Source of the DNA: Candidatus Woesearchaeota archaeon CG10_big_fil_rev_8_21_14_0_10_37_12
GTDB taxonomy: Archaea; Nanobdellota; Nanobdellia; Woesearchaeales; ARS49
DNA: 43,630 nt
Reading direction: 5' to 3'
NCBI GenBank assembly: GCA_002762795.1
Contig: PCYA01000001.1
Location: 1,011-44,640, forward strand
How positions within the stretch are numbered: position 1 is the stretch's first letter; every line of letters starts with the position of its first letter. Positions 1-43,630 of the stretch are shown one piece after another. The translations under genes and the position numbers were made by a program. The notes under the pieces were generated by a model, which saw nothing but the letters and a program-made list of their open reading frames with translations, was not told the DNA's origin and made no database searches.

Positions 1-684
1 CTCAATACCTTTCGACGCAGCAAATTGACTTTCCACAAAATCGTAGCCTTCTTCTCCTTTGAAATCACCAACATACACCCAGTTTTTAGGTGATACTTTG
101 TTTGGAATATATGCGTCAATGCAATCAATTCCAAATTTATCAAAACACGCACGAGAACCCATACCATGAAAGTTGCCTGACGGACTGCTGACTTTAAATC
201 GTCCACTTGCAATTTCTTCAGGTTGACAAAAATCAAAATGCGAATCAAATTGAACAACCAGCACTCTTTTGGGATCAACACGTTGAGCTAATGCGCCAAT
301 GGTTGCATATGTGAAACTATGATCACCGCCAACAACACAAGGAATTTCGCCAGCTTTTAGTGTGCTATTTATTAGTGTTCCAAATTGTCTGGATTCTTTT
401 GCAATGGTTTCATAATACTCCCCATCTGGTACCTTCTCTGGATCTGAAAAGTGAAATTCATCAACTTCACTTCCCGGCCATCTCGGTGAGCCTTTATACC
501 AACTCAGCAGGTTTTCATTCGAACATTTAAACACATCCAGAAAAAAGAGAGATAAGACTTTATCAGGTGCTGTTTCAACACCCTTGCTACTATGATCCTG
601 CCCACTTGGATTGTTTCTTGTTCCCAAACGCGTATACGCTTTGTAAAAATGCGGAATTGTTTTGTTTGTCGTTTTGTTTGTCAT
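1..684 (-). CDS. Arginase-like ureohydrolase, C-terminus off window
   Basis: Reading starts at the ATG complementary to 682-684 and runs open to the left edge (228 codons). The translation contains GGDHSF, the DxHxD-type motif QFDSHFDF and SGNFHG, which are the Mn-binding signatures of the arginase/agmatinase/formimidoylglutamase family. The spacing and the SGNFHG and NWVYVGDF stretches look more like arginase (arginine to ornithine plus urea) than agmatinase; this is a judgement by eye. The C-terminal third, including further metal ligands, is missing only because the window ends. It diverges from a TrmB-type regulator with a urea/amide-type binding domain, which suggests product sensing. 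Formimidoylglutamase remains an alternative. Confidence 0.85.
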   Translation of the reverse strand, partial: MTNKTTNKTIPHFYKAYTRLGTRNNPSGQDHSSKGVETAPDKVLSLFFLDVFKCSNENLLSWYKGSPRWPGSEVDEFHFSDPEKVPDGEYYETIAKESRQFGTLINSTLKAGEIPCVVGGDHSFTYATIGALAQRVDPKRVLVVQFDSHFDFCQPEEIASGRFKVSSPSGNFHGMGSRACFDKFGIDCIDAYIPNKVSPKNWVYVGDFKGEEGYDFVESQFAASKGIE

Positions 685-802
685 TTGTACCACCATTCTT
701 ACTGATGAGTGAAAACAATATAAATTTAAGTGGTATCTAGTGTTATTCTGTGGCTCCTATGGGAACCATAAAATTTAAATACACCTGCATGTTAATACCT
801 TC
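685..802. promoter_or_regulatory. Divergent promoter region with imperfect palindrome
   Basis: The 118-bp gap serves two divergent genes. A TATA-like AAATTTAAATA lies at 771-781, about 27 nt before the ATG at 803, so the regulator mRNA is probably leaderless. An AT-rich TATA-like stretch at 717-730 fits the arginase-like gene on the other strand. Directly beside the regulator's TATA box, 752-767 reads GGCTCCTATGGGAACC, a 16-bp palindrome with three imperfect base pairs, a candidate operator for the TrmB-type protein. Confidence 0.55.
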
Positions 803-2734
803 ATGGATCTCGAACAGCTGAAAGAACTTGGATTAAGCGATGGACAAATCACCGTATACTCTGCCGTGTTAGAACTTGGAACCTCAACATTAAGCACCAT
901 ACAGAAAAAAACAGGCATTGGAAGACGAAACATCTACGATAACCTAAACAAACTTATCGAAAAAGGATTTGTCACATACATTATCAAAGAAGGAAAAAAA
1001 GCATACACGTGTACGCACCCGAACAAAATACAAGAAGATATTGAGATCAAGAAAAAAGCACTCGAACAGCTAGAAAAACAAATTCCACAAATCACTGCAT
1101 TCTTTAAAGAAGTAAAACTAGAAACACAAATTACTGTGTTCAGAGGAAGCGAGTCAATTAAAGCATTGCTAAATGAAGCGCTGACATATGATTCCACTTA
1201 CTGGATTGGTGGAAGCAGTGGAATTGAACAAACCACACTCAGAGCATGGTTTAAAGAATGGATGCTTCGACGAGAAAAACAAAACAAACAAATGTATGAC
1301 TTGAGTACTCAAGGAACACACCTTGAAGAATACCACACAACCGAAACAGAAAAAAACAAAAAACAAAACTACCATTACAAAACACTCCCAGAAGACATAC
1401 TATCTTTCACAACAATTCTTGTTTTTGGAAATAAAGTTGTGCAGATATTATGGAACAAACAACCATTTGCATTTGTTCTTGAATCAAAAGAAGTTAAAGA
1501 AAGCTACTTGAGATTCTTCAACCACTTCTGGAAAGAGGCACCAACCAAAATTGGAACAAAGAATCCTATAAAAATTGGTGTCATCCATTCCCTAACCGGA
1601 ACGATGGCCATTAGCGAATCTTCTCTCGTTGACGCAACGCTCATGGCAGTAGATCAAATCAACCAACAAGGAGGCATATTAGGAAGAAAAATAGAATGTG
1701 CTTTTGTTGACGGAAAATCTAACGAGCAAACATTTGCTGAAGAAGCAGAACGACTCATTACCCAAGAAGAAGTTTGTTCTATATTTGGAGGCTGGACATC
1801 AGCAAGCAGAAAAACGATGAAACCCCTTTTTGAAAAATACAACAACCTCCTCTGGTATCCTGTTGAATATGAAGGACTTGAGGACTCACCAAACATCATT
1901 TACCTTGGATCAACAACAAATCAACAAGTACTCCCTGCAATACAATGGGGAGCAAAAACTCTTGGCAAAAAAATCTTCTTGATTGGGTCTGATTACTTAT
2001 TTCCACGCAGTGTTAACGAACTGGTCAAAATATATGCACAGAACAATGACCTTACAATCGTAGGAGAAGAATATCGCATATTGGGAGATGAACACTTTGA
2101 AACAGTTGTCAAGAACATAAAACGAACAAAACCTGATTTCATATTAAACACAATAAACGGCGATAGCAACGTTGCCTTTTTCAAAGAACTTAAAAAACAA
2201 AACGTCACCCCAGACAAAATTCCAACTATTTCAACAAGCATTGCTGAAGATGAAATTCGCCACCTACCTGTTGAAAATATGGAAGGACATTATGCTGCCT
2301 GGAACTACTTTCAAAGTTTAGACAACAAAGAGAACAAAAAATTTGTCGATGCATTCAAGAAAAGATATGGACCGCACAGAGTTACCTCTGACGCGATGGA
2401 AAAAGCATTCTTAGCAGTTCACTTATTTACAAAAGCTGTTCAAAAAGCAGGCACTGATAATGTGAACGACATACGTGAAGCTGTAAAAGGACTTACAATG
2501 GACACGCCAGAAGGACTTATTACAATCAATAAAACAACAAACCACATAACAACAATCTCACGAATTGGAAGAGTCACAAAAGAAGGACAGTTCGAAATGA
2601 TTTGGAGTTCAAAAGAACCAATCATTGCAGAACCATACCCACAATTCAAAACAAAAGAAGAATGGAACGCATTCACCAACAAACTCCATCATGACTGGGG
2701 AAGAAAATGGGCAAAAGAAGAATCAGAACAATAA
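803..2734 (+). CDS. TrmB-family regulator fused to UrtA/AmiC-like ligand-binding domain
   Basis: Residues 1-75 form a TrmB winged helix-turn-helix (recognition region around GIGRRNIYDNLNKLIEKGF), followed by a coiled-coil linker (about 78-104) and a TrmB-type middle domain (about 108-245). Residues 256-640 form a complete type I periplasmic-binding-protein fold of the urea/short-chain-amide class: IKIGVIHSLTGTMA, GGWTSASRK (329-337) and LLWYPVEYEG (349-358) resemble UrtA/AmiC/FmdD. There is no signal peptide, so the binding domain is cytoplasmic, as in Pseudomonas AmiC. This would be a one-component ligand-sensing regulator. The neighbouring arginase-like gene makes urea or a related amide the obvious candidate ligand (inference). 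Confidence 0.85.
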   Translation: MDLEQLKELGLSDGQITVYSAVLELGTSTLSTIQKKTGIGRRNIYDNLNKLIEKGFVTYIIKEGKKAYTCTHPNKIQEDIEIKKKALEQLEKQIPQITAFFKEVKLETQITVFRGSESIKALLNEALTYDSTYWIGGSSGIEQTTLRAWFKEWMLRREKQNKQMYDLSTQGTHLEEYHTTETEKNKKQNYHYKTLPEDILSFTTILVFGNKVVQILWNKQPFAFVLESKEVKESYLRFFNHFWKEAPTKIGTKNPIKIGVIHSLTGTMAISESSLVDATLMAVDQINQQGGILGRKIECAFVDGKSNEQTFAEEAERLITQEEVCSIFGGWTSASRKTMKPLFEKYNNLLWYPVEYEGLEDSPNIIYLGSTTNQQVLPAIQWGAKTLGKKIFLIGSDYLFPRSVNELVKIYAQNNDLTIVGEEYRILGDEHFETVVKNIKRTKPDFILNTINGDSNVAFFKELKKQNVTPDKIPTISTSIAEDEIRHLPVENMEGHYAAWNYFQSLDNKENKKFVDAFKKRYGPHRVTSDAMEKAFLAVHLFTKAVQKAGTDNVNDIREAVKGLTMDTPEGLITINKTTNHITTISRIGRVTKEGQFEMIWSSKEPIIAEPYPQFKTKEEWNAFTNKLHHDWGRKWAKEESEQ

Positions 2735-2822
2735 CAGCATAATAAGCAAGCATCTACTATAAAAATCTCATTAAAACAAAGAACAAAATTGCTTTTTACG
2801 CATACAACTTGTAAATTCCTCT

Positions 2823-2857
2823 TTTTAGTTTGCAGTAAGTAGTTAACAGTTTGCAGT
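2823..2857. repeat. Heptad repeat array, 5 units
   Basis: Five contiguous 7-bp units read TTTTAGT, TTGCAGT, AAGTAGT, TAACAGT, TTGCAGT. The same register and consensus (NNNCAGT) recur at about ten other places in the window. The array lies between the TrmB fusion gene and the ABC operon. Confidence 0.75.
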
Positions 2858-2897
2858 TATAAAGATTTGGTTTAAAAAACGAAAAACATAATAATGC

Positions 2898-3023
2898 TTG
2901 TTTAATATCTTATTTAATGCGCGGCGAACAATAATCCCATTGGAGTCTCATTTTTATCTATTTTCTCGACGGCAACACTGTCCTGAGACCATCCCGTCTT
3001 GGGATCAAAAAAAGAGGAGCGAA
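2898..3023 (+). promoter_or_regulatory. Promoter and structured leader of the ABC exporter operon
   Basis: A TATA-like TTTAATATCTTATTTAAT stretch lies near 2902-2919. Downstream are two inverted repeats, GTCTCA (2945-2950) with TGAGAC (2984-2989), and ATCCC (2991-2995) with GGGAT (3001-3005) around a 5-nt loop. The ribosome site GAGGAG (3015-3019) precedes ATG 3024. The frame is open upstream to 2898, but that extension reads through this leader and lacks family similarity. Confidence 0.4.
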
Positions 3024-4025
3024 ATGGTAACTGAAAACATCATAATACACGTAAAAAATCTTCGCAAGGAATTTGAAACAGTAAAAAGAGGACACGGATT
3101 CCTTGCAGCAGTTAATAGTTTGTTTAACCCAAAAAAAGTCAAAAAGAAAGCGCTCAAAGGAATAAGCTTTGACATCAAAGAAGGAGAAATAGTAGGCTTG
3201 TTAGGACCAAACGGAGCAGGAAAAAGCACATGCCTCAAAGCACTCTCAGGCTTATTATGGCCAGACAGCGGAACAGTCAATATTCTGGGCTATGTGCCAT
3301 GGAAAGAACGAGTAAAATACGTAAAAAACATCGGCGTAGTATTCGGACAAAAAACAACTTTATTTTGGGATTTGCCAGCAATCGATACCTACCACCTCAA
3401 CAAAGACTTATACGAAATGGACAACAAAGAATACGAACAACAAGTACACATGCTCATCAAAAAACTAAACGCAAAAGACATCGTAAAATCACCAGTACGA
3501 GACCTAAGCTTAGGAGAACGCATGCGATGCGAAGTAATACAATCACTACTCCACAAACCAAAACTCGTATTCCTAGATGAACCAACCATAGGACTAGACA
3601 TCATATCAAAAGAAAAACTACGCGAATTCATCTTAGACGTAAACAAAAAAGAAAAAACAACATTCATAGTAACAACACACGACATGCAAGACATAGAAAA
3701 ACTATGCAAACGCGTCATCATCATCAATCACGGAACTATTGTTTACGATGGACTACTTGAAAAAATCAAAAAGAAATTCGCAAAAGACAAACACCTAGAA
3801 GTAAAACTATCAGAAAAAGCAAAACCCTTCAAATTCAAAGGATGCAAAGTACTTAACGCAACAGACTACGAACTAAAACTAGAACTTGACACGCGCAAGG
3901 CAAAAGTCAAAGACTTAATCGGATACTTAATGGAACACTTTGACGTAGCAGACATTATCGTATCAGACCCGCCAATAGAAGAAATCATTGCAGAAATATT
4001 CCAGAAAAAAGGTACAACATTATGA
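3024..4025 (+). CDS. ABC-2 type exporter ATPase
   Basis: The 333-residue ATPase has Walker A GPNGAGKST (61-69), signature LSLGERMR (161-168), Walker B LVFLDEPT (181-188) and switch TTHD (217-220). The extended N-terminus, the insert before the first strand and the pairing with two dissimilar permeases resemble the COG4586/COG4587/COG3694 exporter group, whose substrates are mostly unknown. ATG 3024 is chosen because GAGGAG lies just upstream. The stop overlaps the next start (ATGA), so translation is coupled. It acts at the inner face of the membrane and powers export; the substrate cannot be read from the sequence. Confidence 0.9.
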   Translation: MVTENIIIHVKNLRKEFETVKRGHGFLAAVNSLFNPKKVKKKALKGISFDIKEGEIVGLLGPNGAGKSTCLKALSGLLWPDSGTVNILGYVPWKERVKYVKNIGVVFGQKTTLFWDLPAIDTYHLNKDLYEMDNKEYEQQVHMLIKKLNAKDIVKSPVRDLSLGERMRCEVIQSLLHKPKLVFLDEPTIGLDIISKEKLREFILDVNKKEKTTFIVTTHDMQDIEKLCKRVIIINHGTIVYDGLLEKIKKKFAKDKHLEVKLSEKAKPFKFKGCKVLNATDYELKLELDTRKAKVKDLIGYLMEHFDVADIIVSDPPIEEIIAEIFQKKGTTL

Positions 4026-4813
4026 GCTTTTGCCAACACAAAGGAATGGCCCTGGCAGGATTCAAAATAGCAATACGATACAGATGGGAAAACATCGCAC
4101 AAGTACTCACAAACCCAATTTCACTGATCGTATATTACTTTCTCTGGAAAGCAATCTATGCCTACACAGGACAAGAAATAATCAGAGGATTCACATTTCC
4201 AGACTTAGTACACTACTACGTCCTTGCAATGATAGTAGGATTTTTCACCTGGTCAGAAGTAGACAAATGGATAGAATACGACGTCATCCACGGAAAAATG
4301 ACCAATGCGTTAATCAGACCATTCGGCTTTCTATACTGGTATTTAAGCTTTGAAACAGGAATAAGCATTTACAACCTAATAGTACAAACAATACCTGTAT
4401 TCATCATCGGATTTATCTTCTTTAACTTACAAGTACAAGGACTCACAGTTTTTCTAGGGTTCTTTGCATCAACAACACTCGCATTCTTCATCTACTTCGG
4501 TCTTGCCTTTTTGTTAGGTCTAGCAGCATTCTGGATGAAAAGAATAACAGGATTAAGAAGAGTACGCAGAATCATCATCGGATTTCTCGGAGGAAGCTTC
4601 ATCCCACTTACCTTTTTCCCGAACTGGTTACAACAAATTTCACACTTTCTACCATTTGAATACGTACGATCAGTACCAATACTTGTTTATTTAGAAAGAA
4701 TATCAATTTTTAACGCATTAGCCACACAACTTATCTGGATGATAATCATTTACCTGCTAATCCACATAATATCAAAAAAAGCCATCAAAAGATACGCAAG
4801 CGTAGGACTATAA
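4022..4813 (+). CDS. ABC-2 exporter permease, first subunit
   Basis: A 263-residue integral membrane protein with about six hydrophobic segments, beginning with a short amphipathic N-terminus. The patterns YRWENIAQVLTNPIS and VIHGKMTNALIRPF match permeases that accompany COG4586-type ATPases (COG4587-like). It overlaps the ATPase gene by 4 bp and is followed 4 bp later by the second permease, so the three form one transcription unit. The start could also be the internal ATG at 4046. Confidence 0.85.
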   Translation: MSFCQHKGMALAGFKIAIRYRWENIAQVLTNPISLIVYYFLWKAIYAYTGQEIIRGFTFPDLVHYYVLAMIVGFFTWSEVDKWIEYDVIHGKMTNALIRPFGFLYWYLSFETGISIYNLIVQTIPVFIIGFIFFNLQVQGLTVFLGFFASTTLAFFIYFGLAFLLGLAAFWMKRITGLRRVRRIIIGFLGGSFIPLTFFPNWLQQISHFLPFEYVRSVPILVYLERISIFNALATQLIWMIIIYLLIHIISKKAIKRYASVGL

Positions 4814-4817
4814 AAAC

Positions 4818-5603
4818 ATGAAATATCTAAAATTAGCAACAAGAAGCATACAAATACACCTAAACAAAGAATTCGCATACAAAGCAGACTTCATCACAAA
4901 AATAATCTCAACAATGATCGCTGACTTTGTCGGACCACTCCTCGCAATAATCATCTACAACACAACAATAGGCATACCCGGATGGACACTCCACGAATTT
5001 TTATTATTCCAAGGAACACTAATCATGGTATTAGGACTAACAAAAATATTCATCCTAAGCATGTTCTGGCACGTCTACGAAGCAGTAGAAGAAGGACAAT
5101 TCCACAAATACCTGCTAAAACCATACAACTCACTCCTATTCCTGATGGCAATCAGCATAGACTGGCAAGGAATAGTAGAATTTACAGTAGGAGCATTAAT
5201 TGCAAGCTACGCAATGAGCTACTTAAACATAAATTTTATTAGCTTTGGATTTTTGTTTTATATCATCCTGATACTTCTAGGTGTGTTATTTCACGCAGCA
5301 ATATACACCATGATCAGCGCAGGAAGCATCATAGCAGTAAAAAACGAAGCACTACTGCATCTGTTTTTCAAACTCACAGACTTTGCAAGATGGCCACTTA
5401 CCGTGTTTGGCATTGGATTTCAAATATTCCTAACATTCTTCTTCCCAATCGCAGTAAGCGCGTTTTATCCAGTGGATGTTTTATTGCGTGGTGTAAGCAT
5501 TCCCTGGCTAATTGCAATCATATTACCAGTACTTGCAGCATTCGGCATTTCCATATGGATGTGGAGCTACGCAATCAAAAAACACACAAGTGCAGGAGGA
5601 TAG
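4818..5603 (+). CDS. ABC-2 exporter permease, second subunit
   Basis: A 261-residue protein with about six membrane segments. Features such as FWHVYEAVEEGQFHKYLLKPYN (a cytoplasmic loop of this family) and FPIAVSAFYPVDVLLRG near the C-terminus match the COG3694-like permease. With the preceding permease and ATPase it would form a heteromeric exporter. The gene ends at 5603 and is followed by degenerate heptad-like sequence and a large palindromic element, consistent with the end of the operon. Confidence 0.85.
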   Translation: MKYLKLATRSIQIHLNKEFAYKADFITKIISTMIADFVGPLLAIIIYNTTIGIPGWTLHEFLLFQGTLIMVLGLTKIFILSMFWHVYEAVEEGQFHKYLLKPYNSLLFLMAISIDWQGIVEFTVGALIASYAMSYLNINFISFGFLFYIILILLGVLFHAAIYTMISAGSIIAVKNEALLHLFFKLTDFARWPLTVFGIGFQIFLTFFFPIAVSAFYPVDVLLRGVSIPWLIAIILPVLAAFGISIWMWSYAIKKHTSAGG

Positions 5604-5669
5604 AAGTGAACAATAAACGGTAAACAGCATACTGTGTGGGGTAAAGAATTGAGAGCAAAAATTGGCAAA

Positions 5670-5905
5670 AGGAAACTTTGAAAAAGTCATCATCATTAGT
5701 CAAAGTTTCCTAAGGCAACACTAAAAAATCCAAAGGGTTTTTTGTTGCAAGGAAACCACGATGGTTCCCTGCACACAAAATTGAAAATTTTGTTGTGCCC
5801 AGAAAATCACAAATTTTCTTGGGTTTTGAATATCGACGACAAAATAGAAAGGCGCTTAACGCCGAGCATCAAAAAACAAACTTATTCAAACTTGCCAAAA
5901 GAAAA
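5670..5905. repeat. Composite multi-hairpin element (family P1, copy A)
   Basis: A chain of stem-loops: AGGAAACTTTGA (5670-5681) with TCAAAGTTTCCT (5700-5711); GGAAACCA with TGGTTCCC near 5751-5769; ACAAAATT with AATTTTGT near 5775-5795; AGAAAAT with AATTTTCT at 5801-5819; GGCG with CGCC at 5851-5863. The same modules in the same order recur at 6600-6827, and partly at 17075, 23950, 34267 and 43497. Short open frames here translate the repeat and are not taken as genes. Confidence 0.8.
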
Positions 5906-5907
5906 GC

Positions 5908-5959
5908 TTAAATACTATAGTCACTATGAGCACTATAGATTATACAGTTTGAGGCAACC
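5908..5959 (+). promoter_or_regulatory. Toxin-antitoxin promoter with inverted repeat
   Basis: TATA-like TTAAATA is at 5908-5914. CTATAGT (5915-5921) and ACTATAG (5932-5938) form a perfect inverted repeat with a 10-bp spacer, covering the expected transcription start. GAGG at 5951-5954 precedes ATG 5960. The placement suits autorepression by the antitoxin. Confidence 0.55.
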
Positions 5960-6163
5960 ATGACATCAACAATACAACTCAGCAATGAAACAAAAGAACT
6001 CATAAGTTCATTTGGAACAAAAAAAGATACCTATGAAGACATCATAAAATACATGTATAAGCTTGCAGTAAAAGAACAACTACGCGAATTTCTAATGTCC
6101 TCAGAAAATACTATAACACTAGAAGAAGCCAGAAAAAGACACAAAAAACGATGGTCAAAATAG
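5960..6163 (+). CDS. Antitoxin-like protein
   Basis: A 67-residue charged protein. The N-terminal strand TSTIQLSNETKELISSFG followed by two helices resembles archaeal VapB/RelB-type (ribbon-helix-helix or related) antitoxins; the C-terminal part, EEARKRHKKRWSK, is very basic. It overlaps the downstream toxin-like gene by 13 bp, the usual antitoxin-first order. An inverted repeat over the promoter fits autoregulation. Confidence 0.7.
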   Translation: MTSTIQLSNETKELISSFGTKKDTYEDIIKYMYKLAVKEQLREFLMSSENTITLEEARKRHKKRWSK

Positions 6164-6492
6164 AAATCGTTGAGAGTCTCTACGAAGAAATAGAGCAAAC
6201 ATTCAAACAAGAAGCTGACACTATTTTTGATTTAATTGAAACCTTAGAAGAAAACCCAACAAAAGGTAAGCTCCTTGGAACAGTTGGAGGAATTGTAATC
6301 AAAGAACTCAAGTACGATGGATTTCGAATTTACTTCATCACAGAAGGATTTAAACTAAAATTCTTTGGAAAAGAAGACCTTACTGATTTACTGCTAAAGT
6401 TCGTTCGCATGTCAGACAAAAAACACCAACAAAAAACAATAAACGAAATAAGATACATACTCGCAAAAATAGGGACTTCTGGTTTTGAGTAA
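6151..6492 (+). CDS. RelE/ParE-superfamily toxin-like protein
   Basis: A 113-residue protein whose first 80 residues follow the RelE/ParE plan: two helices with DLIETLEENPTKGKLLG, then strands GGIVIKELKYDGFRIYFITEG and LKFFGKEDLTDLLLKFVRMSDK. In this superfamily such proteins cleave ribosome-bound mRNA or poison gyrase; which applies here cannot be told. The start at 6151 overlaps the antitoxin gene, so the pair is translationally coupled. Confidence 0.7.
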   Translation: MVKIEIVESLYEEIEQTFKQEADTIFDLIETLEENPTKGKLLGTVGGIVIKELKYDGFRIYFITEGFKLKFFGKEDLTDLLLKFVRMSDKKHQQKTINEIRYILAKIGTSGFE

Positions 6493-6599
6493 AAGGCGTA
6501 CAGCAAGCAGTAAGAAGTTGAGACTAAAATTATATAAATTAACAGGACAACACTTAAATAGTTAAAAAACAAGGCAACAATTAATGCGAATCGTGCTAA

Positions 6600-6827
6600 A
6601 GGAAATTTCGAAAAACTATAAAATTAAGTCAGAATTTCCTAAGCCAACACTAAAAAACCCAAGGGTTTTTGGTGCAAGGAAACCACAGCAGTTTCCTTCA
6701 CACAAAATTGAAAATTTTGTTATGCTAAGAAAATCCTCTGGATTTTCTCGGGCTTTGAATATCAACAATAAAAATAATAAGGCGTTCACGCCAATCACCA
6801 AAAACAGACTAATTCAAAGTTGCCTAA
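6600..6827. repeat. Composite multi-hairpin element (family P1, copy B)
   Basis: Second copy of the element at 5670, same orientation and module order: AGGAAATT (6600-6607) with AATTTCCT (6633-6640), the GGAAACCACAGCAGTTTCC hairpin, ACAAAATTGAAAATTTTGT, AGAAAATCCTCTGGATTTTCT, then GGCGTTCACGCC (6781-6792) and ATTCAAAGTTGCC. The two copies bracket the toxin-antitoxin pair as direct repeats. An open frame crossing this copy (6584-6895) is repeat-derived. Confidence 0.8.
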
Positions 6828-6900
6828 AAGAAGAACAACAAAAAGAAACAGAACATGCAGATTTTTCTCACAAAAAAGAAATAGATATGCTTTGAAAAAA

Positions 6901-7029
6901 CTATCTAACCAATGAAGCCAAAATAAACAACAATACAAACAAGAGCAAAAACAATCTCACAAACGGCAACTGAACATTTTTTGAATCTTTCTGCTTTGCT
7001 GACTCAAGTAAACGCCGATCATACCTCAA
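6901..7029 (-). CDS. Possible small membrane protein, TTG start
   Basis: A 42-codon frame reading LRYDRRLLESAKQKDSKN and then a strongly hydrophobic stretch of about 20 residues ending SLVR. The charged N-terminus plus C-terminal membrane helix is a typical small-protein layout. GGTGA lies upstream of the TTG, and TATA-like sequence near 7058-7085 could drive it. No ATG is available in frame, so the assignment is weak. Confidence 0.3.
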   Translation of the reverse strand: MRYDRRLLESAKQKDSKNVQLPFVRLFLLLFVLLFILASLVR

Positions 7030-7155
7030 TTCGTCTTCACCCGCCTTTTAGCATGTTATATTAAACAAATTATTTAATAATAAAATCCTCAAAAAATGCA
7101 AAGCAGTTTTGGGACCTTTCGCTCACTAAGTAAACTTCAAGAAAAGAAAAAAAAA

Positions 7156-7494
7156 TTAATCTCTTGCCAATTCCCAAATTGCTTTCAAAGCAACAAGCAA
7201 TGCGGCAGGAGACACAAACGCAACAATATTGCCAAGCACTTTTGAAATTACCATGCCCAATTGCACCATATTAGCTGCAACAGACGCGGCAATAATCAAA
7301 GCAACAGTAGCAATCAAAAATTCCTGCGTTTCATGACCAGTAATGTTCAGCAATCCAACAATCAAACCCAGCACAACCAAAATCCAGGTAACTGCTGGAG
7401 TACCTAACTGCGGAACAAGTCCAGCAATAACAGCCAAAACAACACCGATCAAAAATGCCCAATGACCAAATCCTCCTGAGCTTCTCTTCGCCAT
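7156..7494 (-). CDS. Small membrane protein of unknown function
   Basis: A 112-residue protein with a short basic Gly/Ser N-terminus (MAKRSSGGFGHW) and about four closely spaced hydrophobic segments; it ends in the charged tail LKAIWELARD. GGAGGAT sits a few bases before ATG 7494, a strong ribosome site, which argues it is well expressed. Nothing in the sequence points to a catalytic or transport role. Confidence 0.8.
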   Translation of the reverse strand: MAKRSSGGFGHWAFLIGVVLAVIAGLVPQLGTPAVTWILVVLGLIVGLLNITGHETQEFLIATVALIIAASVAANMVQLGMVISKVLGNIVAFVSPAALLVALKAIWELARD

Positions 7495-7597
7495 AGTACA
7501 TCCTCCATTAAATTATGGGTTTTTCATAGAAGTTGCATATTAAAAAGATATGTTGTAACTAACAGGAAGTAAAGAACAGAGAGTTTAGAGTTCATAA

Positions 7598-8542
7598 TCA
7601 TAACACATCAAGAATGTCATGTGCATTAAGGTCTGTTTCTGAGAACAATTCTTTAGAATGTAATGCGAACTGCACTCTTAACTGAGACAACTCAGACTTT
7701 GTAACCTGCGCAAACTTATCAGCATCAAGCAAGCCATACGGGTACCCAAGAAACACTGGATCTGAAGAATTTGGAATCAAAGAAGACACTGCTGCTTCTG
7801 GATCAACATATGAGTCACAGCGAAAAACATACTTAGACTTCGGATGCAATTTAATAAAATTAGTTTGCGTATTGGTTTTGTACAACCAACAACCATCAGG
7901 AGCAACACGTTGCAAAGCAGTTACGACACTCACACCAGTATTTGTACACAATCTTGATGTCTTAGACAAACCAAGAACAATACAAAACAACGAACGCAAA
8001 TTTTTAAGCTCATGCTCATGCAAAAAACAAGTTGGAACAAGATCACCATCACGAATTAACGTATTTGGATTTAGCTCTTTTGCCGTACGAAATGCAAAAT
8101 TAAGTTCTAACAACTTTAACATCAACGAACAAACCCGCTCTGGTTCTAAACGCTCATTAATCGTTAATTCAGGATCAAACGCACCAAAAACCTTCTTTGT
8201 TTTAAAATTTCCTTTAGCGTCAAAAACAGACGCTTCCAACACATCTGCCTTGTTTACAATCGCCACTAAATACTCCTCGAATACCTGCTTTGTTCGCTTA
8301 TTCTTCTCATATAAAACCGCATATAAACGGATAAATTGAAGACAAGAAGAAGCTGACTTTAAAATTAAACCAGAACCGCCATCAACAAAAAGAATTTTGG
8401 TATGCAGTTCGCAGTTTGCAGTAAGCAGTTTGAAATATTCTTTTGACAATGGTATTTTCTCACCGTTGATTAAAATAGCAGAGCCAATATTAGATAATTC
8501 TGCAGATAAATGAGGGATTATTTTAGTAAAGGCTTCTTTCAT
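7598..8542 (-). CDS. nurA: NurA-domain nuclease with repeat insertion
   Basis: From the ATG at 8542 the product is 314 residues. NurA-type features are ILFVDGGSG (the DGS-like metal-site strand), LIRDGDL, VLGLSKTS and GYPYGLLDADKFAQVTKSELSQLR near the C-terminus. NurA acts with the HerA ATPase in DNA end resection; no HerA is seen here. Just before VDGGSG the protein carries LLTANCELHT, encoded by a four-unit heptad array (8402-8429), so a non-coding repeat has entered the gene. The frame is open to 8671, but that stretch is another heptad array, so the internal ATG is preferred. Confidence 0.7.
   Translation of the reverse strand: MKEAFTKIIPHLSAELSNIGSAILINGEKIPLSKEYFKLLTANCELHTKILFVDGGSGLILKSASSCLQFIRLYAVLYEKNKRTKQVFEEYLVAIVNKADVLEASVFDAKGNFKTKKVFGAFDPELTINERLEPERVCSLMLKLLELNFAFRTAKELNPNTLIRDGDLVPTCFLHEHELKNLRSLFCIVLGLSKTSRLCTNTGVSVVTALQRVAPDGCWLYKTNTQTNFIKLHPKSKYVFRCDSYVDPEAAVSSLIPNSSDPVFLGYPYGLLDADKFAQVTKSELSQLRVQFALHSKELFSETDLNAHDILDVL
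8402..8429. repeat. Heptad repeat array inside nurA
   Basis: Four contiguous units ATGCAGT, TCGCAGT, TTGCAGT, AAGCAGT, in the same orientation as most intergenic arrays. Antisense translation in the nurA frame gives LLTANCELHT. Confidence 0.8.
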
Positions 8543-8582
8543 ACAAACAAATGATCTTGTTTTGCTTAAAAGGATTTGGAGT

Positions 8583-8645
8583 AAAGAGTTTACAGTTTGC
8601 AGTGAACAGTTAGCAGTAGAAAGTAAGCAGTTAGAGGTTTGCATT
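8583..8645. repeat. Heptad repeat array, 9 units
   Basis: Nine units in unbroken 7-bp register: AAAGAGT, TTACAGT, TTGCAGT, GAACAGT, TAGCAGT, AGAAAGT, AAGCAGT, TAGAGGT, TTGCATT. This is the clearest array in the window. It lies between nurA and a TrmB remnant and reaches that remnant's stop codon. Confidence 0.85.
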
Positions 8646-9012
8646 ATAAGTTCTTTGAAGCCATCTTCCACAAGTATTCAAAATGGTTCTTATAGGTCTC
8701 CGCAATCGTAGCATTACGAATCATAATAGCAGTAATAGGCGTTCCCCAACTTACAATCGTAATAGCATCACCATACACAAACGTGTTTGTTGGATTAAAC
8801 TGTTTCTCTTCTAAAAACCGATACTCTGTTGTTTGCGCAACATTCTTATCAAACAAAAAAACATCCTTCTTCTTAGCTGTAATAACGCGCTCCTTTATTT
8901 TATTCTTTTTCAAATCACGAAAAAGCTGCTTCATAAAAATTGGAAGCGCTTCCTCATATTTTTTGTCATCAATCCCCATAATCAATATTTCCTTTGGCTT
9001 TGATGAAACTGG
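8644..9012 (-). pseudogene. TrmB-family regulator, 3' remnant
   Basis: The minus strand encodes the C-terminal sensor half of a TrmB-family regulator: KEILIMGIDDKKYEEAL, then FLEEKQFNPTNTFVYGDAITI and NHFEYLWKMA near the end, a typical TrmB terminus. The DNA-binding N-terminal half is missing; upstream sequence belongs to an unrelated remnant on the other strand. Translation could restart at the ATG at 8979 (111 residues), but without a helix-turn-helix it cannot act as a normal regulator. Confidence 0.65.
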
Positions 9013-9027
9013 ATTTGTTTTCAAACA

Positions 9028-9427
9028 CGAACATGAGCTCGGATACAACCTTACACGACTTGCAATAGACACTGCAACAAGCACTAACTTCATAGCAAAC
9101 GCAGGCGGTTGGAACTCCGTAGACGGCATTTATTTCACATCCTGGGATTCAGACACGCCAGGATACAAAGAACTTGAAAGAAAAATTTCAGAAAATGGCG
9201 ACACACCCGAACAACCCTTATTCGCAGCAGCAGGATACGACGCAACAATGTATGTTGCAGAAGCAATGAAGACTGGTGAATCAGGGAAAGCGCTGCATGA
9301 TGCAATGTATATTGTGAAAAATTTCAAAGGAATAACAGGAGATTTGAGCATGGATCCAGACGGAGCAGTACGAACAGTCAAAGAAAAAATTTTTCAAATT
9401 AAAAATGAACAGTTTGTACTTGTTTGA
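9028..9427 (+). pseudogene. LivJ/leucine-binding-type ABC substrate-binding protein, 3' remnant
   Basis: The plus strand carries the C-terminal third of a type I periplasmic binding protein: ELGYN, IDTATSTNFIANAGGWNSV, GIYFTSWDSDTPGY, LFAAAGYDATMYVAEAM and KNFKGITGDLSMDPDGAV. The signal peptide and first two thirds are gone. It abuts the 5' end of the TrmB remnant, so one deletion probably removed both 5' halves and the shared promoter of a divergent regulator/binding-protein pair. T-rich sequence follows at 9428. Confidence 0.65.
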
Positions 9428-9470
9428 TTTTTTATTTTTTTATTTCTTATATAATTCTGTAATTTTTTCT
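9428..9470 (+). terminator. T-rich termination region
   Basis: Runs of T (TTTTTTATTTTTTTATTT near 9428-9447 and TTTTTT near 9464) directly follow the stop of the binding-protein remnant, as in archaeal oligo-T terminators. Confidence 0.4.
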
Positions 9471-9497
9471 AAAAAAAAGATTCAATTCCGGTAAAAT

Positions 9498-9524
9498 CAC
9501 GTATCTTGTCGTAAAAGTTACGTG
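9498..9524. promoter_or_regulatory. Inverted repeat upstream of DUF4258/DUF2283 pair
   Basis: CACGTA (9498-9503) and TACGTG (9519-9524) flank a 15-bp spacer about 45 bp before the first gene. It could be an autoregulatory operator; the short arms make this uncertain. Confidence 0.3.
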
Positions 9525-9568
9525 TTTCTCATGGAAAGGCTCTTTAAAGAATACTTGACTATTCACTT

Positions 9569-9799
9569 GTGCAATTTACATATTCACATCATTGGGAACG
9601 CAAAAGAAAAAAGAGACTAGATATTCGGCAGTACATGTTTGAATTTGCAATTCAAAACTCGAAAATATTAAAAGACAAACATTGGCAAAACGCATATAAT
9701 GCAATAGCAAAAACTCCTCCAATGGGAAGGACGCTCAAAGTCGTTTACAGACCTGAACGAGGAAAGATTAAAATAATCACTGCATTTTGGATTGATTAA
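9569..9799 (+). CDS. DUF4258-like putative toxin
   Basis: A 76-residue protein starting at GTG 9569 (no upstream in-frame ATG). FTYSHHWERKRKKRLDIRQ at the start and GRTLKVVYRPERGKIKIITAFW at the end follow the DUF4258 plan (His near the N-terminus, terminal strand ending in ITxxW/Y), a family usually next to DUF2283 proteins and proposed to be a toxin. The stop lies one base before the DUF2283 ATG. The role is inferred from context only. Confidence 0.6.
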   Translation: MQFTYSHHWERKRKKRLDIRQYMFEFAIQNSKILKDKHWQNAYNAIAKTPPMGRTLKVVYRPERGKIKIITAFWID

Positions 9800-9800
9800 C

Positions 9801-10013
9801 ATGGAAACCTGGTACGATAAAGAAGAAGACATACTGAACATCGAACTAAATACTGGAGAAAGCTGGAAAAGCATTGAGTTAGCCGAAGGAATTGTTATTG
9901 ATGTAACAAAAGAAGGAAAAATAGTCAGCTTTGAAATTCCACATGCAAGTAAGTTTTTTACAGGAGATGTAAAAAAGGTTATAGAAAAAGCGAAAATTGT
10001 TGTTAACCATTAA
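9801..10013 (+). CDS. DUF2283 protein, putative antitoxin
   Basis: A 70-residue protein. WYDKEEDILNIEL, then LAEGIVIDVTKEGKIVSFEI and a helical end are characteristic of DUF2283. Such genes pair with DUF4258 genes in archaea and cyanobacteria and are thought to be the antitoxin. ATG 9801 is chosen over the in-frame TTG nine bases upstream, since it directly follows the toxin stop. The 3' end overlaps the convergent exporter gene by 4 bp. Confidence 0.7.
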   Translation: METWYDKEEDILNIELNTGESWKSIELAEGIVIDVTKEGKIVSFEIPHASKFFTGDVKKVIEKAKIVVNH

Positions 10014-10474
10014 ACAAATCCGATTAGTTTCAAACCACCAATTGAAACAAACATCATAATAACACCTGCAATACTCGCTCCAAGAGCAATTGCACCAAGC
10101 GCTTTTAACTTATTCATCCCAAAAAACCACGCAAGTAAAGTTGCAGTATACACACCAGTAACAGGCAGAGGAACTGCAACAAGCAATGCAAGACCAATCA
10201 CTCCATACTTTTCAACAACTCGGGATGATTTTCTTCTCGCTCTCGCCATAATATGATCAAACATTGTTCTGTAATGGCGGACATGCAGGATACGATAATG
10301 TATAATTTCCAAGAATAGAAATAAAATTGGAGCAACACACCAATTCGCAATCACTGCAATAATAAAAACTAGCAAAGGGTGAAGCCCTGAAGCAATGCCA
10401 AACGGAATACTCACTCTTAATTCCCCTATTGGCGTTAAACTTAACAGGATTGTCCAAAGGATAGAGTTTACCAT
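10010..10474 (-). CDS. Small multidrug-export family membrane protein (COG2426-like)
   Basis: A 154-residue protein with four to five membrane segments. SLTPIGELRVSIPFGIASG near the N-terminus and YGVIGLALLVAVPLPVTGVY resemble the Sm_multidrug_ex family, whose transport role is largely predicted rather than shown. The start overlaps the stop of the CCA-adding enzyme gene by 7 bp, so it is translated in the same operon. Confidence 0.75.
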   Translation of the reverse strand: MVNSILWTILLSLTPIGELRVSIPFGIASGLHPLLVFIIAVIANWCVAPILFLFLEIIHYRILHVRHYRTMFDHIMARARRKSSRVVEKYGVIGLALLVAVPLPVTGVYTATLLAWFFGMNKLKALGAIALGASIAGVIMMFVSIGGLKLIGFV

Positions 10475-11697
10475 GTTATTTTACCCACCCTACTCTTCAC
10501 ATACTCATCCTTAATCAACAACTTAACTTTTTCTTCAGGAGTTATTGCGTCACGCTTGACTTTTGTCCAAATATGAGCAGCCTTTGTGAATGTTTTTTTA
10601 TGCGCTTTCTTAAACTCTTTGACTGCATCTTTCATCTTCACAGGAGGTCCTTTATGATCAACAAACTCAGACAATTTTGTTTTTTTCACCACAAAAAACC
10701 AATTACCTTTTGATTCTTTATCCCACTGCCAAACTGCATCAATCACATTAAAATCCACAAGATTATCTCTGACAAATTCAAATGCACGTACAAACTTTGT
10801 ACCAGCAACATCCTCTTTTGCATCAACAGTTGTTACAGAAAGCGCAATTAAATACCCTTTCTTTTTTAGCTTGCTGATATCAAGCGGTTGCTCAACAAAA
10901 AAGTCAACAGATGGTTTTTTCAAAAACTGTTTTGCTGCTGATACAAACTTATCAAAATTTTCTCTTGTTAACGCAGCAGCAGCATTCCGCTCAGGCTGGA
11001 CAGGATCAACAAGCACTAACGGGCCTTCTGTTTTACTTTTGTTTAAACGCCAAACTGCACGACCCTGATGCACTTTATTATAATCAAGCACAACTTTTGG
11101 CTTCCACTTAATTGCAGCCTTTAACAACTGCAAAAACCCTTTGTTATAAATAACCAAAATATCAATCACATGACCCGAAAAACCACGAATATAACTCTCA
11201 GCACCATAACACTTTGCAGCTTTACAAAACTTTTTTGCTAAACGAATATCATTCTTTAACTTTTTACCGTTCTTATTCACCCAATCAACATGCTTAGGAG
11301 AAAAATCAGTCACATTCTCAGCTTGTGCTGCTTGCTTAATATCCAGCACAGGAATAATCTCATACTTAATCTTATTTTTAATCCAAAAATAATCACGGCT
11401 GCCATGAATACGTTCTGGTTTCCACTTTTTTAACACAGACTCCAGCAAATTACTCAAATCATCTGATTTATGTGAAACATTAAATTTGACAAACATATCA
11501 ACATCATAATCACCAGCAAGCCAAACATTCTTAGCATAACTCCCACCAAGAACTGCCGTTGCTTTCAACTTTTTCTTTTTTAATTCAGCATTAATCTCTA
11601 CAAGAAATTTATTCACTTCCTTTGAAACTATCTTTCTCTCATTATCAGACGGAACAAGCTCAGGAAGCACCCCTTTCAAGACTGAATCGTAATTCAT
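10468..11697 (-). CDS. cca: CCA-adding enzyme, class I (archaeal)
   Basis: A 409-residue class I tRNA nucleotidyltransferase that adds or repairs the 3' CCA of tRNA. The catalytic motif GGSYAKNVWLAGDYDVDMFV (residues about 51-70) holds the two carboxylates of the Pol-beta-type active site, and KYEIIPVLDI supplies the third. YGAESYIRGFSGHVIDILVI and RNAAAAL are typical of the archaeal central domain. Neither tRNA gene in the window encodes CCA, so this activity is required. The length is slightly under the usual 430-450. Confidence 0.92.
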   Translation of the reverse strand: MNYDSVLKGVLPELVPSDNERKIVSKEVNKFLVEINAELKKKKLKATAVLGGSYAKNVWLAGDYDVDMFVKFNVSHKSDDLSNLLESVLKKWKPERIHGSRDYFWIKNKIKYEIIPVLDIKQAAQAENVTDFSPKHVDWVNKNGKKLKNDIRLAKKFCKAAKCYGAESYIRGFSGHVIDILVIYNKGFLQLLKAAIKWKPKVVLDYNKVHQGRAVWRLNKSKTEGPLVLVDPVQPERNAAAALTRENFDKFVSAAKQFLKKPSVDFFVEQPLDISKLKKKGYLIALSVTTVDAKEDVAGTKFVRAFEFVRDNLVDFNVIDAVWQWDKESKGNWFFVVKKTKLSEFVDHKGPPVKMKDAVKEFKKAHKKTFTKAAHIWTKVKRDAITPEEKVKLLIKDEYVKSRVGKITW

Positions 11698-11762
11698 AAC
11701 AAACTGAAAGAATATTTAACTTAAAAAGGTTCTTACAACACTCATTCAATCCTAAATTGAGT

Positions 11763-12056
11763 TTAATACGATTTTATCTTCTGTTTTCTCACAGGATAAT
11801 ACACCAATCCAAGAATGATAATCAATAAACCAATCAACAAAGAAGCCCACCCACTATAGACGAAAAAAAGATGCTCTTCAAATAATTTAATCAATGCAAT
11901 ACCTAACACGAAAGCGGAAAAACCTGTACGAACATATGCAAGCGTATTTCTCTCATTAGCAAGCACTGTCCTTTCCTGAGCAAGCAATTTATGCGTTTGA
12001 AGAGATTTCTTAAAATGCCTGTGTTGAAACGCTTTTTTCTCATCAGCAGCAGCCAT
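11763..12056 (-). CDS. DUF202 membrane protein
   Basis: A 97-residue protein. LAQERTVLANERNTLAYVRT before the first membrane helix is the DUF202 (YidH-like) signature, followed by two or three membrane segments and a basic tail. Function is unknown; some members are linked to vacuolar transporter chaperones or stress. It faces the antiporter gene across a 98-bp divergent gap. Confidence 0.8.
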   Translation of the reverse strand: MAAADEKKAFQHRHFKKSLQTHKLLAQERTVLANERNTLAYVRTGFSAFVLGIALIKLFEEHLFFVYSGWASLLIGLLIIILGLVYYPVRKQKIKSY

Positions 12057-12154
12057 AGAACTATTCTTTTCAGATTATTTATAAATTATTCTAAACTGTA
12101 AAGTGCTACTTTTATAAAGAAAAACACACAACAAACATAAAAAAACGGTGAACA

Positions 12155-13333
12155 ATGGAAGAAGCACTCATCATCACAACAGCAATTGCAGTATTATTGT
12201 TTGTTGGAGTCATCTGCTCATGGATAGGAAACAAACTCAAAATACCAGACGTACTACTACTCATCCTCACCGGCATGTTCTTCGGACAAGCAACCTTTCA
12301 AGGAGAAAAACTCGTCCAATTTCCAGAAGTATTCCTTAGCAGCCTCGCAATATTAGCACTAGCAATGATCGTATTTGACAGCACCGCACGACTACGACTG
12401 AAAGAATTAGACGCGTTCAGCCTTAAAACAATCAGATTCATGTTTTTGTTCACCATCCTCACACTCATTTTATTTACGGCAGCAACGTACCACATAGCAC
12501 AAGTGCCTTTCTGGAGCAGCCTACTGCTCGCTGCAATAATGATAGGAACATCACCAGAAGTAGCACTTTCATTCCAAGGAAAATCAAAAACACTCACATT
12601 ACTAAAACTTGAAAGCATATTCAACACACCACTAACAGTAATCCTTCCATTCTTAATCCTAGACCTTATGCAAAATGTAAAAACAAATATTCTTACAGAT
12701 CTCTTTGAACAAGCTGTTCCATTCGTAATGAACTTAATTGTCGGCATAGGAACTGGAGTTTTTGTAGGGCTTATCCTATTCAAACTAGTACAACATGTCT
12801 ACAAAGAAATTTATTCACCGCTTGCAGTTATTATTGCAACACTGCTTTCTTACGTGCTGGCGGAAAACCTCGGAGGATCAGGAGTGTTAGCTGTTACTGC
12901 GCTTGGCTTGTTCTTTGGCAATGCATACATCAAAGAAAAACCAACACTGCTCGGCATAGAAAGCGTATTAACAAAAGCATTATACATTCTGGTCTTCATA
13001 CTTACAGGAATAATCATCAAAATTCCCCTCACAAAAAAATTCATAATAACCTCAATCGCACTGTTTATCATATACACAATCATCAGATTTTTTGCCACAT
13101 GGCTTAGCTTCAGAGATGAAAAATACAACACAACAGATCTAATAATTATTGCCTTAACTGCTCCGAAAGGCATTGCAACAGCAGCAGTATTATTCATACT
13201 AGTCGTATACAACATAACAGGATTAACAACAATAATAGACTTAACATTCGCATTTATTCTATACAGCATCATAGTTTCTACAATAACAAACTGGATTTAC
13301 ATATTTCACCAAAAAAGATCCCATAAAAAATGA
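12155..13333 (+). CDS. Monovalent cation/proton antiporter (CPA family)
   Basis: A 392-residue membrane protein with about 12 segments. The opening LFVGVICSWIGNKLKIPDVLLLILTGMFFG, the central IGTSPEVAL and the later LTAPKGIATAAVLF match NhaP/KefB-like CPA antiporters exchanging Na+ or K+ for protons. There is no C-terminal RCK/TrkA domain, so no nucleotide-gating module is fused. GGTGA upstream of ATG 12155 acts as ribosome site. Ion preference cannot be read from the sequence. Confidence 0.85.
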   Translation: MEEALIITTAIAVLLFVGVICSWIGNKLKIPDVLLLILTGMFFGQATFQGEKLVQFPEVFLSSLAILALAMIVFDSTARLRLKELDAFSLKTIRFMFLFTILTLILFTAATYHIAQVPFWSSLLLAAIMIGTSPEVALSFQGKSKTLTLLKLESIFNTPLTVILPFLILDLMQNVKTNILTDLFEQAVPFVMNLIVGIGTGVFVGLILFKLVQHVYKEIYSPLAVIIATLLSYVLAENLGGSGVLAVTALGLFFGNAYIKEKPTLLGIESVLTKALYILVFILTGIIIKIPLTKKFIITSIALFIIYTIIRFFATWLSFRDEKYNTTDLIIIALTAPKGIATAAVLFILVVYNITGLTTIIDLTFAFILYSIIVSTITNWIYIFHQKRSHKK

Positions 13334-13349
13334 GAACAATACTATTATA

Positions 13350-13436
13350 CACCAAACTTTTCAGAAAAGTTTGATCAAAATGCTCGTTGCACTACACTCG
13401 AGAAGCAAATCATAAAATATTCACTTCGTGAATATG
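13350..13436. other. Two stem-loops between antiporter and PIN genes
   Basis: AAACTTTTCAGAAAAGTTT (13354-13372) and ATATTCACTTCGTGAATAT (13417-13435) are perfect short hairpins. They may be processing or termination signals, or small palindromic repeats like the CACTTCGTG hairpin at 25680. Confidence 0.4.
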
Positions 13437-13505
13437 TTTATTACTCTTCTCTCGCTACGTGCGATCTCACATACCAAGCCACGCCAAATCAAAAAGAGAA
13501 GCAAA

Positions 13506-13892
13506 ATGACCAAAACAATACTCTTAGACACAAACTTTCTTGTAGAATGTGCAGCAAACAAAATAGACATAGAAAAAGAACTCACACGAATACTTGACTT
13601 TAACTTTGACATTGCAATACTAGACAGAACAATGGAAGAACTCGATACACTAATTGCCCGCAAAGGAAAGACCGGACAAGCAGCAAAACTTGCCAAAATG
13701 ATCTTGATGACAAAAAAAACACTAGTGCTCCCAACAGAAGGAGGACACACAGATAATATTTTACTAAAAGAAGCAAATGAAAACACTATTATTGCAACAA
13801 TGGATCAAGAGCTAAAACGAAGATTAAAAGCAAAAAAACAAGATGTAATCATAATTAGAGCGAAGAAAAAATTGGAATTAGTAAGAAGTTAG
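13506..13892 (+). CDS. PIN-domain protein (FCF1/VapC-like)
   Basis: A 128-residue PIN domain. The acidic residues appear in ILLDTNFLVE, MEELDTL and NTIIATMDQELKRRLK, as expected for a Mg-dependent ribonuclease fold. It resembles archaeal stand-alone PIN proteins related to the rRNA-processing factor FCF1 (COG1412) more than VapC, because no antitoxin gene sits beside it. ATG 13506 has GAAGCAAA just upstream and fits the domain; an upstream extension to 13428 reads through the hairpins. The last three codons and the stop lie in a heptad array. Confidence 0.75.
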   Translation: MTKTILLDTNFLVECAANKIDIEKELTRILDFNFDIAILDRTMEELDTLIARKGKTGQAAKLAKMILMTKKTLVLPTEGGHTDNILLKEANENTIIATMDQELKRRLKAKKQDVIIIRAKKKLELVRS

Positions 13893-13924
13893 AAGAATAC
13901 AGTTGACAGTTTGCAGCAAGAAGC
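13883..13924. repeat. Heptad repeat array, 6 units
   Basis: AAGAAGT, TAGAAGA, ATACAGT, TGACAGT, TTGCAGC, AAGAAGC in 7-bp register. The TAG in the second unit is the stop codon of the PIN gene. Confidence 0.65.
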
Positions 13925-13958
13925 AAAAAATAAATATCATTTCTATTTCTACACACTC

Positions 13959-14528
13959 ATGAAACAAATTTATGTTCTGCGTCACGCGAACTGGAACCTT
14001 GAAAAAGATGACTTGACAAAAGAAGGAAAACAAAAATGCGCAGATATGCGAGATAAGCTTCCTGCTTTTGATTTCGTAATCTCATCATCATTTCAACGAA
14101 ACATACAAACAACCACTTTATTAGGAAAAGAACCAGAAGTTGATAAACGCGCAGGCGTGCTTAACCTTACTGATGAACAAAACAAACACATCACACAACT
14201 CAGAAAAACACACAACCTAGGAGTTGTTGGAGCAATATTTGATACACCTGAACTCATAGATCCTGTAAAAAAAGCAGGAGAACTCCTTATCCAACTCATA
14301 AAAGAAACAATATCTAAGTTACCTCCAAATGGAAAAGCTCTTATCATATCACACGACGGAACAATGATCTCTGCAGAAATGCTTTTACAAAAAAACTTTA
14401 CAAAACCAATTAAAACATATGACGAACTTGAAGGATATATTGTTGATGAACAGTTACACACTCACCCATTTGGACATAAAGAAAAACGCACTATTCCCCG
14501 ACCTAAAGGTCAGGGTATTTTATCGTGA
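13959..14528 (+). CDS. Histidine phosphatase (phosphoglycerate-mutase-like)
   Basis: A 189-residue protein of the histidine-phosphatase branch: IYVLRHANW holds the nucleophilic His (RHG is RHA here), SSSFQRNIQT the second Arg and ISHDGTM the second His. Members dephosphorylate small molecules or proteins; the substrate is not evident. ATG 13959 is preferred because the motif begins directly after it. The last 15 or so residues (RTIPRPKGQGILS) are encoded by palindromic sequence, so the original terminus was probably altered. Confidence 0.7.
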   Translation: MKQIYVLRHANWNLEKDDLTKEGKQKCADMRDKLPAFDFVISSSFQRNIQTTTLLGKEPEVDKRAGVLNLTDEQNKHITQLRKTHNLGVVGAIFDTPELIDPVKKAGELLIQLIKETISKLPPNGKALIISHDGTMISAEMLLQKNFTKPIKTYDELEGYIVDEQLHTHPFGHKEKRTIPRPKGQGILS

Positions 14529-14538
14529 GTTTTTCTAC

Positions 14539-14652
14539 TTGCAAAGTTCGCCCTAAATGTCAGAAATTGGAAATTTCTGAGCAAGTTAGAAATCTACGAT
14601 TTCAAACTGGGCAGGTTTTAAACCCAAGTGCAAAGTCCTGCGAACTTTGCAA
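14539..14652. repeat. Nested palindromic element, 114 bp
   Basis: TTGCAAAGTTCGC (14539-14551) and GCGAACTTTGCAA (14640-14652) form a perfect 13-bp outer stem. Inside are TCAGAAATT with AATTTCTGA, GAAATC with GATTTC, and GGTTT with AAACC. The result is a cloverleaf-like arrangement, on the same plan as the P1 elements but with its own outer arms. Confidence 0.75.
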
Positions 14653-14723
14653 TAACAAAAGACAACATTCTTGTTAGCAGAAAAACACAACAATTAAATT
14701 ACAAACTGAAATCCAAAAAAATC

Positions 14724-15425
14724 ATGCAGTTTAAAATCGATCAATCCATTCTTGACAAATTTTCTGATGTGAAACTAGGTTTGTTAGTTGCAAAAGGAAT
14801 AGATAACACTGGAAGAAACAAACAAGCAATTGCAAAACAACAAGAAACAGAAAAAGAAGTAAGAACAAAATTAGAGATTGAAACCCTTGCAGACCATCCA
14901 AAAATCAAAGACTGGCGAGACGCATACAGCACATTCGGAGCAAAACCAAAAACATACAAAAATTCTGTAGAAGCACTATTGCGCAGAGTGTTAAAAGGAG
15001 ACAGCCTGCCCATTATCAATAACTTAGTCACCACATATAATACAATATCAATTAAACATATGCTGCCTGCAGGCGGAGATGATCTTGATAAAATCAATGG
15101 CGACATCTGCTTAACTATTGCTCAAGGAAGCGAGCAATTTACCATGCTTGGTGGCAAAGAAAGCGAAACAGTTGAAGCAGGAGAAGTCATTTATCGCGAT
15201 GACAAAGAAGTACTCTGCAGACGATGGAACTGGCGAGAATGCGACAAAAGCAAAATGGCAGAAACAACAAAAAACGTATGTATTGTACTTGAAGGATTGA
15301 GTAATACGAGCGAAAAAGAATTAAAAATTGCTTTAGAAGAATTACAACAAGATGTACAAAAGGTTTGTGGCGGGAAAAGTGAAATGTATGTTCTGAATAA
15401 AGAAAATTCATTTGTTGAATTCTAG
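14724..15425 (+). CDS. B3/B4-domain protein (COG3382-like)
   Basis: A 233-residue protein. The stretches LADHPKIKDWRDAYSTFGAKPK, YNTISIKHMLPAGGDDLDKI and YRDDKEVLCRRWNWRECDK are typical of stand-alone proteins related to the B3/B4 editing domain of phenylalanyl-tRNA synthetase beta, which probably bind or edit mischarged tRNA or an amino acid; the function is not settled. ATG 14724 follows the palindromic element; in-frame upstream codons read that element. Confidence 0.75.
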   Translation: MQFKIDQSILDKFSDVKLGLLVAKGIDNTGRNKQAIAKQQETEKEVRTKLEIETLADHPKIKDWRDAYSTFGAKPKTYKNSVEALLRRVLKGDSLPIINNLVTTYNTISIKHMLPAGGDDLDKINGDICLTIAQGSEQFTMLGGKESETVEAGEVIYRDDKEVLCRRWNWRECDKSKMAETTKNVCIVLEGLSNTSEKELKIALEELQQDVQKVCGGKSEMYVLNKENSFVEF

Positions 15426-15480
15426 TGTTTAAAATAATTTTCAATTAAATTTATTCTTAAATAGAGAAAATAATCCGATA

Positions 15481-15559
15481 GCTTTATAAAGGGGTGTTTG
15501 AGACTTTCCTATAATGAGATGCTGGGGGTTCTCTACCTATCAGCATTGAGGCAAACCAA
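15481..15559 (+). promoter_or_regulatory. Promoter and hairpin leader of the rpo7 operon
   Basis: CTTTATAAAG (15482-15491) is a strong TATA box, placing the start near 15510. The leader holds ATGCTG (15519-15524) paired with CAGCAT (15541-15546), with an inner GGT/ACC pairing, directly before the GAGG ribosome site (15548-15551) and ATG 15560. The hairpin could tune translation of the first gene. Confidence 0.5.
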
Positions 15560-16150
15560 ATGTTTTACAAAATAGAAGTACAAGATCACGTAAGAGTAGC
15601 ACCAAGATTATTTGGCAACAACGTCCAAGACGCCGTAATCAAAGCCGTCAAACAAAAATACGACGGTATCATCGATCCAAACTTAGGCGTAGTCATTGAT
15701 GTAGCAACTGTTAAAAACGTCGGAGAAGGAGTAATCATCCCAGGAGACGGAGCCAGTTATTACGATACAATATTTGAATTACTCACATTCCAACCAGAAA
15801 TACAAGAATTATTACCTGGAAAAATCAAAGACATAGCAGACTTCGGCGCATTCATCACACTAGGACCAATAGACGGCATGATACATATCAGCCAAACAAT
15901 GGACGACTTTGTCACATTCGCAAAAGACAAAACATTAGCAGGCAGAGACAGCAAACGAGCACTCAAAGTAGGAGACACCTGCCGAGCAAGAGTCATCGCA
16001 GTATCATTCAAAGACATCACAAACCCAAAAATCGGACTAACCATGAGGCAACCAGGCCTTGGCAAACTCGAATGGGTAGAACAAGAAGGAAAAGATAAAA
16101 TAGTCGAAAAAACAGAAGAAAAACCTAAGACGAATAAGGAGAAAAAGTAA
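15560..16150 (+). CDS. rpo7: RNA polymerase subunit Rpo7 (RpoE')
   Basis: A 196-residue protein with an N-terminal RNP-like domain (MFYKIEVQDHVRVAPRLFG) and an S1-type RNA-binding domain (IKDIADFGAFITLGPIDGMIHISQ). It forms the archaeal polymerase stalk with Rpo4 and binds exiting RNA. It is first in the rpo7-spt4-S24e-S27ae cluster common in archaea. The last 20 residues are a charged tail. Confidence 0.95.
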   Translation: MFYKIEVQDHVRVAPRLFGNNVQDAVIKAVKQKYDGIIDPNLGVVIDVATVKNVGEGVIIPGDGASYYDTIFELLTFQPEIQELLPGKIKDIADFGAFITLGPIDGMIHISQTMDDFVTFAKDKTLAGRDSKRALKVGDTCRARVIAVSFKDITNPKIGLTMRQPGLGKLEWVEQEGKDKIVEKTEEKPKTNKEKK

Positions 16151-16161
16151 TAGAAAAAAAA

Positions 16162-16203
16162 TGAAAATCGAAGATTTTCAATTTTCCTCGCGGAGGCTCG
16201 GAA
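16162..16203 (+). promoter_or_regulatory. Hairpins ahead of spt4, one covering its ribosome site
   Basis: TGAAAATC (16162-16169) pairs with GATTTTCA (16173-16180), and CCTC (16186-16189) pairs with GAGG (16193-16196), which is part of the GGAGG ribosome site for ATG 16204. The first hairpin resembles a module of the P1 elements. Sequestration of the ribosome site could lower spt4 expression. Confidence 0.35.
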
Positions 16204-16392
16204 ATGTCAAGAAAAAAAGCATGTAAAAGCTGCAAATACTTTTATGAAGGACAAGAATGTCCACTCTGCAAAAGCAGCCAAACAGTCACAAACTGGAAAG
16301 GAAGAATCCACATCATAGACGCAAAAGAAAGCGGAATAGCCAAAAAAATAGGAGTAGAAGAAACAGGAGAATACGCAATCAAGGTGAACTAA
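16204..16392 (+). CDS. spt4: Transcription elongation factor Spt4 (RpoE'')
   Basis: A 62-residue zinc-ribbon protein: CKSCKYF and CPLCKS supply the four zinc-binding cysteines, followed by the core WKGRIHIIDAKESGIAKKIG. It pairs with Spt5 to form the clamp-binding elongation factor. The stop is 2 nt before the S24e start. Confidence 0.93.
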   Translation: MSRKKACKSCKYFYEGQECPLCKSSQTVTNWKGRIHIIDAKESGIAKKIGVEETGEYAIKVN

Positions 16393-16394
16393 TC

Positions 16395-16715
16395 ATGGAA
16401 TTAACAATCAGCGAAAAAAACGAAAATAAAACAATACAAAGACAAGAAATACTTGGCAAACTAAGCTTTACAGGAGCAACACCAAGCAACAAAGAAGTAC
16501 AAACAGAACTGGCAAAAAAACTCAACACAAAACCAGAACTAATTGCGGTACGAAATATCAACACACAATACGGTGGTGGAAGCGCAACATTCAGAGCACT
16601 AGCGTATCCAACAAAAGAACAATATAATTTAATTGAAATCAAAAAAATAGAAGAGCCAAAACCTGAGGAAAAGAAAGAAAATGAAACAACTCCTCAAGAA
16701 GTAAAAGCAGAATAA
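16395..16715 (+). CDS. rps24e: Ribosomal protein S24e
   Basis: A 106-residue small-subunit protein. MELTISEKNENKTIQRQE, the middle TPSNKEVQTELAKKLN and YGGGSATFRALAYP are diagnostic of S24e. It ends in a Glu/Lys-rich tail. ATG 16395 directly follows the spt4 stop; upstream in-frame codons are an overlap with spt4 in another frame. Confidence 0.93.
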   Translation: MELTISEKNENKTIQRQEILGKLSFTGATPSNKEVQTELAKKLNTKPELIAVRNINTQYGGGSATFRALAYPTKEQYNLIEIKKIEEPKPEEKKENETTPQEVKAE

Positions 16716-16747
16716 TACTGAAGAAAAAATAACTGAGGCACAACAAA

Positions 16748-16972
16748 ATGGCAAAAAAAGGCGGCGCAAAAGAAAGCAAGAAGCGCGAAAAGAAAGTAAG
16801 AAAACGAAAGCCAACATACAAATTATACGAAATACAAGGCGAAAAAGTAGTAAGAAAAGCAGGCTGGAGCCCAAAACTCGGAGCAGGATACTTCTTAGCA
16901 GAACACAAAGACCGCAAAACGTGCGGAAAAACTGGTTACACAGAATTCAAGAAAAAAGAAGACAAAAAGTAA
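16748..16972 (+). CDS. rps27ae: Ribosomal protein S27ae with degenerate zinc site
   Basis: A 74-residue protein. [16 protein letters not shown] followed by [21 protein letters not shown] is typical of S27ae. The family's zinc ribbon has two CxxC pairs; here the first is SPKL (no Cys) and the second CGKT (one Cys), so three of four ligands are missing while the surrounding fold residues remain. The basic N-terminus is normal. It is last in the operon, and its terminal codons run into a heptad array. Confidence 0.9.
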
Positions 16973-17015
16973 ACAGTTAGAAGTAAGCGGTCGAAAGTTT
17001 GAGTTGAGAGTAGAA
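16964..17015. repeat. Heptad repeat array after S27ae
   Basis: AAAAAGT, AAACAGT, TAGAAGT, AAGCGGT, CGAAAGT, then degenerate TTGAGTT, GAGAGTA. The stop codon of S27ae is formed at the boundary of the first two units. Confidence 0.6.
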
Positions 17016-17074
17016 AGATCAGGACATAAAAAACAAACAACAGAATCAACTCTTAAACAAATAAAAATCCCAAT

Positions 17075-17246
17075 CACCGCAAGCGGTGGGGTGCTAAAAA
17101 ATCTCCGATTTTTGGTACAAGAAAAACTTTTCTTTGTATTCACAAGAAATGCAAAGCATTTCTGTGCAAGGAAATCACGGTGATTTCCTGCACACAAAAT
17201 TGAAAATTTTGTTGTGCCCAGAAAATTTTTCAAATTTTCTCGGGTT
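17075..17246. repeat. Composite multi-hairpin element (family P1, variant)
   Basis: Successive hairpins: CACCGC/GCGGTG, AAAAATC/GATTTTT, AGAAATGC/GCATTTCT, GGAAATCAC/GTGATTTCC, ACAAAATT/AATTTTGT and AGAAAATT/AATTTTCT. The last three match the order in the copies at 5670 and 6600; the first three are different modules. Confidence 0.75.
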
Positions 17247-17250
17247 TAAA

Positions 17251-17321
17251 GTTATGATACCCCCATCGATGGCAAGAAAAACAACGAACCCACCCTGCCC
17301 CAAGGAGCAGGGTATCATAAC
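17251..17321. repeat. Palindromic element (family P3)
   Basis: GTTATGATACCC (17251-17262) pairs with GGGTATCATAAC (17310-17321); inside are CCATCGATGG and CCCTGC/GCAGGG. A close copy is at 25772-25842, where the inner stem is CCGCCCC/GGAGCGGGG, including changes that keep pairing. Confidence 0.75.
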
Positions 17322-17469
17322 AAATCAAAGTATCTACTTGACAATTATTTTCTTTATCAATACTTTCTGAAGAAATTGTTTTTTCCTTATTTTTTGGGAT
17401 CAACATCACCAAAATCCAGCAGGAATTTTTCCTTTAACAATAAAGAAATAAAAAAAGAAAAAAATCCCA

Positions 17470-17695
17470 AACCTGAGGAAATAACTAAGTTATTTCCTTA
17501 AGGCAAATGCCTATGTGGAACAGGCCCTGCATTAGCTTTTTGTTTTGTGTTGTTGCGCTCAACAAAGCCCCTGTTGACAAAAATCATCGCTGACCTTTGT
17601 TTGCTATTGCAACATAAGGAATTGCGCCTTGCTCTCCTCATGCTCATCCACTGATGGTTTGGTTTTGTCTACACTGTTTCTTTCTCATACAAATA
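17470..17695 (-). ncRNA. Candidate structured RNA (or small basic protein), minus strand
   Basis: This stretch is visibly richer in G and C than neighbouring spacers. Read on the minus strand it offers hairpins CATC/GATG, AAGG/CCTT, TTGC/GCAA, AACAGG/CCTGTT enclosing TTGTTG/CAACAA, GGCATTTGCC, and finally AGGAAATAAC/GTTATTTCCT, then long T runs (17440-17470), a terminator layout. A TATA-like TTATATAT near 17709-17720 could start it. A 49-residue basic frame (17498-17647) exists with no recognised similarity. I see no match to RNase P or SRP RNA core motifs. Position 17331-17440 shows nothing else. Confidence 0.4.
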
Positions 17696-17743
17696 ACATA
17701 AGCACGCAAAGATATATAATTAACGTATAGGAAGTACGACTAT

Positions 17744-18178
17744 ATGACCAAAGTACTCTGTACAGGCACCTTTGATTTGCTACACAAAGGACATCTTAAT
17801 TATTTCGAACAAGCAAAAAAACTAGGAAATCATCTCATAGTAGTTGTTGCAAGAGACAAAACAATTGAAAAAGAACGAGGAATATTGCCAATATATAACG
17901 AAAAAGAAAGATTAAAAAAAATTGCAGAACAAAAAAATGTTGACAAAGCAAGACTTGGACATGAAGAAGATAAATTAAAAGTTGTCGAGGAAGAACGCCC
18001 CGATATCATCCTGCTCGGTTACGACCAAAAAATAAACAAGAAAGAACTATCCAAAAAACTCGCACAACGAGGACTTCACCCAAAAATACTTCGTGCCAAA
18101 GCATACAAATCTGAACAATACAAAAGTTCACTACTTAAAAAATTAATAAATAAAGTCTCGCTGATATGCATCTGTTGA
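17744..18178 (+). CDS. ribL: FAD synthase / FMN adenylyltransferase RibL
   Basis: A 144-residue nucleotidyltransferase. GTFDLLHKGHLNYFEQAKKL carries the HxGH signature, and PDIILLGYDQ and KAYKSEQYKSS match archaeal RibL, which makes FAD from FMN and ATP (or CTP). Related glycerol-3-phosphate cytidylyltransferases share the fold, but the length and C-terminus favour RibL. A TATA-like ATATATAA lies at about 17711-17718. The 3' end overlaps the convergent secreted-protein gene by 36 bp. Confidence 0.85.
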   Translation: MTKVLCTGTFDLLHKGHLNYFEQAKKLGNHLIVVVARDKTIEKERGILPIYNEKERLKKIAEQKNVDKARLGHEEDKLKVVEEERPDIILLGYDQKINKKELSKKLAQRGLHPKILRAKAYKSEQYKSSLLKKLINKVSLICIC

Positions 18179-19741
18179 TTTACTTGTTGCTGTTCCTTCT
18201 TGCTGAGACTCAGCACCCATATTCGGAACAAATGTATCACCAGATTTTTGCCAACCAAGCCAGTCGCAACTTACTGTTAACACACAGTTTGTGCCACACG
18301 AACATTGAGCAGTCGAACCACACGCAACATTGCCACAAGGCGTGTTACAATATACTGGTCCAGGAATTGCCTCAACAGAAGGGGCCTGCGAGGAATAACA
18401 CGTACAAGAACCTCCCTCTACATTACTACCAGTAACACGAACACTTGACTGCGGCGTAACACGTGCCCCATTCACACACATAAAACTATTCAGCTGCGAA
18501 AGAATTGCAGCAGAATGATCAGGCTGAGAGGTCAACAAACCACGCTCACTACAAACAGAAGCACAAGAAAGAATAACAGGCTCTTCTTGCTCAACAACGT
18601 AATCATCATATTCATCATATGCTTCTTCAGCTTCTTGCTGCTGACGCCACGTCTGATAATAAGGCACCAGAGGACGACTACCACCACTTGTAGCTCCTCC
18701 ACCACCTTGCGGAGGCATTGGAGTAGGTGTTGTAACTGGAGGCTCTTCCTCTTCTTCTGTTTCATTCACATCATCAATAAGTGTTAGCAATTCCTCGCCA
18801 ACACACCTATCACCAACAGGACACATGCAATTACTTTGACAAGTTGACAAAGCACACCCACCATCAGGCAAAGCAACAGGAGGACAACTTGGAGAACCAG
18901 GCAATTCGCATTGCTCACCAAAACCTAACACGCCATCTCCACAAACAGGAACTCTGTTTCCTCCTTGAGGAGGCTGCAATGGCTGAGGTGGTTGCACAGG
19001 AGGCATAGGACACTGACAATCATTCGTACAATAATGAGCAGAAACACCAGAAGCTCCTGTTACACCTGAAGTTAACGCACACAAACCACCAGGAGGATCA
19101 CACTGCTCTCCTGCTTGTGAATCAACATAGTCATCACCACAAAAACCAATCGCTTGCTGACACAAACAATTAGGCAAACAAACACTTCCAGCAGTACACT
19201 GATTTTCAGGAATAGTTAAATCACCCCAATCACACTGCTCAGTCAACCTATCAAGAACACCATCACCACACTGCCCTTGCGGTTGCTGACACTGACAAAG
19301 CGCATTACAAACACCATCTGCTGCGCACACAGTACCAAGACCATCACACTGTTCACCTGCATCAACAACACCATTACCACAGGTTGCAGGCGAAGATATA
19401 CACGCTGCTCCCTGATGAGACTCAACACACCCAGCAAAACCATGATCAATACAATTATAATCAGTAAATGTTGCTCTATTGCGTAAACAAGAAATCTCGC
19501 GAACAGTTAAACTTGATAATACACGCTCACCATCCTGATCAACACAAGTATCTTGATACAAACCAGATGTATCTCTTGTTTGACCTGGAAGTGCGATAAA
19601 TGGTAAAGGCTTATTTGCTGTTGGGCCCCCATCACTATCAGAACAAATACCAAACAACCAGACAAGCCAACCAGGCATTTGCGCAGAAACAGGAATAGCA
19701 AACAAAGAAATTAAGACAATCAATACAATAAACTTTTTCAC
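18143..19741 (-). CDS. Secreted cysteine-rich protein with DUF4215-like repeats
   Basis: A 532-residue exported protein with a clear signal peptide (MKKFIVLIVLISLFAIPVSAQ). Four Cys-rich repeats follow, each with a CGDGVLD...GEQCD core, resembling DUF4215 repeats found in surface proteins of bacteria and some archaea; each probably binds metal or is disulfide-bonded. A Pro-rich linker (PPVQPPQPLQPPQGG), an acidic Thr/Pro-rich segment, a Tyr/Glu stretch (EAEEAYDEYDDYV) and a second Cys-rich block complete it. No C-terminal membrane anchor is visible, so it is secreted or held by partners. Confidence 0.8.
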   Translation of the reverse strand: MKKFIVLIVLISLFAIPVSAQMPGWLVWLFGICSDSDGGPTANKPLPFIALPGQTRDTSGLYQDTCVDQDGERVLSSLTVREISCLRNRATFTDYNCIDHGFAGCVESHQGAACISSPATCGNGVVDAGEQCDGLGTVCAADGVCNALCQCQQPQGQCGDGVLDRLTEQCDWGDLTIPENQCTAGSVCLPNCLCQQAIGFCGDDYVDSQAGEQCDPPGGLCALTSGVTGASGVSAHYCTNDCQCPMPPVQPPQPLQPPQGGNRVPVCGDGVLGFGEQCELPGSPSCPPVALPDGGCALSTCQSNCMCPVGDRCVGEELLTLIDDVNETEEEEEPPVTTPTPMPPQGGGGATSGGSRPLVPYYQTWRQQQEAEEAYDEYDDYVVEQEEPVILSCASVCSERGLLTSQPDHSAAILSQLNSFMCVNGARVTPQSSVRVTGSNVEGGSCTCYSSQAPSVEAIPGPVYCNTPCGNVACGSTAQCSCGTNCVLTVSCDWLGWQKSGDTFVPNMGAESQQEGTATSKSTDAYQRDFIY

Positions 19742-19781
19742 AATATCACCTTCTTTTGACGAATTCAGCTAACTTGATTAT

Positions 19782-20387
19782 TTAAGTGTTTCTACTGTTT
19801 TTACTTTTGCTTTCTGGAACTGGCAAACCATCTTCAATAATATAAACCTGATCAGCTCGCGGAACAAAACGCACTGCATCAAAAAAATCACCAACAAGCT
19901 CATTTACTTTTTCCGAACTATACGTCGCAAGCTGTTGCCCCTTCACACCTGCCCAACAAATACTTGGAAAACGCGCTCGCGCAACATAAAATATTTTTGC
20001 AAACTCACCATCAACAGGAACATCAGGTACTTGAATCCTAAAATCAACCTGATCAGGAAAACCCTCCTGATCAGCCATCAAACTCACCAAATGAACACGC
20101 AACTCCAACCTTGTTTCATCATCCACCCTTACACGATACGCAAGAAGCTCACGAACAAAAGACTCATTTCCCGGTCTTTTTTCTCCTTCCACCAAATCCA
20201 TTCGCGCAACAGAATACGTTAATCTATGCGGCAGTTCTGCACCAAGATCATGCTTGAATTTTAAATTTCGAGTTCCAGAGATTGGCGTAAGACTTGCTGG
20301 AAACGGCAGTAATTCTCGACCAAAATAAGCAACAACATGACTTTCTAAAGGAAGATCATACTTTGTAAGCAGTTGCAATCTGCCCAT
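19782..20387 (-). CDS. Hypothetical protein, operon with secreted protein
   Basis: A 201-residue soluble protein without signal peptide or membrane segment. It is predicted to be mixed alpha/beta (YRVRVDDETRLELRVHLVSL, QVDFRIQVPDVPV). No family was recognised. Its ATG (20387) is 1 nt after the upstream gene's stop, and the secreted Cys-rich gene starts 40 bp after its end, so the three are probably co-transcribed. Confidence 0.7.
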   Translation of the reverse strand: MGRLQLLTKYDLPLESHVVAYFGRELLPFPASLTPISGTRNLKFKHDLGAELPHRLTYSVARMDLVEGEKRPGNESFVRELLAYRVRVDDETRLELRVHLVSLMADQEGFPDQVDFRIQVPDVPVDGEFAKIFYVARARFPSICWAGVKGQQLATYSSEKVNELVGDFFDAVRFVPRADQVYIIEDGLPVPESKSKNSRNT

Positions 20388-20388
20388 T

Positions 20389-21156
20389 TTAATCAGGTAA
20401 CCTAGTTCTATCTACAAAATCAAGCCAACCACAAATACCGTTTGCGAGCTGATCTAATGTATCATCTTCAAACGTATTTTTCCCTGCAAACATACCCCAC
20501 CACGACGGAAGCGGTGCTGAACCTCCACCGGGCAAATTAAGAATGGGTCCTGATTTCATACTTTCAATTAATTGAGTATATACATCAGCAAGTTCACCAG
20601 TAGCCCTAGCAACCATACTCTCATCTGCTGAAGCAACAGTAATCATTTGCGGAACAATGACTTTACCCATCACTCGTTCATACAATGAAAAACGAACTTC
20701 CAAAAGTTTACTATTAGTGTCATCTGCTTTTAATGATAAAATAACACGCTCACGCAACGTTCCAGGAACATAAAACTCTCCTTGTTTTCCCTGACCCCAA
20801 GAGTGACGCAATGCAACACCATTAGAATTTCTAAAAACAGTTCTATAATGATCATCATTACGATCAGGCATTGGCCAATCTAACTTACGATACGAGCTTA
20901 TCATTGCACTCAATAACGGCAATGGCTGCGCTGGTTTTACAATAGATTTAAGACCGCCAAGCTCATAATCCCGACCATCAAGCTCTTCAAGTTTAAGACC
21001 ATATCTATTAAATAAATTTTCTTCAAGACCATCCAACTCAGATGAACGATCAACTAATTCTCTTTCACGCGCGTCAAGTGCAGCAGAACGCTCGTCTAAC
21101 TTTCGCTTATAATCTCCTCGTGCCCTTGCAAGATCATATTCTCCTTGTCCGCCCAT
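20389..21156 (-). CDS. Hypothetical protein with N-terminal coiled coil
   Basis: A 255-residue protein from ATG 21156, chosen because GAGGT lies 6 nt upstream; a GTG five codons earlier is possible. Residues 10-65 are a charged coiled coil (RKLDERSAALDARERELVDR), followed by a globular part with LLEVRFSLYERVMGKVIVPQ. That part shows a faint resemblance to the following gene's product (LELRVHLVSL, then a strand), so the two may be distant paralogues. The function is unknown. Confidence 0.7.
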   Translation of the reverse strand: MGGQGEYDLARARGDYKRKLDERSAALDARERELVDRSSELDGLEENLFNRYGLKLEELDGRDYELGGLKSIVKPAQPLPLLSAMISSYRKLDWPMPDRNDDHYRTVFRNSNGVALRHSWGQGKQGEFYVPGTLRERVILSLKADDTNSKLLEVRFSLYERVMGKVIVPQMITVASADESMVARATGELADVYTQLIESMKSGPILNLPGGGSAPLPSWWGMFAGKNTFEDDTLDQLANGICGWLDFVDRTRLPD

Positions 21157-21195
21157 TTTAAACCTCGTCACCTCAGAGTAGTAATGTATTCATTT

Positions 21196-21208
21196 GGAAT
21201 TTAATTCC
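21196..21208. promoter_or_regulatory. Palindrome between TATA box and hypothetical operon
   Basis: GGAATTTAATTCC has perfect GGAATT/AATTCC arms around one central base. On the minus strand it lies just downstream of the TATA-like TTTTTATATTGG (about 21210-21222), where a bound protein would block initiation of the operon starting at 21156. Confidence 0.4.
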
Positions 21209-21318
21209 CAATATAAAAAGGTTACGGTTAAAAAAAAAATCCTAACTGGCAAAGTTAAGTTAAGTATCTCCTAACGCAAGCTTTAAAAAAGCCCCACCAA
21301 CTATCAAAAACACCAACT

Positions 21319-21437
21319 GCCTCCGTGGCTTAGTAGCTATAGCGGCTGACTTGTATTGGAAACGTGTTTTCAATCCTTCAAAAAACACGTTTTTCGAAGT
21401 AATCAGCAGGTCGAGGGTGCAACTCCCTTCGGAGGCT
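21319..21437 (+). tRNA. tRNA-Thr (UGU) with 46-nt intron
   Basis: Acceptor strands GCCTCCG (21319-21325) and CGGAGGC (21430-21436) pair fully, with discriminator T, as usual for archaeal tRNA-Thr. Anticodon stem GCTGA/TCAGC encloses CTTGTAA with anticodon TGT (21352-21354). An intron at the canonical 37/38 site spans about 21356-21401 and contains AAACGTGTTTT/AAAACACGTTT, the central helix of a bulge-helix-bulge substrate. The T-loop is TGCAACT (G at position 55) and the D-loop lacks the GG pair. A TATA-like CTTTAAAAAAG lies about 26-38 nt upstream. CCA is not encoded. Confidence 0.88.
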
Positions 21438-21441
21438 TACT

Positions 21442-21903
21442 ATGAAAAAAGAAACATACCAACAGTTACAACAAACTTATTCAGAACTGCCAGATTTTGA
21501 AAAAATCAACCAAGAATTTGAACTAAGCTTAATAGAAACAGAAGACTTTCTGCTTCGAACTATAAAACGAAAAATGGCAGAAAAAATAGAAGAAGTACTC
21601 AACATACTGGAAACAATAATCAATCCAGACCCGAACAGTTTTGTACAACTCTACGAATGCAGACCATTCACAACAGAAGATAAAAAAGAAACACTCAGCA
21701 TTTACAGAAAACTCATGGAAAGCTACCGTTACTTATTTGAAACAGACATTTTAGCAGAAGATAAAAAAGAAGCAGACGCAATTATCAATGCATTCAATGT
21801 ATGGCTGGAAAACAAAAAAGAGATTGTAAAACACATTCAGAAATTACGCCATTGCTGGCAAAAAAACATAGAAGCAAAAGAAGTATTAAACTATTTTGGG
21901 TGA
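21442..21903 (+). CDS. Conserved-looking helical protein, unknown
   Basis: A 153-residue, highly charged, all-helical protein without membrane segments. ATG 21442 lies 5 nt after the tRNA-Thr gene, and the only ribosome-binding sequence available is GGAGG inside the tRNA acceptor strand (21431-21435). The stop (TGA 21901-21903) is 4 nt before the adenylate kinase ATG, so they form one unit. No family was recognised. Confidence 0.75.
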   Translation: MKKETYQQLQQTYSELPDFEKINQEFELSLIETEDFLLRTIKRKMAEKIEEVLNILETIINPDPNSFVQLYECRPFTTEDKKETLSIYRKLMESYRYLFETDILAEDKKEADAIINAFNVWLENKKEIVKHIQKLRHCWQKNIEAKEVLNYFG

Positions 21904-21907
21904 GAAA

Positions 21908-22510
21908 ATGAACATCATCTTAATCGGACCGCAAGGCTGCGGCAAAGGAACGCAAGCCAAAAAAATCATTGAAAAATATGAATTAAAACACCTCAGCACA
22001 GGAGACATAATCAGATCAGGTATTAAGGCAGGCGACGAAACAGCACTCAAAATTAAAGGATATACAGAACGAGGAGACTTAGTTCCAGATGATGTAATCA
22101 TGGAACTTGTTGAAAAAAATCTAGACATGAAAGGAAATGTTTTTGATGGCATACCCAGAACACTCAACCAAGCAGAACTTCTTGATCGAATGACTGAAAT
22201 TGATTTTGTCATTGAATTAAAAATAGACGATGAAGTAGCCATAAACCGCATCAGTGGGAGACGACAAGACAAAGAAGGAAACATTTACAGCATTTACAAT
22301 TTGCCCGAAGGCATCAAAGAAGAGAATTTAATTCAAAGAGAAGACGATAAGCAAGAAGCAGTCAAAAAAAGATTAGAATTATACCGAGACGAAACAGAAC
22401 CCCTGCTCGAATACTACAAACCAAGAAACATTGTTCATTCAATAAATGCAAGCAAAACACCAGAAAAAATTTTTAAAGATGTTTGCGAGATTATCGATAG
22501 TTCGCAGTAG
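21908..22510 (+). CDS. adk: Adenylate kinase
   Basis: A 200-residue kinase interconverting ATP+AMP and 2 ADP. P-loop GPQGCGKGTQAKK, AMP-site STGDIIRSGI and DGIPRT (usually DGFPRT), and the LID region ISGRRQDKEGNIY to LIQREDD are bacterial-type Adk features. No LID cysteines are seen, so no zinc. ATG 21908 has GGTGA upstream. The last codons and stop (DSSQ, TAG) lie in a heptad array. Confidence 0.92.
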   Translation: MNIILIGPQGCGKGTQAKKIIEKYELKHLSTGDIIRSGIKAGDETALKIKGYTERGDLVPDDVIMELVEKNLDMKGNVFDGIPRTLNQAELLDRMTEIDFVIELKIDDEVAINRISGRRQDKEGNIYSIYNLPEGIKEENLIQREDDKQEAVKKRLELYRDETEPLLEYYKPRNIVHSINASKTPEKIFKDVCEIIDSSQ

Positions 22511-22536
22511 ACAGCATGTGGCAATCAGTTAGAAAT
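22495..22536. repeat. Heptad repeat array at adk 3' end
   Basis: CGATAGT, TCGCAGT, AGACAGC, ATGTGGC, AATCAGT, TAGAAAT in register. It supplies the adk stop codon and extends across the truD stop on the opposite strand. Confidence 0.55.
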
Positions 22537-23449
22537 TCTGGCGAATAAACTCCGTCGCATAACTGCCCTTCGGCAAGAAAAAATGCAATGTTGCTTTCTT
22601 TTTTCCAGGAAAACACTCATCATCAGCAACCGTTAACTGCACATCCTTTGCTTCAACCCAAACTTTTCTTACATCGCCTTCAACACTCAACTCAGGAAAT
22701 TCATTAATAATAAAATTTCTTGGTGTTAATTGTTCTCGTTCAAGAATCTTCTTTGTTGCATTATCTTGTACTTCTGAACCAAAACCGACAATCGGCAATA
22801 GATCTTCTTTTGATAATTCTGCTGTTTCATTCCACAACTTACTTTGATACGCGTGAATGTACAACAATAAACGCTTTCTTGGAAGCTTACGCAATGCTGT
22901 GAGAAATTCTCCTTTTTGCACAAATAATTCCACTGAATTTATTAGCTGCTCATCAGTCACTCTTATAAGCTCAATTGCTTTTTTGAAATCTCTCTTTACC
23001 AAAGCTTTTCCTACCTCTGCATTATTTTTGCTGAATCTTTGTTCGCCAAACAAGTTCTTGAATTTAGAATTTATTTCTGGAATGTTCTCTAAATTTCGCA
23101 CAACTACTGTAAACTTATTGCCTTTCAAATCACCAACATGAACAGGATCATCACCAAAACCAAAAACTGATATTTTTATGCTTTCTACAGTTATTGAATC
23201 AATCTTCTGTTTTGAAGCACCAAAAACAGAACAAACCTGCTCTGTAACGGACCTCCTATCCTTAAGCCCTGCATACGCAAACTTTTTCTCAGAAACATGC
23301 AACGCATTTGCAATCTTTCTCAACGCTTCAGGGGTCGTATAATCCTTTTTCCACAATTTAAAATACAAATATTTGCCTTGCTCTTTTGGACTAATAGTTG
23401 ACAATTCAGTTACAATGAAATCCTCAGGAACGTGTTTAATAATGTACAT
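22529..23449 (-). CDS. truD: tRNA pseudouridine synthase TruD
   Basis: A 306-residue enzyme making pseudouridine 13 in tRNA. The catalytic motif is AYAGLKDRRSVTEQ (Asp in KDR), with LFGEQRFSKNN and the C-terminal GSYATEFIRQ; all are TruD signatures. Archaeal TruD is often near 400 residues, so this one has a short insertion domain. It diverges from the Nudix gene across about 50 bp. Confidence 0.93.
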   Translation of the reverse strand: MYIIKHVPEDFIVTELSTISPKEQGKYLYFKLWKKDYTTPEALRKIANALHVSEKKFAYAGLKDRRSVTEQVCSVFGASKQKIDSITVESIKISVFGFGDDPVHVGDLKGNKFTVVVRNLENIPEINSKFKNLFGEQRFSKNNAEVGKALVKRDFKKAIELIRVTDEQLINSVELFVQKGEFLTALRKLPRKRLLLYIHAYQSKLWNETAELSKEDLLPIVGFGSEVQDNATKKILEREQLTPRNFIINEFPELSVEGDVRKVWVEAKDVQLTVADDECFPGKKKATLHFFLPKGSYATEFIRQNF

Positions 23450-23500
23450 AAGTTCCTGATATTCGTTAAGTTTTAATAAGCTTTTATTTTATCCCCAGTT

Positions 23501-23971
23501 ATGAGAACACTTACAAATTTTCTACTCATTGACGAACAAAATAACAAAGTCTTACTCGGGATGAAAAAAAGAGGATTTGGAGCTGGCAAATACAACGGAT
23601 TTGGAGGAAAAGTAGAAAGCAAAGAATCAATAAAACAAGCAGCCATACGAGAACTCTTTGAAGAAGCTGGACTTACTGTCAATGAAAATGACGTAACAAA
23701 ACAAGCAGAACTCACCTTCAAAGCACCATTCGACAACAGCATTGTACACGTTTTTACCGCAACAAAATGGACAGGTGAGCCTGTTGAAAGCGAAGAAATG
23801 GCACCAAAATGGTTTGAATTTAATGAAATCCCTTACGACACGATGTGGGCAGACGACAAACACTGGATACCAATCGTTTTGGCAGGCAAATACGCAGAAG
23901 GATCATTCACCTTTGATAAAGATGAAAATATCATTGATATGAACATACAGGGAACTTTGAAAAAGTCATAA
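23501..23971 (+). CDS. Nudix hydrolase, MTH1-like
   Basis: A 156-residue Nudix protein. The box GGKVESKESIKQAAIRELFEEAGL fits GX5EX7REUXEEXGU. NGFGGKVE, EMAPKWFEFNEIPY and MWADDKHWIP resemble MTH1-type 8-oxo-dGTP/2-OH-dATP diphosphatases that cleanse the nucleotide pool. The last six residues (GTLKKS) and stop are encoded by the left arm of a P1 hairpin element, so the original terminus was replaced. Confidence 0.85.
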   Translation: MRTLTNFLLIDEQNNKVLLGMKKRGFGAGKYNGFGGKVESKESIKQAAIRELFEEAGLTVNENDVTKQAELTFKAPFDNSIVHVFTATKWTGEPVESEEMAPKWFEFNEIPYDTMWADDKHWIPIVLAGKYAEGSFTFDKDENIIDMNIQGTLKKS

Positions 23972-24073
23972 AAATAGATCAAAGTTCCCTAAGCCAACTT
24001 TTAATATCGACGACAAGAATTGTAGGGCGTTCACGCCATTCACCAAAAAGCTGATTAATTCAAAGTTGCCTAC
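23950..24073. repeat. P1 palindromic element, short form
   Basis: GGGAACTTTGA (23950-23960) and TCAAAGTTCCC (23979-23989) form a perfect 11-bp stem, followed by AAGCCAACTTTTAATATCGA, GGGCGTTCACGCC and ATTCAAAGTTGCC, the same right half seen at 6781-6827. From 24074 to 24250 nothing is recognised. Confidence 0.75.
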
Positions 24074-24250
24074 AAGAAAAATGAAAGCAACATGACCTAA
24101 TTTCTGAAGCTTTCCTTTAACCTCAAGCATTTTGTCAGTAAATTGCATAGAGCCTATTATTCCTAGTCTCATATCACTCTTTTTGTAATCAAACTTTATA
24201 AAAACTCTGTTTGAGCAAGACTTTTAAACCTCTTACTTCAAACTTCTTAC

Positions 24251-25282
24251 TTAACTCAACACGTTTTTTATCAGAGCCACAAACTCATGAATATCTTCTT
24301 CTTCAGTGTCAAATGAACACATCCATCTCACTTCAGAAGTCTGCTCATTCCAAACATAAAAAAAATACTCCTTTTGCAAAACTGGAATGTACTGCTTAGG
24401 AACGATAGCAAAAACCCCATTCGCTTCAACTTTCTGAGTAATTTTAATTTCAGAAATTTTTTTAATCTCATCAAACAATATTCTTGCCATCCTGTTTGAA
24501 TGCTGTGCGTTTTTGAGCCACAAATCATTGGATAATAATTCTTCAAACTGCGCGGAAATAAAACGCATTTTAGATGCAAGCTGCATTCCCTGCTTTCGTA
24601 TAAATGCAAACTTGTTTGATAATTCTTTATTACGAAAAATAACAGCTTCGCCAAACATCATGCCATTTTTCGTTCCACCAAAAGAGAGCACATCCACACC
24701 CAAGTCAAAAGTGATCGCTTTAAGAGATTTGTTAAAACTTGCTGCTGCATTCGACAAACGCGCACCATCAACATGCAAAAGCATACCATTTTCGTGAGCA
24801 TAATCACCAAGATCTTCAACTTCTTTCAATGTATAAAGCGTGCCTAATTCAGTTGGCTGAGTAATCGACATCACTTTTGGCTGAGCATGATGTTGATCAC
24901 CAAACCCATAAACATGACGTTTCAGCTTCTCCACAGAAATTTTGCCATCATTCGTTGGCACTGTAAGCAACTTACACCCTGTAAACCTTTCCGGAGCACC
25001 ACATTCATCAACATTAAGATGTGCTGTTTCAGCACAAATGATTGAGTTAAATGATTCTGTCACTGCTTTAAGTCCCAAAACATTTGCACCAGTGCCATTA
25101 TAAACAAAATAAACATCAACATCCTTGCCAAAATGCTCCTTGAATTTTTTAATTGCCCTTGCAGTATATTCATCAGTTCCGTAGGCGCTAGCGTGCCCTG
25201 AATTTGCTTTTTGAATCGCCTCAATAATCAAGGGATGCGCTCCCGAATAATTATCACTCGCAAAACCTTTGATTTTTTTCAT
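24251..25282 (-). CDS. ltaE: L-threonine aldolase (low specificity), PLP enzyme
   Basis: A 343-residue fold-type I PLP enzyme that splits threonine or allo-threonine into glycine and acetaldehyde. GFASDNYSGAHPLI at the start, SAYGTDEYT, HLNVDECGAPE, LHVDGARLSNAAA and SFGGTKNGM (Lys for PLP) are typical. ATG 25282 is taken because MKKIKGFASDN is the usual beginning; a start five codons upstream is possible. Confidence 0.9.
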   Translation of the reverse strand: MKKIKGFASDNYSGAHPLIIEAIQKANSGHASAYGTDEYTARAIKKFKEHFGKDVDVYFVYNGTGANVLGLKAVTESFNSIICAETAHLNVDECGAPERFTGCKLLTVPTNDGKISVEKLKRHVYGFGDQHHAQPKVMSITQPTELGTLYTLKEVEDLGDYAHENGMLLHVDGARLSNAAASFNKSLKAITFDLGVDVLSFGGTKNGMMFGEAVIFRNKELSNKFAFIRKQGMQLASKMRFISAQFEELLSNDLWLKNAQHSNRMARILFDEIKKISEIKITQKVEANGVFAIVPKQYIPVLQKEYFFYVWNEQTSEVRWMCSFDTEEEDIHEFVALIKNVLS

Positions 25283-25330
25283 AATTACATTAATCAATAA
25301 CAGATATTTATAAAATATTCTACCGCTATT

Positions 25331-25493
25331 CTTTTAAACGCTAAAAATTCTACCATCTATTGAATGGTGGTTTACTACGTAAACCACAGTTGCATAGGTG
25401 GAATTTTGGCGTGATCAAGAACCACTTAGTTGTATCAAATTATGATGAAGCTATCGCTTCATGCCACCCATTTATTAACGGGTGGTTCTTGAC
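25331..25493 (-). repeat. 162-bp palindromic element (family P2, inverted copy)
   Basis: On the minus strand it runs from GTCAAGAACCACC to GCGTTTAAAA and closely matches 35593-35754; both span 162 bp. It holds GGTGGTTTAC/GTAAACCAC, GAAGC/GCTTC and GTGGTTCTTGA/TCAAGAACCAC inverted repeats. It lies between the threonine aldolase gene and tRNA-Arg. Confidence 0.8.
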
Positions 25494-25518
25494 AGACTTA
25501 ATTTTTAATAAAATACAT

Positions 25519-25593
25519 GCACCTGTAGCTCAGCTTGGATAGAGCGAAGCACTCCTAATGCTTAGGCCGAGGGTTCGAATCCCTTCAGGTGCG
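25519..25593 (+). tRNA. tRNA-Arg (CCU)
   Basis: A complete cloverleaf: acceptor GCACCTG/CAGGTGC, D-stem GCTC/GAGC with loop GG, anticodon stem AAGCA/TGCTT with loop CTCCTAA (anticodon CCT), T-arm GAGGG-TTCGAAT-CCCTT, discriminator G. There is no intron and no encoded CCA. It has the canonical elbow bases that the tRNA-Thr lacks. Confidence 0.93.
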
Positions 25594-25906
25594 TAGCGAA
25601 CAAAGTGAGCGAAGCAACTGAAGGTTAAAGAAAAAAATTTATTTTTCTGCAAACCTTCAGGTGCGTTTAAAAAAAAAAGCACTTCGTGCAACACCAATTT
25701 ATTCAATAAGGGATTCGAACGTCCTCAAAAATAAAAATCCCACCGGAGCAGAGCTCAGGGGTATTTTTAAAGTTATGATACCCATCGATCACAAGAAAAA
25801 CAAAGACGAACCCAACCGCCCCAAGGAGCGGGGCATCATAACAAATCAAAGATTTTTGGGAGTTCATCGTTCGCTTTGCTCACTCTGAACAATCCCTTCA
25901 GGTGCG
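25594..25906. repeat. Repeat cluster with copies of tRNA-Arg pieces
   Basis: AATCCCTTCAGGTGCG, the tRNA-Arg 3' end (25578-25593), recurs exactly at 25891-25906, and CCTTCAGGTGCG at 25654-25665. AAGGGATTCGAAC (25708-25720) is an inverted copy of the T-arm. Between them are short inverted repeats such as GCGAACAAAGTGAGCGAAGC and a P3 element at 25772-25842. The pattern looks like stacked insertions using the tRNA 3' end as target. No coding gene is seen. Confidence 0.7.
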
Positions 25907-25910
25907 TTTA

Positions 25911-27143
25911 TTACCATCTTCTCTTAGCCTTTCGTACTTCCTGCACAATAGAACAAAGCCAATTTGCAGTAGAAAAATAAGGGATAAAAAAAGTGTACGC
26001 AAGCAAAGGAACAAGGTGTGATTTAAGTTTTTCATCATACACTCTATGAGCAAAAATAATCAAATAAATACCCAATGCCAAACTCAAAAGAATAGGAATT
26101 GTTACCTGAATGTTTCTTGCAAGCACAAACTCCTTAACCGTTGGCAAGTCAAGCAAGGTATTCAAAAAATAGTCATCAAGCGTTAAACTGCGCACAAAGA
26201 AATCAAAGAATCTTGTTGTAAAATCATACAGGATGATCCCCACGTTTGCAACCAAAATTACAATTGCTGCGACATTAACAGGCAATTGGAACGTTCCAAA
26301 AACACCATGTTTTTTAGAAAAAATCATCTTTCTGTAATTCCACATATTGTAAATATAACCACGAGACCAGCGCATACGCTGACGCCAAAACATATGCAAA
26401 TCAGGAGGAACACACGTATGAGAAATTGCAGTTGGTTCCATCTCAACCAAATAGCCATTGTACCTTAACCTTAACGCGATTTCAAAATCTTCAGTCAAAT
26501 TATTCTTATCACGAGCAAAACCACCAAGTTTTTTAACCACACTGGTTTTAAACAAAGATAAAGCACCATGCGTGATAGCCAGCGTACCAAAATTCTTCAT
26601 TATGAAACGAGTCATTGTAGACATAATATATTCAAAACGCTGCATACGCTCGAGAAGATTCTTTGGCTGCTCAACTTTAATCCTACTAATAACAGCACCA
26701 ACTTGTTTATTACTAAAACGCAAAATCATTTTTTGAAGTGCATCAGGTTCAATTCTGCTATCTGCGTCAATCACTGCAAATAACTCTCCTTTTGCAACAT
26801 CCAATGCTGCATTCATAGCAGCCGCTTTGCCTGCGTTTTTCTGATTGATTAATATGACTTGAGAGTGATTTTTTTGGAACTTTTTCACAATACTTGCAGT
26901 GTTATCTGTACTCCCATCATTTACTACAAGAATCTCTGTTAACTGCTTTGGATAATCTGCATCAACCAAAGATATTAATGTTTTAAGAATTGTTTTTTCT
27001 TCATTAAAAACAGGAACGGTTAATGTAATTTTTGGCAACCTCTTCTGTTTTTTCTGATGATCTGAACTGTACAAAAAGTTCAGCCAGATAATAACCAGCC
27101 AAAGTGTAATGAAACTTACGCCCCATAGGATGTATTGTAACAT
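25911..27143 (-). CDS. Membrane glycosyltransferase, family 2 (BcsA/HAS-like)
   Basis: A 410-residue protein with an N-terminal membrane helix, a GT-A catalytic domain and C-terminal membrane helices. TVPVFNEEKTILKTL and VVNDGSTDNT bind nucleotide, VIDADSRI is the DxD-type metal site, EDFEIALRLRYNG carries the general base and QRMRWSRGY is the QxxRW motif of processive enzymes. Such enzymes extend and export polysaccharide. It is transcribed toward tRNA-Arg; the product sugar is unknown. Confidence 0.88.
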   Translation of the reverse strand: MLQYILWGVSFITLWLVIIWLNFLYSSDHQKKQKRLPKITLTVPVFNEEKTILKTLISLVDADYPKQLTEILVVNDGSTDNTASIVKKFQKNHSQVILINQKNAGKAAAMNAALDVAKGELFAVIDADSRIEPDALQKMILRFSNKQVGAVISRIKVEQPKNLLERMQRFEYIMSTMTRFIMKNFGTLAITHGALSLFKTSVVKKLGGFARDKNNLTEDFEIALRLRYNGYLVEMEPTAISHTCVPPDLHMFWRQRMRWSRGYIYNMWNYRKMIFSKKHGVFGTFQLPVNVAAIVILVANVGIILYDFTTRFFDFFVRSLTLDDYFLNTLLDLPTVKEFVLARNIQVTIPILLSLALGIYLIIFAHRVYDEKLKSHLVPLLAYTFFIPYFSTANWLCSIVQEVRKAKRRW

Positions 27144-27226
27144 GACTCCAAAAGCAGCAATTTGGTTTATAAATGTTGCGCCAGATTTATATACTCAAAT
27201 AGAGATTTTACTATTTTGGAGGGACT

Positions 27227-27862
27227 ATGAAACAGTTGGGTTTTGTAACAATCATCAGCTTACTTATTTTTGTACTCATGATTCCTCTGGCATTTCTTAC
27301 TGGCGTAACAGGATTTATTCCAGATCTGATTTTATTTTTTGCGCTGACTTTGTTTTATTACTGGACATACGACACACTTAGAATGACTCTGCCAATATTC
27401 ACATTGCTTATTATCGGACATATTTTACACGCGTGCGGCATATTTGGATGGTACCACATATCACCAGTGCCAATACAATGGGATCACATTACACACTTTT
27501 TTGGAACATTTCCATTTGCACTGCTCTTTTTCAGATTTGCAGAACAATGGAAAACAAAAAAATGGTTTACGCGTAAAAATTTGTTATTATTAATTGCAGT
27601 ATTTATCGCAGCAACAGGAATAGGAGCAGTAGTAGAAATGAGTGAATTTATAGGCTACTTAACCTTGGGCTTCGGCGATGGAGGATTGCAGTTCGGACCA
27701 GGAGATGGTTTGCCAGACCAAAACATCATTGACAGTATTGGTGGCGGATGGATAAACACAGGATGGGATTTTATCTACAACACACTCGGAATACTTTTTG
27801 GGATGATTATCATGATCATAATCCTAATAAATAAACAGCAAGAAGTAAGCAGTATTCTGTGA
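27227..27862 (+). CDS. Membrane protein, DUF2238-like
   Basis: A 211-residue protein with about six membrane segments. Polar motifs inside the membrane region (QWDHITHFFGTF, VVEMSEF and NTGWDFIYNTLG) resemble the DUF2238/YjdF pattern, of unknown function; the His/Asp/Glu could bind metal. GGAGGG precedes ATG 27227. The final residues (QQEVSSIL) and stop come from a heptad array. Confidence 0.65.
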   Translation: MKQLGFVTIISLLIFVLMIPLAFLTGVTGFIPDLILFFALTLFYYWTYDTLRMTLPIFTLLIIGHILHACGIFGWYHISPVPIQWDHITHFFGTFPFALLFFRFAEQWKTKKWFTRKNLLLLIAVFIAATGIGAVVEMSEFIGYLTLGFGDGGLQFGPGDGLPDQNIIDSIGGGWINTGWDFIYNTLGILFGMIIMIIILINKQQEVSSIL

Positions 27863-27881
27863 ATAGTAAAAAGCAGAGAGT
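27833..27881. repeat. Heptad repeat array at DUF2238-like gene 3' end
   Basis: ATAAACAGC leads into AAGAAGT, AAGCAGT, ATTCTGT, GAATAGT, AAAAAGC, AGAGAGT in 7-bp register. The TGA stop at 27860-27862 lies within it. Confidence 0.55.
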
Positions 27882-27900
27882 AAAGATGAGAAAGTTTTGG

Positions 27901-29709
27901 TCAAATCAACTTCTTCAACAACTCTGCAACTTTCTCACCAGAAGCCTTGCCCCTTAACTGAACCATTGCCTTACCCATCAACATATTAAACGGTTGACCT
28001 TTATTTTCATTCACTAAATTTTCAATCACTTTCTTCAACTCTTTATCAGACAATGTTCTAAATTTGTTCAAAACATCCTTAACAGGATTTCCTTCTTTCA
28101 AAATATCAAGAACACTTTCTTTAGATATCGCTCCTGCGTTTAATGCGGCGAACAAATCCCTGAAATCATCATCTGTTGGATCAACATCTTTGTTAAACTG
28201 ACGACGAATTGTTTTAGCTGATGTTAACAACGTTTCAGCAATAAACGCAAGTTTTATCTTTTTGAACTTTCCAATGAACTCATCAAACAATACAGTTTGC
28301 TCAGACTTTGCAACAAGCACTGCAAGATCTTTTCCCAAACCAAGCGTCTCATATCTTTTGATTTTATTATCAATTAGTTCAGGAAGCTGGACACTATCAA
28401 TCACTTCTTTTTTAATCCTAATCGGCAAAACATCAGTTTCAGGATACATTCTTGCTGCACCAGGAATGGGACGCATATATGTGCTTGTTCCATTCTCGTT
28501 TGCTTTTCTTACTTCTCCAGGTACTCCTTTAATAGCTTCCTTTGCTCTACCTATTACGGCACTAAGAGCTCTTTCTGCGTTAAAACTATCTCCTGCAGTT
28601 AAAATAAATGCATCTTGATCAGTACAATTCATAAACTTTCTAATAATCTCAACTTCGTCTTTTGTTATTCCAAAATTGGGAAGTTCATCACTATGCATTA
28701 TGCTCAGTCCGGCTTTAATCCTTGCATAATCAGTAAACTCAGTTCCAAGCCGTCTATTTGGCTGAATTTCTTTTCCTACCAATCCTTTGAATTTTTCAAG
28801 TTTAATTGCAAAAATTTTTCCTTTTTTTGTCAACGCTGATTTTAAAATATTTGAAGCAGTGTTTTTCATAATTACAGTGATTTCTTTTATTTCAGCTTTT
28901 ACCTCAGAAACCTCTCTTTTCTTAAGCTCTTCTTTGATTTCCAATAATCGTGTTTGTCGCTCTCCTTCTAATTTAACGATTGTAGGCAAAAGCTTAAGAT
29001 CTTGCGCTCCTTTAATCTCAACTCTTGCACCACCAGGAACAGAAACGTTAACATCTTGTCTTATTGTTCCAAGTCCTCTTTTTACCTTACCTGTGCTTCT
29101 TAGCAGCATTCCAATATACTCAGCTACTTCTTGACACTGCTCTGGAGAGTGGATTTCTGGCCCTGTTGAAATTTCTATAAGAGGAATTCCCAGTCTATCA
29201 AGTCGATACGTTTTTCTTGTTTCATCATCACTAATTACCCTCGCGCTGTCTTCTTCAACAATTATTGTAGGAATTGTAACTTTTCCATAAGAGGTACTAA
29301 TATTCCCGTCCATTGCTATTAATGCAGTTCTCTGAAATGCTGCTGTATTACTTCCATCAATGATGGTTTTTCTCATCACCTGAACCTCATCAACAAAGTT
29401 TGCATTTAGAATTTTTGCAATTTGCATAACAGCTTCAAATGCTTCTTTTCTTAAATTTCGCGGCGGCTCTTCATCAAGTTCTACAAGACAACAATTTTCA
29501 TCATATGCTTCATACACGTATGTTTTTCCTCTCATTGCTTCATGTGCTGCTGCTTCATCTATTTCTCCTGTTTCTCCTACAACAGCTCTCATTTTTCTAA
29601 CAATAGTATAATCTGGTTTTTTCTCTTGAACAATTGAATCACACTCACAAAATAATTTCTTACAGTTAATCTGCTGATGAATTTCCAAACCACAAGTTAT
29701 TTTTTCCAT
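27901..29709 (-). CDS. gatE: Glu-tRNA(Gln) amidotransferase subunit E
   Basis: A 602-residue archaeal GatE that binds Glu-tRNA(Gln) and catalyses its amidation with ammonia from GatD. The start ITCGLEIHQQINCKKLFC and the later TNVSVPGG-type stretch DVNVSVPGGARVEIKGAQDL are diagnostic, as are the AspRS-like insert (RLGTEFTDYARIKAG) and the helical GatB/YqeY tail (LMGKAMVQLRGKASGEKV). It begins 16 bp after gatD with GGAGAA as ribosome site. It implies Gln-tRNA is made indirectly. Confidence 0.96.
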   Translation of the reverse strand: MEKITCGLEIHQQINCKKLFCECDSIVQEKKPDYTIVRKMRAVVGETGEIDEAAAHEAMRGKTYVYEAYDENCCLVELDEEPPRNLRKEAFEAVMQIAKILNANFVDEVQVMRKTIIDGSNTAAFQRTALIAMDGNISTSYGKVTIPTIIVEEDSARVISDDETRKTYRLDRLGIPLIEISTGPEIHSPEQCQEVAEYIGMLLRSTGKVKRGLGTIRQDVNVSVPGGARVEIKGAQDLKLLPTIVKLEGERQTRLLEIKEELKKREVSEVKAEIKEITVIMKNTASNILKSALTKKGKIFAIKLEKFKGLVGKEIQPNRRLGTEFTDYARIKAGLSIMHSDELPNFGITKDEVEIIRKFMNCTDQDAFILTAGDSFNAERALSAVIGRAKEAIKGVPGEVRKANENGTSTYMRPIPGAARMYPETDVLPIRIKKEVIDSVQLPELIDNKIKRYETLGLGKDLAVLVAKSEQTVLFDEFIGKFKKIKLAFIAETLLTSAKTIRRQFNKDVDPTDDDFRDLFAALNAGAISKESVLDILKEGNPVKDVLNKFRTLSDKELKKVIENLVNENKGQPFNMLMGKAMVQLRGKASGEKVAELLKKLI

Positions 29710-29725
29710 AATTTTCTCCTCTAAA

Positions 29726-30997
29726 TTATCCCAAAAACGTATGATTTATTTCTCTCAAATTATATTCTCCTGCAATATTTTCTCTCATGAACTTAACCGG
29801 ATCTTTTTGTTTTAATGCGACAAGCAATTTCATATACGCAGTTTCAGGCAGCATATCGGCAAGATAAACCGCTCCAACACCCATACTTAACTTACGCAAA
29901 TTTGTATAAACATAAGGATTCACACTACCATAAATTGTTTGGCTACAAATGAAGATATGAACTCCTTTTGATGCTGCTTTTTTTAATACAGGAAGAAAAC
30001 CATATTTTGTATCTGAAACATTAATATGACCAAAAGCAGTTGCTGCAATAACAATTCCTTTCACGCCTTTTTTCAAATAATATTCAATCATACTTGGATC
30101 TAGTCCAGGATAAACATATATCAATCCTACATTTTCTCCGAGCTTTCTCAAACTCGTTGAATGATTAGATCTTCTTGGACAATTTTCACCAATAATATCT
30201 ATCTTCCCATCAGGATAAATGTGCGCAATAGCATCATCATTAATAGGTCTGAAAGCATCACGCCTACTTGTATGCATCTTTCTAACTTTGGTTCCCCTAA
30301 TAATTTGACAGTGCTTATCTTCTATTGTTGCATGCATACAAATAGCAACAACAGCCGCATCCAATTTTGCCGCTGCAATCACTGCACAAGTTAAGTTCAT
30401 AAAAGCATCCGATCCTCCTCGGTCAATGCTTCTTTGAGAACCTGTAACAATCACAGGCTTATTAAGATCTTTTAGTAGAAAAGAAAGTAACGCGGCAGTA
30501 AAATGCATAGTGTCAGTACCATGAGTAATAATTATGCCATCAACATTTGGCAACAGTTTTATTACCTCTTTTGCCATTTTTTCAACATCCTCTGGCAAAA
30601 GATCTTCACTCATCAAACTCATAATCCGCTTTGCTTCAAGATTTGCAATATCCGCAAGCTCAGGACACATAGCAACAAAATCCTCAGCAGTATAATCAGC
30701 ATACACACCACCTGTCCTATAATCAACTCGCGAAGAAATTGTGCCGCCTGTAGAAAGAATAGCAACTGTTGGCAAGCCTTTCTTTTTAGAAAGCTTTTGC
30801 TTTTTTATTACTGGCAATTTATACTTTTCAGTAACCTCAATTTTCTTAATTTTTTTAGTCTCAATACCAATATTATAACCTGTAGTTAATTTAAGAACAG
30901 TAACATCCTGTGAAAGAAGATCAGGACGAGGAAGCAAAATACCTTCAAAGACTTTTGTTTGCGTTGTAATCTTTACTTTGTCACCAGCTTTAGCCAT
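29726..30997 (-). CDS. gatD: Glu-tRNA(Gln) amidotransferase subunit D
   Basis: A 423-residue glutaminase of the L-asparaginase type. An SH3-like N-terminal domain (GDKVKITTQTKVFEGILLPR) precedes the catalytic domain with TGGTISSRVDY and IITHGTDTMHFTAA (Thr/Thr/Asp catalytic set). It releases ammonia channelled to GatE. It is first of the gatDE operon. Confidence 0.96.
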   Translation of the reverse strand: MAKAGDKVKITTQTKVFEGILLPRPDLLSQDVTVLKLTTGYNIGIETKKIKKIEVTEKYKLPVIKKQKLSKKKGLPTVAILSTGGTISSRVDYRTGGVYADYTAEDFVAMCPELADIANLEAKRIMSLMSEDLLPEDVEKMAKEVIKLLPNVDGIIITHGTDTMHFTAALLSFLLKDLNKPVIVTGSQRSIDRGGSDAFMNLTCAVIAAAKLDAAVVAICMHATIEDKHCQIIRGTKVRKMHTSRRDAFRPINDDAIAHIYPDGKIDIIGENCPRRSNHSTSLRKLGENVGLIYVYPGLDPSMIEYYLKKGVKGIVIAATAFGHINVSDTKYGFLPVLKKAASKGVHIFICSQTIYGSVNPYVYTNLRKLSMGVGAVYLADMLPETAYMKLLVALKQKDPVKFMRENIAGEYNLREINHTFLG

Positions 30998-31139
30998 ACA
31001 AATAGCGTGTATGTTGTGATTTAAAAGGTTTTACTTTGAAGAGGCTTTGTAGAAAGTCTCACTCGTCGGATTATCAGTAAAGAGAGGAGACTTGCTCCTC
31101 TGGCGCACTTCTTTTTGCGCAGTCCTCTTGTCAGTAATT

Positions 31140-31233
31140 GTCAAGAACCACTGGTGATCGCACTGCGGTGCTCAACACCAGTGGCATGACTGTTCAGAAA
31201 ATCATAAGAAAAAATGACCAGTGGTTCTTGATC
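31140..31233. repeat. Palindromic element (family P2, short form)
   Basis: TCAAGAACCACTGGT (31141-31155) pairs perfectly with ACCAGTGGTTCTTGA (31217-31231); an inner ACCAGTGG copy follows a CGCACTGCGGTGC hairpin. The left part is nearly identical to 43550-43630. The spacer before it (30998-31139) has a GAGGAGACTTGCTCCTC hairpin and nothing else evident. Confidence 0.8.
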
Positions 31234-31237
31234 ATGC

Positions 31238-31294
31238 TCGGAATGCCACTCGCTCCAGTAAACCACTCGTGAAGAAACACGAGTGGCATTCCGA
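31238..31294. repeat. Perfect 15-bp inverted repeat after cdc48
   Basis: TCGGAATGCCACTCG (31238-31252) and CGAGTGGCATTCCGA (31280-31294) form a perfect stem with an inner CACTCGT/ACGAGTG alternative pairing. It lies 26 bp beyond the cdc48 stop and could act as a 3' end structure, or be one more palindromic repeat. Confidence 0.7.
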
Positions 31295-31320
31295 CATGTA
31301 AAGAAAGCAAAACTATCTAA

Positions 31321-33597
31321 TCATCCAAAATACGTCGGAATTTCCTTTTTCATCTCTTTACCATGAGCTCCTCTGAAACGTTCTCTTAAATCTTCATAGG
31401 CTTTCTCAACATCTTTTGTAACAGAAGGATGAACCATCTTTAACGCTCTCTCAAAATGAGACATCAAAACTTTCTTAGCAGACATATCTTCACGCAACGC
31501 CAAAATAGCTGCCTCTCTGCAAACAGCTTCAACATCAGCACCAACATACCCCTCTGTTTTATTTGCCAATAATTCAAGATCAACATCCTCCAGAGGCATC
31601 TCAGCTGTGTGCACTTTTAACGTTTCCAGCCTGCTTGCCTTATCAGGAACAGGCGTTAAAATAATTCTATCAAACCTACCTGGACGAAGCAATGCCGTAT
31701 CAAGCATGTCAGGTCTATTTGTTGCACCAATAATAACAATATCATGCATGCCTTCCAAACCATCAATCTCAGTTAACAATTGATTAACAACGCGCTCAGT
31801 AACATTTGAATCAGAATTTGCACCACGCCTTGGAGCAAGACTATCAATTTCATCAAAGAAAATAATCGTAGGAGAAGCCTGCCTTGCTTTTTTGAAAATC
31901 TCTCTTACTGCTTTTTCTGACTCACCAACCCATTTACTCAATAATTCAGGACCTTTAATACTAATAAAATTTGCCTCGCTTTCATTCGCAACAGCCTTTG
32001 CAAGCATCGTCTTGCCAGTACCAGGCGCACCATACAACAAAATACCCTTAGGAGGACGAACCCCCAAACGCTTAAACGCATCAGGATGCTTCAACGGCCA
32101 CTCAACAGCCTCTTTAAGCTCTTGTTTTGCCTGCTCCAAACCACCAATATCCTGCCACTTAACATTAGGCACTTCAACAAGAACTTCACGCAACGCAGAA
32201 GGACGAACAACTTTCAATGCCTCCTTAAAATCACGCTTCTTAACTCTTAACTGCTCCAAAACTTCCTTAGGAAGAGGCTCATCATCAGCAGAACTCAAAT
32301 CAGGCAAAACCCTACGCAACACAATCATAGCAGACTCTTTTGCAAGAGACGAAATATCTGCCCCAACAAAACCATGCGTTATTGAGGATAATTCTTTCAA
32401 ATTCACATCACGATCAAGAGGCATATTTCTTGTATGAATCTTAAGAATATTCAACCTGCCTTTTTTGTTAGGCACACCAATCTCAAGCTCTCTATCAAAA
32501 CGACCAGGGCGCCTCAATGCAGGATCTAATGAATTAGGCACGTTTGTTGCAGCAATAACAACAACCCTGCCACGTGATTTCAAACCATCCATTAATGCCA
32601 GTAGTTGTGCAACAACTCTACGCTCAACTTCACCTCTTGTTTCCTCACGCTTTGTCGCAATTGCATCAATTTCATCAACAAAAATAATAGAAGGTGCATT
32701 TTTCTCTGCCTCCTCAAACTTCTTCCTTAAGTTTTCTTCTGACTGACCATAATATTTACTCATAATCTCAGGACCATTAATAGAAATAAAATGCGCATTT
32801 GTTTCATTCGCAACAGCCTTTGCCAAAAGAGTTTTACCAGTACCAGGAGGGCCGTGAAGCAACACTCCTTTCGGAGGCTCAATACCAAGACGCTCAAAAA
32901 TTTCAGGATGTTTCAACGGCAACTCAATCATTTCACGCACTTTTGTAATTTCCTCTTCTAAGCCACCAACATCCTCATAACTTACTTCAGGAACAACATC
33001 CTCTTTAATTTCAACAGCTTCAGGGCTAAGGACAACCTCTGTATGATCTGTTATAATAACCGGCTTTTTCGGGTTTGTATCTGCAACAACAAATTTCAAA
33101 TCACCAAAACCATAAGCCATCATACTCTCTTCCATCATCGTAAACACTTCATCAAAAAAAGGAGACTGAGACATTGTAGACCTCCTTCTTCTTGTTCCGC
33201 CCAAAGAAATAACATCACCTTTTGTTAATGCCCTACCAAGCAAACCCTGCTTGAAAATATGCGCAGAAGCACGCACTACAATACCTTCGCGTGCAGGAGC
33301 AATAATCACTTTTTTCGCTGGCTCAACATTTGCTTTTCTTACCTGAATAAGCTCACCAATAGAACTTTTGCAATTATGTCTTGTAAGACCATCCATACGC
33401 ACAATGTTTAAACCAATATCACCCGGATATGCACGATCAACAATAACAACAGTCTTTCTTTTGCCCTCTACTTCGACAATATCACCAGGATGAACACCAA
33501 TCTCCCTCATGAAACTGCTATCTACACGAACAATGCCTTTATTCACATCATCCTGTATCGCTTCAGCGACTTTCAATTTTACATGATCTGTTGTCAT
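31321..33597 (-). CDS. cdc48: CDC48/VCP-like AAA ATPase
   Basis: A 758-residue unfoldase with an N-domain (residues 1-190, double-psi barrel [20 protein letters not shown]), then D1 ([17 protein letters not shown]) and D2 ([17 protein letters not shown]) rings. The second-region arginine fingers are in RRPGRFDRE and LRPGRFDR. Archaeal CDC48 (VAT) threads substrates into the proteasome or remodels complexes. The C-terminus IPTYFG is not a canonical HbYX tail. Confidence 0.96.
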
Positions 33598-33712
33598 TTC
33601 ATGATGAGTTATTTATATGCAGAACCACTGCACCTCATTTTAACACCCCATAATACCCTATCTAGAAATAAGACTTTAAAAAGTTTTCCCTGAGGAGTAA
33701 TAATTTGGTAAG

Positions 33713-33760
33713 AAATTAGAAGTTCATAGTAGATAGCATAGAGTTCAGAGTAAAGAGAAG
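33713..33760. repeat. Degenerate heptad repeats
   Basis: AAATTAG, AAGTTCA, TAGTAGA, TAGCATA, GAGTTCA, GAGTAAA follow the 7-bp rhythm of other arrays but are decayed. They lie between the SecB-like gene and the cdc48 promoter. Confidence 0.4.
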
Positions 33761-33766
33761 AAAACA

Positions 33767-34168
33767 CTATTTAACATTAACTTTAGGAAGCGGAATTGGC
33801 GGAGGCAAATTAACTTCTCTTGAAAACAACAATGCCTCAATATTACAACGCGAAAGAACAGTATTAAGCACACTCGACATAATCTCTTTTGGAACTTTCT
33901 TGTCCTTTTTCCAGCTTTTGGCAACTTCATCACAAATTTCTGCCTTGTCAACAAAAGTCAAAAACCCATTCAAGTTAATATCTCCAATTTTAGGATCATA
34001 ATTCGCAGTAAATTCAAAATAAAACTTCAACGCACCCTGCTTTGAAGCAGTAAGATCTGTTTTTTCAACATCAGTCAAAATTACATTATTATTTACTTTA
34101 ATCTTGCCCTTTACAGGAGCAGTCTTTTCCACAACAATCTTGTTAAATTGTAAACCTACTACTGGCAT
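33767..34168 (-). CDS. SecB-like small protein (tentative)
   Basis: A 133-residue protein rich in beta strands (LQFNKIVVEKTAP, KFYFEFTANYDPKIGDINLNGFLTF) followed by helices and a terminal SREVNLPPPIPLPKV. The strand order and a helix followed by a Pro-rich end after LLFSREV resemble the SecB chaperone fold and its reported archaeal homologue (MJ0357), which bind unfolded exported proteins. The resemblance is structural in flavour and not certain. Confidence 0.5.
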   Translation of the reverse strand: MPVVGLQFNKIVVEKTAPVKGKIKVNNNVILTDVEKTDLTASKQGALKFYFEFTANYDPKIGDINLNGFLTFVDKAEICDEVAKSWKKDKKVPKEIMSSVLNTVLSRCNIEALLFSREVNLPPPIPLPKVNVK

Positions 34169-34213
34169 ACTTTTTCAAAAAGATGAAGGGTTTATAAGGT
34201 TTACTGAAAATCA

Positions 34214-34263
34214 GCATGTAGTTTGTAGTAAGCAGCTAGTGGTAAGAAGTAGACAACACGTAG
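34214..34263. repeat. Heptad repeat array
   Basis: CATGTAGT, TTGTAGT, AAGCAGC, TAGTGGT, AAGAAGT, AGACAAC, ACGTAGT in register. It joins directly to the P1 element at 34267. Confidence 0.6.
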
Positions 34264-34266
34264 TTT

Positions 34267-34346
34267 AGAGAATTTTGAATATTTAGGATAAACATATTAG
34301 GGCGTTCACGCCAATCACCAAAAAATCGAATAATTCAAAGTTCTCT
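34267..34346. repeat. Minimal P1 palindromic element, 80 bp
   Basis: AGAGAATTTTGAAT (34267-34280) pairs at 13 of 14 positions with ATTCAAAGTTCTCT (34333-34346), enclosing GGGCGTTCACGCC. It equals the right half of the larger P1 copies and may be the basic unit. The rest of the spacer to 34475 shows nothing else. Confidence 0.75.
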
Positions 34347-34475
34347 TTACAAACTCGTATCGCAAGTTAAAATTGGAAAGAACATAACACTGCGAAGAAA
34401 ACAAAAAAAGACATCATTAATTACCTCACAATACCATTACACAAAAATTAAAAACAAAACACCTATTACAAACGC

Positions 34476-35426
34476 ATGAATTTCACACACCCACTCGTAT
34501 TTAACACCATAGTTCTTATCGCAAGCCTATACATTCTATTCAAAAGTGCAGACTACATTATTTATGGAATTTCTCGATATGCAAAAAAACTAGGATTAAG
34601 CGATGCAATCATTGGTCTAGTCGTTATTGCAATGGCAGCAAGCAGCCCAGAAATTATCAGCTCACTAACCGGATTTTTATCAGGACAAGAAAGCGTAGGA
34701 TTTGGAGCGATCATCGGCAGCAACATGGTGCACGCAGCACTTGCGCTTGGTTTACTTTGCATCATTGGTAAAAAAATCAAATTAGAACCAAACATATTCA
34801 CCAAACAACGCTTCTTAATGTGGATTGCATTAATGCTTCCTTTTGTTTTGGCTGCAGATGGCCTGTTGAGCCGCTCTGACGGCATTATTCTTATTGGAGC
34901 GTTTATTGCATACCTATCAAAACTCTGGTACATTGAAGGAACACTAGGAAAAATCAAAAAAAACGTACACATCAAACACCTATGGAAAGATGCACTGATA
35001 TTTTTAATTGCACTTACCGCATTATTACTTGCTGGCAGATGGTTAGTATTCAGCTCAGTACAAATCGCCAATTACTTTAACGTTCCTGCATACTTTGTAG
35101 CTTTAACTGTAATCGGTGTTGGCGCAACAATACCTGACTTGTCTGTTGAGCTAAAATCACTCTTCAAAAAACATGCAAGTATTGGTCTAGGAGATTTACT
35201 CGGTAGTTTAATTATTGAATTATTATTGTTTTTTGGAATACTTGCCTTGTTTAAGCCAATTGTAATCAACATATCACAAGTATTGTTTTCAATGAGCATG
35301 CTCGCAATCTCAATAACAGTCATCATGTACTGGATGAACAAAAAAGAACTAACATGGAAACACGGACTGGTATTAATGGGAATTTATGCAGTATTTATTA
35401 GTGTGGAAATATACAAAATTTCTTAA
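34476..35426 (+). CDS. Cation/Ca2+ exchanger (CaCA) family protein
   Basis: A 316-residue membrane protein with about ten segments and two inverted alpha repeats: GLVVIAMAASSPEIISS and IGVGATIPDLSVELKS, the equivalents of the canonical GTSxPE motifs. Such proteins exchange Ca2+ or another cation for Na+ or H+. The first repeat has ASSPE rather than GTSLPE, and the second has Asp (PDL) instead of Glu, so ion selectivity may differ from characterised members. Confidence 0.85.
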   Translation: MNFTHPLVFNTIVLIASLYILFKSADYIIYGISRYAKKLGLSDAIIGLVVIAMAASSPEIISSLTGFLSGQESVGFGAIIGSNMVHAALALGLLCIIGKKIKLEPNIFTKQRFLMWIALMLPFVLAADGLLSRSDGIILIGAFIAYLSKLWYIEGTLGKIKKNVHIKHLWKDALIFLIALTALLLAGRWLVFSSVQIANYFNVPAYFVALTVIGVGATIPDLSVELKSLFKKHASIGLGDLLGSLIIELLLFFGILALFKPIVINISQVLFSMSMLAISITVIMYWMNKKELTWKHGLVLMGIYAVFISVEIYKIS

Positions 35427-35471
35427 AAGCAACTCAAAAGGTTTTAAAATTGAAAAGAACAAAAATAATGA

Positions 35472-36146
35472 ATGAAAGACTTATCAGATCGTGTTGAATT
35501 ATTCCTGTGTTCAGAAGCAGAAGGAACCAGAAAAGAACAAGCCATTGAACACCTCTTGCCTTTTCTTGCACGCCCGAATCCCAAAGGAATGTGTCAAGAA
35601 CCACCTGTCAATAGACGCGTGGCATGAAGCGATAGCTTCATCTTCGCTTGTAATGACCAGTGGTTCTTGAGCACGCCAAAAGTCCACCTATGTAACTGTG
35701 GTTTACATAGTAAACCACCATTCAATAGAATGGTGGAATTTTTAGCGTTTAAAAACAAAATAGGCCGTGCAAGATATCTTTTACAATTCCCTTGCGCTAG
35801 TTATGTGCTTCCTTTCGTACTAAAATCGCTTGAAAGAAGAGGTTATGACGCGTTAATGCTCGAACTCGAAACAGAAGTTATAGGACATACTGCGTTTCAA
35901 ATTCACAGAGATAATGCATTGCACGTTTTTTCTACTGGAATAGACTTGCGTTATTCTGGACAAAATCTAGGTTTATTTTCATGGGAAAAAATAATAGACT
36001 TTGCAAGGAATGAAGGAATAATTAGCGTACGTTTTGGAGCAGGTGGCCATCCGTTTGCTACCCGTGCCTATGACTCGTTATGTGAAAAAGCAGAAGCATT
36101 AAAGATAACTCCACGTGAAGATTATTGGATAGACTTGCATCAATAA
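35472..36146 (+). pseudogene. GNAT-like acetyltransferase gene interrupted by a 162-bp element
   Basis: The 5' part (35472-35592) encodes MKDLSDRVELFLCSEAEGTR up to NPKGM; the rest (from 35755) encodes KIGRARYLLQFP through TGIDLRYSGQNLGLFSWEKI and AYDSLCEKAEALKI, which has the helix-strand plan of a GNAT acetyltransferase. Between them a P2 element puts an in-frame TGA at 35625. Removing exactly 162 bp restores one 170-codon frame reading NPKGM-Y-KIGRARY. Restart at ATG 35730 could give a 138-residue protein. Confidence 0.7.
35593..35754 (+). repeat. 162-bp palindromic element (family P2) inside acetyltransferase gene
   Basis: It starts GTCAAGAACCACCTG and ends GCGTTTAAAA, matching the inverted copy at 25332-25493 nearly end to end. 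Internal pairs include TCAAGAACCAC/GTGGTTCTTGA, GAAGC/GCTTC and GTGGTTTAC/GTAAACCAC. Its length is a multiple of three, but it carries stops. Confidence 0.8.
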
Positions 36147-36177
36147 TCTTTTATACTACGAACAAGAAAAACAAAAC

Positions 36178-36978
36178 ATGATACTCATAGACGACCACTG
36201 CCATTTAACACATAAATATTACAAAGATAAATTAGATCTTGTAATTGAACGAGCGCGCAAAGCAGGTGTTAAAGCAATCATTTGTTCAGGAGTAAACGGA
36301 CCAACAAACAGAGAAGTCCTTGAGTTAAGTAACAAATATGATATTGTCAAATGCAGCATGGGCATGCATCCCACAGACATTTGCGAGTTAGAAGGAGGAG
36401 ACGAAGCAGAATACGGATTATCAAAACATTCAGGACCAATAGATTTTGAAGCAGAGATGGACTTTATCAGAAAACAAAAAGAAGATATTGTGGCAGTCGG
36501 AGAAATAGGACTTGATTATCACTGGTTAAAAGAAAAAAAAGAACACGACAAACAAAAAGAAATATTCGAACAATTCTTAGATTTAGCTAAGAAGATACAC
36601 AAACCAGCCGTTGTACACACACGCAAAGCAGAAAACGATTGTTTAGACTTATTGGAAAGCAGCAGTGTCAAACATGTTGTATTGCATTCATTTGGCGGAA
36701 ACAAAAAAACAGTCAAAAGAGGAGCAGACTTAGGCTATTATTTTTCCGTACCAGCAATAATAGAAAGATTAGAACACTTCAAAATGATTGCTCAAGAAGT
36801 GAATATCAATCAATTACTATCAGAAACAGACGGACCATGGCTAAGCCCAATTCCTGGGGAGAAAAACGAGCCAGCAAATGTGCTTTATACTGTTAAAAAT
36901 ATTGCAAAAGTGAAAGGGTTTGAAGCAGAAGAAGTTGCAAATAATATATGGTTGAATTATCAGAAAGTTTTTGGTTAA
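36178..36978 (+). CDS. tatD: TatD-family metal-dependent hydrolase
   Basis: A 266-residue TIM-barrel hydrolase. Metal and catalytic residues are in IDDHCHLTH, AVGEIGLDYHW, VVHTRKAE, VLHSFGG and LSETDGPWLSP. TatD proteins act as 3'-5' exonucleases or deoxyribonucleases in DNA repair and turnover. The start is ATG 36178, after the interrupted acetyltransferase gene. Confidence 0.92.
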   Translation: MILIDDHCHLTHKYYKDKLDLVIERARKAGVKAIICSGVNGPTNREVLELSNKYDIVKCSMGMHPTDICELEGGDEAEYGLSKHSGPIDFEAEMDFIRKQKEDIVAVGEIGLDYHWLKEKKEHDKQKEIFEQFLDLAKKIHKPAVVHTRKAENDCLDLLESSSVKHVVLHSFGGNKKTVKRGADLGYYFSVPAIIERLEHFKMIAQEVNINQLLSETDGPWLSPIPGEKNEPANVLYTVKNIAKVKGFEAEEVANNIWLNYQKVFG

Positions 36979-37006
36979 TTGACTTTCTCAATCAAATCTC
37001 CTTTTT

Positions 37007-37537
37007 TTATTCATAAATTAACTTTCCTAATTCTTCATATTTGTATTCCTGCAGAATACCGTATATTTCATAATCTTTTATTATGTCGTGAAACTGATAC
37101 CTTATTTTTTTGATAACTTTGTCAAACTGTCCTTGATTTTCTGCCATGATGTCCAGAATGAAGTCCCATTTTCCTATTAGACTTGCAACGTATGTTACGT
37201 GTTTGTTTGTCATGAGGTGTTTTAGAAATTGTTCTTCTTTTGCTTCGCTTGGGTTTGAGAGTGCAATAAAAACATAATTGACAATCGGATAGCCCATTGT
37301 TGGAGGATTGTATATTGGTTTGAATGCAGATATAACATCGTGCTCTTGAAGTTTTTTTATTCGATTTCTGATAGCATCTCTTGAGAGTCCTACTTTTCTT
37401 GAGAGTTCTGAGAGTTGTTTGCGCGCATTAATATCTAGTTCTTTGAGTAATTTCTTGTCGTATTTGTCGAATTTATATGGTTGTTTGTAGATGAACTGCG
37501 GGCTGTAAATGGCCTTTTCCGTTTGTTTTCGTCTCAT
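37007..37537 (-). CDS. Lrp/AsnC-family transcription regulator
   Basis: A 176-residue regulator. The winged helix is FDKYDKKLLKELDINARKQLSELSRKVGLSRDAIRNRIKKLQ, followed by an alpha/beta RAM-type effector domain (YPIVNYVFIALSN, VTYVASLIGKWDFILDI). ATG 37537 is chosen because TATTTAAAAG at 37561-37570 sits about 28 nt upstream, giving a leaderless mRNA; the frame extends to 37639 through that promoter. A perfect palindrome lies between TATA and start. Confidence 0.85.
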   Translation of the reverse strand: MRRKQTEKAIYSPQFIYKQPYKFDKYDKKLLKELDINARKQLSELSRKVGLSRDAIRNRIKKLQEHDVISAFKPIYNPPTMGYPIVNYVFIALSNPSEAKEEQFLKHLMTNKHVTYVASLIGKWDFILDIMAENQGQFDKVIKKIRYQFHDIIKDYEIYGILQEYKYEELGKLIYE

Positions 37538-37544
37538 ATAGCGC

Positions 37545-37558
37545 AATACACGTGTATT
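37545..37558. promoter_or_regulatory. Perfect 14-bp palindrome, probable Lrp operator
   Basis: AATACACGTGTATT lies between the TATA box (37561-37570) and the leaderless start at 37537. A regulator bound here would block polymerase, as expected for Lrp-type autorepression. Confidence 0.65.
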
Positions 37559-37667
37559 ACTTTTAAATATATCGTATTTTGCGTGGATTTTACAAGATAA
37601 ATATTTATTCACAGAGCAATTCATACCATTAACAAGCAAAGATAATTGACAGTGATTTTGAGTGAAA

Positions 37668-38120
37668 ATGATGACAAAAAAGAGAACTGAGAAGAGTGGT
37701 GACGATTCATTGTTAGAAATCGTTTCTAAAACAAGTGAAGAAAAACCAGTGGTCTTCGAGAATATTTATGCACAAGGTTCAGTCCGTCCAAGAACACCAA
37801 TCAGCATTGTTGAGGTTTGCTTTTCTTTACGTATTCCATACATAGTTATGGATGATGGTGATGCAGTTATAGGCAGTAGTGGTGGGGGTTTAGGACCTCG
37901 AATGTGTATGGGTTCTGCCCCAGGAAGTGTCGATCCAATGACTGATGATCGTGCAAGAGATTTAACCGAGCAATTTTATGCGCCTAAATGGCATCTTGTT
38001 CGTATAGCTGATATAACTCCCGCAGAGTATAGAGAACATCGAACTTTGTCTGATGACAGAAAGTATAATGCAATTGTTTCAAACGGCTTGTTGTATCATC
38101 TTAAAAGAGAGAAAGACTAA
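37668..38120 (+). CDS. Hypothetical protein
   Basis: A 150-residue soluble protein starting at ATG 37668 (AGTGA just upstream). The N-terminal 30 residues are charged and probably disordered; the core includes ISIVEVCFSLRIPYIVMDDGDAVI, a Gly-rich turn SSGGGLGPRMCMGSAPGS and a helical end. Codon choice is less A-rich than in neighbouring genes. No family was recognised. It diverges from the Lrp gene. Confidence 0.65.
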   Translation: MMTKKRTEKSGDDSLLEIVSKTSEEKPVVFENIYAQGSVRPRTPISIVEVCFSLRIPYIVMDDGDAVIGSSGGGLGPRMCMGSAPGSVDPMTDDRARDLTEQFYAPKWHLVRIADITPAEYREHRTLSDDRKYNAIVSNGLLYHLKREKD

Positions 38121-38123
38121 GGG

Positions 38124-38499
38124 CTAAAGGCGCAATTCGTTAAGAACATCCTCAAAAAAATCGACACGTTTTACTCTATTGTTAAAAAACCATGGCGATG
38201 AATCGACTTCGCCAATCACAAAAATGTGCGGTTTGCCCTGCTGAAAGTTACGAAGTAAAGACGCACCAAACTCCATAAACAACGTGTGTCCTGCATTATC
38301 TGCAAAAAAGATAAACACATCGCAGTTTGATAAACCAGTCAGTTCATTTGTTGAATAAATGTGTGCTTGTTCTGCATTGTCAAGATATGGTTTGATATTT
38401 TTGTGTGTTGTCCAATCGTATGAGACTTCGTGACCTAATTCTCTTAATTTTTTGTAAGCGTCCAAAACTAATTCTTTCTTTTCAAACGTAGATTTTCAT
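38124..38499 (-). pseudogene. Nucleoside 2-deoxyribosyltransferase-like gene with frameshifted start
   Basis: The main frame (to 38483) reads FEKKELVLDAYKKLRELGHEVSYDWTTH and later CDVFIFFADNAGHTLFMEFGASL, where MEFGA carries the expected nucleophilic Glu of this family. The natural start, ATG 38499 giving MKIYV, is in another frame: after GTT the phase shifts and the Gly/Ser-rich substrate loop is missing. A small deletion has evidently broken the gene. A TTG at 38465 could start a 113-residue remnant. Confidence 0.6.
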
Positions 38500-38535
38500 T
38501 TTATAAAATACCTTTTTCTTTTAAATTATTTAAAA

Positions 38536-38622
38536 TTAAATCCTGAATTTCTCCTGCAAACCATACGCCAAAGTAGATTTTCCCGAACCAGATCCTCCAG
38601 CAATAGCAATTAAGTAAACCAT
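38536..38622 (-). pseudogene. P-loop (nucleoside/uridine) kinase, N-terminal fragment
   Basis: ATG 38622 begins MVYLIAIAGGSGSGKSTLA, a perfect kinase P-loop of uridine-kinase type, but the frame ends after 28 residues at 38536. Only the nucleotide-binding start survives. It is directly upstream of the broken deoxyribosyltransferase gene, suggesting loss of a nucleoside-salvage pair. Confidence 0.6.
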
Positions 38623-38675
38623 TTTAATTGCTAATGAAACTTTATATTTAAAGTTAGCTTATTCTTGAACTTCAT

Positions 38676-38798
38676 TCAAAATTTTCTCTCAATCAAGCCA
38701 TCCATTTCCTCTGCAGTCAACTGAAGCTTGGGTTTTATGCGATCTGATTTTTTGAACACGTCTTCCAAATCGTTGCCTATGCCTGCTTTTATTATCAT
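38676..38798 (-). CDS. Small 40-residue protein, unknown
   Basis: ATG 38798 has GGAGA about 9 nt upstream and a TATA-like TTTATATTAG near 38821-38831. The product (MIIKAGIGNDLEDVFKKSDR...EEMDGLIERKF) is charged and helical without a known domain. It could also be the tail of a larger lost gene, since the region holds other remnants. Confidence 0.4.
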   Translation of the reverse strand: MIIKAGIGNDLEDVFKKSDRIKPKLQLTAEEMDGLIERKF

Positions 38799-38840
38799 TT
38801 TCAATTCTCCATTAGCAATTACTAATATAAACGTGTTTCG

Positions 38841-39344
38841 TTATTTACAATTTTCACAAACTTTTATTTTTGTTATTCTTTTTCCCGTTAAGTAAACCAT
38901 AAATAATATGATCAAGATACTAACTACCATTATCTCATTTTTGTAAGAAAATAAAAAAAGCGTTGCTGAACCTCCTATTCCAACAAAACCTAAAATAGCA
39001 CCTAAACAAATAGGACAGAGTTTAGCTGAAAATAATGTCCCAATAAATGCAACAAGTCCTGTTCCTGTGCCTTTTACTATATGACTTCCTTGTGTTTTTT
39101 CTTTGTGCGACGCATAGAGTTGCATAGAAATTGCAATGCCAAACAATAAAGAAAACAAAACTATCAAACCAATATCAGTTATTTGTAAAAGAGATAATTG
39201 CAATTTTAATGTATTTCCCGGAGTTAATAGAGATGGAATTAAAATGGCAAGAAAAGCCATTATTGCTGCGAGAGCAATAGCTATTAAAACATGTTTTCTA
39301 GAATCAAAAACCAAAAAAATGGGCTTTAACACTGATTTTGTCAT
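38841..39344 (-). CDS. Membrane protein with intramembrane CPIC motif (MerC/MerT-like plan)
   Basis: A 167-residue protein with four to five membrane segments. The segment TLFSAKLCPICLGAILGFVGIGGSATLFLF places a CxxC pair at the membrane start next to Gly-rich helices, as in mercury-type transporters, and the cytoplasmic tail ends KVCENCK with a second CxxC. This suggests passage of a soft metal or metalloid along cysteines (inference). It is 7 nt downstream of a nine-cysteine peptide gene. Confidence 0.6.
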   Translation of the reverse strand: MTKSVLKPIFLVFDSRKHVLIAIALAAIMAFLAILIPSLLTPGNTLKLQLSLLQITDIGLIVLFSLLFGIAISMQLYASHKEKTQGSHIVKGTGTGLVAFIGTLFSAKLCPICLGAILGFVGIGGSATLFLFSYKNEIMVVSILIILFMVYLTGKRITKIKVCENCK

Positions 39345-39351
39345 GTTGCTT

Positions 39352-39498
39352 TTAAGATAACTCTTTTATTAAAATTTTCCGTGCTTCTGAAGAGAGTATC
39401 TTTTTTAGCTCCTTTGTGCAAATGCAAATACAACATTCACAACAAGGGCATTTTCCAAAGTTGCAACATGGTTCTTTTCTTTTAGTTTTTTCGTTCAT
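39352..39498 (-). CDS. Nine-cysteine 48-residue peptide, putative metal binder
   Basis: The ATG at 39498 starts a 48-residue frame with Lys/Glu-rich ends and a central block CCNFGKCPCCECCICIC (residues 11-27) holding nine cysteines; there are no membrane segments. The density matches metallothionein-like metal binding. It shares an operon with the CPIC membrane protein and diverges from an HxlR regulator. Confidence 0.7.
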   Translation of the reverse strand: MNEKTKRKEPCCNFGKCPCCECCICICTKELKKILSSEARKILIKELS

Positions 39499-39517
39499 TT
39501 TTTAGACCTCTTCACAA

Positions 39518-39536
39518 TAGTATATTTTATATACTA
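39518..39536. promoter_or_regulatory. 19-bp palindrome between HxlR and Cys-rich operon
   Basis: TAGTATAT and ATATACTA arms flank a 3-bp centre, mid-way between the divergent starts at 39498 and 39579. It is the likely site for the HxlR-type dimer and overlaps the TATA-like sequences. Confidence 0.6.
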
Positions 39537-39578
39537 ATACACCCATATAAATTAAACAGTTTACAAGTGGAAAGCATT

Positions 39579-39929
39579 ATGAAAACTTACGACAAAGATT
39601 GTTGCAGGATGAAGTCCACTACTGGATATTGTCCAAAACCATTAGAATCTATCACAAGTTACATAAGCAAAAAATGGACGATGTCTATTATAATAACAAT
39701 AGGTAATTTCGGAAGTTTAAGATTTAATGACTTGCTTGGAAGAATAGAAGGAGCAACTGCAAAAATAATCTCCCAAAGATTAAAGGAGTTAGAAGAAGAA
39801 GATATATTAATAAGAAGATCATTCAACGAATTGCCTCCAAGAGTAGAATATTCTCTTACAAAAAAAGGGCAGAAATTAACAAAAGTTCTTCTTCCTTTGA
39901 TAAACTGGGCAGAAGATAAAAATAAGTAA
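39579..39929 (+). CDS. HxlR-family regulator with cysteine N-terminus
   Basis: A 116-residue MarR/HxlR-type winged helix protein: KWTMSIIITIGNFGSLRFNDLLGRIEGATAKIISQRLKELEEEDIL and VEYSLTKKGQKL are diagnostic. Before the domain lies DKDCCRMKSTTGYCP with three cysteines, more than the single Cys usual in the family, suggesting a thiol or metal switch. ATG 39579 fits a leaderless start after CCATATAAA (39543-39551); GTG 39567 is possible. Confidence 0.8.
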   Translation: MKTYDKDCCRMKSTTGYCPKPLESITSYISKKWTMSIIITIGNFGSLRFNDLLGRIEGATAKIISQRLKELEEEDILIRRSFNELPPRVEYSLTKKGQKLTKVLLPLINWAEDKNK

Positions 39930-39963
39930 AATTTTTAAATATTTTTTCATTTCCGGCTGAAAA

Positions 39964-40821
39964 ATGAGGCTTGCAGAATTTAACTGGCCCGGTGGCTCAT
40001 TTCTCATAAGCTACCACATCATACTGCTAATAACCTTGCCAATTTATTTAGTTAATAATGCTTTCCCAACAGCTCTTTTCCTCTGGACATTACTTCTTGC
40101 TGCCCTTTGCGAACTATCAGTTACTTCAGGATATCACCGCCTCTACACACACAAAACATACAAATTAAACAAAATAGCTGAATTTATCCTCATTGCTATC
40201 GGAACACTCGCAACACAAGGCAGCATAATCAAATGGGCGCATGACCACAGACTCCACCACCAATACGTTGATACTGACAAAGACCCCTATTCTGTAAAAA
40301 AAGGATTCTGGCACGCACATTTTTTCTGGATGATGAAAAAATCAAAATTTAACAAGCACCTCGTATCGGACTTATTCAAAAACAAACTCGTAAAAATTCA
40401 ACATGACTATTATACACTCTGGCTGATAATTGTTAATCTTCTAATCATTTTTATTTTTGGATGGTATTATCAAAATTACTTCGGAGCATTTGTTTTTATT
40501 TTTCTATTAAGAACATTCATCATACACCACATAACATGGTCTGTTAACTCAGCATCACACACGTTCGGCTCTCAACCATACTCAACTGCATCGACTGCAA
40601 CAGACAGCACACTAAGCGCATTATTCACATTCGGAGAAGAATACCACAATTTCCATCACACATTTCCTGACGATTACAGAAACGGATACAAAACATGGCA
40701 GTACGACCCAACAAAATGGACAATATGGCTACTCAACAAAACAGGACTTGCACACGCTTTACAAAGAACACGAGAAGAAGCAGTGCAGAACGCAATAGAA
40801 TTTACGAAAAAGAAAATATAA
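39964..40821 (+). CDS. Fatty-acyl (delta-9 type) desaturase
   Basis: A 285-residue membrane di-iron desaturase. The three His boxes are HRLYTH, HDHRLHH and EEYHNFHHTFP, with two pairs of hydrophobic segments and a His/Asn near NSASHTFG. Family members insert a cis double bond into acyl chains bound to CoA or lipid, using O2. A TATA-like TTTTTAAATATTTT lies near 39932-39945. Acyl desaturases are rare in archaea, so recent gain from bacteria is plausible. Confidence 0.9.
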   Translation: MRLAEFNWPGGSFLISYHIILLITLPIYLVNNAFPTALFLWTLLLAALCELSVTSGYHRLYTHKTYKLNKIAEFILIAIGTLATQGSIIKWAHDHRLHHQYVDTDKDPYSVKKGFWHAHFFWMMKKSKFNKHLVSDLFKNKLVKIQHDYYTLWLIIVNLLIIFIFGWYYQNYFGAFVFIFLLRTFIIHHITWSVNSASHTFGSQPYSTASTATDSTLSALFTFGEEYHNFHHTFPDDYRNGYKTWQYDPTKWTIWLLNKTGLAHALQRTREEAVQNAIEFTKKKI

Positions 40822-40852
40822 TTTCTTTCTTCATTTTTATCATATTGATATT

Positions 40853-41086
40853 TTACACCAACAAAAATAACGCTAAAGCAGCAGCAGTAAGTCCCAAATC
40901 TCGGATACCTGTTTGCCAGTCAGTAAAAAACACAGTAAACGTAATCACTGCAAACCAAACAGTTACAACTAACGAGACTATTTTAAGATAAAATCCAGTT
41001 ATTAACAAAATTGCAAAGAAAATGTTCAAAAACGCATGTCCTTTCCAAAATGTCTTTAAATTCCTGGACTTGCTTTTCTTCAACAT
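40853..41086 (-). pseudogene. DoxX-like membrane protein, C-terminal remnant
   Basis: A 77-residue frame reading WKGHAFLNIFFAILLITGFYLKI, then DWQTGIRDLGLTAAALALFLL, which resembles the C-terminal half of DoxX-type membrane proteins. The N-terminal half is absent; upstream sequence is the end of a binding lipoprotein gene in another frame. It is likely a remnant fused at a deletion point near 41050. Confidence 0.45.
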
Positions 41087-41822
41087 CTGAAGGGATAATT
41101 AACTTACCAGCATATCCTTTTTCTTTAAATTCTTTAACAAGCTTAAAATTTGTAGCATGATCAATAGTCGCAAGCAAAATAAAATCGGGTTTTTCTTGCA
41201 TTGCTCTGCTCGTTATAGTATGAAATTCTGTGTTTGTGGTATCAATTTTACTTTTCTTGAATGTAAGATCATATTCCTCAGAAATTCCCGACATAATGTT
41301 TTGTAAAAGCTGACCTTGTGCACCTTCTGCAACAATGAGATGAAATGTTTTAAGTCCTTCCTGTTGAACATATGGGAAGCTTTTACGCATTTGATAAAGA
41401 GGGCTTGGATAAAGACAAAGCATATTTTCATATTTTCGGAACTCTTCGGCCCACGTAGAAAAACCTACAAGCGTAACAGTTTCTTTATCGTCAGATGTCT
41501 GAAAAAAATAAACTGCTCCAGAAAGTTCAGGCCCAAACGGTCCAAAGACATAGTTTACTTCATTTATTTCAACAAGTTTCTTAAACGCACTAATGCTGTC
41601 TTTTGATTCAAACTTACTGTCCTCAATAACAAACGAGCAATCTGCGTTTTCAATATACAAATCAATACCTTTTACAATCTCACTTCCAAAATAAGACCAA
41701 TCACCACTCAGGGGAAGAATTGCGCCTATTTTTGTTTTTGTGGAAGGGGGTGCTGCTGTTTCTATTAACGCGCATGCTGAGAGCAACAAAATTATTGTTA
41801 CGGCAAAACATTTTTCAATCAT
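40983..41822 (-). CDS. LivJ-type substrate-binding lipoprotein, probably 3'-truncated
   Basis: A 279-residue lipoprotein: the signal MIEKCFAVTIILLLSAC has the lipobox LSAC. The mature part begins TKIGAILPLSGDWSYFG, the type I binding fold, with GPFGPELSGAVYF and ARGAQGQ-like VAEGAQGQLLQN. Members of this fold have about 350-400 residues; after KQVQEFKDI the homologous C-terminal lobe is missing and the tail reads through a DoxX-like remnant. ATG 41822 is leaderless (TTAAATAAG about 27 nt upstream). Confidence 0.65.
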   Translation of the reverse strand: MIEKCFAVTIILLLSACALIETAAPPSTKTKIGAILPLSGDWSYFGSEIVKGIDLYIENADCSFVIEDSKFESKDSISAFKKLVEINEVNYVFGPFGPELSGAVYFFQTSDDKETVTLVGFSTWAEEFRKYENMLCLYPSPLYQMRKSFPYVQQEGLKTFHLIVAEGAQGQLLQNIMSGISEEYDLTFKKSKIDTTNTEFHTITSRAMQEKPDFILLATIDHATNFKLVKEFKEKGYAGKLIIPSDVEEKQVQEFKDILERTCVFEHFLCNFVNNWILS

Positions 41823-41956
41823 GATAGTCTTTAGTACTGACTGCTTATTTAATTGAATGAACAAATAATGGAACGAAAAATGAATTTTTAATATTTTTTT
41901 AATTTTTATTCCAATTTTTCAAAGCATTTATAAACTGAGAAAAAATAAAGAGGGGC

Positions 41957-42895
41957 ATGTTAGATCAAACAGGCAAGAAAATTCTTGGACTTTATTTTGA
42001 GAATACTCGCGCATCCTTAACAACAATATCAAAAAAACTCAAAATTCCAAAATCTACAGTTAATTACCACATTAAAAAGCTAGAAAAAGAAAAGATCATA
42101 ACAAGAAATATTGCCTTGTTTAATTATCCAAATTTAGGTTTTTGTGCAGGGTATTCGTTGCTGTTGAAAGTTGCTGATTGTTCAGATGATGATCTTAACA
42201 GCATTTTCCATATGAATGACTCTGTTGTGAACGCATTTAGAATTACAGGAAATTTTGATATCGCAAGTACAGTTTTTGTGAGGACTGTCGCAAATATACA
42301 GGACATTCTTGACATTGTTAAAAAACAGCTCAAAGGCCGGTTACGTGATTCTTCTGTTTCTCGTATTAATCGTCTTATATTTCATCCGCTAAAAAAGGAG
42401 CTGTACACATCCATGAATCCAGTAGTTCTTAACTTTGAAGAGATTCAGCAGATAAAAATGAAGAACGAGGACAAACAAATCTTGCGAATCATTGCAAGAG
42501 ATGGGAATGTTTCATTAGTTGAAATTGCCAACCAATTAAAGATTCCGGCCCAAAGAGTCGCATACAAGTTCAGGCAATTAATTCATGAAAAAATTATTCT
42601 GCATTTCAGACCCATTTTGGATTTGAAGTATAAAGCCGCTATTTTTCATCTTAAGCTTATTTCTTCTTCTAAACTTTTGAAAACTCTTGAGGTTTTCGCA
42701 AATCAGGATAAAAACGTCAATGTACATGCCTTCATGGATGGTCCATTTCAAGCAACAATTCAGATATTATATCAAGATTATTCAGAGGTGGTTCATTTTA
42801 ACGATAAACTAAAAAAACTTCTTGGTGATGATTTGAAATCGCTAGAGTGGTGTATTGCGGGGAAGGAAATCTTAAGAGAAGTCCTGCCCTATTAA
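41957..42895 (+). CDS. Tandem Lrp-like regulator with two helix-turn-helix domains
   Basis: A 312-residue protein with two Lrp-type units: helix-turn-helix 1 (residues 1-55, TTISKKLKIPKSTVNYHIKKLE) with an alpha/beta domain, and helix-turn-helix 2 (about 168-215, VEIANQLKIPAQRVAYKFRQL) with a second such domain (to 312). It may bind DNA as a pseudo-dimer. GAGG precedes ATG 41957. It diverges from the binding lipoprotein, perhaps its former regulator. The stop overlaps the convergent dcd gene. Confidence 0.8.
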   Translation: MLDQTGKKILGLYFENTRASLTTISKKLKIPKSTVNYHIKKLEKEKIITRNIALFNYPNLGFCAGYSLLLKVADCSDDDLNSIFHMNDSVVNAFRITGNFDIASTVFVRTVANIQDILDIVKKQLKGRLRDSSVSRINRLIFHPLKKELYTSMNPVVLNFEEIQQIKMKNEDKQILRIIARDGNVSLVEIANQLKIPAQRVAYKFRQLIHEKIILHFRPILDLKYKAAIFHLKLISSSKLLKTLEVFANQDKNVNVHAFMDGPFQATIQILYQDYSEVVHFNDKLKKLLGDDLKSLEWCIAGKEILREVLPY

Positions 42896-43458
42896 AAAAT
42901 CTTCCCGCCCTGATAATTTGTCTCCTTTTGCTCACCGTAATGCGATTCGCCAGTCAACATACTAAATGCAACTTGTGCAACTCGTGCACCAAGCTGAATA
43001 CTTCCATTTAATGACGGATTAAGCAAAAACGTAAGATAGCCTTCAAAACCTGCTTCAATAAAACCAAAACTCATCGTAGATTGTGTGAAGCGGAATACCG
43101 AGCTCCTGTTTGCCAAATGAGCCATCATATTTCTTGGCATCTTCAGTTTTTCGCAAGTAACTATTAAATAGGGCTTGCCTGCCTGCAAATCAACAAAATC
43201 AGTTGTTGTAATAATTTCCTCAGATTCATACCCATCAAGCCGGCTTTCATAGCCAGGAAGCACAAACACTTTTCCAATCTTCGGAGATACGTTATTTTGC
43301 TTGTTAATAGCTAACTTCCCTGCGTTTGTTATTTCAATAATCGCACACACACGCACATCAATACCATTCGCAGTTAACTGCGCATCAAGATCATCAAAAC
43401 CTGTAACAAGACTTTGTGACTCAATCAACATTTTAAGGACAGGCTTGCTAAGATGCAT
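42892..43458 (-). CDS. dcd: dCTP deaminase / dUTPase family
   Basis: A 188-residue trimeric-type enzyme. ANRSSVFRFT, MSFGFIEAGFEGYLTFLL (with the general base Glu) and GARVAQVAFSML are the dCTP deaminase motifs; archaeal members may also hydrolyse dUTP. It makes dUMP precursors for thymidylate synthesis. ATG 43458 is leaderless, with AATTAAATACC at 43477-43487; upstream in-frame codons read a P1 hairpin. Confidence 0.85.
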   Translation of the reverse strand: MHLSKPVLKMLIESQSLVTGFDDLDAQLTANGIDVRVCAIIEITNAGKLAINKQNNVSPKIGKVFVLPGYESRLDGYESEEIITTTDFVDLQAGKPYLIVTCEKLKMPRNMMAHLANRSSVFRFTQSTMSFGFIEAGFEGYLTFLLNPSLNGSIQLGARVAQVAFSMLTGESHYGEQKETNYQGGKIF

Positions 43459-43496
43459 GAAACAAACAACTTTGATAAGGTATTTAATTGTTTTGT

Positions 43497-43549
43497 GAAC
43501 TTTGAAAAAATCATTTAAATACATCAAAGTTCCCAAGCCAACTTTGAAT
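43497..43549. repeat. Partial P1 element beside dcd promoter
   Basis: GAACTTTGA (43497-43505) pairs with TCAAAGTTC (43524-43532), followed by CCAAGCCAACTTTGAATG, the P1 left half. It is then cut by a P2 element at 43550, so the two families are nested. Confidence 0.65.
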
Positions 43550-43630
43550 GTCAAGAACCACTGGTGATCGCTCCTTCGTCGCTAAACACCAGTGGCATGA
43601 CTGTTCAGAAAGTTATAAGAAAATATAGTC
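43550..43630. repeat. P2 palindromic element, cut by window edge
   Basis: GTCAAGAACCACTGGTGATC to ATGACTGTTCAGAAA matches 31140-31200 almost exactly apart from the CTCCTTCGTCGC hairpin region; the right arm lies beyond the window. Confidence 0.75.

Follow-up and report, generated by a model that had tools for sequence, protein, structure and literature searches.

We describe an archaeal gene in which a TrmB-type DNA-binding module is joined in frame to a complete UrtA-type receptor, and which diverges from the gene of an arginase-family hydrolase. The architecture of the protein and its cytoplasmic location are near certain, whereas the ligand, the operator, the sign of regulation, and the substrate of the enzyme are features that we infer. 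On balance, the protein is rather probably a cytoplasmic one-component regulator in which a urea-like ligand closes the flytrap and sets transcription of the hydrolase and of its own gene; that it acts as a one-component regulator on its own cassette can be held with good confidence.

The window, that is the whole stretch of 43,630 nucleotides analysed (contig C13, positions 1011-44640), comes from a 1.35-Mb genome in 19 contigs, 99% complete, and has CDC48, GatD/GatE, and an archaeal-type CCA-adding enzyme among its genes, which mark it as archaeal; the size of the genome and its relatives would suit one of the DPANN archaea with small genomes. Two ORFs on the minus strand, 18143-19741 (532 aa) and 20389-21171 (260 aa), have no Pfam match at 1e-6. 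Downstream of the fusion gene and on the same strand lies an ABC-2 exporter (about 3024-5603). The end coordinate of the fusion gene and the divergent layout given in a preliminary description of this DNA were correct on re-examination of the ORFs and the genome. The features discussed below are as follows.

1-696, minus strand: arginase-family (ureohydrolase) gene, 5' two thirds, 232 aa (PF00491, E 4.4e-15; motifs).
697-802, no strand: divergent promoter region of 106 bp between the hydrolase and fusion genes.
803-2734, plus strand: TrmB-UrtA fusion gene, a single ORF with an ATG start, 643 aa.
818-1021, plus strand: TrmB winged helix-turn-helix (HTH), residues 6-73 (PF01978, E 1.4e-13).
1022-1552, plus strand: dimerisation helix and second domain of TrmBL2 type, residues 74-250 (profile match to TrmBL2 5bpd).
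1568-2650, plus strand: UrtA-type Venus-flytrap domain, residues 256-616 (PF13433, Peripla_BP_5, E 2.4e-146).
1865-1867, plus strand: Glu355 codon (GAA), which aligns with UrtA Gln144 (PMC10392092).
2633-2722, plus strand: C-terminal tail PYPQFKTKEEWNAFTNKLHHDWGRKWAKE, found in UrtA proteins of the signalling type but not in transporter UrtAs.
2751-2879, plus strand: right direct repeat, a decayed duplicate of the start of the PEP-synthase gene and of the sequence upstream of it (74% identity, E 1e-17).
C13:559-675, outside the window: left direct repeat, made up of the opening 17 codons of a PEP-synthase-like gene and the region upstream of them.

In the DNA-binding half, PF01978 scores 50.9 bits against a cut-off of 25.6 and lies in the same ORF as the receptor, which bears out the fused TrmB module named in the preliminary description. 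A profile built from 45 TrmB proteins, drawn from this genome and related ones and including residues 1-250 of the window protein, matches the TrmBL2 crystal structure 5bpd end to end over residues 7-250 (E 1.5e-16). TrmB regulators consist of an HTH, a dimerisation helix, and a C-terminal domain, and an extra C-terminal sugar-binding domain is found only in TrmB and TrmBL1 (PMC4877046, PMC4158304). In the fusion protein the sugar-binding domain PF11495 has no Pfam match, and the TrmB and TrmBL1 equivalog models give 28-33 bits versus the 600-650 needed; the UrtA domain occupies the place that the sugar domain would take. The genome has 41 TrmB matches. Because the nearest stand-alone relative of this half, a TrmB of the related genome G050, is 50% identical over residues 1-245, the DNA-binding half is native to the lineage. 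In two TrmB proteins of relatives, of 787 and 526 aa (L184:1488-3851 and L185:1839-3419), the second domain is apparently repeated in tandem.

The C-terminal half had been described as a UrtA/AmiC-type binding domain, and Pfam, NCBIfam, and structure matches agree on UrtA. The NCBIfam UrtA model TIGR03407 scores 480 bits, narrowly under its cut-off of 492.75. Among solved structures, four UrtA urea-binding proteins come closest (E 1e-119 to 1e-93, 44-47% identity), followed by AmiC (1e-50, 29% identity), with LivJ-type proteins far behind. A LivJ-type identity is ruled out by the model scores (41.9 bits only for PRK15404) and the pocket residues, which excludes the outcome of matches to LivJ alone; AmiC is likewise ruled out by the scores and by the pocket, where the window residues follow UrtA at positions at which AmiC differs. 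Only the flytrap half of the AF2 model was used: it is mostly at pLDDT 85-97, with TM 0.94 to the Caldicellulosiruptor urea-binding protein 8tg1 and 0.87-0.88 to three UrtA-urea complexes. The TrmB half was modelled poorly (pLDDT below 50 at residues 103-148, 160-229, and 239-252) because the alignment contained no TrmB rows.

The fusion protein starts with the HTH and therefore has no signal peptide, and none of its 19-residue windows reaches the hydrophobicity of a membrane segment (maximum Kyte-Doolittle value 1.51), in agreement with the cytoplasmic location proposed earlier. Neither export feature of the UrtA family, signal peptide or anchor, was found in it. No UrtBC/Liv permease neighbours the locus; the sole permease pair of the genome lies on another contig, C3. 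The genome has one LivHMGF transporter, so many of its flytrap receptors may share this single set. Genes for TrmB proteins of about 245 aa repeatedly adjoin genes for stand-alone flytrap lipoproteins of about 370 aa with a lipobox, often divergently and far from permeases, both in this genome (L076, L081-L084) and in relatives (L085-L095, L100). In a sample unbiased for adjacency, a divergent TrmB gene stood at 5 of 28 receptors and an Lrp-like regulator, judged by eye, at at least four more. Lipoproteins with two tandem flytrap domains also occur in relatives (L188:1133-3316, L189:1844-4129).

In Prochlorococcus UrtA, urea is surrounded by Trp120, Ser122, Tyr141, Gln144, Glu146, Tyr190, Phe192, Asn246, and Ser274; the side and main chains of Gln144 bind both urea nitrogens, and its mutation strongly lowers or abolishes binding (PMC10392092). 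Eight of these nine residues are kept in the fusion protein, the exception being Gln144, which is replaced by Glu355. Among the 80 nearest homologues this position is Gln in 79 and Gly in one, in a search where one of the two scan patterns required Q, E, or P there. Glu355 can still accept hydrogen bonds from urea, and its carboxylate would also suit a cation. Since the residue could serve either, we infer only a "urea-like" ligand: the chances that it is urea or a closely similar neutral amide appear evenly balanced, and a guanidinium-type ligand is possible though rather unlikely. The Gln-to-Glu change is a specific caution against naming urea from the remaining pocket residues.

The closest precedents for the receptor are UrtA-like proteins coupled to kinases, a group absent from the reasoning of the preliminary description. 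A careful tree of 43 UrtA-like domains pairs the window protein, on a long end branch (0.78), with a thaumarchaeal protein (L103, 58% identical) at support 100/98. The pair adjoins two cyanobacterial proteins (90/89), and the 24 transporter-side rows, solved UrtAs included, form a set that excludes the window protein (99/99). The 16 signalling-type rows are a clade in a quick tree of 85 rows (SH-aLRT 90) and a grade, with two changes, in the careful tree. Among the 15 other proteins of this group, 13 adjoin a gene for a histidine kinase or SpoIIE phosphatase and two are fused to Ser/Thr kinases. By a Pfam scan of the partners, dCache histidine kinases adjoin L103, L105, L109, L111, L122, L124, L125, L135, and L143, a HAMP histidine kinase adjoins L107, SpoIIE phosphatases adjoin L104, L110, and L158, and the Ser/Thr kinases are fused in L106 and L108. 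No LivH/LivM-like permease was found within the fetched flanks of these 15 loci, versus 51 of 57 transporter-side loci with one. The window protein retains the tail consensus of the group, PYPxxxSKxEWxxFLxxLYxxWxxxWA; it has no kinase or phosphatase partner, its partner being the fused TrmB. Thus, by tree position and the shared tail, the window protein belongs to the signalling UrtA lineage, a DNA-binding module having taken the place of the N-terminal anchor. We also considered, and rejected, a local origin of both halves, in which a TrmB had fused with the lipoprotein receptor paired with it: PF13433 gives the UrtA half 490 bits and the other receptors scored in the same genome at most 90, and the UrtA half resembles the signalling proteins of bacteria and the thaumarchaeon far more than it does local receptors. 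The receptor half was therefore acquired from outside.

TIGR03407 scores 519 and 527 bits on L103 and L104, above its cut-off, and would therefore name them urea transporter proteins. The kinase- and phosphatase-coupled UrtA-like group probably represents a widespread system for sensing urea or amides that has been misnamed as transport. For a flytrap protein that works with a kinase, LuxP-LuxQ offers a known parallel. Several further architectures were seen. Cyanobacterial fusions of UrtA to histidine kinases (L128:5950-8418, L157:827-3736, L177:5962-8523), seemingly without a signal peptide, are possibly cytoplasmic-facing urea-sensing kinases; the fusions to Ser/Thr kinases are from Planctomycetota (L106:4786-7167, L108:2880-5297); and a deltaproteobacterial protein of 1517 aa (L112:2446-6999) combines two UrtA domains with HEAT repeats.

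The fusion and the hydrolase gene are flanked by direct repeats. The genome has exactly two copies of the 22-mer TTATAAAGATTTGGTTTAAAAA (C13:653-674 and C13:3867-3888), one just beyond the stop codon of the hydrolase gene and one just beyond that of the fusion gene. Longer repeats around it, at 559-675 (117 bp) and 3761-3889 (129 bp) of the extended locus L021, are 74% identical over 129 columns (E 1e-17). In a relative of the same family (G013), the PEP synthase diverges directly from the ABC-2 exporter with nothing between, and the three genes of that exporter are 67, 61, and 50% identical to those of the window. Because of the repeats and the uninterrupted site, an empty site known from one relative, the two genes look like one inserted cassette; the simplest reading of these sequences is that a unit of approximately 3.1 kb, hydrolase plus regulator, was inserted between two old neighbours and that the target region was duplicated in the process. 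Insertion as the direction of change is suggested by the decayed duplicate and by the absence of both genes elsewhere. Such a cassette supports a functional unit of enzyme and regulator, and is evidence for their link independent of conserved pairing.

The complete hydrolase gene (C13/L021:684-1706, minus strand, 340 aa) runs beyond the start of the window. Directly before window base 1 it contains a run of 45 Ns (C13/L021:966-1010; 15 codons, frame kept), which is either a scaffold gap or a mask. PF00491 scores 110 bits over the whole gene, and all three metal motifs (GGDHS, DSHFD, and DIDV) are present, together with the arginase loop SPSGNFHGM. In arginases this loop handles the amino-acid end of arginine. 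The hydrolase is nearer to arginases than to "agmatinase 2" structures; the hutG model scores 81.2 bits, and the RocF arginase equivalog TIGR01229 reaches 78.9 bits against a cut-off of 227.6, some score being removed by the 45-N run. Thus the earlier description of an arginase-like ureohydrolase diverging from the fusion stands as to family, metal motifs, and gene orientation, but does not extend to a true arginase. As the score is far under the equivalog cut-off and the family also contains guanidinases (GdmH; PMC12186494), the substrate is not fixed as arginine. A separate agmatinase is encoded at C9:2296-3072 (TIGR01230, 201.5 bits), and neither urease nor the arginine deiminase family is present in the genome. 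An arginase-type enzyme would yield urea as its end product, in which case a sensor of urea would report either the flux through the enzyme or outside urea; for a sensor of the guanidino substrate, the ligand would act as an inducer.

In the divergent region, the TATA-like sequence AAATTTAAATA (about 771-781) precedes the fusion gene and TATAAATTTAA (about 719-729) precedes the hydrolase gene. An imperfect palindrome, TGGCTCC-TATG-GGAACCA (751-768), is unique of its kind in the genome; an operator search across the 106 bp gave nothing significant, this palindrome having P of about 0.25 against shuffles.

The fusion and its pairing with the hydrolase are each known from one genome. The pairing is not conserved in relatives, an outcome that the preliminary description had itself named as counting against its reading. 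A UrtA-type domain at E <= 1e-20 occurs in one of 381 relatives, the source genome itself; in a phylum-wide sample of 371 genomes, 36 have PF13433-type receptors, and the best other UrtA match is 113 bits versus 490. Across the 80 nearest UrtA loci in GTDB genomes, no reading frame combines the receptor with a TrmB, and non-exhaustive scans of the 381 relatives and these loci gave no second fusion. A first scan of the genome collection with the whole protein found nothing, nor did viral contigs. With the 232-aa part as query, no hydrolase homologue at 1e-8 was found in 143 relatives, and none occurs in the UrtA loci. No description of a TrmB-flytrap fusion or a kinase-coupled UrtA was found in the open-access literature, which was partially covered.

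These observations suggest the following mechanism. A TrmBL2-type module (HTH, dimerisation helix, and second domain) would have received a UrtA-type flytrap from the signalling lineage. The flytrap would close on a small urea-like molecule, with urea as the first candidate and a guanidinium or amidine-type cation as the second; at the 106-bp divergent promoter, closure would alter the TrmB dimer or tetramer and thereby set transcription of the hydrolase and of the regulator itself. The fusion protein probably switches the hydrolase on or off by this means. Against it count the Glu at position 144, the single-genome fusion and pairing, the lack of a significant operator, the low arginase score, and the absence of a urease that would use urea.

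The last of these points, and the carboxylate placed where the urea NH2 groups are held, would fit the same regulator with a guanidinium-type ligand, guanidine or the guanidino substrate of the hydrolase, so that a substrate sensor would control what may be a guanidine- or guanidino-hydrolase. In urea and guanidine carboxylases, an analogous and chemically similar Asn/Asp difference sets apart the use of urea and of guanidine, and GdmH is of the arginase family (PMC12186494). However, the hydrolase retains the arginase loop and stands closer to arginases than to the "agmatinase 2" structures, the backbone NH of UrtA Ser122 donates to a urea oxygen that guanidinium lacks, and Glu can accept from urea too; we therefore regard this reading as possible but not likely. 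It is improbable that the flytrap binds no ligand of the urea class and serves in oligomerisation or is a decayed domain, with the TrmBL2-type part alone regulating. The changed key residue, the long end branch, and the fact that TrmBL2 itself works without an effector domain (PMC4877046) are consistent with this, but the domain is full-length, with the other pocket residues intact and the signalling-type tail retained.

Control mainly of the downstream exporter, rather than of the hydrolase, is suggested by its place as the next gene on the same strand. The cassette insertion argues against it: relative G013 has the same exporter beside PEP synthase without a regulator, and the remnant of the PEP-synthase upstream region lies between regulator and exporter, which makes this target very improbable. 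Least credible is a chimeric assembly of unrelated TrmB and UrtA genes. The single genome, its 19 contigs, and the nearby 45-N run would allow it, but the junction is in frame and free of Ns, codon use is host-like in both halves, and the membrane anchor of the UrtA half is lost exactly at the junction.

If the preferred reading of a urea-responsive regulator of the hydrolase is true, an archaeal regulator has changed the signal that it senses by swapping an effector domain for a whole extracellular-type receptor, and the TrmB frame would then provide a soluble biosensor for urea or guanidine. In a bolder version, which we think unlikely, the locus is a portable cassette of enzyme and sensor, with the first TrmB regulator to carry a kinase-lineage flytrap, retuned from urea to guanidinium by the single Gln-to-Glu change, and a hydrolase induced by its own substrate. 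The locus also draws attention to a group of proteins that the standard model names urea transporter proteins, and yet occur with kinases and phosphatases in many bacteria and a thaumarchaeon.

Five known systems resemble the fusion protein in part. The binding proteins of UrtA ABC transporters (7s6e, 7s6f, 8hic, 8tg1) have the same fold and identity in the range given above, with eight of nine urea contacts in common; in contrast, the fusion lacks a signal peptide and UrtBCDE, has Glu for Gln144, and is attached to a DNA-binding protein. AmiC-AmiR of the Pseudomonas amidase operon is alike in that a cytoplasmic amide-binding flytrap controls a catabolic gene, but AmiC is 29% identical, shares about four of the nine pocket residues, and needs a separate antitermination partner. 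The Thermococcales sugar regulators TrmB and TrmBL1 share the PF01978 winged HTH, the dimerisation helix, the second domain, the C-terminal position of the effector, and the cytoplasmic one-component logic; their effector is the PF11495 sugar-binding domain, whereas here it is a UrtA-type flytrap. TrmBL2 (5bpd, 5bqt) aligns by profile end to end with the N-terminal 250 residues and has no effector domain, unlike the fusion protein. Finally, the UrtA-like signalling proteins (L103-L111 and others) are the nearest sequences, with the same C-terminal tail and no permease nearby. They act through kinases or phosphatases and mostly have an anchor or signal-like segment at the N-terminus, and Gln144 is conserved in those examined apart from one with Gly, whereas the window protein would act through TrmB, has no such segment, and has Glu.
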